From an uncultured Flavobacteriales bacterium (lineage in GTDB: Bacteria; Bacteroidota; Bacteroidia; Flavobacteriales; Schleiferiaceae): DNA of 64,000 bases. The DNA is taken from assembly GCA_913055685.1 (NCBI GenBank), contig CAJXKC010000002.1:186001-250000 (forward strand). Direction: 5' to 3'. The position numbers were made by a program, and so were the translations under genes. Positions within the stretch are counted from its first letter, which is position 1; each line of letters opens with the position of its first letter. Shown here piece by piece: positions 1-64,000 of the stretch. Below the pieces are notes generated by a model that saw nothing but the letters and a program-made list of their open reading frames with translations, made no database searches and had not been told where the DNA came from.

Positions 1-1345
1 GAGTAAGCATATCACGAGCTTGAGTCGCGGGATTACAACTAATATAGACCATTCTTTCGGCACCCAAGCGGATAACTTTACGAAGCGTTTTCGGAGCAAT
101 ACCGGCTCGGGGTGGGTCTAAAGTTAGGGTGTTGATTTTCCCTGCGTAATGAGGGTTTTCGAGTAAAAACTTGCCTACATCATTGGCATAAAACTCCAAA
201 TTATTGATGCCATTGGCCTGGGCATTTTTCTTGGCGTCGGCCACCGCTTCCTTTACAATCTCTACTCCAATTACTTTCGATTGAGTACTAGCTTGTGCTA
301 ATAGCTGAGTAATGGTGCCGGTTCCCGCAAATAGGTCGAGGATAATCGGTTTATCTTCTATTTCCTTTTCAAACACATAATCCAGGGCTTTTTGGTAGAG
401 CCTTTCGGCAGAAGCAGGATTGGTTTGGAAAAAACTCTCCATGCTAATGGAAAAGTCTAAGCCATTAATTTGCTCGCGAATTGTTTCCTTTCCAAAAAGG
501 ATAATGCGTTTGCCCTCGGTGCTTTTGGGGCGGTCACTTATATCGTCATTAATAGTGTGAATTAGGCCAGCCAGGCGCTCGCCAAATTCATTACGGAATA
601 ATTGAGTAAGCGCATCGCTATCAAATTGCTCTAATTCGGAGGAGCTGCTGAGGAAATTGATAAGAATTTCATCGTCTACATAGGATTTCCGTACCGCCAA
701 CATGCGACAGAACCCAGAGTGTTTTTTTCCATGCCATGCGCTATGCCCGGCTTCCATAAAGAAGCGTCGAAGCTTGGGGAGAAAGTCTTCTATCGCTTGA
801 TCGAAAATTCCTGAATCACCTTCGAGGTTTTCTACTGCTAACCACTGTCCACGTCGTTTAAAGCCCAGTGCAAAGCCATCGTGGAATTTATCGTCACCCG
901 GACGCGCCTCAACAGCGGCAAAGGAATATTCCATTTTATTACGGTAGTGGAAAATGCGGGGCGACTCAATGTATTGGTCTAAAAGGTCTTCGGCATTGGT
1001 GATTTTACCAATTCGTCTAAATAGTTCAATGCTGGTTTTCTCCTTGTATTCATGCTGCTTTTCAATGGGCAGATTAATATAAGGTGCACCCGGAATTGGA
1101 TGATACTTAGATTGACTTTCATCACTCGATGCTTCCAAAACTTCCACCAGGCGAGCTTCGGCATAAGCCTTTTTCACCTTCACCATTTTACAGCGCACTA
1201 ATTGTCCGGGTAGGGTATTGGGGATAAAGACGATGAAATTGCCCTTTTCGGTTTCAATTTTAGCGATTCCCTTGCCTTCAAAGGCTAAGTCTTGGACCCG
1301 AAGCTCCACTTCTTGTCCGCGGTGATATAAGTAATTCCTTGCCAT
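1..1345 (-). CDS. rlmD: 23S rRNA (uracil-5-)-methyltransferase, TrmA/RlmD family, 3' end cut off
   Basis: I translated this from the start codon at 1345 to the window edge; the frame stays open for 448 codons and the stop lies outside. The N-terminus is a TRAM-like beta domain (MARNYLYHRGQEVELRV). The C-terminal half is a Rossmann methyltransferase with the SAM motif LDLFAGTGT, the segment LDPPRAGI, and the catalytic cysteine motif YISCNPAT close to the edge. These mark the TrmA/RlmC/RlmD family, which makes 5-methyluridine in rRNA or tRNA. Choosing RlmD over a close relative is inference. It diverges from the aminotransferase at 1411, and a TAATTTTG box lies 8 bases upstream of its ATG. The four-cysteine iron-sulfur motif seen in E. 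coli RlmD is not evident at the N-terminus. Confidence 0.85.
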   Translation of the reverse strand, partial: MARNYLYHRGQEVELRVQDLAFEGKGIAKIETEKGNFIVFIPNTLPGQLVRCKMVKVKKAYAEARLVEVLEASSDESQSKYHPIPGAPYINLPIEKQHEYKEKTSIELFRRIGKITNAEDLLDQYIESPRIFHYRNKMEYSFAAVEARPGDDKFHDGFALGFKRRGQWLAVENLEGDSGIFDQAIEDFLPKLRRFFMEAGHSAWHGKKHSGFCRMLAVRKSYVDDEILINFLSSSSELEQFDSDALTQLFRNEFGERLAGLIHTINDDISDRPKSTEGKRIILFGKETIREQINGLDFSISMESFFQTNPASAERLYQKALDYVFEKEIEDKPIILDLFAGTGTITQLLAQASTQSKVIGVEIVKEAVADAKKNAQANGINNLEFYANDVGKFLLENPHYAGKINTLTLDPPRAGIAPKTLRKVIRLGAERMVYISCNPATQARDMLT

Positions 1346-1353
1346 AGAGCGGG

Positions 1354-1361
1354 CAAAATTA
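1354..1361 (-). promoter_or_regulatory. -7 promoter box of the rRNA methyltransferase gene
   Basis: Read on the minus strand this is TAATTTTG, an exact match to the Bacteroidota -7 consensus TAnnTTTG, 8 bases before the ATG at 1345. No TTG lies at the expected -33 distance, so the call rests on the -7 box and its position. Confidence 0.45.
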
Positions 1362-1410
1362 CCTAATTTGCAGGCCGAATCATCGCATCAAAAAATTAAT
1401 TCCAATATCT

Positions 1411-2691
1411 ATGGCAGAACAAGGAACCGCTTTGGGTTCAAACGAATTGATGGAGCTTGAAAATAAGCACGGCGCTCATAATTACCATCCCTTACCGGTT
1501 GTATTAGACCGAGGAGAGGGGGTATATGTGTGGGATGTAGAAGGTAAGCGTTATTATGACTTTCTTTCAGCTTATTCGGCGGTAAATCAAGGTCATTGTC
1601 ATCCTAGGATTATTGAAACCTTAAAGGAGCAAGCCGAAAAGATTACCCTAACCAGTAGGGCTTTTTACAATTCGAAGCTTGGAGAGTACGACAAGTACAT
1701 TACCGAATTATTTGGTTTTGATAAGGTATTGCCGATGAACACTGGGGCTGAAGCGGTAGAAACCGCCATTAAAATCTGCCGTAAATGGGCCCAGGAAACT
1801 AAGGGTTATCCTGAAGCCACCACTAAAATAATCGTCGCAGAAAATAATTTCCACGGCCGAACTACCACCATTATTTCTTTCTCAAACGATGAGGAAGCTC
1901 GTCGTGGTTTTGGCCCCTATACCCCAGGCTTTATTAAAATCCCATACGATGATATCGGTGCCTTAGAAGCGGCTTTGGAAGATGAACATGTTGCGGGCTT
2001 CTTGGTGGAGCCTATTCAAGGTGAAGCAGGAGTGGTAACTCCCGCTGACGATTATTTGCGCCGCACCCGCGATCTATGTAAAAGCAAAGGCGTGCTGTTT
2101 ATTGCTGATGAAATTCAGACCGGTATAGCGCGTACCGGATCGCTCTTAGCGGTTTGTGGAAATTGCAGCTGTGAGCATAAATGTGAGCGTCAAGAGGCCA
2201 CTTATGTAAAACCAGATATGCTAATTCTAGGTAAGGCACTAAGTGGTGGGGCTTATCCTGTTTCCGCCGTTTTAGCTGATGATGAAGTAATGCGGGTGAT
2301 TAAACCTGGCACCCATGGCTCTACTTTTGGAGGGAATCCCTTGGGAGTTTCAGTAGCTATGACCGCCTTAGATGTGGTAAATGAGGAACATTTGGCTCAA
2401 AATGCCCGTCGCTTAGGCGAGCTTTTTAGAAGCGAGATGAATAAGTATATCGAGGAAAGTCATATTGTAAAGCTTGTGCGCGGTCGTGGTTTATTAAACG
2501 CGATTGTAATTAATGATTCTCCCGATAGTGATACAGCTTGGAATATCTGTTTAAGACTGCGTGATCACGGCTTATTAGCCAAACCGACCCATGGAAATAT
2601 AATTCGTTTTGCTCCACCTTTGGTGATGACCGAGGAGCAACTTTTGGACTGTGTGTCCATAATAAAACGCACCTTAAACGAATTTGAATAA
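1411..2691 (+). CDS. rocD: Ornithine--oxo-acid aminotransferase
   Basis: Class III PLP-dependent aminotransferase, 426 aa. It transfers the delta-amino group of ornithine to 2-oxoglutarate, giving glutamate semialdehyde for arginine/proline metabolism in the cytosol. The sequence shows the cofactor-binding [10 protein letters not shown] (110-119), FHGRT (147-151), the Asp in ADEIQTG (232-238), the PLP lysine K275 in ILGKALSGG, and the C-terminal [17 protein letters not shown] block that follows eukaryotic ornithine aminotransferases closely. Unusual is a cysteine-rich insertion at 249-258 (C249, C252, C254, C258; [10 protein letters not shown]) just before the PLP lysine, absent from the human enzyme as I recall it. 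Single gene, ended by a hairpin shared with the convergent gene at 2726. Confidence 0.95.
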
Positions 2692-2693
2692 AT

Positions 2694-2726
2694 AAAAAAC
2701 CCCGGCCATTGGTCGGGGTTTCTTTT
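2694..2726. terminator. Bidirectional intrinsic terminator between rocD and the thioredoxin-fold gene
   Basis: Inverted repeat AAACCCCG (2697-2704) / CGGGGTTT (2714-2721) with a further GCC/GGT inner pairing and an ATT loop. It has an A-tract on the left and a T-tract on the right, so it can stop transcription from both converging genes. Confidence 0.85.
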
Positions 2727-3919
2727 TACTCTTTATCCTCAATTAGCTTTTCTAACTTGTTTGCGCTCTCCAGTTCTTTAGGATTGGAGATTAATTCTTT
2801 CGCTAAGCTGAGGTCTATTTTTGCTTGATTGTAATCTTCAGAGAGGTATTTGCTGTAGGCCATCAGCATCCGAGCTTTAAAGCTGGCCTTTTTCTGATTG
2901 GAGTAAGCACTTAATTGATAAGCAGCCTCTTTCGCTTGCTTACTATTGTAGTTTTCGGTGATCTCATAAGCCTCATCGAATAGAAACTCGGCCGAAAGAG
3001 TAGGCGCCATGCCGTCGGCTTTTTGGCGGATCATTTCCTGGTAAAGGCTAAAGTCGCTGCTATTGTAAGCGTAAACTCTTTGAAAATTTTCTTCGCAAGT
3101 TTCTAAGCTATCAGCAGGGCAATAGGGTGGCTTGAGAAAACGATCAATCGCTTTCTTCATTAATTTACTATCCTTATTGGCAATAGCTAAGTCGAGGTTA
3201 TAGTCCATGGCTTGCGCCTGATAGGCATTTAAATCGAAGCCCTTAACTGCCGCTTTAATAGTATCGATGTGTTCCAGAACTAAGTCGGGATAAGGTGTTT
3301 CTAGATCAACCCCATAGGCGGCCAAAATTTCAATACTAGGGGCCATTAGTAGTGAATCAGCCTCCTTTGTATTTAAATATTCTAAAGCCAATAAACAGGT
3401 GCTGTTGTAGTCAAAGTTTAGGGCATAAAGCTCTAGGAGATCTATCCATTGCGCTTCGCTTAATTCATGAGCTTGGTAAGCTAGTAATAGGCTGTCGTAA
3501 TAATAAGGAGCCTTGGCTGCTTCGTTTAATAGCGAATAGAGATTGGCCGCACTTTGATAGCCGTCAATTTTGGCAATCACAAATTCATCAGCATTAAGAA
3601 CTAGAAAGGATGGCAGCTCATCGAAGGCAAAGATTTCTTGGAATCGTAGACCCATTTCTCCATCGACATTAATGGCCACATTGGTATAAACACTTGAAAG
3701 TCGGCTTAAAGCCTGATCTTTAAAGACCCCATCAAAATACATCTTCCGAAAATCGCCTTGGTCTTCATGAATCGCTACCCAAAGTAGTTTATCTTGCTGT
3801 TTTACAGTCTCTAAAACTGTTTCGTAATCGCTAAGATCATTAGTCTGAATAAAGCGTACTTGTGCATCAGCCGCAAGCTGAATAAGGCTTAAAACAATGA
3901 ATAGGAGCGTTTTTTTCAT
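2726..3919 (-). CDS. Secreted thioredoxin-fold protein without a CxxC motif
   Basis: 397 aa with a cleavable signal peptide (MKKTLLFIVLSLIQLAADAQ). Residues about 25-130 resemble the thioredoxin-like fold (KLLWVAIHEDQGDFRKMYFD, then NVAINVDGEMG, and the cis-proline-like DELPSFLVLN), but the usual CxxC position has no cysteines, so it is unlikely to be a redox enzyme. The rest is helical and repeat-like (TPR-like segments such as AKEAAYQLSAYSNQKKASF). Likely periplasmic, with a binding or scaffold role. It is the last gene of the run spoT-fur-purA-ostA-CAP and its start overlaps the stop of the CAP gene by 4 bases, implying translational coupling. No specific function can be given. Confidence 0.7.
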   Translation of the reverse strand: MKKTLLFIVLSLIQLAADAQVRFIQTNDLSDYETVLETVKQQDKLLWVAIHEDQGDFRKMYFDGVFKDQALSRLSSVYTNVAINVDGEMGLRFQEIFAFDELPSFLVLNADEFVIAKIDGYQSAANLYSLLNEAAKAPYYYDSLLLAYQAHELSEAQWIDLLELYALNFDYNSTCLLALEYLNTKEADSLLMAPSIEILAAYGVDLETPYPDLVLEHIDTIKAAVKGFDLNAYQAQAMDYNLDLAIANKDSKLMKKAIDRFLKPPYCPADSLETCEENFQRVYAYNSSDFSLYQEMIRQKADGMAPTLSAEFLFDEAYEITENYNSKQAKEAAYQLSAYSNQKKASFKARMLMAYSKYLSEDYNQAKIDLSLAKELISNPKELESANKLEKLIEDKE

Positions 3920-4506
3920 TTTCCGAAGTTTTGTACCAGGTATACATCAAAATTAGGGCCTTTTTTTTCAGGCACTAAAAAAGAGGCGGCAATTCCAATA
4001 AATTCAAAGTCACCTAGAAGGTTAGCTCTATGTCCAGGCGAAAGATACCAATCCTTTACGACCTTTTGGGCTAATTGTTGGTAGCTCCGGTAGGGGATCG
4101 GGGTGCCGCCTTGCTGGGTGGCTTGTCCCTTGCTATTTATAAAATAGGCTTTGCCCGAGGGAATGTCTAGGAGATAATCCTGAGCGATATTTTCACCAGT
4201 ACGGTTATAATTGCCTTCGAAGGCTTGGATTCGCTGACGTGGACTTCCATATTTTTTATCGCCTGGCCACTTATGTTGCAAGCGCCTTCGTTTGGCCATA
4301 CGCTCGGCCTGATAACGAGCGGCATTCTGGAGCGCTTCATTGGCTTTAAAGGCTTCGAGGCCTTCGCGTAGTCGCAGTTGATTAGTAGCTTCAAAGATGG
4401 CTTGGGCCAATAGTTCGGCTTGGAACTTTTGCGGGACAATGGCTTCTTGGCCCAGAAGGGGGAGGCTAAATAACAATAGGGCCGCTATTCCTAGGCCTCT
4501 TATCAT
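3916..4506 (-). CDS. CAP (SCP/PR-1) domain secreted protein
   Basis: 196 aa with an N-terminal signal sequence (MIRGLGIAALLLFSLPLLGQ). The body is a CAP domain: NQLRLREGLEAFKANEALQNAARYQAERMA-type opening helix, LQHKWPGD, the GENIAQ signature, and the C-terminal SPGHRANLL block with the conserved histidine. CAP proteins are extracytoplasmic; bacterial ones have no agreed enzymatic role. It overlaps by 4 bases both the upstream LptA/OstA-like gene (ATGA at 4503-4506) and the downstream gene, so it belongs to one envelope-related transcription unit. Function inside that unit is unknown. Confidence 0.85.
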   Translation of the reverse strand: MIRGLGIAALLLFSLPLLGQEAIVPQKFQAELLAQAIFEATNQLRLREGLEAFKANEALQNAARYQAERMAKRRRLQHKWPGDKKYGSPRQRIQAFEGNYNRTGENIAQDYLLDIPSGKAYFINSKGQATQQGGTPIPYRSYQQLAQKVVKDWYLSPGHRANLLGDFEFIGIAASFLVPEKKGPNFDVYLVQNFGK

Positions 4507-6029
4507 TTAAACAGATCGGCTTTGCTTTTGGGACGCTCTGCGAATCTAGGATTAAAGCCATCCAGGGTTTTTTGATCGGCAGGAATTTTATCCATGGGAT
4601 GCATTTTACCCTCTGGCTTTTTTAAAAAGGTGATACGCTTCACCTCACTCGACTCCAGTCGGATGAGAATATTACTACAAATACTGCGGTTCATGCCTAG
4701 GTAATCACCATCTTCTTCTTTGGGGTAATAAACTGTTTGTCCATTACCACTCACATAAACTTTACGCAATTCTTTTTGGCCAAACTTGCCGGTCATTTTT
4801 CGACCACTAACCTGATTATAGCGGAGGCTGTCGCTCTTACTTATCATAAAAGCATTTCCTAATACTTTTAGGGTATCGGGATTGTTTTTAGCGGTAAGTA
4901 AATGAATGGTGTCGCCGGTTATCTGGGTAGAATCGTCCCACATAATGGGGTCTTTAAATAAGCTAAAGGTCGAATCAGCCGTAAGGTAGACTAGGGAATC
5001 ACATTTGCCTTGCATATCCGAGCGATAAAAGCGAACCCCATAGTAGATCAACAAACGGCGGTGCTGTTTACCAAGGCTATCCCGGTAGGCGCTGGAGTAA
5101 AGGGTGTCGCCATGGACGAAAAGACTATCCTTATCCTCGTCAACTAAGGTATAGAGCGGCTCCCCCGTAACGTAAGCGCTGTCCTTTTCTCCGAAGTATT
5201 CGCCGTATTCACCACTAATGAGGTAATTCTCTACCGTATCGTGAATAAGGACATTGCGAAAAGCTTCACCGTATTCACCCGCCCTTTCGTAGTAAAGGCT
5301 ATCACCAGTTAGGTATTTTGGACCATCGTAGATGTAAGCGTTTTTATTAAACTGAGCGATGTCTTGGTCGGTGTCGTAACGCCCATTTTCGCAATAGATA
5401 CTACTGCTGTCACTAAGAATACGACTCGGACCTCTAAAGTAGGCCACGTGACTCACGCTATTATATTCGAGGGTATCCGAATACATGGTGTAATCGGGAT
5501 TGGTAAGCACTACCGAGTCTTTAAAGCTAAAGTATTTGGTATTGCTATTGTAAAATCCTTTTTGTGAGACTAGCCGATTATCTTGATTTGTAACCGTTCC
5601 ACCAGTAGTGTAATAAGCGATGTTAGAATTACGGTCTAGGAGAAGTTGGTCGGTAATTAAGGTCATTTCCGGATCTTGCAAACGAACTTCCTTCCCGGTA
5701 ACCATGGCAATACGCGTGTCGCCCGAGTACTCTAAAAAATCTCCATAAAGGAAAAGAGTATCCCCTTGATTGATGCGAATTTTTTGAAAGGCCTTTACCC
5801 GATTTTCTTGGGTAAAAAGCCAAGCGGAATCGCAATACATGAGCGCGCCTTCATGTTCAAAGATAACGTTACCTATAAGGCGGTTTTTACCATCCGCCTT
5901 AGCGTAATAACCTTTGTCGGCTTGCCGAATATTTATCTTCTTTCCCTTTTTTTGCTCTTGTGCCTTAAGGGAAAGACCGGTAAAAATGAGGAGAAATACG
6001 AGGCTGCTTTTAAATGGCCAGTTCTTCAA
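4503..6029 (-). CDS. OstA/LptA-like outer-membrane lipopolysaccharide transport protein
   Basis: 508 aa from a proposed TTG start at 6029 (MKNWPFKSSLVFLLIFTGLS then LKAQ, a good signal peptide). The open frame extends to 6140 with upstream TTG/ATG codons, but that would overlap purA by over 130 bases and place hydrophilic sequence before the signal peptide. The protein is built of repeated short beta strands typical of the OstA-like jellyroll (DTLFLYGDFLEYSGDTRIA, GDTLYSSAYRDS, GDTIHLLTA), as in LptA and the N-domain of LptD. Bacteroidota carry this longer variant, thought to bridge LPS across the periplasm. It overlaps the purA stop by 20 bases and the CAP start by 4. The family is secure; the exact Lpt role is inference. 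Confidence 0.75.
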   Translation of the reverse strand: MKNWPFKSSLVFLLIFTGLSLKAQEQKKGKKINIRQADKGYYAKADGKNRLIGNVIFEHEGALMYCDSAWLFTQENRVKAFQKIRINQGDTLFLYGDFLEYSGDTRIAMVTGKEVRLQDPEMTLITDQLLLDRNSNIAYYTTGGTVTNQDNRLVSQKGFYNSNTKYFSFKDSVVLTNPDYTMYSDTLEYNSVSHVAYFRGPSRILSDSSSIYCENGRYDTDQDIAQFNKNAYIYDGPKYLTGDSLYYERAGEYGEAFRNVLIHDTVENYLISGEYGEYFGEKDSAYVTGEPLYTLVDEDKDSLFVHGDTLYSSAYRDSLGKQHRRLLIYYGVRFYRSDMQGKCDSLVYLTADSTFSLFKDPIMWDDSTQITGDTIHLLTAKNNPDTLKVLGNAFMISKSDSLRYNQVSGRKMTGKFGQKELRKVYVSGNGQTVYYPKEEDGDYLGMNRSICSNILIRLESSEVKRITFLKKPEGKMHPMDKIPADQKTLDGFNPRFAERPKSKADLFK

Positions 6030-7296
6030 GCTGAATGGTTTGAGTACGATTTGGACCCACCGATAAAATGCTAATCGGTACCCCAATTTTATCTTCCACG
6101 TATTTAATGTAGTCCTTAAGTTCCTGAGGTGCATCTTCAAGATTATCTAATCCCGTTAAGTCGGCCTGCCAGCCTTTTACTTCTTCATAAACGGGTTCGA
6201 TAAGGTTTTCATCTATGGAATAAGGTAAATGTTCAATTAATTCACCTTGATAACGATAATGCGTACAAACTTTAATGCTGTCGAAGCCACTCAATACGTC
6301 AGCCTTCATCATAATTAAGTTCGTAACCCCGTTCACGGCCACTGCATATTTTAAAGCAGGAATATCTAACCAACCACAACGACGAGGTCGACCAGTAGTA
6401 GCACCAAATTCATGCCCTTTGGCTCTTAGCTCCTCGCCGGTATTGTCAAACAATTCGGTAGGGAAGGGTCCTGAACCGACCCGGGTACAGTAAGCCTTGA
6501 AAATACCAAAGACCTTATTGATCTTATTTGGGGCGATTCCCAGTCCGGTACAGCTGCCCGCACAAGTGGTTGTGCTAGAGGTTACAAAGGGATAAGAGCC
6601 AAAGTCGATATCGAGCAGTGAACCTTGGGCACCTTCGGCTAATATTTTCTTACCCTCGGCTAAAGCTTGATGCAAGAAGTGCTCCGAATCAATAAGGGTC
6701 ATTTCACGCATAGCATCTACCGCGGCATACCACTCTTCCTCCATTTTTGCTAAGTCCGCTTTGTAGTCGAAGTCATAGTGACTAAGCAACTGCTCATGTT
6801 TGCCCTTAAGGGTATTGTAACGCTCTTCAAAGTCGGTCAACTCTATATCACCCACGCGCAATCCATTTCGACCCGTCTTATCCATATAAGTAGGTCCGAT
6901 TCCCTTAAGGGTAGAGCCAATCTTATTTTTACCCTTGGCTGCCTCCGATGCAGCATCCAGCATTCGGTGCGTCGGTAAGATGAGGTGTGCCTTACGAGAA
7001 ATCAATAAGGCTGCTTTTACATCAACCTTATGTTCTTTAAGGGCGGTAATTTCTTTTTGGAAAATTACCGGATCGATTACAACCCCGTTTCCAATAAGGT
7101 TTTTAATTCCCGCGTGGAAAATTCCACTAGGGATGGTATGTAATACGTGTTTTATGCCATCAAATTCTAAGGTGTGACCCGCATTGGGTCCGCCTTGGAA
7201 CCTTGCTATAATATCATACTTGCGAGTGAGTACGTCTACAATCTTTCCTTTTCCTTCGTCCCCCCATTGGAGGCCTAAGAGTACATCAACAGTCAT
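6010..7296 (-). CDS. purA: Adenylosuccinate synthetase
   Basis: 428 aa, normal family length. It makes adenylosuccinate from IMP, aspartate and GTP, the first AMP-specific step. The GTP-binding P-loop variant GDEGKGK sits at 12-18. Other marks are GPNAGHT, the IMP-binding GIGPTYMDK, EGAQGSLLDIDFGSYPFVTSS, and TGRPRRCGWLD. It lies 20 bases after the fur stop with no terminator, so it is probably cotranscribed with fur and the LptA-like gene that follows. Confidence 0.97.
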   Translation of the reverse strand: MTVDVLLGLQWGDEGKGKIVDVLTRKYDIIARFQGGPNAGHTLEFDGIKHVLHTIPSGIFHAGIKNLIGNGVVIDPVIFQKEITALKEHKVDVKAALLISRKAHLILPTHRMLDAASEAAKGKNKIGSTLKGIGPTYMDKTGRNGLRVGDIELTDFEERYNTLKGKHEQLLSHYDFDYKADLAKMEEEWYAAVDAMREMTLIDSEHFLHQALAEGKKILAEGAQGSLLDIDFGSYPFVTSSTTTCAGSCTGLGIAPNKINKVFGIFKAYCTRVGSGPFPTELFDNTGEELRAKGHEFGATTGRPRRCGWLDIPALKYAVAVNGVTNLIMMKADVLSGFDSIKVCTHYRYQGELIEHLPYSIDENLIEPVYEEVKGWQADLTGLDNLEDAPQELKDYIKYVEDKIGVPISILSVGPNRTQTIQLEELAI

Positions 7297-7316
7297 TGGT
7301 CTTTTTTAATGGATGG

Positions 7317-7778
7317 CTAATTAGTTGCTTGATTTGATTCTTCATCTTCGCTGCGGGTACCGTAGAGGTAAAGCGAATGCGAATTGATATTAATCCCGAA
7401 TATTTCGGCTACCGTATCCTTTATTTGCTGTAAGCGAGGATCACAAAATTCCAATACCTCGCCGGTATCGGTAAGAATTATATGGTCGTGTTGTTTATTG
7501 TAAAAGGACTTTTCATAATAGGCCTGATTTTGGCCAAATTGGTGTTTACGCACCAATTTCGAGTCTAATAATAACTCGATCGTATTGTAGAGAGTGGCGC
7601 GACTCACCCGATAGTTCTTATTCTTCATTAAAATGTAGAGCGACTCGATGTCGAAATGCTCGTCATTCTCATAAATCTCTTGCAGGATCGCATAGCGCTC
7701 AGGCGTCTTACGCTGCTTATTTCGTTCGAGGTATTCGGTGAATACCTTTTTTACGGTCGCAAACTCTTGTTCGTTCAT
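7317..7778 (-). CDS. fur: Fur-family metal-responsive transcriptional repressor
   Basis: 153 aa from the ATG at 7778 ([17 protein letters not shown]). An upstream TTG-type start near 7820 is possible but lies ahead of the exact -7 box at 7795-7802, so I prefer 7778. Residues 20-80 form the winged helix ([15 protein letters not shown], the recognition helix [13 protein letters not shown]). The dimerisation domain carries [18 protein letters not shown]. Only one cysteine is present, so the CxxC structural-zinc pairs of many Fur proteins are missing; the metal site must use His/Glu/Asp. Whether it senses iron, zinc or peroxide cannot be told from sequence alone. Confidence 0.9.
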
Positions 7779-7794
7779 ATCGAAAAACAAACGG

Positions 7795-7802
7795 CAAAGG
7801 TA
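7795..7802 (-). promoter_or_regulatory. -7 promoter box for fur, overlapping the end of the spoT gene
   Basis: Minus-strand TACCTTTG matches TAnnTTTG exactly, 16 bases before the fur ATG at 7778. A TTG lies about 15 bases upstream, slightly short of the usual spacing. It gives fur a promoter separate from the preceding gene. Confidence 0.45.
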
Positions 7803-7803
7803 A

Positions 7804-10035
7804 TTAATCTCGTTCAGCAAATCGCCTTTCCACCGAGCTCACTCCTTCGATCTTCCTCAATTGTTGAATAACTTTCTCTAAATGGAGTTTATCTTGTACC
7901 ACTACGGTGATTAGGCCCTCGAAAATACCATCGTCCCCAGCAATATTTATACTGCGAATATTTACATTTAAGTCATTGGAAATGATGGAGGTAACCTGGT
8001 TAACCAAACCTACAGTATCGATGCCGCGAATGACCAAAACCGAGGAGAATTCTCTTTTCTTATTACTAATCCATTTTGCTTTTAGGATGCGTCCGGCAAA
8101 ATGAGATTGAAGATAAATGCTATTGGGGCAGTTTTTATGATGGAGTTTGATTCCCTCATTCGCAGTTACAAAGCCAAAGACATCATCTCCAGGAATAGGA
8201 TTACAACACTTGGCCGGCTTGTAGTCTAACTTTTGTTCATCGCTGCCAAAAACTACAAACTGTTCATCTTTTCCTGCGGGCTTCTTCTCGTTTTGTTTGG
8301 CTTTTTCAAGATCCTTTTTAGACCGACCAATAATTCGGTTTTTGAGGTAAGAATAGAAACCTTGATTTTGATCACGCATGAAGGCCTTTAATTGCGCATT
8401 GTCAATAATGCGCATGCCAACCTTATAGTAAAGCTCGGTACTGTTTTTAAGGTTGAAGTATTTAACCATCTCTTGTAAGAGATTCTTACTTGGTTTCACC
8501 TTTATATACTTCAACTTACGTTCGAGAATCTCCTTGCCGTCTTCTGCAATCTCTCGTCTTTCGCTTTTTAAGGCCGACTTAATATTATTGCGGGCTTTTG
8601 AGCTAACCACATAGTTTAGCCAGTCTTCCTTGGGTTTCTGTTTTTGCGAGGTGATAATTTCTACTTGATCCCCACTCTTTAAGCGATAATTAAGCGGCAC
8701 CAAGCGACCATTAACCTTAGCTCCTAAAGTTTTTAATCCAATATCGGTATGAATACTGAAGCTGAAATCCAGGGGGGTAGAGCTAGAGGGGAGAATTTTT
8801 AAATCACCGCGAGGGGTGAAAATGTAAATCTCATCCGCCATTAGGTCCATCCGAAACTCATCCACGAAATCAATCGCATTTCCATCATTAGTCTCTAGAA
8901 CTTCTCGAATGCGATTAATCCAATCATCCAAGCTACTCTGGCCCGAGGAATCTTCTTTGTACTTCCAATGTGCTGCATAACCTCTCTCAGCCACTTCATC
9001 CATACGTCGAGTGCGAATTTGCACCTCTACCCAATGCCCTTCGGGACCCATTACGGTAGTATGCAGACTTTCATAACCATTAGCCTTGGGGGCGGATATC
9101 CAGTCCCTTAAGCGGTCGGTATTGGGTCGGAAGTGATCGGTTACGACGGAATAGACTTTCCAGCAATCGGCCTTTTCACGTGAGGGAGTGGATTCAACAA
9201 TAATGCGAATGGCAAATTTGTCGTAGATCTCGTCGAAAGCTACTCCCTGACTGAGCATTTTTTTACGAATGCTGTAAATACTTTTAGTTCTTTCCTTGAT
9301 GGTAAATTCAAGGTCCTCTGCTTTGAGGTACTTTTTTATAGCCTTGCTAAAATTGGAAAGGTAGCGATGCGCTTCCGACTGACTATTCTTAAGCCGAAGT
9401 ACAATATCTCGGTATACTTCGGGCTCCGTGTATTTTAAGCTGAGGTCTTCTAACTCTGTTTTAATGTTGTAGAGACCAATACGATGGGCGAGGGGAGCAT
9501 ACAGGTATAAAGTCTCCGATGCTATTTTTAACTGTTTATGCGGAGGCATGGAGTCCATGGTCCGCATATTATGCAGTCGGTCCGCCAGTTTAATTAAGAT
9601 AACGCGAATATCATCGGAGAGCGTTAGCAGCATTTTCCTGAAATTCTCTGCTTGCAGCGAAATTTCCATATCGAAGATGCCAGAAATCTTGGTGAGGCCA
9701 TCGATGATTTTGGCGATTTCCAAATCAAATAATCGCTCAATATCTTCGAGGGTGTAATCACTATCCTCTACCACATCATGAATAAGGGCACTGGCAACCG
9801 AGCGCGGCCCTAAACCTATTTCTTCCGAAACAATTCGTGCTACCTCTAGGGGATGGAATATATAGGGCTCTCCCGATTTTCTTCTTACTTCGGCATGGGC
9901 ATCTTTAGCAAGGTTAAAGGCACGCTTGATGAGGTCTTTGTCTTCATCATCCATACGGTCCTTCATACCGCGCATAAGCTTCCTAAATCGGGAGGCGATT
10001 TCCTTCTCTTCTAAAGCTAATTCCTCTTCTGTCAT
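7804..10035 (-). CDS. Bifunctional (p)ppGpp synthetase/hydrolase (RelA/SpoT)
   Basis: 743 aa, the standard long RSH layout. The N-terminal HD hydrolase domain has H61 (HPLEVARI) and the intact HD pair at 86-87 in ALIHDVVED. The synthetase domain follows, with [13 protein letters not shown] and [17 protein letters not shown]. Then come a TGS domain ([14 protein letters not shown], ending in VEIITS), a conserved-cysteine region ([17 protein letters not shown]) and a C-terminal ACT domain ([20 protein letters not shown]). Because the HD motif is intact it should both make and destroy the alarmone. It heads the run down to 2726. A degenerate promoter box (TAACTTCG) lies about 25 bases upstream. 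Confidence 0.95.
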
Positions 10036-10132
10036 CTCTTTTGCTGAAGAGTCGAAGTTAGTAATTATTGTGCTCTAAAAAAGTGACTTTGGAAATTTGA
10101 AAAAGTGCTGATTTTTGGAGATTTAGTGCTAA

Positions 10133-10387
10133 TTAACCGATGTTTCTCTGATTCTTGCTTTTAAATCTGTGCACCGAATCGTCTCTTTTTTGACGGTGTT
10201 TGGTAGACCTCCCTTGCACTCGTTTCCGCCACATTTTGAAACTACTTTCTTTCATATGCTTTCGCATCAGCTTTATGACTTCTGCTTCAGGAACTCCAAA
10301 TTGAGATTCTATGGCGTCAAAAGGGGTGCGGTCCTCCCAAGCCATCTCAATGATACGGTCTAAATCTCGCTCGGTTAAGTTTTTCAT
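10133..10387 (-). CDS. DUF2805 (TIGR03643-type) small basic protein
   Basis: 84 aa from the ATG at 10387 (MKNLTERDLDRIIEMAWEDR); a longer frame exists to 10408 but lacks a better start. The helix-turn-helix-like segment RTPFDAIESQFGVPEAEVIK and the SSFKMWRKRVQGR block identify the family, which is widespread in Bacteroidota and often found near DNA repair or photolyase genes. The C-terminus is very basic (RSTKHRQKR), hinting at nucleic-acid binding. Function unknown. It diverges from the gene at 10438. Confidence 0.8.
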   Translation of the reverse strand: MKNLTERDLDRIIEMAWEDRTPFDAIESQFGVPEAEVIKLMRKHMKESSFKMWRKRVQGRSTKHRQKRDDSVHRFKSKNQRNIG

Positions 10388-10402
10388 ATTTCTATTAACC
10401 CA

Positions 10403-10433
10403 TTGCAAATACTAAAGTTTAAGCAGAAATTTG
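10403..10433 (+). promoter_or_regulatory. Promoter of the 10438 gene, predicting a leaderless mRNA
   Basis: TTG at 10403-10405, a 20-base spacer, then GAAATTTG at 10426-10433 (one mismatch to TAnnTTTG). The box ends 4 bases before the ATG at 10438, so transcription should begin at or within a base or two of the start codon. Confidence 0.5.
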
Positions 10434-10437
10434 CAGC

Positions 10438-10836
10438 ATGTTAAAAGACTTTGAAATTCAATCTACAGAGGGTATTGAAATTGCCATTGGGAAAACGCCA
10501 GATGAAAAAGGCGAAAGCACTTTTTTTCTTTACATCATCAATGAAAACCAATTCGCACTGCAAAACGTACTTATATTAACTGAAGCGCATGAAAATGAAG
10601 ACGGTAGTGGGAGAAAGACTTCGAAACTCCGTCATTTTAGAGAAGAGCTGGAAGCGAAGAGCCACGAAAAAATAGAAATAGTAGACCCTTCAGTTTTTGG
10701 CTTCTACAACCGTATTTGGTTGTCCTATTATGTGGATGGGACCATGCGTGATCGCCGCTTTATAATACGACCTTTCAAAGAATATGAATTGGAAGATATT
10801 GAGGCGATAGGTTTAAAAGGTAAAATAGCAGAATGA
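10438..10836 (+). CDS. Conserved hypothetical cytosolic protein
   Basis: 132 aa, no signal peptide or membrane segment. It is a compact alpha/beta-looking protein with alternating strands (ESTFFLYIINENQFALQNVL, RIWLSYYVDGTMRDRRFIIR) and an acidic C-terminus. I recognise no catalytic motif and do not name a function. It overlaps the lipoprotein gene at 10833 by 4 bases, so the two are probably translated together. Confidence 0.75.
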   Translation: MLKDFEIQSTEGIEIAIGKTPDEKGESTFFLYIINENQFALQNVLILTEAHENEDGSGRKTSKLRHFREELEAKSHEKIEIVDPSVFGFYNRIWLSYYVDGTMRDRRFIIRPFKEYELEDIEAIGLKGKIAE

Positions 10837-11357
10837 AAAATACCCTCCTATTTTTTATGGCCCTTTTGGCTCTAGGAGCTTGTTCAAAAAAGGATTTAGG
10901 CATTAGCTTTCGAATGAACTACGAAGAAGAAGTGGTGATTCCATCATCGGTTGGAATAAACCTACCTTTTACTATTCAGAGTCCGCCTATAACCACTAAC
11001 AGCGAAAGCAAGTTCAGCAATAACAATACCTCTGCAAATAGAGTGAGTAGTATTCGCTTAGAGGAAATGCAATTGATCCTGGATGAACCCTCAGAAGCAG
11101 ATTTTAGCTTTTTGGAATCCATTTACATCCTAATTAGTGCCCAAGGTTTACCCGACGACACCATCGCTTGGCAAGACCCCGTCACTAGCAATGCCAGTGT
11201 TTTAAACCTGACGACCACAGAGCTTAACTTAAAACCCTATTTGGTTAAGGATGAATTCAGTTTAAAAACAATTACACTTACCGACGAGTTTATTAGCGAG
11301 GATCATCGCATTACCATTAAAAGTGGTTTTCGCGTAGAGGCAGAGATTTTTAATTAA
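10833..11357 (+). CDS. Hypothetical lipoprotein
   Basis: 174 aa with a lipoprotein signal (MKNTLLFFMALLALGACSKK; lipid-modified cysteine at 17). The mature part is beta-rich with Ser/Asn/Thr-rich linkers (TNSESKFSNNNTSANRV) and resembles Bacteroidota surface or periplasmic lipoproteins of unknown role. It is cotranslated with the preceding gene and followed by the histidine-operon promoter. Confidence 0.75.
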   Translation: MKNTLLFFMALLALGACSKKDLGISFRMNYEEEVVIPSSVGINLPFTIQSPPITTNSESKFSNNNTSANRVSSIRLEEMQLILDEPSEADFSFLESIYILISAQGLPDDTIAWQDPVTSNASVLNLTTTELNLKPYLVKDEFSLKTITLTDEFISEDHRITIKSGFRVEAEIFN

Positions 11358-11360
11358 AAT

Positions 11361-11391
11361 TTGGAAAGTATTTTTTTGCGTAGTTATTTTG
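11361..11391 (+). promoter_or_regulatory. Promoter of the histidine operon
   Basis: TTG at 11361-11363, a 20-base spacer and TTATTTTG at 11384-11391 (one mismatch to TAnnTTTG). The predicted start of transcription falls within a few bases of the leader-peptide ATG at 11397, so the leader mRNA would have almost no 5' untranslated region. Confidence 0.6.
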
Positions 11392-11396
11392 AGCCC

Positions 11397-11453
11397 ATGT
11401 TCAAGCAGAAAAACCATCATCATCATTTTTCCACCGTCCACCATCACCGGTAG
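11397..11453 (+). CDS. hisL: Histidine operon leader peptide
   Basis: 18-codon open frame, MFKQKNHHHHFSTVHHHR then TAG, with 7 histidine codons in two runs (codons 7-10 and 15-17). It sits between a promoter and a terminator just ahead of hisG, the arrangement of classical attenuation leaders in enteric bacteria. When histidyl-tRNA is scarce the ribosome should stall in the CAT/CAC runs and let the downstream antiterminator form. Too short for automatic gene calling. The composition and position make chance very unlikely. Confidence 0.9.
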   Translation: MFKQKNHHHHFSTVHHHR

Positions 11454-11454
11454 A

Positions 11455-11493
11455 GGAATGCTTTGATGTATCTAATATTCATGAAGCCCATCC
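11455..11493 (+). promoter_or_regulatory. Candidate antiterminator of the histidine attenuator
   Basis: I can pair GGA-TG-CTTTG (11455-11465, one A bulged) with TGAAG-CA-TCC (11482-11493), which takes up the left arm of the terminator stem. The two structures are mutually exclusive, as attenuation needs. The pairing includes two G-U pairs and an internal loop, so it is a proposal made by eye. Confidence 0.5.
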
Positions 11494-11514
11494 AACCGGA
11501 TGGGCTTTTTTTTT
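11484..11514 (+). terminator. Attenuator terminator hairpin upstream of hisG
   Basis: Perfect 10-base stem AAGCCCATCC (11484-11493) / GGATGGGCTT (11498-11507), AACC loop, followed by a run of nine T. It lies 31 bases after the leader-peptide stop and 22 bases before hisG. Confidence 0.92.
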
Positions 11515-11536
11515 GCTCTAATTCCAAAAACCAAAA

Positions 11537-12394
11537 ATGAAATCACTAACTATTGCTCTGCAAAAGGGCGGCCGATTAAATGAAGAATCACTCAAACTTT
11601 TAAGGGACTGCGGTATCCGATTAAGCGTCGGTAGTCGAAAGCTAAAAAGTGAAGCCCAAAACTTTCCCCTTGAAATACTCTACCTCAGGGATGATGACAT
11701 TCCCCAATATGTAGAAGATGGAATTGCTGATGCGGGAATTCTTGGTTTGGATGTGATACGCGAAACCAAGAAAAATGTGAAGGAGGAGCTCGCTTTAGGT
11801 TTTTCCACTTGCCGCCTCTCTATAGCATTGGCAAAAGGCGACAATTACCAAGGAATATCCAGTTTGGAAGGAAAAACCATCGCCACTAGCTTCCCAAATT
11901 TATTGCGGGATTTCCTTGAGGCCAAGGGAGTTTCTGCAAATATTGAATACCTCAGCGGAAGTGTGGAGATTGCCCCGGGCATTGGTCTAGCGCAGGCCAT
12001 TTGCGATATAGTTTCCACCGGAAGTACATTGGTTATGAATGGCTTAAAAGAGGTGGAGGAAGTGCTTTATTCTGAAGCCACTTTAATAAGCAGGCCGGAC
12101 TTAAACCCTGAGCAGCAGTCGATTCTCGATAAACTGAAGTTTCGAATAGAAGCGGTTCGGCGCGCTAAAACCGGTAAGTATATTACTCTAAATGCACCGA
12201 ATAGTGCACTGGATGAAATACGCCAAATTTTACCGGGTTTAAAGAGTCCCACCATTATTCCCTTGGCCGATGACGATTGGTCGGCGGTACATACCGTAGT
12301 GGCCGAAAAAGACTTTTGGGACCGGATTGATCGTCTGAAAGACGCTGGGGCGGAAGGGATTTTAGTCTTACCGATTGAAAAGACCATATTATGA
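11537..12394 (+). CDS. hisG: ATP phosphoribosyltransferase, long form
   Basis: 285 aa. It catalyses the first, committed step of histidine synthesis (ATP + PRPP). The catalytic half has LTIALQKGGRL at the start, GIADAGILGLDV, and the PRPP-binding ICDIVSTGSTL. Residues about 215-285 form the ACT-like regulatory domain of the long form (IIPLADDDWSAVHTVV), so feedback by histidine without HisZ is expected. First structural gene after the attenuator; overlaps hisD by 4 bases. Confidence 0.97.
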   Translation: MKSLTIALQKGGRLNEESLKLLRDCGIRLSVGSRKLKSEAQNFPLEILYLRDDDIPQYVEDGIADAGILGLDVIRETKKNVKEELALGFSTCRLSIALAKGDNYQGISSLEGKTIATSFPNLLRDFLEAKGVSANIEYLSGSVEIAPGIGLAQAICDIVSTGSTLVMNGLKEVEEVLYSEATLISRPDLNPEQQSILDKLKFRIEAVRRAKTGKYITLNAPNSALDEIRQILPGLKSPTIIPLADDDWSAVHTVVAEKDFWDRIDRLKDAGAEGILVLPIEKTIL

Positions 12395-13674
12395 AAAGGC
12401 TTATCATTCCAGAACAAGCAGCATACCGACAAATCCGAAAGAGAAATGCGGTAGCCGATGCCGACCTCCAATTTGCGGTCGTAGAGATTATGGAGGCGGT
12501 AGCAAAGCAAGGTGATGAGGCTCTACGCTTTTACAATGAAAGGTTCGATGACTATATCGGAGACTTAAAGTTAGATCCAAAGCAAATAGATGAGGCTGAA
12601 GCTTTGATAGAAGAGAAGCTGAAAGAAGCTATCGACCGAGCCTATTTAAATATTTACAAATACCACAAAGCGCAAGAGCGAGCAGTAGAAAGAATCACTA
12701 CCTCTAAGGGGATTGAATGTTGGCGGGAAGCTCGGGCGATAGAAGCAGTAGGCTTATATGTGCCAGGCGGAACAGCCCCTCTATTTTCGACCGTTTTAAT
12801 GTTAGGCATACCTTCTCAAATTGCAGGTAATCCCAAGCGTGTTTTATGCAGTCCGGCAGGCAAGGACGGAGAAATACATCCTGCCATACTTTATGCGGCT
12901 AAAAAATGCGGAATTCGAGAGATTTTTAAAGTTGGCGGGGCGCAAGCGATTGCAGCGCTTAGTTTCGGAACCGAAAGCATACCAAAAGTGGATAAGGTTT
13001 TTGGTCCGGGGAATTCTTACGTTACCGAAGCCAAGCGACAGGCATTGGCCTACGGTCTAGCTATTGATATGCCCGCCGGACCCAGTGAAGTCTTGGTTAT
13101 TGCCGATGAAAAGGCCGAGGCCAGGGTGGTGGCGGCCGATTTACTTTCTCAGGCCGAACATGGTCCCGATTCTCAGGTAATTCTTATCAGCAACAGCGAA
13201 AACTTTTTGGATGAAGTGGATGGGGAATTAAGGTCTCTTTTACGCAATTTACCGCGCTCGGCATTTGCCCTATCAGCCCTCCAGCAAAGTTATTCCATTT
13301 ACTTCCCAAACCTAGAGCAGGCTTTCGAGTGCAGTAATTTCTATGCTCCCGAGCATTTAATATTAAATCTTGATAATGCCGAAAAATGGATCTCTAAGGT
13401 TAAAAGGGCCGGTTCCGTTTTCTTAGGTCCTTTTGCGGCCGAAAGCATGGGAGATTACGCTTCAGGTACCAATCATACTCTACCTACTGCAGCCTTCGCT
13501 CGAAATTACTCGGGACTTAGTTTGGAAAGTTTTCAGACCCAAATAAGCTTTCAAAATATCAATAAAGAGGGCTTAGCAGACTTGGGACCTTCGGTTAGCC
13601 TAATGGCGCGGGCCGAAGGTTTAGAAGCGCATGCCTTAGCGGTAGAGATCCGGTTAAAAAATGAGCGAATATGA
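12391..13674 (+). CDS. hisD: Histidinol dehydrogenase
   Basis: 427 aa, usual length. Oxidises L-histidinol to histidine in two NAD-dependent steps. Conserved segments include GLYVPGGTAPL, the GPGNSYVTEAKR nucleotide-binding region, DMPAGPSEVLVIAD, the zinc-site QAEHGPDSQ with Gln and His ligands, and FYAPEHLIL with the catalytic Glu-His. ATGA overlaps with both hisG and hisC indicate coupled translation. Confidence 0.97.
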   Translation: MKRLIIPEQAAYRQIRKRNAVADADLQFAVVEIMEAVAKQGDEALRFYNERFDDYIGDLKLDPKQIDEAEALIEEKLKEAIDRAYLNIYKYHKAQERAVERITTSKGIECWREARAIEAVGLYVPGGTAPLFSTVLMLGIPSQIAGNPKRVLCSPAGKDGEIHPAILYAAKKCGIREIFKVGGAQAIAALSFGTESIPKVDKVFGPGNSYVTEAKRQALAYGLAIDMPAGPSEVLVIADEKAEARVVAADLLSQAEHGPDSQVILISNSENFLDEVDGELRSLLRNLPRSAFALSALQQSYSIYFPNLEQAFECSNFYAPEHLILNLDNAEKWISKVKRAGSVFLGPFAAESMGDYASGTNHTLPTAAFARNYSGLSLESFQTQISFQNINKEGLADLGPSVSLMARAEGLEAHALAVEIRLKNERI

Positions 13675-14702
13675 GTTTCAATCTAGAAAAATTAATCCGA
13701 CCCAATATTGCCACTATGAATGCGTACAGCTCGGCAAGAAAGGAGTTTGAAGGCGCGGCAAGTATCTTTTTAGACGCTAATGAAAGTCCTTTTGACAATG
13801 GTATAAATCGCTATCCCCCTAGTGATCCCCTTCCTATTCGAAAGGCCCTAGCGGAGGAGAAAGGGCTCTCTCCCCTACAAATAGCATTAGGTAATGGCAG
13901 TGATGAGATTATTGACCTTTTAATGCGTGCCTTTGCTCGGCCCGGTACCGATAAGGTTGCCAGCTTAGAACCTAGTTATGGCATGTACCCCATAACAGCA
14001 GCGCTTAATGATTTAAGCTATGTTGGCGTAAAGAGTGGTGCTGATTTTAATTTAAATCAGGCTCAGCTCAAGGAGTTTTTAAAGATTGAAAACTTAAGCT
14101 TGATTTTTCTTTGTAGTCCTAATAATCCTACTGGGAATAACTTGGACCGCGGGGCAATAGAATTGCTATTGAATAAATTTTCGGGTTTAGTAATCGTAGA
14201 TGAAGCCTATATAGACTTCTGTCCGGAAAAGTCCTTAATAGACTGGTTGGATCAATACCCTAATCTGGTAATAATCCAAACTTTTAGCAAGGCGAGGGGG
14301 GCGGCTGGAATTCGAATGGGGATGATGTATGCTTCCCAGGAGATTGTGGCCATTATTCAAAAAATAAAACCTCCCTATAATCTGAGTAGTCTGAGTCAGG
14401 CTGAAGCACTAAAGCTTCTAGCTTCAAACGCTTGGAAGGCGAAACGCCAACAAATCATCGCGGAAAGGGAACGATTAAGCAAGACTTTAACTGAATTAGA
14501 ATATGTGGAGCAGGTTTTTCCTTCCGAAGCCAATTTCGTTCTGTTTACCAGTTCTAAAGCATCGCAATTGTTTCAGTATTTGAAAAGCTTAGGAATAATA
14601 ATTCGAGATCGACAAAATCAAATAGACCAGGCCTTGCGGATAAGCATAGGTTCTCCTTTACAGATGGATCAACTTATTAAGGCCTTAAAAGAATTTGCAT
14701 GA
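13671..14702 (+). CDS. hisC: Histidinol-phosphate aminotransferase
   Basis: 343 aa class I/II PLP aminotransferase converting imidazole-acetol phosphate to histidinol phosphate. It shows DANESPFDNG near the N-terminus, LGNGSDEIIDLL, the SPNNPTGN motif, VIVDEAYIDF with the PLP-contacting Asp, and the Schiff-base lysine in TFSKARGAAGIRMG. Overlaps both neighbours by 4 bases within the operon. Confidence 0.96.
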   Translation: MSFNLEKLIRPNIATMNAYSSARKEFEGAASIFLDANESPFDNGINRYPPSDPLPIRKALAEEKGLSPLQIALGNGSDEIIDLLMRAFARPGTDKVASLEPSYGMYPITAALNDLSYVGVKSGADFNLNQAQLKEFLKIENLSLIFLCSPNNPTGNNLDRGAIELLLNKFSGLVIVDEAYIDFCPEKSLIDWLDQYPNLVIIQTFSKARGAAGIRMGMMYASQEIVAIIQKIKPPYNLSSLSQAEALKLLASNAWKAKRQQIIAERERLSKTLTELEYVEQVFPSEANFVLFTSSKASQLFQYLKSLGIIIRDRQNQIDQALRISIGSPLQMDQLIKALKEFA

Positions 14703-15784
14703 AAAAAGTACTCTTTATAGATCGTGATGGAACGATTATAATAGAACCAGAAGATTTTCAGATAGATAGCTTTGAAAAGCTAAAGTTCTATCCGGGCGCG
14801 ATTTCAGCTTTGATGACATTGGCCAGACGCGGGGAATACGAGTTGGTAATGGTTTCAAATCAGGATGGTTTAGGAACCGCATCATTCCCTGAAGAAGATT
14901 TCTGGCCGGTCCAAAACTTCATAATCGAGACCTTAAAAAGCGAAGGGGTTAATTTTAGTGAGATTTTAATTGACCCCAGTTTGCCGGAAGAGAATTCACC
15001 CAATCGCAAGCCTGGCATAGGAATGCTAAAGCACTATTTAAAAGGAGATTACGATTTGGCGAATAGTTTTGTGTTGGGAGACCGTAAAAGTGATGTAGAG
15101 CTGGCTAGAAATTTAGGGGCTAAAGCTATTTACCTAGGAGACGAGAAGGTAAACGCCGATCTACAAAGCAAGAACTGGACTGAGATTGTCTCTTTTCTGC
15201 TAAACAATGATCGACGGGTCAGAATACAAAGACTTACTAATGAAACCCAGATTGACCTTTATCTAAATCTAGATGGTACTGGTTCTGCAGAAGTATCTAC
15301 CGGCATTGCATTTTTTGACCATATGTTGGATCAAATTGCTCGCCATGGCTCCATCGACCTAAAAATAAACTGCCAAGGTGACCTTGAAGTGGATGAGCAT
15401 CATAGCATTGAAGATGTAGGATTGGCACTAGGAGAGGCTTTCCGTAAAGCGCTGGCATCCAAAAAGGGTCTTGAACGCTACGCCTTTGTTCTACCGATGG
15501 ATGAGGCTCAGGCCCTAGTAGCAATTGACTTTGGAGGAAGACCATATTTTAGATGGGAGGCCGATTTTAAAAGAGAGTATGTGGGCAAAATGCCAACCGA
15601 AATGTTTTCCCACTTTTTTAAGTCATTTAGCGATACAGCGGCTTGCACGCTGCACATTAAGGCCGATGGCGTTAATGAACACCATAAGATCGAAGCCATT
15701 TTTAAGGGATTTGCTAGAGTTTTGGCGCAAGCCAGCCAAAGAAATGCAAGTGGAAAAATACCATCAACCAAAGGAAGCTTATGA
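14699..15784 (+). CDS. hisB: Bifunctional histidinol-phosphatase / imidazoleglycerol-phosphate dehydratase
   Basis: 361 aa fusion. Residues 1-165 are a HAD phosphatase (nucleophile motif DRDGT at 7-11, SNQDGLGT, and LGDRKSDVELA). Residues 175-361 are the dehydratase, with manganese-binding HHSIEDVG and FFDHMLDQIARHG near the start and EHHKIEAIFKGFARVL near the end. In E. coli the phosphatase half has a zinc loop with Cys-His-Cys-Cys before RKP. Here the same stretch reads LIDPSLPEENSPNRKP, with no cysteine or histidine, so the structural zinc is lost. Start overlaps hisC by 4 bases. Confidence 0.96.
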   Translation: MKKVLFIDRDGTIIIEPEDFQIDSFEKLKFYPGAISALMTLARRGEYELVMVSNQDGLGTASFPEEDFWPVQNFIIETLKSEGVNFSEILIDPSLPEENSPNRKPGIGMLKHYLKGDYDLANSFVLGDRKSDVELARNLGAKAIYLGDEKVNADLQSKNWTEIVSFLLNNDRRVRIQRLTNETQIDLYLNLDGTGSAEVSTGIAFFDHMLDQIARHGSIDLKINCQGDLEVDEHHSIEDVGLALGEAFRKALASKKGLERYAFVLPMDEAQALVAIDFGGRPYFRWEADFKREYVGKMPTEMFSHFFKSFSDTAACTLHIKADGVNEHHKIEAIFKGFARVLAQASQRNASGKIPSTKGSL

Positions 15785-16359
15785 TTGCCGTGGTAGATTA
15801 TAATGCGGGCAATACTCGCTCATTGATGAATAGACTGCAAGATTTAGGCATTAAAGCCACATTGACTAAGGATGCTGATGTAATTGCCCAAGCTTCAAAG
15901 GTTATTTTCCCGGGAGTAGGAGCAGCAAAAGCAGCTATGTCTAGCCTGCAGGCAGCCGACCTAGAAGACTGCTTAAAGAGCTATAAAAAGCCGTTTTTAG
16001 GAATCTGTCTAGGTATGCAGCTCATGGGTGAACACAGCGAAGAAGGCGATCAAAGCCTATTAGGGCTACTAGATTTCGAAGTGCAGGAATTTAAAGGGGT
16101 ACCCAAAGTTCCTCATATGGGGTGGAACTCTATCTTTAATTTAAAAGGTCCTCTCTACAGAGGCTTAGCCGAAAAGGCAGACCTATATTTTGTGCACTCC
16201 TATTATGTTCCGCTAAGTGATTTTAGTTCTGCTGGCTGTAACTATGGAATAGACTTTAGCGCTGGCCTGGAAAGAGATAATTTCTTCGGTTGTCAGTTTC
16301 ACCCCGAGAAAAGTGGACCGGCCGGTAGTTTAATTCTGAAAAACTTTGCGGCGCTATGA
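15781..16359 (+). CDS. hisH: Imidazole glycerol phosphate synthase, glutaminase subunit
   Basis: 192 aa class I glutamine amidotransferase. The catalytic cysteine is C76 in FLGICLGMQ, and the His-Glu pair is in CQFHPEKSG near residue 180. It supplies ammonia to HisF for ring closure. Other family marks are IFPGVGAAKAAM and VPHMGWNS. ATGA overlap with hisB and with hisA. Confidence 0.97.
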   Translation: MIAVVDYNAGNTRSLMNRLQDLGIKATLTKDADVIAQASKVIFPGVGAAKAAMSSLQAADLEDCLKSYKKPFLGICLGMQLMGEHSEEGDQSLLGLLDFEVQEFKGVPKVPHMGWNSIFNLKGPLYRGLAEKADLYFVHSYYVPLSDFSSAGCNYGIDFSAGLERDNFFGCQFHPEKSGPAGSLILKNFAAL

Positions 16360-17060
16360 TTCGAATAATACCAGCTATAGATATCATTGGGGGAGAAGCG
16401 ATTCGTTTGCAGCAAGGCGACTTTAATAGACAAAGTCGGATTGCAGAATCACTTCCTAATTTGGTTACCGCTGTGAAAAATGCCGGTTTAAAGGATTTGC
16501 ACTTAGTTAACCTTTCTGCCGCTAAGGAAGGTCGGCTAAGAGATTTGGATTTAATCGCCGAAATAGCCTCTAGTGGATTAAAGGTAGATTACGGTGGCGG
16601 CATCCGCAGCATAGAAGATGTAGAGCTGCTCTTTGATTTGGGAATTGCGGAAGTTAATGTGGGTTCAATGATTCTCAAAGAGCCCCAAGTGTTTGAAAGC
16701 ATCTTGAAGAAATATCCAAACCGCCTAATTGCGTCCCTGGATGTTAAGAACGAAAAGATAGCGGTAAATGCTTGGCAGGAGCAAAGTGAAATAAGCATTT
16801 ACCTACTACTGGAAAAATACCGCGCTTTAGGTTTAAAAAAGGTTTGTGTTACCGATATCGCAAAAGATGGGATGATGGCAGGCCCCTCGCTAGATCTTTA
16901 CCAGAGCCTATTAAATGCTTTTCCAGATTTGGAGCTTGTTGCCTCTGGCGGGGTCCGTAATAGGCAAGATGTTTTGGCCTTGAATGACATTGGTTGTGAG
17001 TCGGTAGTCATAGGGAAGGCCTGGTTAAGTGGTGCAATTCAACTGAAGGATTTATGCTGA
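16356..17060 (+). CDS. hisA: ProFAR isomerase (phosphoribosylformimino-AICAR-phosphate isomerase)
   Basis: 234 aa TIM barrel doing the Amadori isomerisation ProFAR to PRFAR. Catalytic aspartates are expected at D9 (IPAIDIIGG) and in IASLDVKNE. Phosphate-binding VDYGGGIRS and ASGGVRN loops are present. It shows the half-barrel repeat it shares with hisF. Overlaps hisH by 4 bases and hisF by 7. Confidence 0.96.
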   Translation: MIRIIPAIDIIGGEAIRLQQGDFNRQSRIAESLPNLVTAVKNAGLKDLHLVNLSAAKEGRLRDLDLIAEIASSGLKVDYGGGIRSIEDVELLFDLGIAEVNVGSMILKEPQVFESILKKYPNRLIASLDVKNEKIAVNAWQEQSEISIYLLLEKYRALGLKKVCVTDIAKDGMMAGPSLDLYQSLLNAFPDLELVASGGVRNRQDVLALNDIGCESVVIGKAWLSGAIQLKDLC

Positions 17061-17809
17061 AGAAAAGGATTATCCCCTGTTTAGATATTAAAGAGGGTAG
17101 AACGGTAAAAGGTACCAATTTTAAAGACCTAAGGGATGCCGGTGATGCGGTGGAGTTAGCGGCACTTTATGCGGAAAAGGGAGCCGATGAACTGGTCTTT
17201 CTGGACATCAGCGCAAGCTTGGAAAATCGTTCAACTTTAATTGAGCTATGTGAACGAGTAGCAGCAGTGATTGATATTCCCTTCACCGTTGGCGGTGGAA
17301 TTGGAAGCCTTAAAGATGCGACAAGGCTTCTAGAAGCGGGTGCCGATAAGATTAGTATAAACTCGGCGGCCTTAAGACGGCCAGAATTAGTAGACGAATT
17401 AGCTCAAGAATTTGGAAAACAGTTTATCACTGTGGCGATTGACTCCAAATGGGATCAAGACCAATTCGCCGTATTTAGTCACGGTGGTACCCGACGTACG
17501 CCGAGAGAACTTAGGGAGTGGGTGCAAGAACTTGAATCGCGAGGGGCGGGTGAGATTTTGCTCACCTCCATGCAGGGCGACGGTACCAAGGAGGGATTCG
17601 ATTTGCCGATGTATAGGCAGCTTGCAGATATTCAAATACCCCTAATTGCTTCTGGTGGGGCGGGTTGCAAAGAGCATTTTCTTGAAGTCTTGCGAATGCC
17701 ACAGGTAGACGCCGCCTTAGCGGCTAGTCTATTTCATTTTAAGGAACTCGCAATAGGCGATTTAAAAAGCTATTTAAACGAAAATAAAATACCTATACGA
17801 CATGCTTGA
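17054..17809 (+). CDS. hisF: Imidazole glycerol phosphate synthase, cyclase subunit
   Basis: 251 aa TIM barrel paired with HisH. Catalytic aspartates lie in IPCLDIKEG (D11) and VAIDSKWD. Phosphate loops [10 protein letters not shown] and [12 protein letters not shown] are visible. It makes imidazole glycerol phosphate and AICAR, linking histidine and purine synthesis. Overlaps hisIE by 8 bases. Confidence 0.97.
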
Positions 17810-18398
17810 TTTTGAAAAAGGAAAGGGTTTAGTGCCAGCCATTGTCCAAGATTATCGGGATGGTCGAGTTTTGATGCTTGGCTATCTCAATGAAGAAAGT
17901 TGGGCAAAAACCTTGGCAGAAAAAAAAGTTTGCTTCTACAGTCGGTCAAAAAAACGACTTTGGACTAAAGGGGAAAGCAGCGGTAATTTTTTGCATTTAG
18001 TAGATTATAAGATCGATTGTGATCAAGACACCTTATTGCTATTGGTTGAGCCAGCTGGAAAGGTTTGCCATACTGGAACTGACACTTGTTTTGGTGAGCA
18101 GTCGAGTTTTAACTTTATTCCGCGTTTAGAGGCCATTATAGAGGACCGTATTCGCGATAAAATGGAAGGGAGTTACACCCTTGCTCTTTTAGACCAAGGT
18201 ATAAACAAAGTAGCCCAAAAAGTTGGTGAAGAAGCAGTTGAAACGGTGATTGAAGCCTTAGGTGAAGACCAAGAAGCTATGATTAACGAATCGGCAGATT
18301 TACTTTTTCACTTTACTTTATTGTTGAAAGCCAAAGGACTTTCATTTAGCCAAATTGAAAGTCGCCTGGCAGAACGACACCAAGCGGCTCAGAAATAG
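17802..18398 (+). CDS. hisIE: Bifunctional phosphoribosyl-AMP cyclohydrolase / phosphoribosyl-ATP pyrophosphatase
   Basis: 198 aa fusion. The HisI half (1-105) has LMLGYLNEESW, the FYSRSKKRLWTKGESSGN block, and metal-binding DCDQDTLLL with cysteines in VCHTGTDTCF. The HisE half has DKMEGSYTLALLDQGINKVA then KVGEEAVETVIEAL and ESADLLFHF. It does steps two and three of the pathway and closes the operon. I see no clear hairpin terminator before mdh. Confidence 0.97.
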   Translation: MLDFEKGKGLVPAIVQDYRDGRVLMLGYLNEESWAKTLAEKKVCFYSRSKKRLWTKGESSGNFLHLVDYKIDCDQDTLLLLVEPAGKVCHTGTDTCFGEQSSFNFIPRLEAIIEDRIRDKMEGSYTLALLDQGINKVAQKVGEEAVETVIEALGEDQEAMINESADLLFHFTLLLKAKGLSFSQIESRLAERHQAAQK

Positions 18399-18442
18399 AT
18401 TAAATAGTGACTGAAAATCAGGTTTAATCGCCCGCTGCTTCT

Positions 18443-18450
18443 TAATTTTG
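18443..18450 (+). promoter_or_regulatory. -7 promoter box of mdh
   Basis: TAATTTTG is an exact TAnnTTTG match 34 bases before the mdh ATG. The -33 region reads TTT rather than TTG. Confidence 0.5.
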
Positions 18451-18484
18451 CCACTAGATTTTTAAACCTCAAATCTCAAATAAT

Positions 18485-19405
18485 ATGAAAGTTACCGTAG
18501 TAGGTGCCGGAGCAGTAGGAGCTAGCTGTGCCGAATACATCGCAATTAAAAACTTTGCCTCAGAAGTTGTTTTAGTGGATATCAAAGAAGGATTTGCTGA
18601 AGGTAAAGCAATGGACTTAATGCAAACTGCCTCTTTAAATGGTTTTGATACCAAAATCGTAGGTAGCACTAATGATTACAGCAAAACAGCCAACAGCGAT
18701 GTGGCGGTAATTACTTCAGGAATTCCACGTAAACCAGGAATGACCCGTGAAGAGCTTATTAGCACCAATGCTGGTATCGTTAATACAGTAGCGGAAAACT
18801 TAATTAAGCATTCTCCAAATGTGATTATCATCGTGGTTTCTAATCCTATGGATACCATGACCTATCTAACGCATAAGGCAACTGGCTTAGCAAAGAACCG
18901 AATCATTGGTATGGGTGGTGCTCTAGATAGCGCACGTTTTAAATACCGTTTAGCCGAAGCTACCGATGCTCCTATCTCTGATATCGATGGTATGGTAATC
19001 GGCGGTCACTCGGATACCGGCATGATTCCATTAACTCGCTTAGCGACTCGCAATTCAGTGCCTGTTTCTGAATTTATTTCTGAAGAGCGTATGGCTGAGG
19101 TGAAAGAAGCTACTAAAGTTGGTGGCGCTACGCTAACTAAGCTTTTAGGAACTTCGGCTTGGTATGCCCCAGGTGCAGCAGTTTCTGCCATGGTTCACGC
19201 CATCGCCAACGATAGCCACAAAATGTTCCCATGTTCTTGTTTATTGGAAGGGGAGTATGGTCTAAACGATATCTGCATTGGCGTACCCGCTTTAATTGGT
19301 GCCAATGGTATTGAGAAAATCGTAGAGATTGATTTAAACGATACTGAAAAGCAAGAATTAGTGAATTCTGCTGAAGCAGTTCGCAAAACCAACGGTTTAC
19401 TTTAA
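18485..19405 (+). CDS. mdh: Malate dehydrogenase
   Basis: 306 aa of the LDH-like malate dehydrogenase group, reversible NAD-linked oxidation of malate in the TCA cycle. The N-terminal NAD loop is VVGAGAVGASCAEYIA, then VLVDIKEG, the mobile-loop arginines in SGIPRKPGMTREEL, VSNPMDTMTYL, and the catalytic histidine in GGHSDTGMIPL. It has its own promoter and a strong terminator, so it is a single-gene unit. Confidence 0.97.
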   Translation: MKVTVVGAGAVGASCAEYIAIKNFASEVVLVDIKEGFAEGKAMDLMQTASLNGFDTKIVGSTNDYSKTANSDVAVITSGIPRKPGMTREELISTNAGIVNTVAENLIKHSPNVIIIVVSNPMDTMTYLTHKATGLAKNRIIGMGGALDSARFKYRLAEATDAPISDIDGMVIGGHSDTGMIPLTRLATRNSVPVSEFISEERMAEVKEATKVGGATLTKLLGTSAWYAPGAAVSAMVHAIANDSHKMFPCSCLLEGEYGLNDICIGVPALIGANGIEKIVEIDLNDTEKQELVNSAEAVRKTNGLL

Positions 19406-19425
19406 TACCGATTTCAAATAATTAA

Positions 19426-19456
19426 AAAAGGGTCGCTTTAAGCGGCCCTTTTGTGT
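19426..19456 (+). terminator. Intrinsic terminator after mdh
   Basis: AAAAGGGTCGCT / AGCGGCCCTTTT inverted repeat with a TTA loop (one G-U pair) followed by TTTTGTGTTTT, 20 bases after the mdh stop. Confidence 0.88.
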
Positions 19457-19487
19457 TTTAGGACACATTAAGGCAGATTTGAAGGAC

Positions 19488-19495
19488 TAAATTTG
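19488..19495 (+). promoter_or_regulatory. -7 box of the 19500 gene, predicting a leaderless mRNA
   Basis: TAAATTTG matches TAnnTTTG exactly and ends 4 bases before the ATG at 19500. The expected -33 region has TTA rather than TTG. Confidence 0.5.
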
Positions 19496-19499
19496 CAAG

Positions 19500-20114
19500 A
19501 TGGAAAACTTGGTTTCACATTGGAATAAAGCTTTTGAAGCACCCTTAGAAAGCTTGGGTTGGTATGAAGCCGATCCCCAGCCTGCTTGGGATTTAGTTCA
19601 AAACTACGCCGATAAACAATCGTCTATTCACCTTGCGGGAGCGGGTCGCTCCATTTTAGTTCATAAACTCTGGGAAACGGGTTTTCATAACTTATTGTTA
19701 AGTGATTTAAGTTCTAAGGCCTTAGATCTCTTGAAAAAGGATAATCCAGAAATACCCACTGCCTTTTTTTGGCAAACTGATCTTTCTCGCCTTTGGGAAG
19801 CCCAAGATGCAGAAAAATTTGACTTGTGGCTAGATCGTGCCGTTCTACACTTCTTAATCAAAGAGGAACAAAGGCTAAATTACTTCAGTAATTTGAAGAA
19901 TTCTTTGAAGCCCCAAGGGCGGGTGATATTAGGACAATTTGCCTTGGACGGCGCTAAAAAGTGCTGCGGACTTGATATTTACCCTTATGACACCGAACTC
20001 TATCAGGCCTATTTGGGCAGTGACTTTAAGCTTCTAGAAGAATTGCCATACACTTATTTTAACCCCAAAGGCGATCCCAGGCCTTATGCTTATGCGGTTT
20101 TTGAAAAGTCTTAA
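19500..20114 (+). CDS. Class I SAM-dependent methyltransferase
   Basis: 204 aa. A seven-stranded Rossmann methyltransferase with motif I in IHLAGAGRSILVHKL, an acidic motif II in LLLSDLSSKAL, FDLWLDRAVLHFL, and a post-motif LKPQGRVILGQFA. These resemble the thiopurine/thiol methyltransferase-like group, but the substrate cannot be told. The gene stands alone behind its own promoter and its stop codon overlaps that of the convergent amylase gene. Confidence 0.8.
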   Translation: MENLVSHWNKAFEAPLESLGWYEADPQPAWDLVQNYADKQSSIHLAGAGRSILVHKLWETGFHNLLLSDLSSKALDLLKKDNPEIPTAFFWQTDLSRLWEAQDAEKFDLWLDRAVLHFLIKEEQRLNYFSNLKNSLKPQGRVILGQFALDGAKKCCGLDIYPYDTELYQAYLGSDFKLLEELPYTYFNPKGDPRPYAYAVFEKS

Positions 20115-21952
20115 GCTTCCCGTAATAGGATTATCGCCGATTTCGACTTAAGGTCTATGGTTATTTTTTGGGCTTTCGCCTGATAGGTACCGCGGCTGTC
20201 TTGGGCTCCCCATAAAACCTTGTAGCGGCCGCCATGCACCGCTAATTCTATTTCTGCTTGTTTATCGGAATTATTAAATAGAACCACTAATTCTTCACTA
20301 GTATCCATGCGCCGAAAGGCGAAAAGGTCTTTCTCGTCTTCCGCAAGAATGACTTCATAATCACCGGTCCTTAATGCGGGGTGACTTCTTCGTATCTGAA
20401 TAATAGCTTGGTAATCATTAAGTAAGGCCTTGTCCTGTTTTACCGGGTCGGCCTGCCTTCTTTTACGCTGATTAGGTAGGTAAAGCTCCGGCTCGTAGCT
20501 AATGTCGTCCCAAACCATAGGCTTTCTACAATCGGGGTCATTTGCACCCCACATGCCCACTTCATCGCCATAATAAATCATGGGTGCACCGATATAGGTA
20601 AATTGGAAAACCATGAACAAGCGCTGCAATTCTTTCTCGTATTCATTGGGCGCTCTTACTTGATAGTTTTCGTTCGATGCAGCCTGACTAGCCTTAAAAT
20701 AGGCGCCCCAATTACGGAAGTTTTCCATCCCACGGTTTACGATATGCGAAGCAATACGGTTTACATCGTGGGAGCCAAAGAGATTTTGGTTCTGATAAGC
20801 GATATAATCGGGAAAAGCATTTCGCATCCGCTCGAGCTCCGTGGCAAATTCTGAAGGACTAAGGTGGTCTTTACCTTCGGGGTTAAAGAAAAACTCGGTG
20901 CAGGTGAAACTCCAATTGTAATTCATTTCGGCATCAAATTCATCACCAGCTAAATAGGCAAGGGTCTCCTCCAAGGGGCTAACCAACTCTGCGGTTATAT
21001 AGGCCTCCGGATTAAGTGATTTAACCAAGATTCGCCATTCTTTCCAGAAATCATGATCGACACAAAAAGCAACGTCTAATCGCCAACCATCTATCCCGTA
21101 TTGCGGTCCCATACCCATTGGGTTCATCCATCGCTCCGTAGCCGCGAAGACATAATTTCGGGGACCTTCTACTAATCCCTGTTCGTCTTCTTTAAATTCG
21201 GGTAATGACTTTACGCCCCACCAACCTTGGTAGTCGAACTCATTTTCTGGCGTGGATGGGGCATCCCAGGAATTCACAATAAACCAATCTTTATAGGGAC
21301 TTTTAGCCTGGTTCTTACGCAAGTCGGCAAAAGCGAAACTATTGTAGCCCATATGGTTAAAAACTCCATCGAAGATTATTCGGATCCCGCGAGTATGCGC
21401 CTGATTGATTAATTCCAAAGCCAATTTGTCGGCCGCAGTCCAAACCCAAGTATTAGGGTCGAGGGGGTTTTCTTTGCGCATTAAATTACGGTCACCTTCA
21501 GGATCGGGACCAAAGTTTGGATCAACATGATGGTAAGACTCGCTGTCGTATTTATGCAAACTAGGCGAATCGAAAATGGGATTAAGGTAAATGGCATTTA
21601 TACCAAGCTGCTGAAGGTAGTCAAGCTCATCAATTATACCTTGTAAATCTCCGCCATACCTTCGGCGTAAAAGGTGTTTCCACAATTCTGGTTCCCCGTT
21701 TTTCTTTTCGTAGGTCTGCAATTTGTACCAGTCTGATCCCCAAGGGTGAATCTGCCAATTTTCAGGCATTTCTTGTGGGTCGGCATATTGTATATCCTTC
21801 CGTTGGGGGTCATTACTCGTATCGCCATTGCGAAAGCGTTCGGGGAATATTTGGTACCAAATGGCATCCTTAGCCCATGCCACTTCCTGAGCATTAATGG
21901 GAGGAGCTAATGTTAATAAACTAAATAAGCTAAGGAATAAGCGAGCTCTCAT
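20111..21952 (-). CDS. Secreted glycoside hydrolase family 13 alpha-amylase/neopullulanase-like enzyme
   Basis: 613 aa with a signal peptide (cleavage likely after PPINA, about 21). The GH13 catalytic barrel is complete: region I FDGVFNHMG (194-202), nucleophile D293 in DGWRLDVA, acid/base E322 in ITAELV, transition-state aspartate D396 in FGSHDVNRI. A C-terminal beta domain follows (about 530-613). The YGGDLQGIIDELDYLQQLG segment and overall order fit neopullulanase/cyclomaltodextrinase-like members, so the likely substrate is an alpha-glucan or maltodextrin outside the cytoplasm. No SusC/SusD neighbours are present, so it is not part of a standard utilisation locus. Confidence 0.9.
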   Translation of the reverse strand: MRARLFLSLFSLLTLAPPINAQEVAWAKDAIWYQIFPERFRNGDTSNDPQRKDIQYADPQEMPENWQIHPWGSDWYKLQTYEKKNGEPELWKHLLRRRYGGDLQGIIDELDYLQQLGINAIYLNPIFDSPSLHKYDSESYHHVDPNFGPDPEGDRNLMRKENPLDPNTWVWTAADKLALELINQAHTRGIRIIFDGVFNHMGYNSFAFADLRKNQAKSPYKDWFIVNSWDAPSTPENEFDYQGWWGVKSLPEFKEDEQGLVEGPRNYVFAATERWMNPMGMGPQYGIDGWRLDVAFCVDHDFWKEWRILVKSLNPEAYITAELVSPLEETLAYLAGDEFDAEMNYNWSFTCTEFFFNPEGKDHLSPSEFATELERMRNAFPDYIAYQNQNLFGSHDVNRIASHIVNRGMENFRNWGAYFKASQAASNENYQVRAPNEYEKELQRLFMVFQFTYIGAPMIYYGDEVGMWGANDPDCRKPMVWDDISYEPELYLPNQRKRRQADPVKQDKALLNDYQAIIQIRRSHPALRTGDYEVILAEDEKDLFAFRRMDTSEELVVLFNNSDKQAEIELAVHGGRYKVLWGAQDSRGTYQAKAQKITIDLKSKSAIILLREA

Positions 21953-22014
21953 ATCCAGAAATTTTGAACTAAGTTAGCGTTATTCTTAGTGAGAAATCCA
22001 AAATTCTAGTCGAT

Positions 22015-22566
22015 ATGAAAGTTTTAAAGTGGATCTTAATTAGCCTAGCGGCCATCGTACTTTTACTGTTTATTGCCTTTAAATGGATGCAATCCAATAC
22101 TAAGAAACTGTCTCCAGAGGGCTCGGTGTCTTTTAAAACCGAGCAATTTGATGTGGAGATGAATTATAGTCGCCCTTCGGTTCGCGGCCGCACTATTTTT
22201 GGTGATTTAGTTCCCTACGGCGAAGTTTGGCGAACCGGTGCAAATGAACCCACTACTTTTACCACGGACACCGACCTAAAGGTGAATGGCGAAGTTTTAC
22301 CCGCCGGCACTTACACCTTATGGACTATTCCCGGTCCGGAACAATGGCAATTCATCTTTAATTCGAAGTCCTACCCTTGGGGTGTAGGTTGGGATGGAGA
22401 AGTTATGCGTGAAGCAGATTATGACGTGCTAAGCACTACGGTGTATCGCGAGGCTACACCTAATATTATTGAGACCCTCAGTATTTCATTAGTGGAGATT
22501 CCTAATGGTTTTCAAATGCAATTGGCCTGGGAAAGCACCTTACTGCGGATGGATTTTACCAAATGA
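22015..22566 (+). CDS. DUF2911 membrane-anchored protein
   Basis: 183 aa. An N-terminal hydrophobic anchor (about residues 4-26) is followed by a DUF2911 domain, recognised by VEMNYSRPSVRGRTIFG, VPYGEVWRTGANEPTTF and LPAGTYTLWTIPG. The family is common in Bacteroidota and has no established function. It overlaps the OmpA-like gene by 4 bases. Confidence 0.88.
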   Translation: MKVLKWILISLAAIVLLLFIAFKWMQSNTKKLSPEGSVSFKTEQFDVEMNYSRPSVRGRTIFGDLVPYGEVWRTGANEPTTFTTDTDLKVNGEVLPAGTYTLWTIPGPEQWQFIFNSKSYPWGVGWDGEVMREADYDVLSTTVYREATPNIIETLSISLVEIPNGFQMQLAWESTLLRMDFTK

Positions 22567-23708
22567 ATTTAGGCCGTAGCTTACTACTTTTTCTATTATT
22601 TAGCCAGCCCTTGTTTCGGGGCTTAATGGCTCAGTCGGATACCACCATTCAATTTGAACTGCGTTTTGCTCTCGATTCGGACCGATTGAGCAGTGATGAA
22701 AAAGCTCGTTTAGATAGTCTTTTGGCCGTCTATCCTATTTATTTATTGGACTCCATCAAATTTTATGGGCACACAGATAGTTTGGCCGATTTGGATTACA
22801 ATCGACGTTTATCCAAACGGCGGGTGCAGGAAGTATTAAAGCAATTTGTGCTTCGTGGCTTAGATCCACTAAAGGCACGCAGTGATTATTACGGCGAAGA
22901 GCGCCCGGCTTATCGCAATAGTCCGGAGGAGCGCTTTAAAAATAGACGCGTTCAATTAATGATGTACCTCGACTTATCCCTGCTACCTAATCCGGAGCAG
23001 AAATTGAGCGAGCAAAAACTTAAGAAAGGGGATAAATTGAGGTTGGCCAATTTAAATTTCGTTGGAAACCAGGCCATACCTATGTGGCATAGCTTCGATG
23101 CCCTTCGTGAATTACTGAGGGCCATGGAGGCCAATCCCGATTTAGAAATTTCCTTGCAAGGACATGTGTGCTGTAGCAATGACTTTGAGCTTTCGGTGGC
23201 CCGAGCCCGCATGGTTTATGACTTCTTGGTAGCGGAGGGAATATCAAAAGTACGTCTAGACTACCAAGGCTTTGGCAACAAAGTTCCTTTATTCGATGAG
23301 CTTGATGAGGCATCCAGAGCTCTAAATCGAAGGGTAGAAATTGAAGTTTTAGCAAATTCTGAGGAAAGGGTAGAAGCAGAAGCGCGCCGAAGACTACAGA
23401 TAGAGGCTCCGGTAATGAATGTTCAGTTTAATTCGGGAACATCTCGTTTAAGTCCGAGTGGTGACTTTATGCTCACCTTAATTGCGGAAATGCTTAAGGA
23501 ATCGGAAGACCTTAGCTATGAATTTGTGGTCTACGACAATATTGATAATAAACGCCTTTCTGGTCAACGTGCCTCAACCTTGGAAAGAACCTTGCGTAAA
23601 AAGGGCGTAGCAGCCAAAATATTTAAGGTAAGCACAAAAGCAAATCGCCCAGGCTTGCCACGCACGGCCGATTACAACTGGATACGAATACTAATGAAAG
23701 AGAAATGA
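22563..23708 (+). CDS. Exported protein with three OmpA-C-like domains
   Basis: 381 aa with a signal peptide (about 1-24, ending LMAQ). Three successive OmpA C-terminal-like units can be seen: about 30-135 (FALDSDRLSSDEK, GHTDSLADLDYN, RRLSKRRVQEVL), about 155-260 (GHVCCSNDFELSVARARMV, LNRRVEIEV) and about 270-380 (VQFNSGTSRLSPSG, LSGQRASTLERTL). The first is the most canonical and could bind peptidoglycan; the others diverge, the third lacking the usual NRR end. There is no N-terminal barrel, so this is a soluble or wall-attached protein. Translation overlaps both neighbours by 4 bases. Confidence 0.8.
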   Translation: MNLGRSLLLFLLFSQPLFRGLMAQSDTTIQFELRFALDSDRLSSDEKARLDSLLAVYPIYLLDSIKFYGHTDSLADLDYNRRLSKRRVQEVLKQFVLRGLDPLKARSDYYGEERPAYRNSPEERFKNRRVQLMMYLDLSLLPNPEQKLSEQKLKKGDKLRLANLNFVGNQAIPMWHSFDALRELLRAMEANPDLEISLQGHVCCSNDFELSVARARMVYDFLVAEGISKVRLDYQGFGNKVPLFDELDEASRALNRRVEIEVLANSEERVEAEARRRLQIEAPVMNVQFNSGTSRLSPSGDFMLTLIAEMLKESEDLSYEFVVYDNIDNKRLSGQRASTLERTLRKKGVAAKIFKVSTKANRPGLPRTADYNWIRILMKEK

Positions 23709-24163
23709 GTGATCTATTACGTTTTTTACTATTAGATTTTCCACCCGCCTTAAAGAAAATTAAGGCTGATAGTAGCGCCCAATTTGGTGAAATGAATGTA
23801 TTTCAAATGCTTGATCATTTAAGGAAGGCATTTGATTTGAGCATTCAAGATAGGGAGGTGGACTTGATAACCCCCGAGGATAAGATTCCATTGATGCAGG
23901 CCTTTTTGGCCTCCGACAAGGAGATGCGGCCAGGGGCATCTAAGCCTCCGGTCTATGATGAACTCGCAGACCTAGACCTCGATATAGACGAATTAAAATT
24001 GGAGCTTATGAAGTCTATGGTTCGCATGTTAGCGCATTTCGATAAGCACCCAGATTTCAAAAGCATGCACCCTAATTTTGGAGAGATTAATGTTGAGCAA
24101 TGGTTGCAATTACACCATAAGCATATTCGACATCATCTACGACAGTTTGGTGCTTGGCAATAA
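23705..24163 (+). CDS. DinB/DUF1569-like four-helix protein
   Basis: 152 aa, all-helical, no signal peptide. Histidines in the pattern expected for a DinB-type metal site are seen at LDHLRKA (about 38) and in HHKHIRHHLRQFG near the C-terminus. It ends the three-gene unit with DUF2911 and the OmpA-like protein. Whether it is an enzyme (thiol transferase-like) is not evident. Confidence 0.75.
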   Translation: MSDLLRFLLLDFPPALKKIKADSSAQFGEMNVFQMLDHLRKAFDLSIQDREVDLITPEDKIPLMQAFLASDKEMRPGASKPPVYDELADLDLDIDELKLELMKSMVRMLAHFDKHPDFKSMHPNFGEINVEQWLQLHHKHIRHHLRQFGAWQ

Positions 24164-24164
24164 A

Positions 24165-24205
24165 AAAAGCCGGAGCTCATCTCAGAAGAGTGGCATCCGG
24201 CTTTT
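24165..24205. terminator. Terminator after the DinB-like gene
   Basis: AAAAGCCGGA (24165-24174) / TCCGGCTTTT (24196-24205), a perfect 10-base stem with a 21-base loop. The A-run left and T-run right let it work on both strands. Confidence 0.8.
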
Positions 24206-24229
24206 CAACCAACCAAACAAAACTATTAT

Positions 24230-24250
24230 TACGAACTAATTAGGTTCGTA
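24230..24250. repeat. Near-perfect palindrome in the intergenic region before the fasciclin gene's stop
   Basis: TACGAAC-TAATTAG-GTTCGTA, 21 bases. It may be a second hairpin for the minus-strand fasciclin transcript or a protein-binding site. Only symmetry is seen. Confidence 0.4.
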
Positions 24251-24292
24251 TGTCTATTATTCTAAACTCTAATTTCACCTGCATCGTATTAC

Positions 24293-25276
24293 TTAATTAA
24301 GTTTTAACACTTCCTTAAGAAGGTGCAGGCTTCCATTAAAACCGTAAATATTCCCACTGTGGATAGTGGCCTTTGGGAAAGGGCCCATAGCGAGATTACC
24401 GGTTCTTTTTATTTCAATATTTCCATTGATTACCTGGAAGTCCATAAAACTTCCATTAAGTAAAGTTTCTATTCGCGTACCGTCTAAGTCTTGTAGATCA
24501 TAGGCAGTTTTGATGATATGTCCCTTAAGGAGCTCAACTAATTGGTTGGCCCCATATTTTTGGAGATAGTCATTTAGATCACTACAGTTTTTATCGCGGA
24601 AATATTGCTCAAAGGCATAATCGTTGGGAGCGAAGAAAGTGAGATTATCGCTATCACTATTTAACTGAGAGGCGATGGATTTAGCCGGGCCCTGCAAAGC
24701 TTGCTGTAAGATGGAAAAGTTGTGATCGTTACTATTAACTAATTTAAAGAGGGTTGCTGGGCGCAAGCTATTATTAATAATATGCACATAACCAGCCGCT
24801 AAAGAGTGGTCCTTACTTAGTATAGATAGTCTTTGCCCATTTATCTCTACAATACTTTTCTCACGCACCAAATGGTGATGAATAGCCTTTTGCTCTGCAT
24901 TCATAGCCAAGGTTGGAATGTAGCTGGTGCGTAAGTTTTCAACTTTTGCCGCGCTAGGTACGAAGTGCGATGCTAGCCATGCGCGGTAATATTTGGTACC
25001 CATTTGCGATTTCATGCTGGTGAAGTCTGCCACTTCAAACTCGTTCAGCAAGCGGTTTAGCTCTTCATTACTTGGAGCAAAAATGCTCAAGTTTTGATAG
25101 TTCGCATTCATTTTAACTTCGCAAGCTTCCATGGCTTCTCTAAAGCGATCTAATTGTGGAAAAGCTTTTAACTGCTCTACCAAAATCTCCTCCGAACTTG
25201 CTGTAAATTGAGGCTCAGTTTCCTTATTACAGGAAAGGGCCAAAATGCTTAAAGCTATGTAGACTAATTTTCGCAT
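24293..25276 (-). CDS. Lipoprotein with two fasciclin (FAS1) domains
   Basis: 327 aa. Lipoprotein signal with lipidated C16 (ILALSCNKE). Two FAS1 repeats follow, about 28-170 (NLSIFAPSNEELNRLL, VHIINNSLRPA) and about 180-325 (NLTFFAPNDYAFEQYF, LLKGHIIKTAYDLQ). FAS1 domains act in adhesion at the cell surface. The gene diverges from the ABC ATPase at 25329, only about 50 bases between the two starts. Confidence 0.88.
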   Translation of the reverse strand: MRKLVYIALSILALSCNKETEPQFTASSEEILVEQLKAFPQLDRFREAMEACEVKMNANYQNLSIFAPSNEELNRLLNEFEVADFTSMKSQMGTKYYRAWLASHFVPSAAKVENLRTSYIPTLAMNAEQKAIHHHLVREKSIVEINGQRLSILSKDHSLAAGYVHIINNSLRPATLFKLVNSNDHNFSILQQALQGPAKSIASQLNSDSDNLTFFAPNDYAFEQYFRDKNCSDLNDYLQKYGANQLVELLKGHIIKTAYDLQDLDGTRIETLLNGSFMDFQVINGNIEIKRTGNLAMGPFPKATIHSGNIYGFNGSLHLLKEVLKLN

Positions 25277-25328
25277 ATCCTTTCTATAATTGGAAACGAA
25301 AGGATTAACGCAAAGGTTTGGTATTCAG

Positions 25329-26288
25329 ATGAAAAAAAGTGAGCTACTTCGAATAAAGTCATTAAGCTATGCCTATGACGAGAAGCCCGCAGTTTCTAAG
25401 CTAAATTTAAAATTATTTTATGGGGAGAAACTGGGTATTGTTGGCGCTTCTGGATCGGGTAAGTCAACTTTACTGAAACTAATAGCCGCTCGCTTGCAAG
25501 CCTTTGAAGGTCAAATTCTTTTTGAGGGAGTGGATATCGTGGAAACGCGTAATGACCGAGTTCCAGGGCATCCAGATATAGCTCTTATGAGTCAGGATTT
25601 TGAGCTAGTCCCCGATTTAAGTATTGAAGAAAACATTGCTCGCAGTGGTCGTCATTTGAGTCCGACTGCCTTAAAGCGCTATTTAGGGAAAGTAAAGCGG
25701 GCCTTTCACCTGCAATCGATAAAACATCAAAAGGTAAGGGACTTATCGGGAGGTCAGAAACAACGAACTGCTTTAGCTTGCGCCTTAATTTCCCAGGCTC
25801 AATTGCTTTTATTGGATGAACCTTTTAGTCAGCTTGACTACCAATTAAAGCAGGACATGTTAGAGTTTCTCCGCTTGGAGTCTTCGGGGAAATCCATAAT
25901 AATGGTAGGACATGAACCTACGGATTTAATGCGTTTCTGCGATCGAATAGCGGTATTAGATAAGGGCAAGCTTATTTCGGTGGATGATATTCAGGGTATT
26001 TTTCATTATCCCAAAAACCGTAAAGTTGCAGAGATGACCGGTATGGTGAATGTCTTGGATGAAAAGACGCGAAGCCAATTAAACTTCAAGGAAAGCATAT
26101 TTAGGCCCAGTCATGTTTTTTTAAAGAACAAAGGGGACTGGAGTTTGGAACGAATCGAATACCATGCATTCGGACGACTAGCCTTGATGCGTTTTAAGGA
26201 AACCGATATTAGGCTTTGGGCTCAGCTTGCCTCCGATCGAAGCTATAAAGAGGGGGGCACTTGGTCTTTGGAAATAAAAAAACCCTGA
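25329..26288 (+). CDS. ABC transporter ATP-binding protein without a neighbouring permease
   Basis: 319 aa from the ATG at 25329 (MKKSELLRIKSL); an in-frame upstream start at 25290 would overlap the divergent promoter. Walker A GASGSGKST (39-47), signature LSGGQKQR (139-146), Walker B LLLDEP (160-165) and the switch histidine in VGHEP are all intact, so it should hydrolyse ATP. The region after about 235 resembles the small C-terminal regulatory domain of PotA/CysA-type importers. No permease or binding protein gene is adjacent, so its partner is elsewhere. Confidence 0.88.
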   Translation: MKKSELLRIKSLSYAYDEKPAVSKLNLKLFYGEKLGIVGASGSGKSTLLKLIAARLQAFEGQILFEGVDIVETRNDRVPGHPDIALMSQDFELVPDLSIEENIARSGRHLSPTALKRYLGKVKRAFHLQSIKHQKVRDLSGGQKQRTALACALISQAQLLLLDEPFSQLDYQLKQDMLEFLRLESSGKSIIMVGHEPTDLMRFCDRIAVLDKGKLISVDDIQGIFHYPKNRKVAEMTGMVNVLDEKTRSQLNFKESIFRPSHVFLKNKGDWSLERIEYHAFGRLALMRFKETDIRLWAQLASDRSYKEGGTWSLEIKKP

Positions 26289-26308
26289 CACTCACGAGGA
26301 GGTCAGGG
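26276..26308 (-). terminator. Terminator of the thrS-infC-rpmI-rplT operon
   Basis: CCCTGAC (26283-26289) / GTCAGGG (26302-26308) hairpin. Read on the minus strand it is followed by seven T, so it serves rplT; the plus side has no T-run for the ABC gene. Confidence 0.8.
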
Positions 26309-26332
26309 CTAAGAGTCAAAAATCTTGAATTA

Positions 26333-26680
26333 TTACTTTTTCACTTTGTCTACGATAGCCTTAAAAGCTTCTGGGTGGTTCATTGCCAAGTCGGCAAGAA
26401 CTTTACGATTTAACTCGATTCCATTGCTTTTTACTAGGCCCATGAAGGCAGAGTAGGAAAGACCATGCTCACGTGCACCAGCGTTAATACGCTGAATCCA
26501 CAAAGAACGGAAGGTTCTCTTTTTGTTACGACGGTCACGGTAGCTGTAAGAAAGTCCTTTCTCTACAGCGTTTTTCGCTACGGTCCATACATTTTTACGG
26601 CGACCAAAGTATCCTTTGGCCATTTTCATCACCTTTTTACGGCGTGCTCTTGATGCTACTGAATTTACTGATCTTGGCAT
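26333..26680 (-). CDS. rplT: Large ribosomal subunit protein bL20
   Basis: 115 aa from the ATG at 26680 ([20 protein letters not shown]); the frame upstream is not conserved in the family. Very basic N-terminal extension that threads into 23S rRNA, then the globular part with [20 protein letters not shown] and [13 protein letters not shown]. Last gene of the operon. In other bacteria bL20 represses its own operon; the 87-base gap to rpmI holds a small TTCTC/GAGAA hairpin, but I cannot show that it is an operator. Confidence 0.97.
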
Positions 26681-26767
26681 AATTTTTAATTTTTTGTGCA
26701 AGGCGCTCTCATTTCTCAGAGAATCTTGGCTGCCTTACCCAGGGTTAATTAATAACTCGAATTAAAC

Positions 26768-26962
26768 TTAAATAGTAAGCTGCTTTTTGATGCTAGCTTC
26801 GTCAGCTTTGTCAACCAAACCTGACTGAGTAAGATTACGCTTTTGCTTAGTCTCCTTTTTGGTAAGGATGTGACTTTTAAAAGCGTGTTTTCTTTTGATT
26901 TTTCCAGTACCGGTAAGCTTAAAACGCTTTTTGGCACTAGATTTTGTTTTCATCTTTGGCAT
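26768..26962 (-). CDS. rpmI: Large ribosomal subunit protein bL35
   Basis: 64 aa, normal for bL35. N-terminus [20 protein letters not shown], then [16 protein letters not shown]. It lies between infC and rplT as in most bacteria. Confidence 0.97.
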
Positions 26963-26993
26963 TGCTCTTTCGCTTTTATCTCGATTTTGACTC

Positions 26994-27551
26994 TTACTTT
27001 TTAGGGGCGATCATCATGATCATCCTCTTTCCTTCTAATTTAGGTAAGCTTTCTACTTTTCCTAAATCTTCAAGATCTTGGGCTAAGCGCAGAAGCAGGA
27101 TTTCTCCTTTATCCTTAAACACAATCGAACGACCTTTAAAGAAAACGTAGGCCTTTAATTTGGCCCCTTCTTTTAGGAAGTTTTCGGCATGTTTACGCTT
27201 AAACTCATAATCGTGATCGTCGGTATTGGGTCCAAAACGGATTTCTTTAACTACCGTTTTTTGGGCCTTTGCGGCGATCTCTTTTTGTTTTTTCTTCTGG
27301 TCGTAGAGGAATTTCTTGTAGTCAATGATCTTTGCAACGGGAGGGTCCGCTTTCTCGGTAATTACCACTAAGTCTAACTCGCGCTCACGCGCCATTGATA
27401 GAGCTTTGTCGGTATCGTAAACGCCTACTTCCACGTCCTCGCCAACCACCCTTAGCTTAGGGTAATTGATCTTAGCATTAATCTTATGCTTTTCTTCGGG
27501 TGCCTCTCTACGGGGACCTCTTCTACGGTTGGAAAATCTCTTTGCCAGAAT
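26994..27551 (-). CDS. infC: Translation initiation factor IF-3, ATT start codon
   Basis: 185 aa. No ATG, GTG or TTG gives a full-length protein: the first such codon is a GTG at 27449, which would cut off 34 conserved residues. In frame above it, the sequence runs unbroken through [11 protein letters not shown] and RRRGPRRE to ATT CTG GCA AAG at 27551, 12 bases after the thrS stop in the same frame. ATT is the rare start used by infC in E. coli, where IF-3 rejects it and so regulates itself. N-domain ([16 protein letters not shown]), linker helix with KKKQKE, and C-domain ([18 protein letters not shown]) are all present. Confidence 0.92.
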
Positions 27552-27563
27552 TATATTTTTTAA

Positions 27564-29504
27564 TTAAACTTCAAATTCACCAATCTCCTCAGAAATTTCT
27601 GAATCGATCTTCATTATAAAATCTTGCAGACTCATTGAGCCCATATCACCGCTGCCGTGCTTGCGTACCGAAACAGTATCGCTTTCCTCTTCTTTCTCAC
27701 CTACAATAAGCATGTAAGGGATTTTTGCTACTTCAGCGTCACGGATTTTACGACCCGTTTTTTCTGCACGCTCGTCAACGAGGGCGCGAAGTTCGTAATT
27801 TTTAAGCAATCTTGAAACTTTATGGGCATAATCAAGATATTTATCTGAAATAGGTAAGATTGCTATCTGGGTGGGCATCAGCCACAAAGGGAAGTTACCC
27901 GCGCAGTGTTCCAGTAAAACCGCCACAAATCGTTCCATGCTACCAAAGGGCGCACGGTGAATCATAACCGGACGATGATTCTCATTATCAGAACCTTTGT
28001 ACTCTAACTCGAAGCGCTCCGGTAGGTTATAGTCAACCTGAATAGTACCTAATTGCCATTGACGTCCCAAGGCATCCTTAACCATAAAGTCAAGCTTCGG
28101 ACCATAAAATGCGGCTTCGCCGTACTCTACTACATAGTCCAAACCTTTTTCAATAACTGCCTCTTTGATTGCCGCTTCTGCTTTTTCCCAATTGGTATCG
28201 CTACCAATGTATTTGCTGCGATCTTCTTGGTCGCGCAAGGAAACCTGAGCGGTGAAGTTTTCAAAATCTAAAGTTTTGAAAATGTATAGTACAAGGTCGA
28301 TTACCTTTTTAAACTCATCTTTTAATTGATCGGGAGTACAGAAAATATGGGCATCATCCTGAGTAAATCCCCTAACACGGGTTAATCCATGAAGCTCACC
28401 ACTTTGCTCATAACGATAAACTGTGCCAAATTCCGCAAATCGTAGGGGAAGATCTCGGTAGGAGCGGGGAGAGCTTTTATAAATCTCGCAGTGATGCGGG
28501 CAGTTCATTGGTTTTAATAAATACTCCTCATTTTCTTCAGGCGTATGAATGGGTTGAAAACTGTCTTTTCCGTATTTGGCATAGTGACCACTGGTTACAT
28601 AAAGTTCTTTATTACCAATATGAGGAGTGATAACCGGATCGTAGCCAGCAGTGCGCTGTGCTTTCTTTAAAAATTGCTCAAGGCGCTCTCTTAGCTCCGC
28701 ACCCTTAGGTAGCCAAAGCGGTAAACCCTGACCCACCTTTTGAGAAAAGGTAAATAGTTCTAGTTCTTTCCCCAATTTACGGTGATCACGTTTTTTCGCT
28801 TCCTCTAATAGCTCTAAGTATTCTTTTAGCATGGAGGCTTTCGGGAAGCTAATGCCATAAACCCTGGTTAGCTGGGGATTATTTTCGTTGCCACGCCAAT
28901 AGGCGCCGGCTACATTCATAATTTTTACCGCCTTAATAAAACCTGTGTTGGGAAGATGACCTCCTCTACACAAATCCGTAAACTCAGCATGATCGCAGAA
29001 GGTAATACTACCATCTTCTAAATTCTCAATTAACTCTGTTTTGAAGGGATTGCCTTCATACATTTTCAGAGCTTCCGATTTAGAGACAGGACGCATTTTA
29101 AACTCCGACTTTTGCCGCGCGTTTTCGAGCATAGTTTGTTCTATCTTGGCGAAATCTCCTTCACCGAACTCATGACCATTGAAGTCGACGTCGTAATAAA
29201 AACCATTGTCAATCGCCGGACCAATCGTTAATTTAATTCCTGGATATAATTGCTCAAGAGTCTGCGCTAATACGTGCGCCGAGGAATGCCAAAAAGCCTT
29301 TTTACCTTCTGGGTTGTCCCAAGTGTAAAGCACAAGATCGCCATCACCCGGAAGGGGTGTTTCAGGCTCAACAGTCTCTCCATTAAAACTTGCCGATAAA
29401 ACATTACGTGCCAATCCGTGGCTAATGCTTTTTGCTACATCTATCGCGGAGCTACCTTCTTCAAACTCCTTTACACTACCGTCTGGTAAACTAATCTTAA
29501 TCAT
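27564..29504 (-). CDS. thrS: Threonyl-tRNA synthetase
   Basis: 646 aa from the ATG at 29504 ([17 protein letters not shown]); the predicted transcription start near 29524 excludes the upstream codon at 29540. Domains: TGS (1-65), editing domain (about 65-240, [13 protein letters not shown], and C/H residues in [13 protein letters not shown]), class II catalytic core with zinc cysteine in [13 protein letters not shown], motif 2 [19 protein letters not shown]-like (here [18 protein letters not shown]), and C-terminal anticodon-binding domain. Heads the operon with infC, rpmI and rplT. Confidence 0.97.
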
Positions 29505-29528
29505 GATTCCCGGTCCTTTATGGGATGG

Positions 29529-29557
29529 CAAAGATAGCAAGCCATATTCATTGCCAA
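29529..29557 (-). promoter_or_regulatory. Promoter of the thrS operon
   Basis: Minus-strand TTG (29555-29557), an 18-base spacer and TATCTTTG (29529-29536): a full match to TTG-N(17-23)-TAnnTTTG. The predicted 5' untranslated leader is about 20 bases. Confidence 0.7.
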
Positions 29558-29565
29558 AGGCTTTT

Positions 29566-29991
29566 TTAATCTTCCGGATAGAGCTTTCGCATATGATCGA
29601 AACTTGCTTGGATTAATTCTTTTAGCGTATCTAAATTAATATCCTCTAACTTGTTGATATAGAGGCATGATTTCCCCGTTTTGCACTTGCCAAGCTGCTT
29701 TAATAAATCACCGTGCTGCTCAAAGCCGTCCATAAGGTATAAGGAGTGTTTTCCCTTGCGAGGCGAAAAGCCTCCCCGCATCCAGTCACCCTCCTGTCCG
29801 CTGGCATAGCGGTAATGATAGCTGCCAAAGCCAATGATACTGCTTCCCCACATTTCTGCGGAGTAATTACTTATATCTTGGTATAGCTCTAGTAAGAGGT
29901 AGGCCTCTTCTTTTTGTTTTTGATTTTCAATGGCCTCAATGAAATCGCGCACCGAGGCATTAGTTCTTTGGGTTTTAGCTTGGTAGGCCAT
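29566..29991 (-). CDS. DUF1801 domain protein
   Basis: 141 aa cytosolic protein. [34 protein letters not shown] and [14 protein letters not shown] are the hallmark segments of DUF1801 (YdhG/YjbR-like fold). Function unestablished. It lies just upstream of thrS on the same strand but thrS has its own promoter immediately after it. Confidence 0.88.
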
Positions 29992-30048
29992 CTAATTTAA
30001 TCTTTAAAGAAAACGGAAATAAGACTGTATTTTAGCAAGCCTGAAACT

Positions 30049-30492
30049 ATGAAAAAAGAAGATATACTTGCTCAGCTCAATGCCATGAGTGAAAACACGC
30101 TCATGCATACCCTCGGAATTGAGTACACCGATGTGGATTTAGTAGCGGGCTTCTTAGAAGCAAAAATGCCGGTTCGGCCATTGGTACATCAACCCATGGG
30201 ACTCTTACACGGTGGGGCTTCGGCTGCTTTAGCGGAAAGTCTAGGTAGCGCAGCGAGCGCCATGCTTGTAGATCGTGAAAAGTTTGCGGTATTGGGAATA
30301 GAACTTTCTTGTAATCACTTGCGTTCCAAGAAGGAGGGAGTAGTTACCGGCACTGCGCGCATCGTGCATAAAGGCAGGAGCACCCATTTATGGACCATCG
30401 AAATAAAAGATGAAAGCGGCCGGCTTATTTCCCATTGTAAGCTGAATAATATGATTGTTCCGCGCCGGAAGGAAAACCTTAAAAATGAGTGA
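30049..30492 (+). CDS. menI: Hotdog-fold thioesterase, probable DHNA-CoA thioesterase of menaquinone synthesis
   Basis: 147 aa PaaI/EntH-type hotdog protein. VHQPMGLLHGGASAALAES carries the catalytic motif (the acidic residue in ALAES), followed by RIVHKGRSTHLWTIEI. It overlaps the isochorismate synthase gene by 8 bases and opens the menaquinone cluster, so hydrolysis of 1,4-dihydroxy-2-naphthoyl-CoA is the most likely job. The exact substrate is inferred from context. A box TATTTTAG, one mismatch from consensus, lies 18 bases upstream. Confidence 0.82.
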   Translation: MKKEDILAQLNAMSENTLMHTLGIEYTDVDLVAGFLEAKMPVRPLVHQPMGLLHGGASAALAESLGSAASAMLVDREKFAVLGIELSCNHLRSKKEGVVTGTARIVHKGRSTHLWTIEIKDESGRLISHCKLNNMIVPRRKENLKNE

Positions 30493-31456
30493 AGATCAAA
30501 TCTTTTTAGCCATACGCCCTCCCAAGGGTGAGCTTAGCTATTACAGATCGGTATCCGCATCGAGTCTTTATTTTCACTTTAGCAATTGGGAACAGGACCA
30601 GCAATTAAAAATTGCGGTAGAAAGGATAGGTGATCATGAGCTAGAAAAGGATTTTGCCTTTTACAAGAAGCCTTCCCAGCCTTCAGTGAAGTATGAAGAT
30701 CAAATTAAGCTTTACCAGGCCGCTATAAATGAAATGAAGAAGGGTGACTTGAATAAGGTGGTCCTTAGTCGCAATGAGAATCTTCGTTTCGATCAATCTC
30801 CATTCGTTCTGTTTAATTCTCTGGCCGCGGCTTATCCTAATGCGGCGGTTTACATTTTTTCTCATCCCGAAGTGGGAACTTGGTTGGGAGCAAGCCCTGA
30901 AACGCTTGTATCTTGGACGAGCTCAGAAATTGTAATAGACAGTTTAGCGGGAACAAAAACCTGGTCTCAGAGGACAAGTTTTACCGAGAAAGAATATGAT
31001 GAGCAAGCCCAGGTAAGTGAGGAAATAGAGGCGCTACTGAAAAACACCGAGGGCTTAGTGCAAGTTAAGAAACAAGGTCCGCAGATATTGAAAGCCGGTA
31101 ATTTGGCTCATTTACATAGCGAGTACCGAGCGGCAATAAGCGCAAGATTTGACTTTAAAAACTTTTTGAAAAAGCTGCATCCCACACCAGCAGTTGGGGG
31201 ACGACCACGAAAAAAGGCCTTGGAGTTTATCGCTAGCAATGAGCTTTACCGCCGCCGTTTTTACACCGGTTTTTTTGGCTTTGAAAGCTCAGAAGCTGGT
31301 CAATTTTGGGTAAACTTGCGTTGCGCCGAATTATGCGAGGACAATATTTTAAGCCTATATCTGGGAGGTGGATTAACCCATAAGAGTGATCCCCAGTCGG
31401 AATGGCAAGAAACAGAGGCCAAAGCAGGAACAATTTTAAATGTATTGAAGTCTTAA
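30485..31456 (+). CDS. menF: Isochorismate synthase
   Basis: 323 aa from the ATG at 30485 (MSEDQIFLAIRPPKGELS). Shorter than enteric MenF because the N-terminal domain is reduced, as is usual in Bacteroidota. Conserved chorismate-binding segments: KVVLSRNENL, GTWLGASPETLVSW, the SLAGTKTWS loop, LHPTPAVGGRPRKKAL and FYTGFFGFESSEAGQFWVNL. It converts chorismate to isochorismate. One base separates its stop from menD. Confidence 0.92.
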   Translation: MSEDQIFLAIRPPKGELSYYRSVSASSLYFHFSNWEQDQQLKIAVERIGDHELEKDFAFYKKPSQPSVKYEDQIKLYQAAINEMKKGDLNKVVLSRNENLRFDQSPFVLFNSLAAAYPNAAVYIFSHPEVGTWLGASPETLVSWTSSEIVIDSLAGTKTWSQRTSFTEKEYDEQAQVSEEIEALLKNTEGLVQVKKQGPQILKAGNLAHLHSEYRAAISARFDFKNFLKKLHPTPAVGGRPRKKALEFIASNELYRRRFYTGFFGFESSEAGQFWVNLRCAELCEDNILSLYLGGGLTHKSDPQSEWQETEAKAGTILNVLKS

Positions 31457-31457
31457 A

Positions 31458-33143
31458 ATGGCAGTAACATCATCTCTTTACAATGCCAGATTATTAGCAA
31501 AAGTTCTGAAAGCCCATGGCTGCGAGCATTTAGTGGTAGCTCCCGGCAGTAGGAATGCCCCATTGATTCAAGCCTGTACCGCGGAAAACTTCAAGACTTA
31601 CTCCGTTCCTGATGAAAGAGCGGCGGCCTTTACGGCGATGGGTATGGCTTTAGAAAATTCAAAGCCGGCGGCAGTAATATGCACCAGTGGATCTGCTGCG
31701 GCAAATTTTTTACCGGCAGTTACTGAAGCTTATTTTCAGAAGGTGCCTTTGGTGGTAATTACCGCCGACCGTCCGAAGGAATGGATTGGACAGGGTGCTG
31801 GGCAAACCATTATCCAGGAAGGCATATTTGGCGCTCACATTTTAGGGGAAGCCAATCTCTTGCGTGAACCCCAAGATTCCTTAGCGGAAGCTTACAATTT
31901 ACGTATCTGCCAGGAGGCTTTACTGCATATAAACAAAGGACCAGTTCATATTAATGTTCCTTTCGACGAGCCTTTATACAATCAGTACGAGGGAGAAAGT
32001 GAGGATTTTCGTATTATTCGTAGACCGAGTACCGAAAGGCATTTAAGGGAAAGCGATTTTGAAGAATTAAAAGCGGTATATGCATCCGCCGAAAGGCCGA
32101 TTTTGTTGATAGGCCAAATGCCACCCTTACCAAGGCTGCATCAAGCCTTAAAAAGGTTAATGGAAAAACGCCCCTTTTTATTGCTGAGCGAAACCTTATC
32201 CAATTTAGGGGATCTGGCCGGAGTACACTCGATAGATCGTTTTTTAAACACTTTATCGGAGGCGGAAAAGAAGGCTTTTAAACCAGATTTACTGATTAGT
32301 CTAGGCGGAGAGGTAGTTAGTAAAATGATCAAAGCTCATTTTCGGGACTTGGATTATTTCCCTCACTGGCACTTTACTGAAGATGAGGCTTTTAAGGATA
32401 CTTTTCATAAGCTAAGTTTAAATCTAGACTGTGATGCTACTTGGTTTTTCGAGAAATTGGCCCAAGAGGTCGATAGCGCCGAGAATGAATGGGTAGAGGA
32501 AAGCCTTAAACTTGAAAAACAAAAAAGAGAAGGGCATCTCGAATTTTATGAGCAGGCACCATTTAGTGACTTTAAGGCCTTTGGTCGTATTTTAGAAGAG
32601 TTACCGGATAACAGTATTTTGCATTGTGCTAATAGCGCTAGCATTCGTTATGCTCAACTTTTTGATTATAAAAATGGCTTGGCTCATTATGCGAACCGCG
32701 GAACTAGCGGTATAGACGGCAGTACTTCTACGGCGATAGGTCATGCCTTAACCACCAATAAGACGGTAAGCCTAATAAGTGGTGACATAGCATTTATGTA
32801 CGATAATGCAGCCTTTTGGAACGATTCTCTACCGGCAAATCTTAAAATTATAGTACTAAATAATGGGGGAGGCAACATATTTAGAATTATCAAAGGCCCC
32901 GATCAGATTGAAGGTTTCGAACGATTCCAGGAAACCGCCCATCAATTAAACTTAAAGGCTATCGCTGATTTGTATAGCTTGGAATACTTATTTGCCGATT
33001 CGGAGGAAACTTTAAATAAGGCTTTAAAACAATTGTATAAAGGACCGGGGCTTGGAATACTTGAAGTTAAGACCCCTCGAATTGAAAGCCCGCAAGTTTT
33101 GAAGGATTATTGGCATTATTTAAAGGAGAAGCATGCTCTTTGA
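31458..33143 (+). CDS. menD: 2-succinyl-5-enolpyruvyl-6-hydroxy-3-cyclohexene-1-carboxylate synthase
   Basis: 561 aa thiamine-diphosphate enzyme. HLVVAPGSRNAPLI at the start, VICTSGSAAANFLPAV, ITADRPKEWIGQGAGQTI, and the cofactor motif GDIAFMYDNAAFWND through VLNNGGGNIF. It adds the succinyl-semialdehyde unit from 2-oxoglutarate to isochorismate. Its end overlaps the following PH-domain gene by 11 bases, so that gene is surely cotranscribed. Confidence 0.96.
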   Translation: MAVTSSLYNARLLAKVLKAHGCEHLVVAPGSRNAPLIQACTAENFKTYSVPDERAAAFTAMGMALENSKPAAVICTSGSAAANFLPAVTEAYFQKVPLVVITADRPKEWIGQGAGQTIIQEGIFGAHILGEANLLREPQDSLAEAYNLRICQEALLHINKGPVHINVPFDEPLYNQYEGESEDFRIIRRPSTERHLRESDFEELKAVYASAERPILLIGQMPPLPRLHQALKRLMEKRPFLLLSETLSNLGDLAGVHSIDRFLNTLSEAEKKAFKPDLLISLGGEVVSKMIKAHFRDLDYFPHWHFTEDEAFKDTFHKLSLNLDCDATWFFEKLAQEVDSAENEWVEESLKLEKQKREGHLEFYEQAPFSDFKAFGRILEELPDNSILHCANSASIRYAQLFDYKNGLAHYANRGTSGIDGSTSTAIGHALTTNKTVSLISGDIAFMYDNAAFWNDSLPANLKIIVLNNGGGNIFRIIKGPDQIEGFERFQETAHQLNLKAIADLYSLEYLFADSEETLNKALKQLYKGPGLGILEVKTPRIESPQVLKDYWHYLKEKHAL

Positions 33144-33636
33144 GAACTTAAAAATAGATCCCCAAGAATTACCCCTTTTGGAGGCGAGAGACTTTTCTGT
33201 TCTTGAAGAAGACTATCTCTATTACCGCATAAGTGGTCGCATGCTATTCTTCTTATTTGCAGCAGGTATGGCTAGTTTATTTAGTCTCTTCGGTAAGCTA
33301 TACTTCTGGTATTGGCTTGGACCAATTTTAGCCCTAGCCCTTATCTCCCTTATCTATGAGTTATTAAGTTTTAAGCGCCGCGGCTTTTGTTTAAGGGAAC
33401 AAGATGTTTCCTATCGAAGCGGCTTGCTCATCCATCGTATCACCACAATTCCCCTAAATCGGGTGCAGCATTGCGAATACAGTCAAGGACCTTTAGGGCG
33501 TTTATTTGATTTAGCGCAGGTTAAAGTGTATACCGCTGGGGGCAGTACCTCAGATTTAAGCATTAAGGGACTACGTCGAGAATCTGCTATTAAGCTACGC
33601 GATCAGATTACTAAATTGGCTTCAAGCCATGATTAA
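33133..33636 (+). CDS. PH-domain (bPH2, YdbS-like) membrane protein
   Basis: 167 aa. Two membrane segments (about 38-56 and 61-78) are followed by a bacterial pleckstrin-homology domain of the DUF304/bPH2 type (CLREQDVSYRSGLLIHRITT then IPLNRVQHCEYSQGPLGRLF). It forms a pair with the next gene, as ydbS and ydbT do in Bacillus. Position inside the menaquinone operon is unusual. No biochemical role is known for the pair; in Bacillus it has been linked to bacteriocin resistance. Confidence 0.85.
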   Translation: MLFENLKIDPQELPLLEARDFSVLEEDYLYYRISGRMLFFLFAAGMASLFSLFGKLYFWYWLGPILALALISLIYELLSFKRRGFCLREQDVSYRSGLLIHRITTIPLNRVQHCEYSQGPLGRLFDLAQVKVYTAGGSTSDLSIKGLRRESAIKLRDQITKLASSHD

Positions 33637-35149
33637 TCAGCCCGATCTCAACGCTCCTCAGCGCCAAGCTCCCTTGGGAGTCGCGGTTCTATTTATTCAG
33701 AACCTACGTAAAGCGCTCAATATTTTTGTTGCGGTGGTCTTTGTGAATTTTGGTAGTGACTTCAGAATACTTGGTTTAGGTTACCTTGAGTTGGCCTATC
33801 TTATTTCAGCATTTTTTCTGGTCTTTAGCTATTTACAGTACCGTAGGTTTACTTTCTACATCAGGGGGGATAACTTTATTATTGAAAAAGGGGTTTTAAA
33901 GCAAGATAAGATAAGTGTGCCTTTTGCTCGAATCCAGACGGTGAACAGCAAGCAGAATATTATACAGCAGCTTCTAGGTCTAGTAGGCTTGAAAATTGAT
34001 ACTGCGGGAAGCGTACAACAGGAAATTAATATTCCAGCTTTATCCAAAAAATATGCAATCGCTTTGCAAGATTATTTAATGGAAAAGCGCTTTGAGCAAA
34101 AGCAGCATCTTGATGAGGAATTTGAAAACGCCGAGGAAGAGCAGAAGGAAGAGTTAAGGGAGGAAAAATCCCAACTGCTCTTAAAGATTGGCTTCCCAAT
34201 GCTTTTGAAGGTTGGTTTAAGTCAAAATCATTTACGCTCTGGATTAATACTCTTTGCCATTGTAAATGGTTATGTCTGGCAATACGAAGAATACTTACTG
34301 CGTCCTATTGAGCCCTATTTGGAAGAAACGGCCGCAAGCTTTGTGAGCTCTTGGTTGCTTCTGCTGCCCTTCGCAGTCTTGGTGTTTTTGGTGATTTCAG
34401 TTTTAAGTTCATTGGTGAGCACTATCCTTCGCTATTTTAACTTTAAGTTTTACTTAAGTGAGCAGGGACTTAGCATGGAGTCGGGTCTTTTAGCGCGCAT
34501 TACTTACCAAGTTCCCTTTTCTAAAATTCAATATTTCAAGTGGGAGCAAAACCCGCTTCAAGCATGGCTCGGTTATCGCAGTCTTAGGGTTAAACAAGCT
34601 GGAGCTGAAGCGCTGAACGATAAAAAGTTGATTAGCATCCCCGGTTTAAAGGCCAGGCAGATAGTTTTTCTATTAAATCAGCAGTATCAAGATCGCAGGC
34701 AGGGTAAATACACCCATTACGATGCCCATGTACTTTTAAGAAATCAGATAGTTTTTTGGTTGGCTGTTTTGCCGAGTATGGTTGCTATTATAATCTTTAT
34801 TATTCAGGATTTCCCTTGGTTTTTTTATCTACCAGTAGCCTTATACTTCGGGAGTATTCTTTTATGGGCCCATAAATATTGGCAGTCCTACCGCCTACGC
34901 GTAAATGAGAATTACCTTGAATTATATAAAGGCTATTTAATCCCCAAGCGAATTCTTATTCCCGCCTATAAGATTCAAAACTTAAGTGTGAATCAAAGTT
35001 TTTTACAAGCGCAGCGCGGTATCTCAACCCTTGTTTTACATACTGCTGCAGGTTCTGAGCGATTGCGGCATTTGCCACATGACAGGATTCTAGAACTCTA
35101 TAATTACCTACTTTACAAGGTGGAAAAAAGTGAAGGTAATTGGATGTAG
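33629..35149 (+). CDS. Triple PH-domain (YdbT-like) membrane protein
   Basis: 506 aa. Three bPH2 repeats are visible by their shared pattern of a strand, an 'IPxxKIQ' turn and LxxxxxAG: about 70-160 (VPFARIQTVNSKQNIIQQLL, DTAGS), about 270-345 (VPFSKIQYFKWEQNPLQAWL, KQAGAEA) and about 420-495 (IPAYKIQNLSVNQSFLQAQR, HTAAGSE). Each follows a pair of hydrophobic segments. A charged EEEQKEELREEK stretch lies near 140. Overlaps the YdbS-like gene by 8 bases; menA follows after 33 bases. Confidence 0.85.
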   Translation: MINQPDLNAPQRQAPLGVAVLFIQNLRKALNIFVAVVFVNFGSDFRILGLGYLELAYLISAFFLVFSYLQYRRFTFYIRGDNFIIEKGVLKQDKISVPFARIQTVNSKQNIIQQLLGLVGLKIDTAGSVQQEINIPALSKKYAIALQDYLMEKRFEQKQHLDEEFENAEEEQKEELREEKSQLLLKIGFPMLLKVGLSQNHLRSGLILFAIVNGYVWQYEEYLLRPIEPYLEETAASFVSSWLLLLPFAVLVFLVISVLSSLVSTILRYFNFKFYLSEQGLSMESGLLARITYQVPFSKIQYFKWEQNPLQAWLGYRSLRVKQAGAEALNDKKLISIPGLKARQIVFLLNQQYQDRRQGKYTHYDAHVLLRNQIVFWLAVLPSMVAIIIFIIQDFPWFFYLPVALYFGSILLWAHKYWQSYRLRVNENYLELYKGYLIPKRILIPAYKIQNLSVNQSFLQAQRGISTLVLHTAAGSERLRHLPHDRILELYNYLLYKVEKSEGNWM

Positions 35150-35157
35150 TCCTTTCC

Positions 35158-35165
35158 TATATTTG
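35158..35165 (+). promoter_or_regulatory. Internal promoter box ahead of menA
   Basis: TATATTTG, exact TAnnTTTG match 17 bases before the menA start. A TTG lies 15 bases upstream, two short of the usual spacing, so this may be a weak secondary promoter. Confidence 0.4.
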
Positions 35166-35182
35166 CCTGAGATTTATTCTGA

Positions 35183-36082
35183 ATGCCAAATTTAAAAGTT
35201 TGGGTGGCCGCCGCCCGATTACGTACTTTACCCTTAGCCTTTGCTAGTATCTTCCTAGGAAGCCTTTTAGCTGCCTCGCAAGGTCATTTCGATAGTTTGG
35301 TTTTCGTGTTTAGCCTACTAACTACCTTATTCTATCAGGTCTTATCCAATTTCGCCAATGATTATGGTGATGGCATTAAGGGAACAGACCAAGAACGCAA
35401 AGGCGAAGCAAGGGCAGTGGCTAGTGGGACCATATCAGCGAAAGATATGCGTTTTGCGGTGCGGCTTTTTGTGATTTTAAGCCTTTTATCAGGTAGCTTT
35501 CTGAGCTTTTGGGCTTGCCGCGACTTGGGCCTTGAGTATCAATTGGGTTTTACAGCTTTGGGAATCCTAGCCACTTGGTCGGCAGTGAACTATACAGTTG
35601 GTGATAGTGCTTATGGGTATAAAGGCCTTGGTGATCTCTTTGTATTATTATTCTTTGGATTTGTAGGAGTTGGCGGATCCTATTTTTTACATACTCAGTC
35701 TTGGTCATGGTTGGTTTTATTGCCGGGAACTAGCTTAGGCTTTTTCGCCATGGCGGTATTAAACCTGAATAATATGCGCGATCGCGAGACTGATGCCAAA
35801 AGTGGAAAACAAACCCTAGCCCTTAGTTTAGGGGAGCAAGGAGCTAAGGCATACCATGCTCTTTTACTGATTCTGGGCTTTGATGCCGCCTTTCTTTACA
35901 ACCGATTGTTGCCGAGTAGTATTTGGCAAAATCTTTACTTTATAAGTCTGCCCTTTTTAATCTTAAATTTGCTATCCGTTCTGAAGGCTAAGAAGCCGGA
36001 AGACTATGAACCTCTACTTAAAAAAATGGCTTTAACCACCCTCTTGTTTTCGGTGCTGTTTGGCCTTGGCAAGATATTGTGA
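35183..36082 (+). CDS. menA: 1,4-dihydroxy-2-naphthoate polyprenyltransferase
   Basis: 299 aa UbiA-family membrane enzyme. Aspartate-rich motif 1 is NFANDYGDGIKGTDQERKG and motif 2 is NLNNMRDRETDAKSGKQT; about eight or nine membrane helices. It attaches the polyprenyl chain to DHNA to give demethylmenaquinone. Its stop overlaps the GTG start of menC by 4 bases. Confidence 0.95.
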   Translation: MPNLKVWVAAARLRTLPLAFASIFLGSLLAASQGHFDSLVFVFSLLTTLFYQVLSNFANDYGDGIKGTDQERKGEARAVASGTISAKDMRFAVRLFVILSLLSGSFLSFWACRDLGLEYQLGFTALGILATWSAVNYTVGDSAYGYKGLGDLFVLLFFGFVGVGGSYFLHTQSWSWLVLLPGTSLGFFAMAVLNLNNMRDRETDAKSGKQTLALSLGEQGAKAYHALLLILGFDAAFLYNRLLPSSIWQNLYFISLPFLILNLLSVLKAKKPEDYEPLLKKMALTTLLFSVLFGLGKIL

Positions 36083-37125
36083 AGGCACGATGGCAGAAAT
36101 ATACTTTAGAGTTTAAGACTCCGGCTGGTACTTCAAGAGGGGTGCTCAAGAGTAAGGATTCCTACTTCCTAATTCTAGATAATGGTAATTCCAGAGGCAT
36201 CGGAGAGTGTGGTATTTTACGTGGCCTAAGTGCAGACGATAGACCCGATTATGAAGATAAACTGGACGAAGTTTGCGCTGCCCTTGACGAAGGAATCGAT
36301 TACCGAGATCTAATTTTGGAATTAGATGAGTGGCCAAGTATTCAAGCTGGTCTGGAAATGGCAAGCATGGATTTAGACGCCACTAATCATTTAATTTATC
36401 CCAGTGAATTCACCGACGGTACTGAGCGTCAACCTATAAATGGCCTTATCTGGATGGGCGACAAAGACGATATGCTTAAGCAGGTCCGCGAGCGTATTGA
36501 AAAGGGCTTTTTGGTCTTAAAAATGAAGATAGGGGCCATAGACATTGAATCGGAGCTGGATATATTAACTAGTATCCGCAAAGAATATGGTCCGCATGAA
36601 ATCCAATTAAGAGTTGATGCTAATGGTGCTTTTAGTCCGGAAGAAGCACCAAGAATTCTTGATCGTTTAGATCGCTTGCGTATTCACTCAATAGAACAAC
36701 CCATAAAGGCTGGTCAAATAGAGGAGATGGCTAAACTTTGTCAGCGATGTATTCTACCTATTGCCTTAGATGAGGAATTAATCGGTATTAGTAAGCGCAG
36801 CGATAAGGAGGCCCTCCTCAACCATATTAAACCTCAGTTTGTAATTCTTAAGCCCTCTTTTTTAGGTGGATTTAAAAAATCGGAAGAGTGGATTGATATG
36901 GCCGAAGGGCGCTATATAGGCTGGTGGGTTACTAGTGCCCTCGAATCGAATGTGGGTTTAAATGCTATCGCTCAGTGGAATTATACCCTTTATGGCCATT
37001 TAGCTTCAGGTTTAGGCACCGGTAGTCTTTACACTAATAATTTCGATACTCCCTTGCGTCAAATAAGAGGCACCGTAGCTTTTGATCCCCAAGCCACCTG
37101 GGATTTATCCCCGCTAGGACTATAA
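36079..37125 (+). CDS. menC: o-succinylbenzoate synthase
   Basis: 348 aa, GTG start overlapping the menA stop. Enolase-superfamily enzyme: catalytic lysine in LVLKMKIG, metal ligands in LRVDANGAF, EQP and ALDEEL, and the second catalytic lysine in FVILKPSFLGG. It dehydrates SHCHC to o-succinylbenzoate. A strong hairpin lies 7 bases after the stop. Confidence 0.95.
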   Translation: MKARWQKYTLEFKTPAGTSRGVLKSKDSYFLILDNGNSRGIGECGILRGLSADDRPDYEDKLDEVCAALDEGIDYRDLILELDEWPSIQAGLEMASMDLDATNHLIYPSEFTDGTERQPINGLIWMGDKDDMLKQVRERIEKGFLVLKMKIGAIDIESELDILTSIRKEYGPHEIQLRVDANGAFSPEEAPRILDRLDRLRIHSIEQPIKAGQIEEMAKLCQRCILPIALDEELIGISKRSDKEALLNHIKPQFVILKPSFLGGFKKSEEWIDMAEGRYIGWWVTSALESNVGLNAIAQWNYTLYGHLASGLGTGSLYTNNFDTPLRQIRGTVAFDPQATWDLSPLGL

Positions 37126-37130
37126 AAATA

Positions 37131-37158
37131 AAAAGCGCCGTAGGGAAACGGCGCTTTC
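37131..37158 (+). terminator. Terminator between menC and menE
   Basis: AAAGCGCCGT (37132-37141) / ACGGCGCTTT (37148-37157), a perfect 10-base stem with a 6-base loop. The T-run is short (three), so readthrough into menE is possible. Confidence 0.75.
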
Positions 37159-37279
37159 TAACTAAACAGGGTACTAATGGTTATTAAAACCAATTTATAA
37201 GGAACTGTACAATAGAAACGCGAAGCATAGGGGAATGGTTGGGTAAATGGAGAAAAAAAACTGAGAATAGTTTAAGGCT

Positions 37280-38278
37280 TTGAAAATCAGTAATAAAAAA
37301 TTTGCATCGGAGGACTACCTAAACCAAATTGCTGAAATTTATAATTGGTATTTAAGGGGTAATGACCTTGTTGTAACTAGTTCGGGAACCACGGGAGAAG
37401 CGAAGAAAATTCACTTAAAGAGGGAGCACGTTCTTCATTCAGCTCAGCTTAGTGTAGATTTTTTCCAATTAAAGGAGAACTCCAAGATATTATTGAATCT
37501 ACCATTAGATAAGATCGGTGGGATCATGCTCGCCATACGGGCTTTTGTAGCCGGGGCGACTATATTCCCAGTGGATCCTGCTCGTGCCTTTATGGCTGAA
37601 CTGCCTAGGGAGGAAACATATACTTTCGCATCGATGGTGGCCAACCAAGTGGACGGGAATCTGCCTTATCTCAACCAAATTGAAAAAATACTGATTGGCG
37701 GTGGACCAATAAGCAGCGATTTAGAAAATAGACTTCAGGCCATAGAGTCCAAGGTTTGGCATTCCTACGCAAGTACTGAAACAATTTCACATGTCGCCCT
37801 GAGGCAAATTAGACCGAATGCCAGTGAGGTCTATCAAGGCCTTCCGGGCCTTTCTTTTTCAACCGCAAAGGGAGGAAACTTGGTAATAGATGCTCCTGAG
37901 CTTGGCCTCCTACAACTAGAAACCAAGGATCAAGTAAAACTCCTTTCGGCACATAGCTTTATCTGGTTAGGAAGAATGGATAATGTTGTTCTAAGTGGAG
38001 GCTTAAAGCTGTATCCAGAAAAGTTAGAGGCGAAATTAAAATTGGATGCTCCTTATTTTTTGGATAAAGAAGAGGATAGCTCTCTCGGTGAACGCCTAAT
38101 TATTGTTATTGAAGAAGGGCTGCCCATCCCCAAACTAATTAAGGATATAAAAAGCCAATTGAAAGGATCAGAAAGGCCGAAAGCTATTTATGTAGCTAAA
38201 CAATTTAGGTATACCTCCAATGGGAAGCTAAGGCGCAAGGAGACCCGAAATGGGGCTGAGTTTCTTCAATTGATTTAA
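37280..38278 (+). CDS. menE: o-succinylbenzoate--CoA ligase
   Basis: 332 aa from TTG at 37280; a stop codon lies four codons upstream and no ATG or GTG lies near, so TTG is the only option for a full protein. AMP-forming ligase: phosphate loop VVTSSGTTGEAKK, HSYASTET, FIWLGRMDNVVLSGGLKLYPE and the catalytic C-terminal lysine in YTSNGKLRRKE. Shorter than enteric MenE (about 450 aa) because the N-terminal subdomain is reduced, as usual in the phylum. It is set off from menC by a terminator and 154 bases. Confidence 0.9.
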   Translation: MKISNKKFASEDYLNQIAEIYNWYLRGNDLVVTSSGTTGEAKKIHLKREHVLHSAQLSVDFFQLKENSKILLNLPLDKIGGIMLAIRAFVAGATIFPVDPARAFMAELPREETYTFASMVANQVDGNLPYLNQIEKILIGGGPISSDLENRLQAIESKVWHSYASTETISHVALRQIRPNASEVYQGLPGLSFSTAKGGNLVIDAPELGLLQLETKDQVKLLSAHSFIWLGRMDNVVLSGGLKLYPEKLEAKLKLDAPYFLDKEEDSSLGERLIIVIEEGLPIPKLIKDIKSQLKGSERPKAIYVAKQFRYTSNGKLRRKETRNGAEFLQLI

Positions 38279-39186
38279 GCCTTTTCCACGGGCAATTTGC
38301 GGTAGGACCAAAAAAAGGAAATGGCCAAACCACTTATAATATGCCAAATTCCCCACCACGCGGCAACCAGGGCCATTCCTCCGAGACCTTGAAAGAAAGT
38401 GAAAATCAAAACTAGGCCTAAACCAGAATTTTGAATGCCAGTTTCGATAGTTAATGTTCGCACATCACGCGGTGGTAATTTCCAGATCCGACCTAAACTG
38501 TTTCCTAAAAGCAAGGCGAGACTATTATGAGCAAAGACTAAAAGAATTACGTATTGAATGTAATCCAAGAATAGCTCAAAGTTTTTACTGAATGCGACAA
38601 GCACGAAGGCGATAAAAATTATAATGCTGCCAATTCTAAAATAGGGAGATAGAAGTTTACTGATTTTAGGCTGCCTATGTCTTACTAAAATACCCAGTAG
38701 CAGTGGAATAATAATAATCATTAAAACGGTAGTAAAGACCTCCCAAAATCCTAAATGTATTTCTTGCAGTAAAAACTCAGTTTCCTCGTTTAGGCTTCCA
38801 TAAAGCTGAAAATTTATGGGGGTCATCACTAAACTTAACATGGTGCTTATGGAAGTTAAGCCCACCGATAGCGCGGTGTTGGCACCACTTAAGTGGCTCA
38901 TGAAGTTTGAAATGTTGCCACCCGGACAAGCCGCAACTAAAATCATTCCCAAGGCAATGCTCGGTTGAGGCTCTAAAATTAAAATCAGAAAGAAGGTAAA
39001 GAATGGTAAGGCTAAGAATTGAGAAATTATGCCAATTACCGCTGAACGTGGGTTTCGAGCAATCTCCTTAAAGTCTCTAAGGTTTATATCTAAGGCAATC
39101 CCGAACATGATGATTGCCAGGCAGATATTCAAGATAACTAGTGATTCTTGATCAAAGTTGAGCCGAATGGCATCAATTGCTTCCAT
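38275..39186 (-). CDS. Bile acid:sodium symporter (BASS) family transporter
   Basis: 303 aa, nine to ten hydrophobic segments. Family marks are the ALGMILVAACPGGNISNFMS loop and an ETGIQNSGLGLVLI helix near the C-terminus, both of which form the crossed sodium-binding helices. Substrate unknown (organic anions, pantoate or similar are typical). Shares the 4-base TTAA stop overlap with menE. Confidence 0.9.
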   Translation of the reverse strand: MEAIDAIRLNFDQESLVILNICLAIIMFGIALDINLRDFKEIARNPRSAVIGIISQFLALPFFTFFLILILEPQPSIALGMILVAACPGGNISNFMSHLSGANTALSVGLTSISTMLSLVMTPINFQLYGSLNEETEFLLQEIHLGFWEVFTTVLMIIIIPLLLGILVRHRQPKISKLLSPYFRIGSIIIFIAFVLVAFSKNFELFLDYIQYVILLVFAHNSLALLLGNSLGRIWKLPPRDVRTLTIETGIQNSGLGLVLIFTFFQGLGGMALVAAWWGIWHIISGLAISFFWSYRKLPVEKA

Positions 39187-39216
39187 GCAAGCAAATTAAA
39201 CAAATTGTAGGCTTGC

Positions 39217-39696
39217 TTAACGAAGTTCGATGCGTCGACTAATTTCAAATACAGCCGGACAAAGATTGGCGTTTTTTTCGGTTAGCTTTAGTATTTGATG
39301 CATTCGATTCCGATCGGTATGAGGGTAATCCTTGCAGGCTTTGGGTCGGACTTCATAAATGGAACAATAATTATCCGCTCCTAAAAAGGGGCAAGGCAGG
39401 CTTTGGAACACCCAGTCTTGGTCTTCGTCCAACTTTACATAACGGTCCATAAAGTCGGCAGGTTTTAAACGAAGGTGTTTCGCTATACGATCAATGTCCT
39501 TCTCCAATAATCGCGGACCGGCAGTTTTACAGCAATTGGCGCAGCTTAGGCAGTCAATTTCACTAAAAACCTCTTCATGCTTATCAGCGAAAGCTTGGTC
39601 TAGCTGCTTGGGACGCATCTTTTTAAGCGTCTTAAAGATTTTACCAGTTTCGGCTTTTTCTTGCTTTGCCTTCGCTTTAAATTCCTCTAGATCCAT
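39217..39696 (-). CDS. YkgJ-type cysteine-cluster protein
   Basis: 159 aa. CLSCANCCKTAGPRLL (CxxCxxCC), CPFLGADNYCSIYEVRPKAC and the DYPHTD segment identify the YkgJ/CxxCxxCC family, thought to bind zinc or an iron-sulfur centre. Start codon overlaps the end of the sugar transferase by 1 base. Role unknown. Confidence 0.88.
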   Translation of the reverse strand: MDLEEFKAKAKQEKAETGKIFKTLKKMRPKQLDQAFADKHEEVFSEIDCLSCANCCKTAGPRLLEKDIDRIAKHLRLKPADFMDRYVKLDEDQDWVFQSLPCPFLGADNYCSIYEVRPKACKDYPHTDRNRMHQILKLTEKNANLCPAVFEISRRIELR

Positions 39697-41114
39697 TATT
39701 TACCCCTTCCTTGTAAGACTATAATAACGGTGTAAATTAGGATTTTAAGGTCATTGAGCAAACTCATGTTTTCGATGTAAATCACATCATACTTTAAGCG
39801 CTCAACCATTTCTTCCACATTTTCTGCATAGCCAAATTTAACCATACCCCAAGAGGTAATGCCAGGTCTAACTTTCTGCAAGTAGCGATAGTGGGGGGCA
39901 TGCTTGGAAATTTGTTCCATATAGTACTTCCGCTCCGGGCGCGGACCTACAATTGACATATCGCCAATTAAAACATTGTAGAACTGTGGTAACTCGTCTA
40001 AGCGGTATTTACGCATAATACGACCCCAAGGGGTAATGCGATCATCGTTTTCACTGCTCAGCTGTGGACCATCTTTTTCGGCATCGACCACCATCGAACG
40101 GAATTTATACATAAAAAATTCCTTGCCATGTATTCCTACTCGCTTTTGACGAAAGAAGATAGGGCCGCGGTCACTAAACTTGGTGATAGTCATAACGACT
40201 AATAGGAGTGGGGAAAGTAAAAACAGGATTAGGGCAGAAGCAATGATGTCAAACAGCCTTTTTAAAACCATTTGCCATACCGGCATTAACTGATGCCGGA
40301 TTTCCACCAGGGGGATGGAACGAAGTGATTCCATACGCACCTTTCCGGAAATGATGTCATAAGTATCCGGGATCATCTTAATCTTCACCTCGGTTTCCTC
40401 TAACAGATTCACAATTTCCTCTAGTTTGTGATGTTCTGAGGATTCAATAGCGATAATCACTTCTTCAATTTGATTTTGCTCAATTATTTCGGGCAGTTCG
40501 GTATGATTACCTAGATGGGAAAGGTTTTTTTCGAGTAAGAAGCGAATGTTGTTATGGACGCTGGCAAACCCAATAAATCGGTGTCCTGTCTTACGGTTAT
40601 CCCTCGACTCTAGTTGAGCGTATAGCTCTGCCGCCTTCTCATTGCTTCCAATCATTAAGGTATTAAAGGCAATCTTACCGCTTCGGGTACGATAGGCGGT
40701 GCGGGTAGTTAGTAAGGACCGGAAGAGCGCGGTAAAGAAAAAGTGGCTGCCAAAATATACTAGGAAGCCCCGGTAGTAGTCGGTATAGCTGGATACGCTA
40801 TCGTCTAGAATCAAAGCAAAAAAGATAACGATACTACCCAGCAAGCTGGTATTGAATGTGTAAAAGAGATCTTTAAGACGGGAACGCCGATAGATGTCGC
40901 GGTAAAAGTCGGTGATCAAATAAACGGTTAGCCAGAAGACTGGGATTACCACCAGGCCAATAAAATAATTTGGTGTAAACTCTAAATTACTTAAACCAAA
41001 CTTCTCGGCTTCTACCACCAATTTTCGGAAAATGAAAAGTGAGCTGTAGCTAAGCATCGCTGCTACTACATCCCAAAACTGGTATTTGAAACTTTGCCAA
41101 GCCGGTTTTTTCAT
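39696..41114 (-). CDS. Polyprenyl-phosphate sugar-1-phosphate transferase (WcaJ-like)
   Basis: 472 aa. Four N-terminal membrane helices, a central Rossmann-like CoA-binding domain (FNTLMIGSNEKAAELYAQL), a fifth helix (IIASALILFLLSPLLLVVM), and the catalytic sugar-transferase domain with FFRQKRVGIHGKEF, KFRSMV, RKYRLDELPQFYNVLIGDMS and VGPRPE. It starts exopolysaccharide or O-antigen units on undecaprenyl phosphate at the inner membrane. Overlaps the lipoprotein gene by 4 bases. Confidence 0.93.
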   Translation of the reverse strand: MKKPAWQSFKYQFWDVVAAMLSYSSLFIFRKLVVEAEKFGLSNLEFTPNYFIGLVVIPVFWLTVYLITDFYRDIYRRSRLKDLFYTFNTSLLGSIVIFFALILDDSVSSYTDYYRGFLVYFGSHFFFTALFRSLLTTRTAYRTRSGKIAFNTLMIGSNEKAAELYAQLESRDNRKTGHRFIGFASVHNNIRFLLEKNLSHLGNHTELPEIIEQNQIEEVIIAIESSEHHKLEEIVNLLEETEVKIKMIPDTYDIISGKVRMESLRSIPLVEIRHQLMPVWQMVLKRLFDIIASALILFLLSPLLLVVMTITKFSDRGPIFFRQKRVGIHGKEFFMYKFRSMVVDAEKDGPQLSSENDDRITPWGRIMRKYRLDELPQFYNVLIGDMSIVGPRPERKYYMEQISKHAPHYRYLQKVRPGITSWGMVKFGYAENVEEMVERLKYDVIYIENMSLLNDLKILIYTVIIVLQGRGK

Positions 41115-42022
41115 TTCTCGTAGACTAGTTTCAAGTTATCTAGGTAGATCCGACCTTCACTAATGGTTTCAGGTTTACGCGCCCTTATTAGCAATTGGTA
41201 ACCATTGGCACCTGGGAAAGCCTGGAATTCGGTAACCAAGTTGATGTATATTTTACTCCACTCTGCTTTTGGGAAGACTACAGCGGTAACATCACTTTGG
41301 TTGCCTGTAGGGTAGTTGGCAATTAAGCCAAATCCAATATCCATATTACTGCGGTAAGTAACTTCCAGGTAAATATTCTGTACCCCAGCTGGGATATTGT
41401 AGGAAACAACAGACCTTAGTTCGGCATTAGGGTTTAAATCATCTAAAACTAAAAGGCCGGAGTTGGTATTGGGCTCCGGACTGCTGGCTCCGAATGGAGT
41501 GAAAATAAAAAGGCTGTCACCGTCCTTAACAAAATTCGTGTCGCTAAAATTCGTGCGCTCAAAGTTAAGGCCGGGTTTGTCAAAATCTTCCAATACGATC
41601 ACATTGTAGAAGTCCCGGTAGGTGACCGTGAGATCGGATGGGTCTGGAATTATGGTGTCAATCGGACCAGCATTATTTCCATCTACCTCAAGAATGATCG
41701 GTTTAAATGAAGCATTAATGGCGCGGAATGACTTAATACCATTGGTATTAATACCCGCTTCGAGTCGCAGAGTATTACTGCCTTCATCTAATATTAAAGG
41801 GATGGTCGCTGGTAATTCAAAGGCACCAACTGATTGACCATTTAAATTAACCCAAACCGTAGTTATTTGCTCATGGGCACTCCCTTGCTCAGCGTAATTA
41901 GTGCTAAGGTGAATGGCGTCAATTTTTAGATAAGTAGGCTTGGCGGCTTCATCCGTTTCACAAGCAACTAATCCCAATAAAATAATGAGGGCACTAAGGC
42001 CTTTGAATAATAGTTTTGTCAT
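41111..42022 (-). CDS. Hypothetical lipoprotein with a C-terminal beta-sandwich
   Basis: 303 aa, lipidated C21 (LLGLVACETD). The mature part looks all-beta; residues about 140-303 (FYNVIVLEDFDKPG, GRIYLDNLKLVYEK) resemble carbohydrate-binding-like beta sandwiches. It lies between the Gfo/Idh gene and the sugar transferase, so a role in surface polysaccharide is plausible but only by neighbourhood. Confidence 0.7.
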   Translation of the reverse strand: MTKLLFKGLSALIILLGLVACETDEAAKPTYLKIDAIHLSTNYAEQGSAHEQITTVWVNLNGQSVGAFELPATIPLILDEGSNTLRLEAGINTNGIKSFRAINASFKPIILEVDGNNAGPIDTIIPDPSDLTVTYRDFYNVIVLEDFDKPGLNFERTNFSDTNFVKDGDSLFIFTPFGASSPEPNTNSGLLVLDDLNPNAELRSVVSYNIPAGVQNIYLEVTYRSNMDIGFGLIANYPTGNQSDVTAVVFPKAEWSKIYINLVTEFQAFPGANGYQLLIRARKPETISEGRIYLDNLKLVYEK

Positions 42023-42031
42023 CTCTTGCGC

Positions 42032-43018
42032 TTAGGCAATGAGGTTGAGGTTCATTTCAATCTTGCGGAGAATATCCTGAGCTACTTGGAGCGCTTTATA
42101 TCCATCCTCTAGACTAACGTTCACTTCCGTGTTTTTATTGATTGCCTGTGCAAAAGAATGCAATTCTTCTTGAATAGCGTTACTGGGAAGGCTTTCAGGT
42201 TTTTCAAAATAGATTTGTTTCTTCTTACCCTTTCCAATATCCATGATCATGGCGTAAGGATCCTGCTCGTCGATCTCGTCTTTCATGCGCACTAGCTCGC
42301 TACTTTTCTCGAGGAAGTCGATGCTGATATAGGCGTCCCGTTGAAAAATCCGGGTTTTACGCATATTTTTTAAAGAAATCCTACTGGCGGTGAGGTTAGC
42401 AACACAGCCATTGTCAAACTCGATGCGGGCATTGGCGATATCCGGACTGTCGCTTAATACTGCTACACCGCTGGCATTGATCTTCTTTACGCCAGACTTT
42501 ACCGTGCTCAGTACAATGTCAATGTCATGAATCATTAAGTCCAATACCACCGGAACATCGGTACCTCTTGGGTTAAATTCAGCTAGTCGGTGCGTCTCAA
42601 TAAACATTGGATTATGGATATGCTCCTCGACTGCCTTAAAGGCTGGGTTAAAACGTTCTACGTGACCAACTTGGGCTTTTATGCCCGCTTCCTCAGCCAG
42701 CTTCATCAATTGCTTGGCCTGTTCTGGAGTTTCGGTTATGGGCTTCTCGATAAAGAAGTGTTTAACCTTCCGGGCTGCCTTAACTCCTAAGTCATAGTGA
42801 TTTAAGGTGGGAGTCACAATGTCGACTACATCCACAGCATCGATGAGTTCATCTATATCAGCGAAAGCTTTAAGATTAAACTCTTGTGCCACTTTTGCTG
42901 CGGTCTCGGGATGGGGGTCGTAAAAACCTACTAACTCATAGACCTCATTAAGGCCTTGGATACACCTTAAGTGAATTTTACCAAGATGACCTGCACCAAG
43001 AACACCAATCTTTAACAT
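42032..43018 (-). CDS. Gfo/Idh/MocA family oxidoreductase
   Basis: 328 aa. N-terminal NAD(P) fold with IGVLGAGHLGKIHLRCIQG, the EKPITET motif with the conserved lysine-proline, and the C-terminal beta domain with GHVERFNPAF and the H of MIHDIDIVL. Such enzymes oxidise or reduce nucleotide sugars; here it heads the sugar-transferase unit, suggesting a precursor-modifying step. An exact -7 box lies 18 bases upstream. Confidence 0.9.
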   Translation of the reverse strand: MLKIGVLGAGHLGKIHLRCIQGLNEVYELVGFYDPHPETAAKVAQEFNLKAFADIDELIDAVDVVDIVTPTLNHYDLGVKAARKVKHFFIEKPITETPEQAKQLMKLAEEAGIKAQVGHVERFNPAFKAVEEHIHNPMFIETHRLAEFNPRGTDVPVVLDLMIHDIDIVLSTVKSGVKKINASGVAVLSDSPDIANARIEFDNGCVANLTASRISLKNMRKTRIFQRDAYISIDFLEKSSELVRMKDEIDEQDPYAMIMDIGKGKKKQIYFEKPESLPSNAIQEELHSFAQAINKNTEVNVSLEDGYKALQVAQDILRKIEMNLNLIA

Positions 43019-43036
43019 GCTTCTAATTTACGAGCA

Positions 43037-43044
43037 CAAAGGTA
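43037..43044 (-). promoter_or_regulatory. -7 box of the oxidoreductase / sugar-transferase unit
   Basis: Minus-strand TACCTTTG, exact match to TAnnTTTG, 18 bases before the ATG at 43018; no TTG at the -33 distance. Confidence 0.45.
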
Positions 43045-43156
43045 ACTTAATGGCTTGGCTATGCATGCCTTTAGGAAGATTACTGTTCACAAATAGCTGT
43101 TTATTTTTCTTTTTACTTCTAGGACAGATGTCGACCAATATTCGGATTTTAGCGAG

Positions 43157-43798
43157 GTGAATGATTTGGCTCGACATAAGGGAATGCGCAATAAATTGGT
43201 GCGCCTTTTAATTGATAAAGGGATTCGTGACCGCGCGGTGTTAAAAGCAATTGCTCAAATACCTCGTCACCTTTTTATAGACAGTAGTTTTGAGGATTTT
43301 GCCTATCAGGATAAGGCCTTTCCAATCGCTGCCGGTCAGACAATTTCGCAGCCCTATACCGTGGCATTTCAGTCCGAAAAACTCGCTTTACAAGCGGGGC
43401 AAAAAGTTTTAGAAGTAGGCACAGGCAGTGGTTATCAAGCAGCGGTCCTTGCGGCTATGAAAATGAAGGTCTACAGTATCGAGCGTCAAAAGGAACTATT
43501 TGATGCTACCCGGCCTTTGCTGCAAAAATTAGGCTATCCGGTGTATATGAAATTTGGTGATGGCTATGCCGGATTACCTAATCACGCGCCATTCGATGGA
43601 ATCATTGTAACCGCGGGCGCGCCTTATATCCCAGAGGCCCTACTGGAGCAATTAAAAGTAGGAGGGAGGTTGGTTATCCCGGTCGGCCAAAACACCCAAG
43701 ATATGATCGTAGTGCATAAGGATGGACCCCAAAAATACCGACAAGAAAATTTGGGGGAGTTTCGTTTTGTACCCATGCTTCAAAATAAAAATGCCTAA
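43157..43798 (+). CDS. pcm: Protein-L-isoaspartate O-methyltransferase
   Basis: 213 aa from GTG at 43157; a TTG a few codons later is the alternative, as the family usually begins near ARHKGMR. Motifs: IPRHLFIDSSFEDFAYQD, the substrate loop GQTISQPYTVAF, SAM motif I LEVGTGSGYQAAVLA, YSIERQ and IIVTAGAPYIPEALL. Repairs isoaspartyl residues in aged proteins. Its stop overlaps that of the convergent gene by 4 bases (CTAA). Confidence 0.95.
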   Translation: MNDLARHKGMRNKLVRLLIDKGIRDRAVLKAIAQIPRHLFIDSSFEDFAYQDKAFPIAAGQTISQPYTVAFQSEKLALQAGQKVLEVGTGSGYQAAVLAAMKMKVYSIERQKELFDATRPLLQKLGYPVYMKFGDGYAGLPNHAPFDGIIVTAGAPYIPEALLEQLKVGGRLVIPVGQNTQDMIVVHKDGPQKYRQENLGEFRFVPMLQNKNA

Positions 43799-44313
43799 TA
43801 ACTTTCACTAATCTGGTCGCCTATAAACAGCAAGGCCTTGCCGCTGTAATAAAGGTGGTACTCGAAATTCACTGTACTAATCATTTCTTCCGAAGAAAAG
43901 AGAAGTCTTAAGTTTACGATGTAGCGGTTTTTCCAATAAGGGTGCTCCTCATAGCTGTAAGAGAGGTATTCTAATCTACCACCATTTTTGATTCCCTCTT
44001 GGTAATAATCGACTATTAGGCCAAGGCGTTTATGAAATTCTTCGTACTCGTAGGGATAAGACTTTTGAACTCTCAGCTTTACTTCTTCCTTTTTTGAGTC
44101 AGGCCAATCTTGCTCATCAATTAGTTGATTATAGGTTTTAATCCGAATATACTCAAGCTTAGGAATTTCTGCTGTATCTGCTATTAGGGTGTAGAGGTCG
44201 CGATTAAATTGCTCAAAGTCATTTTCGGTTTGGGCTTTCGCCTGAAGGGAAAAAAGTATTAAAAAGCTAATAAAGCCCTTAAGTAAGCTCCTTTTCAAAT
44301 TAATTATCACCAT
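43795..44313 (-). CDS. Secreted hypothetical protein
   Basis: 172 aa with a signal peptide (cleavage near LQAKAQ, about 28). The mature part is charged and mixed alpha/beta, rich in Tyr/Glu (YPYEYEEFHKRLG, YLSYSYEEHPYWKNRY). I do not recognise a family. It overlaps the AIM24 gene upstream by 14 bases and is probably cotranscribed with it. Confidence 0.7.
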   Translation of the reverse strand: MVIINLKRSLLKGFISFLILFSLQAKAQTENDFEQFNRDLYTLIADTAEIPKLEYIRIKTYNQLIDEQDWPDSKKEEVKLRVQKSYPYEYEEFHKRLGLIVDYYQEGIKNGGRLEYLSYSYEEHPYWKNRYIVNLRLLFSSEEMISTVNFEYHLYYSGKALLFIGDQISESY

Positions 44314-45094
44314 CTAGAAGGTCTCCTAAGGTTCCTAAAATACTGCCTTCGCCTTTGGACTTACCGCCCATTTTGGGAGCAGAGGCAATTACTCTATCTG
44401 CTAAACGACTAAAGGGTAATGATTGTATATAAACCTTTCCCGGTCCCCTTAAAGTAGCGAAGAAGAAACCCTCACCACCGAATATGCTGTTTTTGAGTCC
44501 GCCTACAAATTGAATATCATAGTGTACCGAAGGTTCAAAGCCTACCAAGCAACCGGTATCCACTCTTAAGTTTTCACCTGCAGCTAAGTGTTTTTCGATT
44601 ATCGTTCCGCCAGCATGTAAGAAGGCCATTCCATCACCTTCTAATTTTTGCATAATAAAGCCTTCACCACCAAATAAACCCACGCCGATTTTTTTACGAA
44701 ACTCTAAGCTCACACTCACCCCTTTGGCGGCACAAAGGAAAGCGTCCTTCTGGCATATTATCCGGTGTCCTACCTTGCTAAGGTCTAGGGGGATAATTTT
44801 CCCAGGGTAGGGAGAAGCAAAGTATACTTTCTTTTTTCCCAAGCCATTGTTGCTAAAAGCAGTCATGAACAAGCCTTCACCGGTAAGGGCCCGCTTGCCC
44901 GCATTCCAAACCTTACCCATAAAGCTTTCATTTTCACGAGAGCCATCGCCAAAAATGGTTTGCATCTCAATGCCTTCCTCCATCATCATAAAGCTACCGG
45001 GTTCGGCAATTGCCGTTTCTTGAGGGTCTAGTTCAATTTCTACCGCTTGCATTTCTTCACCAATGAGGCGGTAGTCGATTTCATGTGCATTCAT
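44300..45094 (-). CDS. AIM24 / TIGR00266 family protein
   Basis: 264 aa, all-beta. Glycine-rich repeats LGKKKVYFASPYPGKIIPLD, GLFGGEGFIMQKLEGDGMAFL and IFGGEGFFFATLRGPGKVYI are the family marks; the C-terminus is a Gly/Ser tail. Related to the mitochondrial AIM24 fold; bacterial role unknown. Translationally coupled to the downstream secreted protein. Confidence 0.88.
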   Translation of the reverse strand: MNAHEIDYRLIGEEMQAVEIELDPQETAIAEPGSFMMMEEGIEMQTIFGDGSRENESFMGKVWNAGKRALTGEGLFMTAFSNNGLGKKKVYFASPYPGKIIPLDLSKVGHRIICQKDAFLCAAKGVSVSLEFRKKIGVGLFGGEGFIMQKLEGDGMAFLHAGGTIIEKHLAAGENLRVDTGCLVGFEPSVHYDIQFVGGLKNSIFGGEGFFFATLRGPGKVYIQSLPFSRLADRVIASAPKMGGKSKGEGSILGTLGDLLDGDN

Positions 45095-45150
45095 CTACAG
45101 GGAATTTGCTACGAATTTAGCCAAATATGTCAGGATTAAACCAGTAAGAA

Positions 45151-45195
45151 CCCCTGTTTCGCAATGCGTAGCAGGGGCCTATATTTTATTTTAAA
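45151..45195 (+). terminator. Orphan terminator-like hairpin between divergent genes
   Basis: CCCCTGTTTCGC (45151-45162) / GCGTAGCAGGGG (45166-45177), a 12-position stem with one mismatch and one G-U pair, AAT loop, then CCTATATTTTATTTT. It looks like a plus-strand intrinsic terminator, but no plus-strand gene precedes it in this intergenic gap. Confidence 0.5.
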
Positions 45196-45196
45196 C

Positions 45197-45227
45197 TTGC
45201 TGAACCTAGCTTTTAGAGATACTTTTG
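45197..45227 (+). promoter_or_regulatory. queE promoter, predicting a leaderless mRNA
   Basis: TTG (45197-45199), 20-base spacer, TACTTTTG (45220-45227), a full consensus match. It ends 4 bases before the ATG at 45232. Confidence 0.7.
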
Positions 45228-45231
45228 CCGC

Positions 45232-45861
45232 ATGGACGAAGGCATTCAAAAAGCAGTAAATTTAGGAACCATGCTTCCTCTCATGGAGGAATTTTATACC
45301 ATTCAAGGTGAAGGCTTTCATACGGGGAAGGCGGCCTATTTTATTCGTATAGGCGGCTGCGATGTGGGTTGCCACTGGTGTGATGTAAAAGAAAGCTGGA
45401 ACGCTGATCTTCATCCTCCGACAGCCATTGATAGGGTAGTAGAGAATGCCGCGCAATTTTCGGATACGGTTGTGGTTACCGGAGGTGAGCCGCTTACCTG
45501 GAATATGAATCCGCTTACTGAAGCCTTAAAAGCCAAGGGACTACAGGTGCATATTGAGACGTCTGGGGCTTATCGATTAAGCGGTAATTGGGACTGGATT
45601 TGCCTTTCCCCTAAAAAAACCATGCCGCCTAAAGAGGAGGTTTATGCCGAGGCGGATGAGTTAAAGATCATTATTTACAACAATCATGATTTCAAGTGGG
45701 CAGAGGAGCATGCGGCTAAGGTTGGACCAGAATGCAAATTGTTCTTGCAGCCCGAATGGAGCAAAAGAGAACAAATGACACCCAAGATTGCCGATTATGT
45801 AATGGCAAATCCAAAGTGGCAGATAAGTCTACAGACCCACAAATACATTGGTCTTCCTTAA
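45232..45861 (+). CDS. queE: 7-carboxy-7-deazaguanine synthase
   Basis: 209 aa radical SAM enzyme of queuosine/preQ0 synthesis. Iron-sulfur cysteines C43, C47, C50 (CDVGCHWC), the FYTIQGEGFHTGKAAYFIR opening, VVVTGGEPL and IETSG. It turns 6-carboxytetrahydropterin into CDG. It stands alone here, with the other que genes elsewhere. Confidence 0.95.
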   Translation: MDEGIQKAVNLGTMLPLMEEFYTIQGEGFHTGKAAYFIRIGGCDVGCHWCDVKESWNADLHPPTAIDRVVENAAQFSDTVVVTGGEPLTWNMNPLTEALKAKGLQVHIETSGAYRLSGNWDWICLSPKKTMPPKEEVYAEADELKIIIYNNHDFKWAEEHAAKVGPECKLFLQPEWSKREQMTPKIADYVMANPKWQISLQTHKYIGLP

Positions 45862-46418
45862 TCGCGATAGCTTGAATTAACTAGGGCCTCCTCACATTGC
45901 TTGTAAATCGGACAATTGGGATGGTGTGCTCCAGGATAAAAACCGGCGCTCATCATAAATTCATTTACAATTTCGCCACCCACAAATTTAAAGTGGTGTT
46001 TAAAAAGCTTTACCCATTCCGCTTTCGAAAGCTCGCCCTGGTTTAATATCCAGTTTTTAAAGCTGCCATCGCTGTCTTGCAACTTTAGGACAGCCTTAGC
46101 ATTGGTAATCGCGGCTCTAATTTTAAGCTTATTGCGAATGATGCCCGTATCGTTCATCAGGCGATCGAAATCCTCTTCACCATAGTTGGCAATCTTCGCT
46201 ATATCGAATTGATTATAGGCAGCGCGGAAGTTTTCCTGCTTTTTTAAAATGGTGGTCCAACTTAATCCCGCCTGATTTATTTCTAGGATAAGTCGACCAA
46301 ATAATTCATTATCATCCTCAATGGGAAAACCATAGTGATGGTCGTGGTAGACTTTGTGCAGGTCAGATTTATATAAATCCTGCACAAAGTGGCAATAAGA
46401 TTGCTCGAAGTTAGCCAT
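45858..46418 (-). CDS. tag: DNA-3-methyladenine glycosylase I
   Basis: 186 aa helix-hairpin-helix base-excision enzyme. The N-terminus lacks the usual opening MxRC but C9 is present, and [39 protein letters not shown] and GAHHPNC with zinc His/Cys ligands are seen. Removes 3-methyladenine from alkylated DNA. It overlaps the end of rho by 8 bases. Confidence 0.92.
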
Positions 46419-48135
46419 TCATACTCGCCAAGAATTCGGCGTTATCCTGAGTCTTACTCATACGGTCGTATAGGAATTCCATCGCTTCAACGGAAGTCAT
46501 ATCAGCAAGGTGGCGACGCATAATATACATCCGTTGTAAAACGTCCTTACCTAATAAGAGGTCCTCTTTACGTGTTCCAGAACTCATCAAATCAATAGCC
46601 GGCCAAATACGACGATTGGCAATACGGCGATCGAGTTGCATTTCCATATTACCCGTCCCTTTGAATTCCTCGAAAATCACTTCATCCATCTTAGAGCCGG
46701 TATCAATTAGGGCCGTAGCTAAGATGGTTAAAGAACCTCCGTTTTCAATCTTACGAGCCGCTCCAAAGAAGCGTTTGGGCTTGTGAAGTGCATTCGCATC
46801 TACCCCTCCCGAAAGTACTTTTCCAGAAGCAGGGGAAACGGTATTGTATGCACGTGCTAATCGGGTTATTGAATCCAGTAAGATAACCACGTCGTGACCA
46901 CATTCGGTCATTCTTTTAGCTTTTTCAAGCACGATATTAGCCACTTTAACATGGCGGTCGGCAGGCTCATCAAAGGTAGAGGCCACTACCTCTGCATTTA
47001 CGCTCCGTGCCATATCGGTAACTTCTTCAGGTCTTTCATCTATAAGAAGCACAATCATATAGGCCTCCGGATGATTGGCTGCGATTGCATTGGCAACCTC
47101 TTTCATTAAAGTGGTTTTACCCGTCTTTGGTTGCGCTACTAATAGGCCGCGTTGTCCTTTACCAATCGGTGAGAATAAATCGATAATACGGGTGGAGAGT
47201 GTTCCTCTACGACCAGTTATATTGAATTTTTCTTCGGGGAAAAGCGGGGTTAAATGTTCAAAGGCCACACGGTCGCGGATCCAATCTGGCTCACGACCAT
47301 TAATGCTTTCTACTTTAACCAGCGGGAAATACTTCTCGCCCTCTTTTGGCGGACGAATCTGACCACGTACCGTGTCACCAGTTCTTAAGCCAAATAATTT
47401 TATTTGATTCTGAGATACATAAATGTCATCCGGAGAATTGAGGTAATTAAAGTCGCTAGACCTTAAAAAGCCATAACCATCAGGCATCATTTCCAGCACC
47501 CCTTCGCTCACTACGATGCCATCGAAGTCATATTCCTGCTTACGATGACGGTGGTTGCGATCATTGTTCTGATTATGCTTAGAATCGTTGTTCTTGCGAT
47601 TATCATTTTGACTCCTGCCACTATTGCGATTATCACCTCGATTATCACCTCGACTATCATTGCGATTGTCTCCACGATTGTCTCCGCGATTATCATTACG
47701 GTTGTCATTTTGATTCCGCGATGAATTCGAATCCTTTTCGCCTCCTTGATTTTGATCTTTACGAGGACGTCGCTCTTTTTTCTGATCTGGCTTGCTATTC
47801 TTGCCTTCTTCCTTAGACTCAAAATTCATTTTCCCTTGTTCCTCGGTTTTTTCGTTTTTCCGAGGACGCTGACGCTGATTGCGATTTTCAGGTTTTCCTT
47901 CTTTGCTATCATTAGGCGGGGTACTGGTCTCCTTAGAGCTATCATTGCTAGGAGCTGCCTCAGTTGATTCCATTTTAATATTTTTAAAAGCCTCAGGGTT
48001 AACCGCTTGCTTATCTAAAATAGCGTAAATCAAATCCATTTTTTTAAGGGTGCGGAATTTGGAAATCTTAGAAACTTCCGCGATTTGCCTTAAATCAGGC
48101 AACTTCATGGACTTTAGTTGATTGATATCGTACAT
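46411..48135 (-). CDS. rho: Transcription termination factor Rho with a long disordered insertion
   Basis: 574 aa, versus about 420 in E. coli. Residues 1-50 are the Rho_N helical domain, 205-285 the RNA-binding cold-shock domain ([16 protein letters not shown]), and 300-574 the ATPase (Walker [10 protein letters not shown] at 334-342, [27 protein letters not shown]). Between them residues 55-202 are low complexity, Asn/Asp/Arg/Lys-rich, with RGDNR repeats at 145-172. Such an insertion is known in Bacteroidota Rho and in Bacteroides it drives phase separation. Cotranscribed with tag. Confidence 0.96.
47614..47709 (-). repeat. Tandem coding repeat in rho (RGDNR/RNDNR units)
   Basis: Imperfect 12-base units encoding GDNR/NDNR/NDSR, residues 143-174 of Rho. 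In plus-strand sequence they appear as repeated cgattatcacct/cgattgtctcca motifs. Liable to slippage. Confidence 0.75.
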
Positions 48136-48303
48136 CGTAATGAATAGGAAAAATTAAATCCGAAATGTAATCTGTAATAGAGGAATAGCTCTTGGTCTTC
48201 AGAAAACAGCTTGACCAGAATTGATAGGAGCAATAATACAAAGATTTCCCTTAAAGCAAGCGCTCTCTCTTATTTTTTAGCAATTTTGCAGGAAATTTCG
48301 AGC

Positions 48304-48708
48304 ATGATTCAACGCATTCAATCCTTGTATTTTTTACTAGCGGCTTTAAGTAGTTTAGTACTGTCTTTTTTTGTATCCCTGTATGCTGGAAACCAAGGCC
48401 CCATAATGCTGATTGATGAACCTATTTTCATGGGGCTCTATATTCTTGCCGGTCTTTCTAGTTTGGCGGCTTTGCTATACTTCAAAAATCGCCGTACTCA
48501 AGTAGTTTTTGGGCGATTAGCCATCATTTTCAACTTTATCCTCTTGGGCCTGATGCTGTATTTTTGGTTTGACCATTATGAGGCAACTGCCAAGGCCTTA
48601 GGATTAGGCGTCTTTTTGCCAATCATTCAGGTGATTTTACTTATCCTGGCTAATCGTGCTGTAATGAAGGATGAAGCAATGGTAAGAGCGGCAGACCGTT
48701 TCCGATAA
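48304..48708 (+). CDS. DUF4293 membrane protein
   Basis: 134 aa from ATG at 48304 (MIQRIQSLYFLLAALSSLVL), the typical family N-terminus; upstream codons in frame are unconvincing. Four hydrophobic segments. Restricted to Bacteroidota, commonly next to rho as here (divergent). Function unknown. Confidence 0.85.
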   Translation: MIQRIQSLYFLLAALSSLVLSFFVSLYAGNQGPIMLIDEPIFMGLYILAGLSSLAALLYFKNRRTQVVFGRLAIIFNFILLGLMLYFWFDHYEATAKALGLGVFLPIIQVILLILANRAVMKDEAMVRAADRFR

Positions 48709-49215
48709 TTAAGGCCATCTCGGCAACTCAATTAGCTCCAAGTCTTTTAAGGTCGCATCCTCGATCTTAAACCTCAACATTGTACGAACCTTGTGAAAAC
48801 CCTGTAGACCAACTGCACCAGGGTTAAGGTGTAGATGACCATACCGAGGATCCCGCATTACTTTTAGAATATGACTGTGACCACAAATTACTAAATCATA
48901 TTTGTGCTCTTTTAATATTTTCTGAAGCCTTTGGTTATAGCGTTTGGGGTATCCAGCTATATGGGTCATCAAGACCTTGAGTCCGTCAATTTCAAAGCTG
49001 TTGTTTAGAGGGAACTCATTACGGATATCGTTTCCGTCAATATTACCGTAAACCGCTCTCAAAGGGGCAATAGTTCTTAACTGCTCTACAATTTCGAAAT
49101 TACCGATATCACCCGCATGCCAAATTTCATCGCTTTCCTTTATGTGTTTCAGGAATTTATCGTCTAAGTGAGAATGACTATCACTCAATAAACTTATTCT
49201 GCGCGGGCTTGCCAT
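48709..49215 (-). CDS. YfcE/MJ0936-type metallophosphoesterase
   Basis: 168 aa from ATG at 49215 (MASPRRISLLSDSHSHLDD). Metal-binding motifs LLSDSHSH, HAGDIGN, YGNIDG, MTHIAGYP and ICGHSHIL are all present. A small phosphodiesterase; substrate unknown. Abuts the DUF4293 stop with no gap. Confidence 0.9.
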   Translation of the reverse strand: MASPRRISLLSDSHSHLDDKFLKHIKESDEIWHAGDIGNFEIVEQLRTIAPLRAVYGNIDGNDIRNEFPLNNSFEIDGLKVLMTHIAGYPKRYNQRLQKILKEHKYDLVICGHSHILKVMRDPRYGHLHLNPGAVGLQGFHKVRTMLRFKIEDATLKDLELIELPRWP

Positions 49216-49224
49216 GCTTTTAGA

Positions 49225-49232
49225 TACCTTTG
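49225..49232 (+). promoter_or_regulatory. -7 box of truA
   Basis: TACCTTTG, exact TAnnTTTG match. It overlaps the divergent gene's coding start and lies before the TTG start of truA, arguing against the in-frame start at 49214. Confidence 0.45.
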
Positions 49233-49249
49233 CCACAAAGAAAAGCCCT

Positions 49250-50005
49250 TTGCGTTACTTTTTAAAATTATCCTATAATGGATCTTCCTTTCACGGTTGG
49301 CAAATTCAACCCAATGCACCCTCGGTGCAGGAATTTCTTAATGATAAACTAAGTTTAATTTTAAGAAGTGAGATAAATGTGGTTGGCGCAGGTAGGACCG
49401 ATACTGGAGTGCACGCCAAGGTGATGTATGCGCATTTCGATTGGCCGGAAGCTTTGACTGACCGATCCGCCTTCCTAAACTCATTGAATAAAATGCTTAG
49501 TCCGGCGGTCTACGTTCAGGAATGCTTGGCTGTAAAAGATGATGCTCACGCTCGTTTCGACGCCAGCAATAGAGCTTATGAATATTGGGTGAACAGAGAA
49601 CGCAATCCCTTTCAGCATTTTTTAGCGGCGAACATCTTTTACCCTCTCGACTTTGATTTAATGAATGAAGCAGCAAATACTTTGTGCTACCAAGGTGACT
49701 TTAGTTCATTTTCTAAGTCTAAAACCCAAACCAAGACCAATATTTGCGAGATTCGCAAGGCTTATTGGGAAGACCATGGTGCCCAATGGGTTTTTCACAT
49801 TGAGGCCGATCGGTTTTTGCGCAATATGGTTAGAGCAATCGTCGGTTCATTAGTGGAGGTAGGCAAGGGCCGAATGTCGATTCCTGAATTTAAAAATATG
49901 ATAGAATCGAAAAATCGTTCCAATGCTGGGGAGTCGGTGCCTGCCCAAGGTTTATACTTAACAAAAGTGGATTATCCACCCGAAATATTTTTAGATGAGC
50001 GATAG
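49250..50005 (+). CDS. truA: tRNA pseudouridine(38-40) synthase
   Basis: 251 aa from TTG at 49250 (MRYFLKLSYNGSSFHGWQIQ, the canonical TruA opening). The frame continues upstream to 49214, but that codon is ahead of the promoter box. Catalytic aspartate D51 in GAGRTDTGVHA; YEYWVNRERNPF and HIEADRFLRNMVRAIVGSLV follow. Modifies the tRNA anticodon arm. Overlaps the ABC exporter start by 11 bases. Confidence 0.93.
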   Translation: MRYFLKLSYNGSSFHGWQIQPNAPSVQEFLNDKLSLILRSEINVVGAGRTDTGVHAKVMYAHFDWPEALTDRSAFLNSLNKMLSPAVYVQECLAVKDDAHARFDASNRAYEYWVNRERNPFQHFLAANIFYPLDFDLMNEAANTLCYQGDFSSFSKSKTQTKTNICEIRKAYWEDHGAQWVFHIEADRFLRNMVRAIVGSLVEVGKGRMSIPEFKNMIESKNRSNAGESVPAQGLYLTKVDYPPEIFLDER

Positions 50006-51842
50006 TGTTAGTGGTAAGGCCTTTGACCTGAAGTTGTTGCGAAAGATTTTACAATACGTAAAACCTTATCGCGGGGTCTTTTATGGATCTTTCTTCTTAA
50101 CCATTTTGTTAAGTGCGCTATCTACTGCTAGACCCTTACTGATTCAATATGTTATTGATCACTTTATACTACAGCCAGATTTAGATAATTTGGGACTATT
50201 CACCCTCTATCTAAGCATACTCTTAGTCTTGGAGGCGGTGGTACAGTTCTCTTTTATTTTCGGTGCAAACTATTTGGGACAGAGTATTATACGTGATCTG
50301 CGTATTCAGCTGTATGAGCACATTTTGTCTTTTAAACTTAAGTATTTTGATCAGACGCCAATCGGAACTTTGGTAACTCGTGCGGTTAGTGATATAGAAA
50401 CCATTGCCGACATTTTTGCTCAGGGGGTATTGGTGATTTTTGGCGATTTGCTAAAGATCTTGGTAATGGTTTTAGCGATGTTCTATTTCTTCGATTACCG
50501 CTTGGTTTTAATATCGCTCTCGGTTGTTCCAGTCCTTTATTACGCTACTCGCTTGTTCCAGTTAAAGATTAAAAGTGCTTTTCAGGATGTGCGTACTCAG
50601 GTAGCTTCCTTAAATGCTTTTGTGCAGGAACATATTTCGGGTATGTCGGTGGTGCAAATATTTAACCGCGAAAAAGCGGAGATGGAACGTTTTCAAGCAA
50701 TCAATAGTAAACACCGAGAGGCGAATATTCGCTCTATTTGGTATTTCTCTATTTTCTTGCCGGTCATCGAGATAATGAGTGCTATTAGCATTGGTTTAGT
50801 TGTTTGGTTTGGGGGTTTAAAAGCAGCCGGACTAAGCGATAAGGTTTCGGTTCAAATTTGGTGGCATCAAATCATGGACTGGCCCATAGCCGAGCAGATG
50901 GCTCAAATTACCTTAGGAGAAATTACCGCCATTATCATATTTGTGAATATGTTATTTAGACCCCTACGTCAATTGGCAGATCGCTTTAATACCCTGCAAA
51001 TGGGAATGGTGAGTAGTGAGCGGGTCTTCAAAATTTTAGAAACAAAGGACCGAATTGAAGATCAAGGGGATATTGAGCTGACGGAGGTAAAGGGTGAAAT
51101 TGAATTTCGCAATGTTACCTTTGGTTACAAGGAAGATGAGCCTATCATTAAAGGGGTAAGCTTTAAGGCTGCTCCAGGCGAAATGCTTGCCATTGTGGGG
51201 GCTACAGGTGCTGGAAAATCTACTTTAATAAACCTATTGGGTCGTTTCTATGAGATTTGGGATGGTGAAATTTTATTGGACGGCGTCGACATTAGATCCA
51301 TTAAACTGAGCAGTTTAAGGGCTAACCTAGCGGTAGTTTTACAGGATGTCTTTCTTTTTAATGATAGCATCCGAAATAACATTACTCTTAATAAGGAGAT
51401 ATCACACGAAGAAGTGGCTGAGGCAGCTGAGTTTATTGGTGTCAGCGAGTTTATAGAAACCTTACCAGATCAGTATAACTACAATGTTCAAGAACGAGGT
51501 AACATGTTGTCGGTAGGACAGCGTCAGCTTTTATCTTTCCTTAGGGCTTATGTGAGCAATCCGTCCGTTCTAATTTTGGATGAGGCAACTAGTTCGATTG
51601 ATACTCAAAGCGAAATGCTGATACAGAAGGCGATTGAGAAAATTACCGATGGAAGGACTTCAGTAGTGATTGCCCACCGTTTAGCGACCATTAAAAAGGC
51701 GGATAAAATCATTGTAATGGATAAAGGTTTGGTGGTTGAAGAAGGTAAACATGAAGACCTCCTCGCCTTAGAAGGTTACTACCACAAATTGTATCAAATG
51801 CAGTTTAAAACTGAAGAAGATACTCCCGCTAATGAAGGCTAA
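49995..51842 (+). CDS. ABC exporter, fused permease and ATPase (MsbA/MdlB-like)
   Basis: 615 aa half-transporter. Six-helix membrane domain (about 20-330) and ATPase with Walker A GATGAGKST (402-410), signature SVGQRQLL and Walker B VLILDEATSS. Between helices 5 and 6 there is a roughly 30-residue tryptophan-rich insertion (about 278-305, VQIWWHQIMDWPIAEQ) that ordinary MsbA proteins lack. Exports lipid or a hydrophobic compound by family; substrate unknown. Overlaps both neighbours by 11 bases. Confidence 0.92.
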   Translation: MSDSVSGKAFDLKLLRKILQYVKPYRGVFYGSFFLTILLSALSTARPLLIQYVIDHFILQPDLDNLGLFTLYLSILLVLEAVVQFSFIFGANYLGQSIIRDLRIQLYEHILSFKLKYFDQTPIGTLVTRAVSDIETIADIFAQGVLVIFGDLLKILVMVLAMFYFFDYRLVLISLSVVPVLYYATRLFQLKIKSAFQDVRTQVASLNAFVQEHISGMSVVQIFNREKAEMERFQAINSKHREANIRSIWYFSIFLPVIEIMSAISIGLVVWFGGLKAAGLSDKVSVQIWWHQIMDWPIAEQMAQITLGEITAIIIFVNMLFRPLRQLADRFNTLQMGMVSSERVFKILETKDRIEDQGDIELTEVKGEIEFRNVTFGYKEDEPIIKGVSFKAAPGEMLAIVGATGAGKSTLINLLGRFYEIWDGEILLDGVDIRSIKLSSLRANLAVVLQDVFLFNDSIRNNITLNKEISHEEVAEAAEFIGVSEFIETLPDQYNYNVQERGNMLSVGQRQLLSFLRAYVSNPSVLILDEATSSIDTQSEMLIQKAIEKITDGRTSVVIAHRLATIKKADKIIVMDKGLVVEEGKHEDLLALEGYYHKLYQMQFKTEEDTPANEG

Positions 51843-52185
51843 GCTCGAAAATAGTGAGCTAAATTTTGCCTTTTGGTTTCACCTTTTCATAACCTTATTG
51901 GCTTGGATCGGACCCTTTTTATTTTCCTGGTATTGGATGCTAAGCGCTTATATAATTGTGATTTTACAGTTTATCTTTTTTAAGCGCTGTTTGTTGAATA
52001 AATCCCACGGATTGGATGCCAATCGCAATGAGGCTACTTTTTATTCGGTACTTCTAAATTGGGTGAATTACAGGCATAATCCTAAAAGACTTAAATACTG
52101 GGTTAGAGTATGGCTTTATCCCATATTGGCTCTTTTTACCCTAGTGTATCAATTGGTTTTTGGTTTTAAACCGCTAATCTTTTAG
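51832..52185 (+). CDS. Small membrane protein downstream of the ABC exporter
   Basis: 117 aa. Three hydrophobic segments (about 12-28, 34-50, 92-112) and a conserved-looking FFKRCLLNKSHGLDANRNEATFYS loop. Its start overlaps the exporter stop, so they are coupled; it may assist the transporter. Unassigned family. Confidence 0.75.
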   Translation: MKAKLENSELNFAFWFHLFITLLAWIGPFLFSWYWMLSAYIIVILQFIFFKRCLLNKSHGLDANRNEATFYSVLLNWVNYRHNPKRLKYWVRVWLYPILALFTLVYQLVFGFKPLIF

Positions 52186-53099
52186 TAGAATAAAATTACC
52201 ACCAAACTACTAATCGAAATAAAGACCCAGAGGCTTATTCCCAAAGCCAAGGACTGCCAGCCGGCTTGTTTGATTTTTTCAATTGATAGGCCTGCACCTA
52301 CTAGAAAGAGGGTTCCAGTTAATATTTTCCGGGCAATACCACTAATGCCTTGACTCCAGCCTTCTGGCAAGCCTACCAGGCTATTGATTAGCATCGCGGC
52401 TACGAACAACAGAATAAACCATGGGAACTTTATTTTACCCTCAGATTTGAAAAAGCGGGTAGTAATTAAGGCCAAAGGAATAATCCAAAGTGCCCTTGCT
52501 AATTTGATGGTAGTGGCAATTTCTAATGCCTCTTTACCATAGGTCGCTGCTGCACCAACTACAGAACTGGTATCGTGAATGGCAATGGCCGCCCAAGTAC
52601 CAAACTCTATCTGCGACATTTCAAGCCATAAACCAATGGGAGGGAATATGATTAGTGCAATTGAATTCAATAAGAATACGGTGCCTATTGCCATGCTAAT
52701 ATCACGTTCCTCGGCTTTAATAATTGGTGCGATAGCAGCAATGGCACTACCGCCACAAATTGCCGTTCCGGTGGACAGTAAATAGCTACTTTTTGGATTA
52801 AGCTTAAGAATTCTACCAATTAACCATCCTAAAAAGAGGGTTAAGCTAATACCAGCTATGGTTAGTAAAAAGCCCTCCTTACCGGCAGATAAGGCCTTTT
52901 CATAATAAATGCCAAAACCTAGGCCCACTACTGCAATTTTTAAAGACCAGTTTACGGCGGTCTTGTTGTGTTGGGCAAAAGGATGACCAAAAATTAGGCT
53001 AAAAAGAAAACCAGTTATCATTGCCAATGGAGGATTCATCCATGGACTAAGACTAAAGGCAAGTAGGCTAATAAATAGAGCAGGACGTAGGATTGACAA
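52182..53099 (-). CDS. YeiH family putative sulfate exporter
   Basis: 305 aa, about ten membrane segments. LKIAVVGLGFGIYYEKAL, STGTAICGGSAIAAIAPII and AIHDTSSVVGAAATYG are the hallmark segments of the YeiH/UPF0324 family. The substrate assignment (sulfate or similar) is a family label only. Confidence 0.92.
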   Translation of the reverse strand: MSILRPALFISLLAFSLSPWMNPPLAMITGFLFSLIFGHPFAQHNKTAVNWSLKIAVVGLGFGIYYEKALSAGKEGFLLTIAGISLTLFLGWLIGRILKLNPKSSYLLSTGTAICGGSAIAAIAPIIKAEERDISMAIGTVFLLNSIALIIFPPIGLWLEMSQIEFGTWAAIAIHDTSSVVGAAATYGKEALEIATTIKLARALWIIPLALITTRFFKSEGKIKFPWFILLFVAAMLINSLVGLPEGWSQGISGIARKILTGTLFLVGAGLSIEKIKQAGWQSLALGISLWVFISISSLVVILFY

Positions 53100-53161
53100 T
53101 GCTATAGATTTTGCAGCAAAGGTAATGGCCTTTGCGATATAGGCATTGTGACCTTTATCGC

Positions 53162-53803
53162 TTAGTAAAGTTTAGAGCAAATTCCTATTCCCACTCGACC
53201 AATGATGTCTGAGCCTGCACCGGTACCGGCCAAGCCATCAATGTCATCACTAAAGGTACTGCGACCAGCGGCAAATACATCAAAGGATAGTTTAGGGTTT
53301 ACTCTAATCTTTATGCCTATCATAGCTTCCGCATAGGGATGAACCTTTGTTTGATCAAATACCGTAAAACTACTCGGTAAATTAACTACGTCTATTGGTT
53401 TATTATGTTGTACGGCCATCCCTCCGTTTCCCGCTATGTATAAACGGAATGGTTGATATAAACTGGCTCTTCCACCTGGTGCAAAGGGGAAAATCATTAA
53501 GCCTACACCGACGGAGCTGTGACTTCCTTTTCCATAATAATAACTACTCTGTTCGGTTCCCGGACTCATATAGTCTATGGAATAACGCAAATGACTCGCC
53601 ACGAGATTAAAATGAGCACGATTGCCCAGTGGTAACCCATAAACTAGGTTTAGGCCTAGTCCAAGGTCATCACCAATATAACCGCGTCCCATTGCTTCGC
53701 CTTGGATAATCATACCGCTAAAATGTGTGGTAATGCATGCTTGTGACTTAGCGCTGAACTGCAGCAAGCAGAACAGTGCCAATAGTAATGTTTTCCTCCC
53801 CAT
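53162..53803 (-). CDS. Outer-membrane beta-barrel protein, paralogue 1
   Basis: 213 aa from ATG at 53803 (MGRKTLLLALFCLLQFSAKS, a signal peptide; the upstream TTG at 53836 is unlikely). Alternating strands, ends in GRVGIGICSKLY with an aromatic terminal residue as barrels do. It shares with the next two genes the segments YQPFRLYI and a DDIDGLAG loop near the C-terminus. Confidence 0.8.
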   Translation of the reverse strand: MGRKTLLLALFCLLQFSAKSQACITTHFSGMIIQGEAMGRGYIGDDLGLGLNLVYGLPLGNRAHFNLVASHLRYSIDYMSPGTEQSSYYYGKGSHSSVGVGLMIFPFAPGGRASLYQPFRLYIAGNGGMAVQHNKPIDVVNLPSSFTVFDQTKVHPYAEAMIGIKIRVNPKLSFDVFAAGRSTFSDDIDGLAGTGAGSDIIGRVGIGICSKLY

Positions 53804-53975
53804 AAGATGTGATTTTGTTCCCTGTTTTAAAATCAATCTAAAAGTATTAAAAAATAATACTATATAGGTAATTTAAACATTAACTTGTTGATAAATAAAT
53901 GGTTGCGAAATAGCTTAAAATAATTTGATAATAGCTCAAGAAGCTGACCTTTAGCTATTTTCAATCCGCTATTTT

Positions 53976-54611
53976 TTAAAGGGAATAACTAAGGCCGGAT
54001 CGAATTAAACCCATGAGTTCTGGGGTAGAACTGCTGCCATTTATTCCGTCCATGTCGTCATCAAAGCTACTGCGAATGCTAAATTGAAAATTGAAGGCCC
54101 ACTTCGGATTGGCTCTAATCTTAACTCCGAGTCCGAGCTCGCCTACGGGTGAAACAAAGCCACCATCGATATAATCAAGATTAAAATTCGGGCTAACCTC
54201 GGTGCTTAAGTTTTGGTAAACAATCCCCGCATAGACAAAGGCATAAGGCCTAAATGGTTGATAGATATTAGACATACCATGATTACTAAGGAGGTAGATG
54301 TTTAAGCCGCCCGTACCGCTCCAATGACTACCATTAACTTCGGCATAGGAAATAGAGTTTGGATCGGCTTTGCCTATAAAGTCCATTCTTAATTTTAGGT
54401 AATCCACTTTCCAGGATAATTCGTAACGCGGATTTATAAGGGGAAAATCTCCAGTTAGACCGAAGCCCAAGGCCAAATCGTCGCTTATAAATTTATTTTG
54501 TGAAACCTCTCCTTGCATGGACATGAGGTTTAAATTAAAGCCATAGCTAGTTCTTTGGCCGTAAACCAAGGATCCAAAAAGCAAAAAGTATAGGATAACG
54601 AAGCGTCTCAT
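53976..54611 (-). CDS. Outer-membrane beta-barrel protein, paralogue 2
   Basis: 211 aa, signal peptide to about 19 (GSLVYGQ). Same layout as the genes on either side: GEVSQNKFISDDLALGFGLT, YQPFRPYAF, VGELGLGVKIRANPKWAF, DDDMDGING and a SGLSYSL end. Two bases follow the paralogue 3 stop, so the pair is one transcript. The 172 bases after it are AT-rich and hold nothing I can assign. Confidence 0.8.
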   Translation of the reverse strand: MRRFVILYFLLFGSLVYGQRTSYGFNLNLMSMQGEVSQNKFISDDLALGFGLTGDFPLINPRYELSWKVDYLKLRMDFIGKADPNSISYAEVNGSHWSGTGGLNIYLLSNHGMSNIYQPFRPYAFVYAGIVYQNLSTEVSPNFNLDYIDGGFVSPVGELGLGVKIRANPKWAFNFQFSIRSSFDDDMDGINGSSSTPELMGLIRSGLSYSL

Positions 54612-54613
54612 CT

Positions 54614-55276
54614 CTAAAATGCATAACCTAATCCTAGCTGTACAAAGCCGATATAGTCTTTTATGTTAGTGGGGCCAGCTATACCATCCCAGTGGTCATT
54701 GTGGCCATATTTCATGCCTCCAGAAATCTCACTGTACCACTCTGAGTTAATAAAAATACGTAAGCCTAATTCGCCGCTTATATATGGACTAAGCTTAAAG
54801 TCTTCGTTCATATACTCCGCCGCACCGGCACCCATGCGGTTGGCTTCGGTATTACTGTAAAAACTTTCTAGTCCCAGGTAGGCGGCGCCAAAAATGGCCC
54901 ACTGACCCCGACTAGGCTGGTAATGGCTTAGTTTGGGGTCTAGGTAATACCGCATACCCGCTCCCAAGTTAAAGTGCCTTGTACGCGATTGATAGAGTGT
55001 ATTCGAAACTAAAAAGTTTTCTACTTGGATTCTACCTCTTATTTGATGGTAAGTAGCCAAAAAAGAATACTGCCATCGCGAATCCTTTAACCATCTATTA
55101 TAGTAGAAGTAGGCGCTACGACCAATTTCTTCTACAGCGAAATCTTCATAAGTTGAAGTTTCGCCCTCAAAAGTAGCGGCGCCAATCCCGAATCCAATAC
55201 TTTGATACTGAGCGCTTAGGCTACATGAAATTAATAGAAAAAGGTGCAGTAAAAATACTTTCCTTATTATCCCCAT
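54614..55276 (-). CDS. Outer-membrane beta-barrel protein, paralogue 3
   Basis: 220 aa, signal peptide to about 22 (CSLSAQ). Features matching its neighbours: GFGIGAATFEGETSTYEDFA, YQPSRGQW, GELGLRIFINSEW, HWDGIAGP and a LGLGYAF end. More divergent than the other two. Follows the SPFH gene by 24 bases. Confidence 0.78.
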   Translation of the reverse strand: MGIIRKVFLLHLFLLISCSLSAQYQSIGFGIGAATFEGETSTYEDFAVEEIGRSAYFYYNRWLKDSRWQYSFLATYHQIRGRIQVENFLVSNTLYQSRTRHFNLGAGMRYYLDPKLSHYQPSRGQWAIFGAAYLGLESFYSNTEANRMGAGAAEYMNEDFKLSPYISGELGLRIFINSEWYSEISGGMKYGHNDHWDGIAGPTNIKDYIGFVQLGLGYAF

Positions 55277-55300
55277 TCCCCTGTTTTTTAATTCCCTTGT

Positions 55301-56215
55301 TTATTCTGCTTGATTCGTTGAATCTGTCTGTTCCTGAACTTTGCTTCCCACGGCAAAGGAGGTTACCAAATCATTAAGCATATTACTGGCCGAATTCGGA
55401 CTATTTGGTAATAAAATTAGATTACTATTGGTGTTCTCGCTCATGGCGTGAAGGGTGTCGTAGTGTTGGGTAATCACGATAAGGGCAGAGGCTTCCTGAC
55501 TATTAATTCCCACCTGATTCAGCACTTCCACAGATTCCTCCAAACCTTTAGCGATCTCACGTCTTTGGTCCGCAATACCTTGACCCTGCAATCTTTTGCT
55601 TTCAGCCTCAGCGGTAGCTTTAGCAACAATACGGATACGTTCTGCTTCACCCTCATATTCGGCCGCTACTTTCTGACGTTCGGCAGCATTAATTCGGTTC
55701 ATTGCGCTCTTAACCTCATGGTCTGGGTCAATGTCGGTTACTAAAGCCTTAATAATTCCATAGCCATAGGTGTTCATTGCTTCTTCTAATTCACGCTTTA
55801 TGGCGATGGCGATATCATCCTTCTTCTCAAACACGTCATCCAATCGAAGTTTAGGCACTTCGGCCCGAACGGTATCAAAAATATAAGAGGTAATCTGAGC
55901 TTGGGGACTTTCCAAGCGATAGAAGGCATCGTAAACCGAATCTTCCAAAACCAAATACTGAACGGAAACCTTCAATTGAACAAATACATCATCCTTGGTT
56001 TTGGTTTCAACCAAAACATCCAATTGCTGAATTCGAATACTAACCCTTCCAGAAACCCGATCTACTATCGGAATTAAAAAGTGAATACCTGGCTTGCGAA
56101 TGCTGTGAAAACGACCAAATCGCTCAACGATGGCAATTTGCTGTTGCTTTACAATGAAGACGCCAAAAATTAAGATCAGCAGTCCCAATACGATCAGGAG
56201 GATAGTTTGAATCAT
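55301..56215 (-). CDS. SPFH/band 7 stomatin-like protein
   Basis: 304 aa. N-terminal membrane anchor (about 3-22, VLGLLILIFGVFIV), the SPFH domain (AIVERFGRFHSIRKPGIHFL; VSVQYLVLEDSVYDAFYRL), then a coiled-coil RIRIVAKATAEAESKRLQGQ and helices ending in a disordered tail. Matches the QmcA/stomatin group that scaffolds membrane microdomains. Upstream of the barrel genes on the same strand. Confidence 0.9.
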   Translation of the reverse strand: MIQTILLIVLGLLILIFGVFIVKQQQIAIVERFGRFHSIRKPGIHFLIPIVDRVSGRVSIRIQQLDVLVETKTKDDVFVQLKVSVQYLVLEDSVYDAFYRLESPQAQITSYIFDTVRAEVPKLRLDDVFEKKDDIAIAIKRELEEAMNTYGYGIIKALVTDIDPDHEVKSAMNRINAAERQKVAAEYEGEAERIRIVAKATAEAESKRLQGQGIADQRREIAKGLEESVEVLNQVGINSQEASALIVITQHYDTLHAMSENTNSNLILLPNSPNSASNMLNDLVTSFAVGSKVQEQTDSTNQAE

Positions 56216-56296
56216 GTGGTTTGTTTTAATTGAGGCTTTGAAATTACAAAATAGAATTGGCCAAAGATTAGTTTCTTTGTCTCAATTTAGGGGCCT

Positions 56297-57232
56297 TTGG
56301 AAGAGTATTATAAAATATTGGGAGTGCATCCAGATGTATCTGATGAGGTTTTGAAGAAAGCCTATCGAAAATTGGCATTTAAATACCATCCCGATAGACA
56401 AGCTGGGGCCGAGGAAAAATTTCGCAGCATTTTAGAGGCCTACGAAACCATTCTCAATTGGCGAAAGGCGAAGACCAAGCTGAAAGACTTGAGTCAGGCT
56501 GATAAGCAAAAAATCTACGAACACCTTAAGGCCAAAGCTCAAGAAAAGGCTAAAGCGGAGGCTCATGCCAGGGCCGCTGCATATCGAAAAAAGAAGGAAG
56601 AAGAGGAAAAGCGCTCCTATATTATCGCAATCTACAGCTTTATTGGTCTAGTATTCCTCATCTATTTCTCCTACCAGGCTTACCACTGGTTTATAGATTT
56701 TAAAATTAGCCAAGAACCAAAAAGAAGTTTAGTAACAGTAGTAGGAGTGGAGCGCAATAGGGTTGTTTACCAGTTCGAATACCAGGGCAAAGTGAAGGAA
56801 TACCGCGAATACGTATCCGGGTTTGGCTTACAGATGTTTGCCGATAATGGCTTACCCTTAAAAACTGGAGATCAATTTTACGTCGATTTTAATGCCAGCG
56901 ATCCCGATTATCACAAACTCGATTATTACACCGTTTCTTCGCAAACCTTTAATCGATACCTAAATCTTGCCACCCAATCTTTAATTCGCTGTAGCTTGGA
57001 TCCGCTGAATCCCGAAAAAGTGCTAAAGGGGAATAAAGCGAAATGTATGGCGCTACTTGCTTATAATCAATCAGGTTTAGAGGCTTTAGCTAAGATTTAT
57101 CACTTTGATACCAATCCTCTTAATAAGCTGCGCTACAATCAATTCACCTGGTATATTTATAAAAATTCAAATGAATTTAATCTAGCTAAGCAAGAGTGTA
57201 AGCTTGGGCTTGATGGAGGCGATTCTTTTTAG
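56297..57232 (+). CDS. Membrane-anchored J-domain protein
   Basis: 311 aa from TTG at 56297 ([20 protein letters not shown]); no ATG is near and the J-domain begins right there. J-domain 3-55 with HPD at 31-33, charged coiled region 60-106 rich in Lys/Ala/Glu, one membrane helix 108-127, then a domain of about 180 residues with no family I recognise ([20 protein letters not shown]). The HPD should stimulate DnaK at the membrane. Function of the rest unknown. Confidence 0.82.
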
Positions 57233-57241
57233 CTAATTTTG
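57210..57241 (+). promoter_or_regulatory. hisS promoter
   Basis: TTG (57210-57212), 21-base spacer and TAATTTTG (57234-57241), a full consensus match with 15 bases to the hisS ATG. The -33 element lies inside the preceding gene. Confidence 0.7.
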
Positions 57242-57256
57242 CCGCAAATTCTAACT

Positions 57257-58642
57257 ATGTCCCAAAAGCCCTCTTTACCCAAAGGAACTCGAGATATTTT
57301 GCCGGATTCAATGTTGCAAAGGGAGTTTATCCTTGAGCATATCAGAGCTGTTTTTAAAAAATACGGTTTTGCCCCTATTGAAACTCCGGCTATGGAAAAG
57401 CTATCTACCCTAACCGGAAAGTATGGCGAAGAGGGCGATCGACTAATTTTTAAAATTCTTCCGCGAGGGCGAAAGTACGATGCGGCCTTTCAAGAAGATG
57501 ATACAAGTAAAGCGGAGCAGAAATTAAGCGCCAATATAGAGGAGGCCTTGCGTTATGACCTAACCGTACCCTTTGCCCGTTTTGTGGTTCAAAATCAAAA
57601 TGAGCTCAGCTTTCCCTTTAAGCGCTATCAGATCCAACCAGTGTGGCGTGCTGACAGACCCCAAAAGGGCCGTTTTAGAGAATTTTATCAATGCGATGCT
57701 GATGCCATTGGCTCGAAATCACTCTTACAAGAACTTGAGTTTATTAGCATTTATAAAGAGGTCTTTGAAAAGCTTGGCTTGCCCATTGAGTTGAAGATGA
57801 ATCACCGTAAGGTTTTGGCGGGCCTAACTGAGAACTTTAATATTTATGATTCTTTCGCCGACTTTACCGTAGCCCTAGATAAATTAGATAAGATTGGTCT
57901 AGACGGGGTAGTAAAGGAATTGAGAGATAAAGGTATAGCCGAATCGGCTGTGGATGCGCTAAACGGTATAGCTAAATTAAAAGGGACTAATTCCGAAAAG
58001 CTAAATTCCTTAAGCACCTTGGTAGGGGACTCTGAGATTGGTCTGGAGGGATTAAAGGAATTGAGCTTCGTATTTGAAGCGGCCCAAGAACTAGGGATGG
58101 ATAAGGTTCTGGATATAGACCTTAGTTTAGCCAGAGGCCTTGATTATTACACCGGAGCCATTTTTGAAGTTAAGGTAAAAGGCATCGAGCTAGGTTCTAT
58201 TGGGGGTGGCGGTCGTTACGATGATTTAACCGGTATTTTTGGCTTAAAAGATATGCCCGGGATTGGCATTTCATTCGGCCTAGATCGGATCCAGTTGGCA
58301 ATGGAGGAACTCGACCTTTTCCCAAGTCTAGAGGCTAGCAGCACCGAAATTCTTGTAATCAACTTCGGAGAGCAGGAGGCTTTATACGGATTAAAGCTTG
58401 CAGCACAGCTTCGCCAATTAGGAATTAAAGTTGAATCCTATCCAGATTCAAGCAAGCTTAAAAAGCAATTGGATTACGCCAATAAAAAGGGCATTCAGTA
58501 TGTCTTGATGATTGGCTCAAATGAAATTAAAGAAGGAAAATTCCTGTTAAAGGATATGAGGGATGGAAGCCAAGAAACTCTTGGTACAATAGAACTACTC
58601 GAAAAATTCAACCCTCAAAAAAACGCCCATCATGGCCACTAG
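57257..58642 (+). CDS. hisS: Histidyl-tRNA synthetase
   Basis: 461 aa from ATG at 57257 (MSQKPSLPKGTRDILPDSML); the frame begins earlier at 57239 but the promoter box sits there. Class II aminoacyl-tRNA synthetase with GFAPIETPAMEKL, motif 2 region KRYQIQPVWRADRPQKGRFR, histidine-specific LARGLDYYTGAIFE, and the C-terminal anticodon domain. Overlaps hutH by 11 bases. Confidence 0.96.
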   Translation: MSQKPSLPKGTRDILPDSMLQREFILEHIRAVFKKYGFAPIETPAMEKLSTLTGKYGEEGDRLIFKILPRGRKYDAAFQEDDTSKAEQKLSANIEEALRYDLTVPFARFVVQNQNELSFPFKRYQIQPVWRADRPQKGRFREFYQCDADAIGSKSLLQELEFISIYKEVFEKLGLPIELKMNHRKVLAGLTENFNIYDSFADFTVALDKLDKIGLDGVVKELRDKGIAESAVDALNGIAKLKGTNSEKLNSLSTLVGDSEIGLEGLKELSFVFEAAQELGMDKVLDIDLSLARGLDYYTGAIFEVKVKGIELGSIGGGGRYDDLTGIFGLKDMPGIGISFGLDRIQLAMEELDLFPSLEASSTEILVINFGEQEALYGLKLAAQLRQLGIKVESYPDSSKLKKQLDYANKKGIQYVLMIGSNEIKEGKFLLKDMRDGSQETLGTIELLEKFNPQKNAHHGH

Positions 58643-60140
58643 CACCTATAATATTAGTCCAGAGCACTTAAGCTTAGAACAACTGTATCAAATTTTTAAC
58701 GAAAGACATCCAGTTGCTCTCTCGGAAGAGTCTAAAGCACTAATCGAAAAGTGCCGTCACTATTTGGATGCCAAAATGGAAAGCCATGATGGAGCCATTT
58801 ATGGTATAAACACAGGCTTTGGTTCCTTATGTAATGTTGCCATTGAGGGTAAAGACCTACAACGTTTGCAAGAGAACTTAGTGCGCTCTCACGCTTGCGG
58901 GACCGGAGCGGTTTTGGATCCAGAATATGTGCGCTTAATGTTATTACTTAAAGCGCGTGGCTTATCCTATGGGAACTCCGGAGCAAGTCTCAATACCATT
59001 GAAACTTTACTGCAGTTCTACAATAATGAAGTTTTACCAGAGGTTTTTGAACAAGGATCCTTAGGAGCTTCTGGTGATTTAGCGCCTCTGGCACATTTAA
59101 GTCTGGCCCTAATGGGAGAGGCTAAGGTCTACCATAAAGGAGAATATCGCCAAGCGGCAGAAGTTTTGGCGGAGCTGGGAATTGAACCCATAAAATTGCA
59201 GTCCAAAGAAGGCTTAGCGCTTTTAAACGGCACCCAGTTTATGTTATCCTTGGGAATCAAAGCTTTTTTTGATCTAAAGAAACTAGCCTACCTAGCCGAT
59301 TTAATCGGTGCCATTTCCTTGGAGGCCTTCGATGGTAGGAAAGATCCTTTCGATGCTTTAATTCACCTCGCTCGTCCCCATAATGGTCAAATTAAAACAG
59401 CGGCCTTTATTAGGGAGCTATTGGAGGGAAGTGAACTTATCGATGAACCCAAAGAGCATGTTCAGGATCCTTATTCGTTCCGTTGTATGCCTCAGGTTCA
59501 TGGGGCCAGTAAGGATATGATGGATTATGCGGCAAAGGTTTTTGAAACTGAACTAAATTCGGTTACGGATAACCCTACTATTTTTGTTGATGAAGACAAG
59601 GTAATTAGCGGTGGGAATTTCCACGGGCAACCCTTAGCCTTAGTTCTAGACTCCTTAGCAATCGCAACAGCAGAGTGGGCGAATATCTCTGAACGTAGAA
59701 CTTATTTATTGATTTCCGGTCAAAGGGGATTACCAGCATTCTTAGTAGCAAAGCCTGGACTTAATAGTGGATTAATGATAGCCCAGTATACCGCAGCATC
59801 TGTGGTAAGCCAAAATAAACAATTATGTACGCCAGCTTCAATCGATAGCATCGTTTCTTCTAATGGACAAGAAGATCACGTTAGTATGGGCGCGAATGCA
59901 GCGACTAAATTGCAAAAGGTGGTAGACAACTTAAAAACGGTATTAGCCATAGAGTTAATCACCGCTTCACAAGCCTTGGCCTTTAGAACAAAGTCTAGTT
60001 CTCCTTTCTTAATGTCTTTTGTCGAGAGCTTTAGAGAGGTGGTGCCATTCATCGAGGAAGACCGCTATCTGCATGATGACATTGAACGAGCGCGTCAGTT
60101 CATTGATCAACTAAATGTAGATGAGGATTTACTTTTTTAA
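58632..60140 (+). CDS. hutH: Histidine ammonia-lyase
   Basis: 502 aa. The self-made MIO cofactor triad Ala-Ser-Gly is at 146-148 (SLGASGDLAPLAH); GAIYGINTGFGSL (Tyr57), NLVRSHACGTG and VTDNPTIF are further active-site marks. Deaminates histidine to urocanate. Coupled to hisS by an 11-base overlap; other hut genes are not here. Convergent 4-base stop overlap with the gene at 60137. Confidence 0.95.
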   Translation: MATSTYNISPEHLSLEQLYQIFNERHPVALSEESKALIEKCRHYLDAKMESHDGAIYGINTGFGSLCNVAIEGKDLQRLQENLVRSHACGTGAVLDPEYVRLMLLLKARGLSYGNSGASLNTIETLLQFYNNEVLPEVFEQGSLGASGDLAPLAHLSLALMGEAKVYHKGEYRQAAEVLAELGIEPIKLQSKEGLALLNGTQFMLSLGIKAFFDLKKLAYLADLIGAISLEAFDGRKDPFDALIHLARPHNGQIKTAAFIRELLEGSELIDEPKEHVQDPYSFRCMPQVHGASKDMMDYAAKVFETELNSVTDNPTIFVDEDKVISGGNFHGQPLALVLDSLAIATAEWANISERRTYLLISGQRGLPAFLVAKPGLNSGLMIAQYTAASVVSQNKQLCTPASIDSIVSSNGQEDHVSMGANAATKLQKVVDNLKTVLAIELITASQALAFRTKSSSPFLMSFVESFREVVPFIEEDRYLHDDIERARQFIDQLNVDEDLLF

Positions 60141-63100
60141 CGGACAAGACTAAAGTAGCCTGTTAGTTTACGCTGACTCTCTAAAAGGATATAAGTATAA
60201 ACCCCTCCGGGAGCATTTTGCCCCTGGTAGCTGCCATCCCAGAATTCGGTGTAGGGATCATCGGTTTCGTAAACTAGAACTCCCCAACGATTGAAGATCT
60301 TTAGGTTTGCAGACTCATCACAGGGGTCTCCAAAAATCTCAAATTGGTCATTTAGGCCATCACCATTGGGTGTAAAGGCGGTAGCGGTATAAACCTTTTC
60401 TTTAATATCGTCGATTTGAATGGTGTAATTTTCGGTATAAACCTTATTACATACCGTGTCTTCGATAGTAAGAGTGATGGTTTTTTGTCCAGGCTCAAAG
60501 AATCTAATATTGGGTTGCGAACCTTCATAATTTTTACCGCTTGTCTGCCAGTAATAACGCAGCCAAGGAAGGGAGCTAGTATTATTAATTTCCAGTTCAC
60601 CATTGCTGCACGAACTTAGGCTTACTTCAATATCTGGAATAGTGGCAGTATCTCGAAACTCAATGGTCTTATAAATGGTATCCGATCGCCCACAAACGGT
60701 ATCTAGGGCAACTAGTCGTACTTGATATTGACCGAATGACTGATACTGGTGGAGGGGATTAGCTTTAGAGCTGCTCGTCCCATCTCCAAAGTCCCATTCA
60801 TAACTATTTGAAATTATACTTAAGTTTTGAAACTTGGCTTCTAGATTGTTATCACAAGAAGTATAATCGATTACAAAGTTGGGGATAGGCTCCCTCACTG
60901 CTGCATGCTCGATTTCCAAGTAAGAGGTGTCACTAATATTACAAATGGTGTCGTAAGCGATTAAGGTAATTTGATAGCTTCCTAAACTTCGATAGGTTAC
61001 CGACGGGTTTATATCTGATGAACTTTGACCATTTCCAAAGTCCCATAAATAATTGGTGGCATTGGTACTCTGGTTATCGAAATTCACAATCAGGCCATCA
61101 CAGATTGAGTCCACACCGGTTGAGAAACTTATTTGGGCATTGGCGTGCAGTATTTGGTTAAAGCTAAATTTAAAAACCGCCATATTACAACTTGGCCCAC
61201 CTGCATTAGGGGAGTAGGCGCCGGGAGTTGTTGGGAAGCTTTGGTTATTACAATTCGAACATACTGCTTGATAGATAGTACCATCTTTATTAAAACGAGA
61301 GGTACCACCATCGACATGTTCGTTGTCATTACCGCCTAAATAACTAGCAGTTTGCAAACTACTGGCATCATGTCCTAAGATCATAAAGTAAAAGTCACTA
61401 CCATCAGTCGTGCTTTGGAAGGCATCTTGCGTGATGGGCAGTCCATTGGTATTTCCATTCTGCGTCCCTGGGAATCCAACCATATTTGCCGAGCCATTCC
61501 AACCAGAGAAGTAAATGTTAAGACATCGGTCGACCATAAAGGCACTGGGCACTAAATCTTGTTTATTCTGTCCACTACCTACCATCGTTTGCCAATAAAC
61601 CTGACTAAGATTAGAGTCCAATTTGGCAATAAACTGACGCGAGCTAGGGTTTCCATAGACGCCCGGACTAATTGGTAAACTACCATTGGTTTGTCCAGCA
61701 ATGTAGAGCGCTCCATTATAGTCGATATCCATCAGGAAGCTCTGATCCCGCATGGAAGTACCAAAGTAAGTCCCTGCTAGGAAGTCACCATTAGCTAAGT
61801 CAAATGCCGCAATATAGCCGTCTAAATCGCCCTGCAATTGATCCTTGTAGGCGGCACTGTGCATGGTTAACCCCGTACTTTCAGTGGCACCGGTAATGTA
61901 GAGTCGATTATTGAAAATCTTTAAGGCATAGCCGGCGTCAGCTTGAAGGTTTCCATAATAACGTCCCCAAATTAAGCGACTGAGGCCAGGGTTGAATAGA
62001 CCAATTAAAGCGTCTTGTGAATTTTGATTACGATCTTGAGAATTGTTTCCAAACAAGGGAACATCCATACTCTTAGTGGAACTTACTACTGCGATGTTAC
62101 CATCATCAGTAAGTATTACTTCACCTCGGTAATGATCGCCGTAATTGTAGTATATATCTTCATTAAGCCCATCGTTTTTGCTACCACCCCAATAAGTTGA
62201 AGCGAGAAGCTGCTGTCCGTTCGTACTTATTTTAGCAATGAACAGATCCGATCCATGGTCGTAATTGTTAAAGGCATAGGACATTGCGAAATCTCCGCCA
62301 TTGAAATTACTTTGAAAAGCATTGCTTTTAGTTGGGAAGTCATTCGAGCCCGTATTTCCAAGTACCACCAAATTCCCCTGGTCATCGCTGATTAAAGAGT
62401 GAACCACCTCAATATCTCGTCCTCCGAGATAAGTGGCATAAAGCAAGCGACTGCCGTCCGAACTAAATTTACTGATCGTAACATCAACATTAAAAATGCT
62501 ATCGCCGGCAAAGCTGGGCTGGAAAACTCCAGTGGTGGTGGGGTAGTTCACGCCGAAATTAACTCCTGCACCATACATGCTACCATTGTCACCATAAGTG
62601 GCGGAATTCCCAAAATTGAGGTCGGCCGAGCCAGAAAAGGTGGCGAACTCTAATACGGGGTCAATAAGCAGCGGGTATCCTTCACGATAGCCGTCAACTT
62701 TAAAACTTACCGTATCCCCGTTTAACTCGTAATGAGCATGGACCTTTCGTTTCTTGCCGTTTATCAATTGGTAGCTGAAGGGAATACTCTCGCGTACTTC
62801 ACCGAAGGCCGTTTCAATTATTAGTTGTTCTTCTCTAATTTTCAATGACTCAATTCCGTGAAAGACCATTTTTAGTTCACGGGGATGGGCATTTTGGTCG
62901 AGCTTAATATCGTACTTAAGCTTTTCTTGCTGTTCATAAAAAAGCAAGTCTATTCCAGGATAAATGTCTTTTCTTAAGGCCTGTGTAAATGATCCTAGAC
63001 CGGATTTCCATCGACTGGGGTCATTGCCTAAAAAATAATTACGGGTATAGGCCTCTTCACCTTTGCTTTGCCAAGTCTCTCCCTGCGCCGCGATAAATTC

Positions 63101-63343
63101 TACTTGATAGGCTAGTGCCTTTTGAGGTCCATGATGATGACTATGGTCATGATGATGGGCTTCGTCAATTAAAAGCACCCGGTATCCGTCTTGATTAAAG
63201 AATACAGCTCCTTGTTTCAGCTCCAGTTTGGTGCTGAAATCTCCTTCCCACTGGCCTTCATTTTGCACAAAGTAGGCCTGGGCAAAGCTTTGCGCGTTCC
63301 AAAAGACGCAAAGCAATAAGCCATATAAACGTAGTACCCTCAC
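60137..63343 (-). CDS. Type IX-secreted protein with repeat propeller, PKD domains and type B sorting domain
   Basis: 1068 aa. Signal peptide to about 22 (SFAQ); an N-terminal domain (about 23-230) with a histidine-rich stretch HHHDHSHHHG; SBBP-like propeller repeats about 230-730 (TYLGGRDIEVVHSL, STYWGGSKNDGLN, ASYLGGNDNEHVDGG); two clear PKD domains (YLWDFGNGQSSS and YEWDFGDGTSSS) plus a degenerate third; and a C-terminal gliding-motility/type B sorting domain (AFTPNGDGLNDQFEIFG, IFNRWGVLVYE, APGGVYTYIL) that directs export through the type IX secretion system and attachment to the surface. Ligand unknown. Confidence 0.93.
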   Translation of the reverse strand: MRVLRLYGLLLCVFWNAQSFAQAYFVQNEGQWEGDFSTKLELKQGAVFFNQDGYRVLLIDEAHHHDHSHHHGPQKALAYQVEFIAAQGETWQSKGEEAYTRNYFLGNDPSRWKSGLGSFTQALRKDIYPGIDLLFYEQQEKLKYDIKLDQNAHPRELKMVFHGIESLKIREEQLIIETAFGEVRESIPFSYQLINGKKRKVHAHYELNGDTVSFKVDGYREGYPLLIDPVLEFATFSGSADLNFGNSATYGDNGSMYGAGVNFGVNYPTTTGVFQPSFAGDSIFNVDVTISKFSSDGSRLLYATYLGGRDIEVVHSLISDDQGNLVVLGNTGSNDFPTKSNAFQSNFNGGDFAMSYAFNNYDHGSDLFIAKISTNGQQLLASTYWGGSKNDGLNEDIYYNYGDHYRGEVILTDDGNIAVVSSTKSMDVPLFGNNSQDRNQNSQDALIGLFNPGLSRLIWGRYYGNLQADAGYALKIFNNRLYITGATESTGLTMHSAAYKDQLQGDLDGYIAAFDLANGDFLAGTYFGTSMRDQSFLMDIDYNGALYIAGQTNGSLPISPGVYGNPSSRQFIAKLDSNLSQVYWQTMVGSGQNKQDLVPSAFMVDRCLNIYFSGWNGSANMVGFPGTQNGNTNGLPITQDAFQSTTDGSDFYFMILGHDASSLQTASYLGGNDNEHVDGGTSRFNKDGTIYQAVCSNCNNQSFPTTPGAYSPNAGGPSCNMAVFKFSFNQILHANAQISFSTGVDSICDGLIVNFDNQSTNATNYLWDFGNGQSSSDINPSVTYRSLGSYQITLIAYDTICNISDTSYLEIEHAAVREPIPNFVIDYTSCDNNLEAKFQNLSIISNSYEWDFGDGTSSSKANPLHQYQSFGQYQVRLVALDTVCGRSDTIYKTIEFRDTATIPDIEVSLSSCSNGELEINNTSSLPWLRYYWQTSGKNYEGSQPNIRFFEPGQKTITLTIEDTVCNKVYTENYTIQIDDIKEKVYTATAFTPNGDGLNDQFEIFGDPCDESANLKIFNRWGVLVYETDDPYTEFWDGSYQGQNAPGGVYTYILLESQRKLTGYFSLVR

Positions 63344-63423
63344 GATTGGGTCTAAAAATAATAAAAAATAAAGGTTCTAAATAGCTATTAACAAGTCATT
63401 TATCTAAAGAGCCGCATCACTTA

Positions 63424-64000
63424 TTAAAGGACTAAGTCGGCCTCTATAAATACGTACTCTTCATTGGCTTGGCATGCAATAAGATGTTGCTTGTGGTGTG
63501 ACTTTTTGATTTTCAGTTTATTAGCAATGAAAGCGCCATCTTCTGGGAAGTTCCTAGATATGATATTATAGGTGCCTTTTCGAAAGTGTGAATGGTAGGG
63601 TTTCAATGTTTGTAAAACCTTGAAAACTCTCCCAGGGTAGTCTGAAATTAAATCTGCACTACTGTATAAATGAGTGTTCGGGGCGAGCTTTCCCAAATTA
63701 AATTCTTTCGCCACATGATCTTGCAAGCCCGCTTTTAAGATGCTAGCATTAGGCAGATAGAGGTAGTGAAGAATGGGACTTGTTTTTACTATCGCTTCCG
63801 ATCCTACTAGATTTTCATAGTACTGATCTTGCTTAGGGTGGAGGTTAATAGTTCTTATTTTAAGCGAACTTGGAACATTAAAATTCCAATAAAAACAAAC
63901 TTCTTTACACTCATTACGCTGACTAATAACCCACACTTCAGAAACGCCCGATAGTTCTTTTAAATAATGCGGAATACTAATCATTGGACTTAACTTCACC
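63424..64000 (-). CDS. THUMP-like class I SAM methyltransferase, C-terminal part only
   Basis: At least 191 residues; the 5' end lies past the window, since the frame is open at the edge and the internal GTG at 63999 is not a convincing start. KLSPMISIPHYLKELSGVSE, QRNECKEVCFY, then KTSPILHYLYLPNASILKAG and HSHFRKGTYNIISRNFP resemble the C-terminal THUMP-like domain seen in Bacteroidota methyltransferases of the PG_1098 type. The SAM-binding half must lie beyond the window. Family assignment is from pattern memory. Confidence 0.7.
   Translation of the reverse strand, partial: VKLSPMISIPHYLKELSGVSEVWVISQRNECKEVCFYWNFNVPSSLKIRTINLHPKQDQYYENLVGSEAIVKTSPILHYLYLPNASILKAGLQDHVAKEFNLGKLAPNTHLYSSADLISDYPGRVFKVLQTLKPYHSHFRKGTYNIISRNFPEDGAFIANKLKIKKSHHKQHLIACQANEEYVFIEADLVL

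Follow-up and report, generated by a model that had tools for sequence, protein, structure and literature searches.

A probable histidine attenuator with a promoter-near leader upstream of hisG in an uncultured Flavobacteriales bacterium, and its counterparts in the Bacteroidota

The stretch of DNA analysed here (the window, 64,000 nucleotides from an uncultured Flavobacteriales bacterium) carries a complete hisGDCBHAFI(E) operon on its forward strand: hisG (11537..12394; TIGR00070, 188.5 bits) is followed by hisD, hisC, a bifunctional hisB, hisH, hisA, hisF and hisIE (12391..18398), all of which were identified by NCBIfam matches, that of hisA (TIGR00007, 211.5 bits) being slightly below the cut-off of 228.95. 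Just upstream is an open reading frame (ORF) at 10833-11357; its N-terminus (MKNTLLFFMALLALGACSKK) is lipoprotein-like, and an NCBIfam search gave no match for it. Directly before the operon lie a short leader peptide ORF and an intrinsic terminator, so that hisG, with its start at 11537, stands behind them as the original prediction had stated, and the whole operon follows.

The leader peptide ORF (11397..11453, forward strand) was read directly as MFKQKNHHHHFSTVHHHR plus a stop codon, and it has His-rich counterparts at related loci. It runs from an ATG at 11397 to a TAG stop at 11451-11453 and contains the 18 codons, 7 of them for His, that were first described. The His codons fall into two runs, four CAT codons at 11415-11426 and CAC CAT CAC at 11439-11447. 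Against the His frequency of his-operon proteins as background, the binomial chance of at least 7 His in 17 codons is 9e-10, and the whole 2.96-Mb genome contains only 12 occurrences of four consecutive CAY codons on both strands. The stem of the terminator (the 3:4 hairpin; 11483..11514, forward strand) starts thirty bases past the leader ORF. Its arms, AAGCCCATCC/AACC/GGATGGGCTT, form ten perfect pairs (11484-11493 with 11498-11507) around a 4-base loop, and nine T follow at 11506-11514; the perfect 10-base stem and T run of the original prediction were both evident on direct reading, and a terminator scan also found them.

Region 11397-11516 folds much more stably than shuffled sequences do (z = -5.4). 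Without a ribosome, folding predicts a protector (1:2) hairpin (11415..11468, forward strand) in which 11415-11436 pairs with 11448-11468 and the antiterminator segment is hidden. In a model of the stalled ribosome with the leading edge set 12 nt beyond the A site, a ribosome on His codons 1-4 is predicted to permit an antiterminator (2:3; 11447..11499, forward strand) built in part from the terminator's 5' arm and loop. In it, CCGGU (11447-11451) pairs with ACCGG (11495-11499), GGA (11455-11457) with UCC (11491-11493) and GCUUU (11460-11464) with GAAGC (11483-11487), and GAUGU/AUAUU adds to the pairing. The predicted stability of the antiterminator falls from -14.2 kcal/mol with the ribosome on His1-4 to -7.0 on His5-6, -3.9 on His7 and -0.5 at the stop codon, and the ranking of ribosome positions is the same for footprints of 8-16 nt. 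Occlusion of the terminator 5' arm is 0.70 at His1, 0.24 at the stop codon and 0.23 without a ribosome. The first His run is the likely main stall site, and stalling at the second would give a weaker antiterminator. As to the antiterminator that had been built by hand in the original prediction, the folding model gives a structure that would exclude the terminator, according to the position of the ribosome. In favour of this structure, no more than 6 of 83 foreign upstream segments equal the window's own in fitting the window terminator. For the window alone the margins of the shuffle and swap comparisons are nevertheless modest: the terminator arm was occluded equally well in 22 of 500 shuffles of the exposed segment, and foreign terminators reach the value of the window in 8.5%. 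Because of the shuffles that match it, the window by itself is suggestive, and the case is made by its relatives.

Loci containing hisG were taken from GTDB genomes, from the same family and order, and from an even sampling of the phylum. A His-rich leader is found ahead of hisG at nearly all free-living Flavobacteriales and Chitinophagales loci, and at 49 of the 60 loci in the phylum-wide sample; at one locus (L102) the script called no leader, yet the sequence has a short ORF with HPVHH. The loci include two main sequence classes, a Flavobacteriales type (terminator CCGTCTGAG, leader end CTCAGGCG) and a Chitinophagales type (terminator GGCTTACC, with GGTAGGC or GGTAAGC at the leader end and stop), and the terminator of the window falls outside both. 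In the tests of folding contrast, swapping and pairing, none of which is independent of shared ancestry, folding placed the terminator arm in a more occluded state when the ribosome was at the first His codon than when it was at the stop codon at 83 of 84 related loci, the upstream segment fitted its own terminator better than terminators of the other class at 76 of 82 loci, and the antiterminator helix was 91.6% paired in 37 aligned Flavobacteriales-type loci versus 20-49% when slid. Six sequences of this alignment share a double change from G-C to A-U, which occurred in none of 500 shuffles; of the eight pairs in the antiterminator, a single one shows compensatory change. The covariation that had been sought in relatives was found, antiterminator and terminator changing together, and the His codons are kept together with the hairpin, a hairpin conserved without them having been the alternative outcome. 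The attenuator layout that was noted in this genome is present, but it is not peculiar to it, being general in the phylum. Close sequence comparison is precluded because all six genomes of the same genus (G014-G019) lack hisG, as does most of the family (f1), and the his operon is accordingly patchy in the family; in a HisG tree built as a check for horizontal transfer, the branch of the window is very long and its placement unsure.

These comparisons bear on two other explanations of the locus. The upstream ORF is on the same strand and ends (at 11357) 40 bases ahead of the leader, as would be expected if the hairpin were merely the terminator of that gene and the His-rich ORF had arisen by chance; the recurrence of His leader and terminator at hisG throughout the phylum, and a probability of about 1e-9 for the His content, make this extremely improbable. 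Nearly as improbable is some other form of cis-acting RNA control (a T-box, a metabolite riboswitch or a protein-binding leader) that incidentally holds a short ORF. T-boxes do control histidine genes in Firmicutes and Actinobacteria (PMC9413887), but the His codons here are conserved, and neither the window nor the his leaders from 14 relatives matched any Rfam family at gathering score. Conservation was the ground on which the T-box and chance-terminator readings were rejected.

Some relatives possess variations on the terminator region. At Flavobacteriales-type loci (L086, L077, L014, L089, L096 and others), a third copy of the element, TTTACTCAGAC, is located directly before hisG, between the gene and the terminator, and can pair with the 5' arm and loop of the terminator (GTCTGAGTAAA) by complementarity; its longest exact complement averages 8.2 nt, versus 4.4 nt in shuffles. 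Neither the window nor the Chitinophagales-type loci show such a copy. In readthrough RNA, this third copy might provide a further control over the translation of hisG. At the Cytophagales-type loci (L009, L060, L068, L073, L080 and L147) the leaders are longer and hold two His clusters, and a search for a T-tailed terminator before hisG found none in these six; the stop codon of the leader sits inside a hairpin (TTCCTC/GGAGGAA) in L060 and L073.

The promoter that had been placed before the leader is the weakest part of the prediction: a scan for sigma-70 promoters found none, and the best candidates for the -7 box of Bacteroidota in the window are all imperfect with respect to TAnnTTTG. Two relatives of the same family have perfect boxes. 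The candidate nearest the leader, TTATTTTG (11384..11391, forward strand), has one mismatch and ends 5 nt ahead of the ATG. With the spacing of 4-5 nt between box and start site that was measured in Flavobacterium johnsoniae (PMC6847099), it would put the transcript start at 11396-11397. The overlapping TATTTTGA (11385-11392) is also similar to SM5, a box with shorter spacing in F. psychrophilum (PMC9723704). From two other boxes that are equally imperfect, TTTTTTTG (11371-11378) and AAAATTTG (11356-11363), the 5' UTR would be about 13 or 28 nt long. In the same-family loci L083 (TATATTTG) and L084 (TACATTTG), perfect boxes are exactly 5 nt before the leader ATG, at the place of the imperfect box of the window, and TTATTTTGAGCCCATG and TACATTTGGCCCCATG align.

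A TAnnTTTG box stands no more than 60 nt from the ATG in 118 of the 146 his leaders, with a median gap of 10 nt; the gap is at most 12 nt in 73 leaders and 4-5 nt in 18, and the predicted 5' UTR is about 0-16 nt for most. A perfect box lies 2-12 nt before the ATG in 64% of leaders versus 0.2% of all ATGs at the same loci, the former value being slightly biased upward by the choice of the better-boxed start wherever a leader had several. Ordinary ORFs with a box have a median gap of 19 nt (n = 18) and differ from leaders in the frequency of gaps of at most 12 nt (Fisher p = 0.002, the loci not being independent). Since two of the 18 likewise have a gap of 4 nt, the promoter-near layout is enriched at his leaders rather than exclusive to them.

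A his attenuator with an ordinary leadered mRNA, transcribed from AAAATTTG or TTTTTTTG with a 5' UTR of 13-28 nt and nothing unusual about initiation, is a possible but rather unlikely alternative. Both boxes score equal to or above TTATTTTG, and many Flavobacteriales leaders lie 16-20 nt from the box, which corresponds to a 5' UTR of about 11-16 nt. Leadered mRNAs are also the majority in Bacteroidota (PMC6847099, PMC9723704, PMC7366714): transcripts with leaders longer than 10 nt make up 87% in F. johnsoniae (PMC6847099), leaderless mRNAs 5.5% in F. psychrophilum (PMC9723704), and 5' UTRs shorter than 10 nt about 3.7% in Bacteroides thetaiotaomicron (PMC7366714). On the other side, the consensus TA is incomplete in both upstream boxes, and the perfect boxes of L083 and L084, with the alignment noted above, favour the position 5 nt from the ATG. 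We consider it fairly probable, from these sequence comparisons, that the leader of the window starts leaderless; because its own -7 box is imperfect, the exact start is predicted by analogy with the relatives. The proposal that the leader begins close to the transcript start thus draws strength from L083, L084 and the box spacing, and is tempered by the imperfect box of the window and the rival boxes upstream. As to whether transcription might begin far from the leader ATG, the predicted start is at or a few nucleotides from it in the two same-family relatives, and box spacing places it a short distance upstream in most others.

In the reduced genomes (about 600 kb) of seven members of the same order (L095, L099, L106-L110), a TATATTTG box and a AAGCTTAC/GTAAGCTT terminator are both retained before hisG, but the leader, a short way past the box, has shrunk to ATG-CAT-TAA (Met-His-stop) or, in sisters, has decayed (ATA CAT). 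The His leaders of three distant members of the phylum (L182, L195 and L196) apparently begin with GTG, and this start lies 4 nt past the end of a perfect box in L195 and L196.

Leader, terminator, operon, folding contrast, and phylogenetic co-occurrence and co-change together indicate that the element in the window very probably controls the his operon by ribosome-mediated transcription attenuation. The transcript start, the translation of the leader and the response to histidine are the parts of this reading that we infer. RNA polymerase would start at or a few bases from the leader AUG, and a ribosome would load on the nearly leaderless 5' end and trail the polymerase. When charged tRNA-His is short, the ribosome would stall at the first His run and break the protector hairpin, whereupon 11447-11469 could pair with the terminator 5' arm and loop and transcription would continue into hisG. 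When histidine is plentiful, a ribosome at the stop codon would cover the antiterminator segment, the terminator would form and transcription would stop; if no ribosome had loaded, the protector hairpin and the terminator would both form. By this means the cell probably restricts histidine synthesis to times of shortage.

The comparisons give good support to his attenuation of a known type that is phylum-wide in Bacteroidota and has no Rfam match. Textbook his attenuation is thereby extended to an entire phylum that differs from Escherichia coli in its promoters and translation starts, and the more than 100 loci could serve as the seed of an Rfam family. Should the leaderless layout prove true, these loci would be a natural system in which to study how a ribosome is kept in time with RNA polymerase when both a Shine-Dalgarno site and a 5' UTR are absent. 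A literature search found no paper naming a his attenuator in Bacteroidota. Vitreschak et al. (2004) reportedly mention attenuators in Bacteroidetes/Chlorobi.

The enteric hisL of E. coli and Salmonella encodes an 18-amino-acid leader with seven consecutive His (PMC3896937). The window resembles it in having a short leader with 7 His in 18 codons upstream of hisG and mutually exclusive protector, antiterminator and terminator hairpins. The window differs in that its His codons are split four and three, its antiterminator takes in the end and stop codon of the leader ORF, its 5' UTR is predicted to be nearly absent, and a Bacteroidota -7 box takes the place of a sigma-70 promoter. The textbook enteric layout that had been claimed therefore holds for the regulatory logic and not at the level of the enteric Rfam model: His_leader (RF00514) has no match in the window at gathering score or among hits to E 10, and sub-threshold Rfam hits (E up to 10) are dominated by the terminator hairpin.

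Closer by phylum is the Bacteroid-trp leader, a curated Trp leader of Bacteroidota (RF01692; PMC2864571), which likewise has a run of cognate codons (WWW), a terminator and a TAnnTTTG box near the leader ATG, but Trp for His and a different sequence; its covariance model has no match in the window, and none was found in this genome. Leader-peptide attenuation of amino-acid operons, the same mechanism in the same phylum, is reported as likely in F. psychrophilum (PMC9723704), in passages that mention neither his nor how long the 5' UTRs of the leaders are. Amino-acid attenuator leaders of Bacteroidota (his and seemingly trp) may perhaps be leaderless or nearly so through selection, because a first ribosome that loads as the 5' end emerges would stay in close step with the polymerase in a phylum without Shine-Dalgarno sites; we offer this tentatively. 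The trpL of Sinorhizobium meliloti is a leader-peptide attenuator whose RNA begins at the leader ATG (PMC7298713), but it is alphaproteobacterial, is a Trp leader and is unrelated in sequence. The near-leaderless layout is common to some ordinary genes, Bacteroid-trp leaders and Sinorhizobium trpL, and is therefore not unique; the least expected feature of the his attenuators is that the promoter-near leader is phylum-wide.
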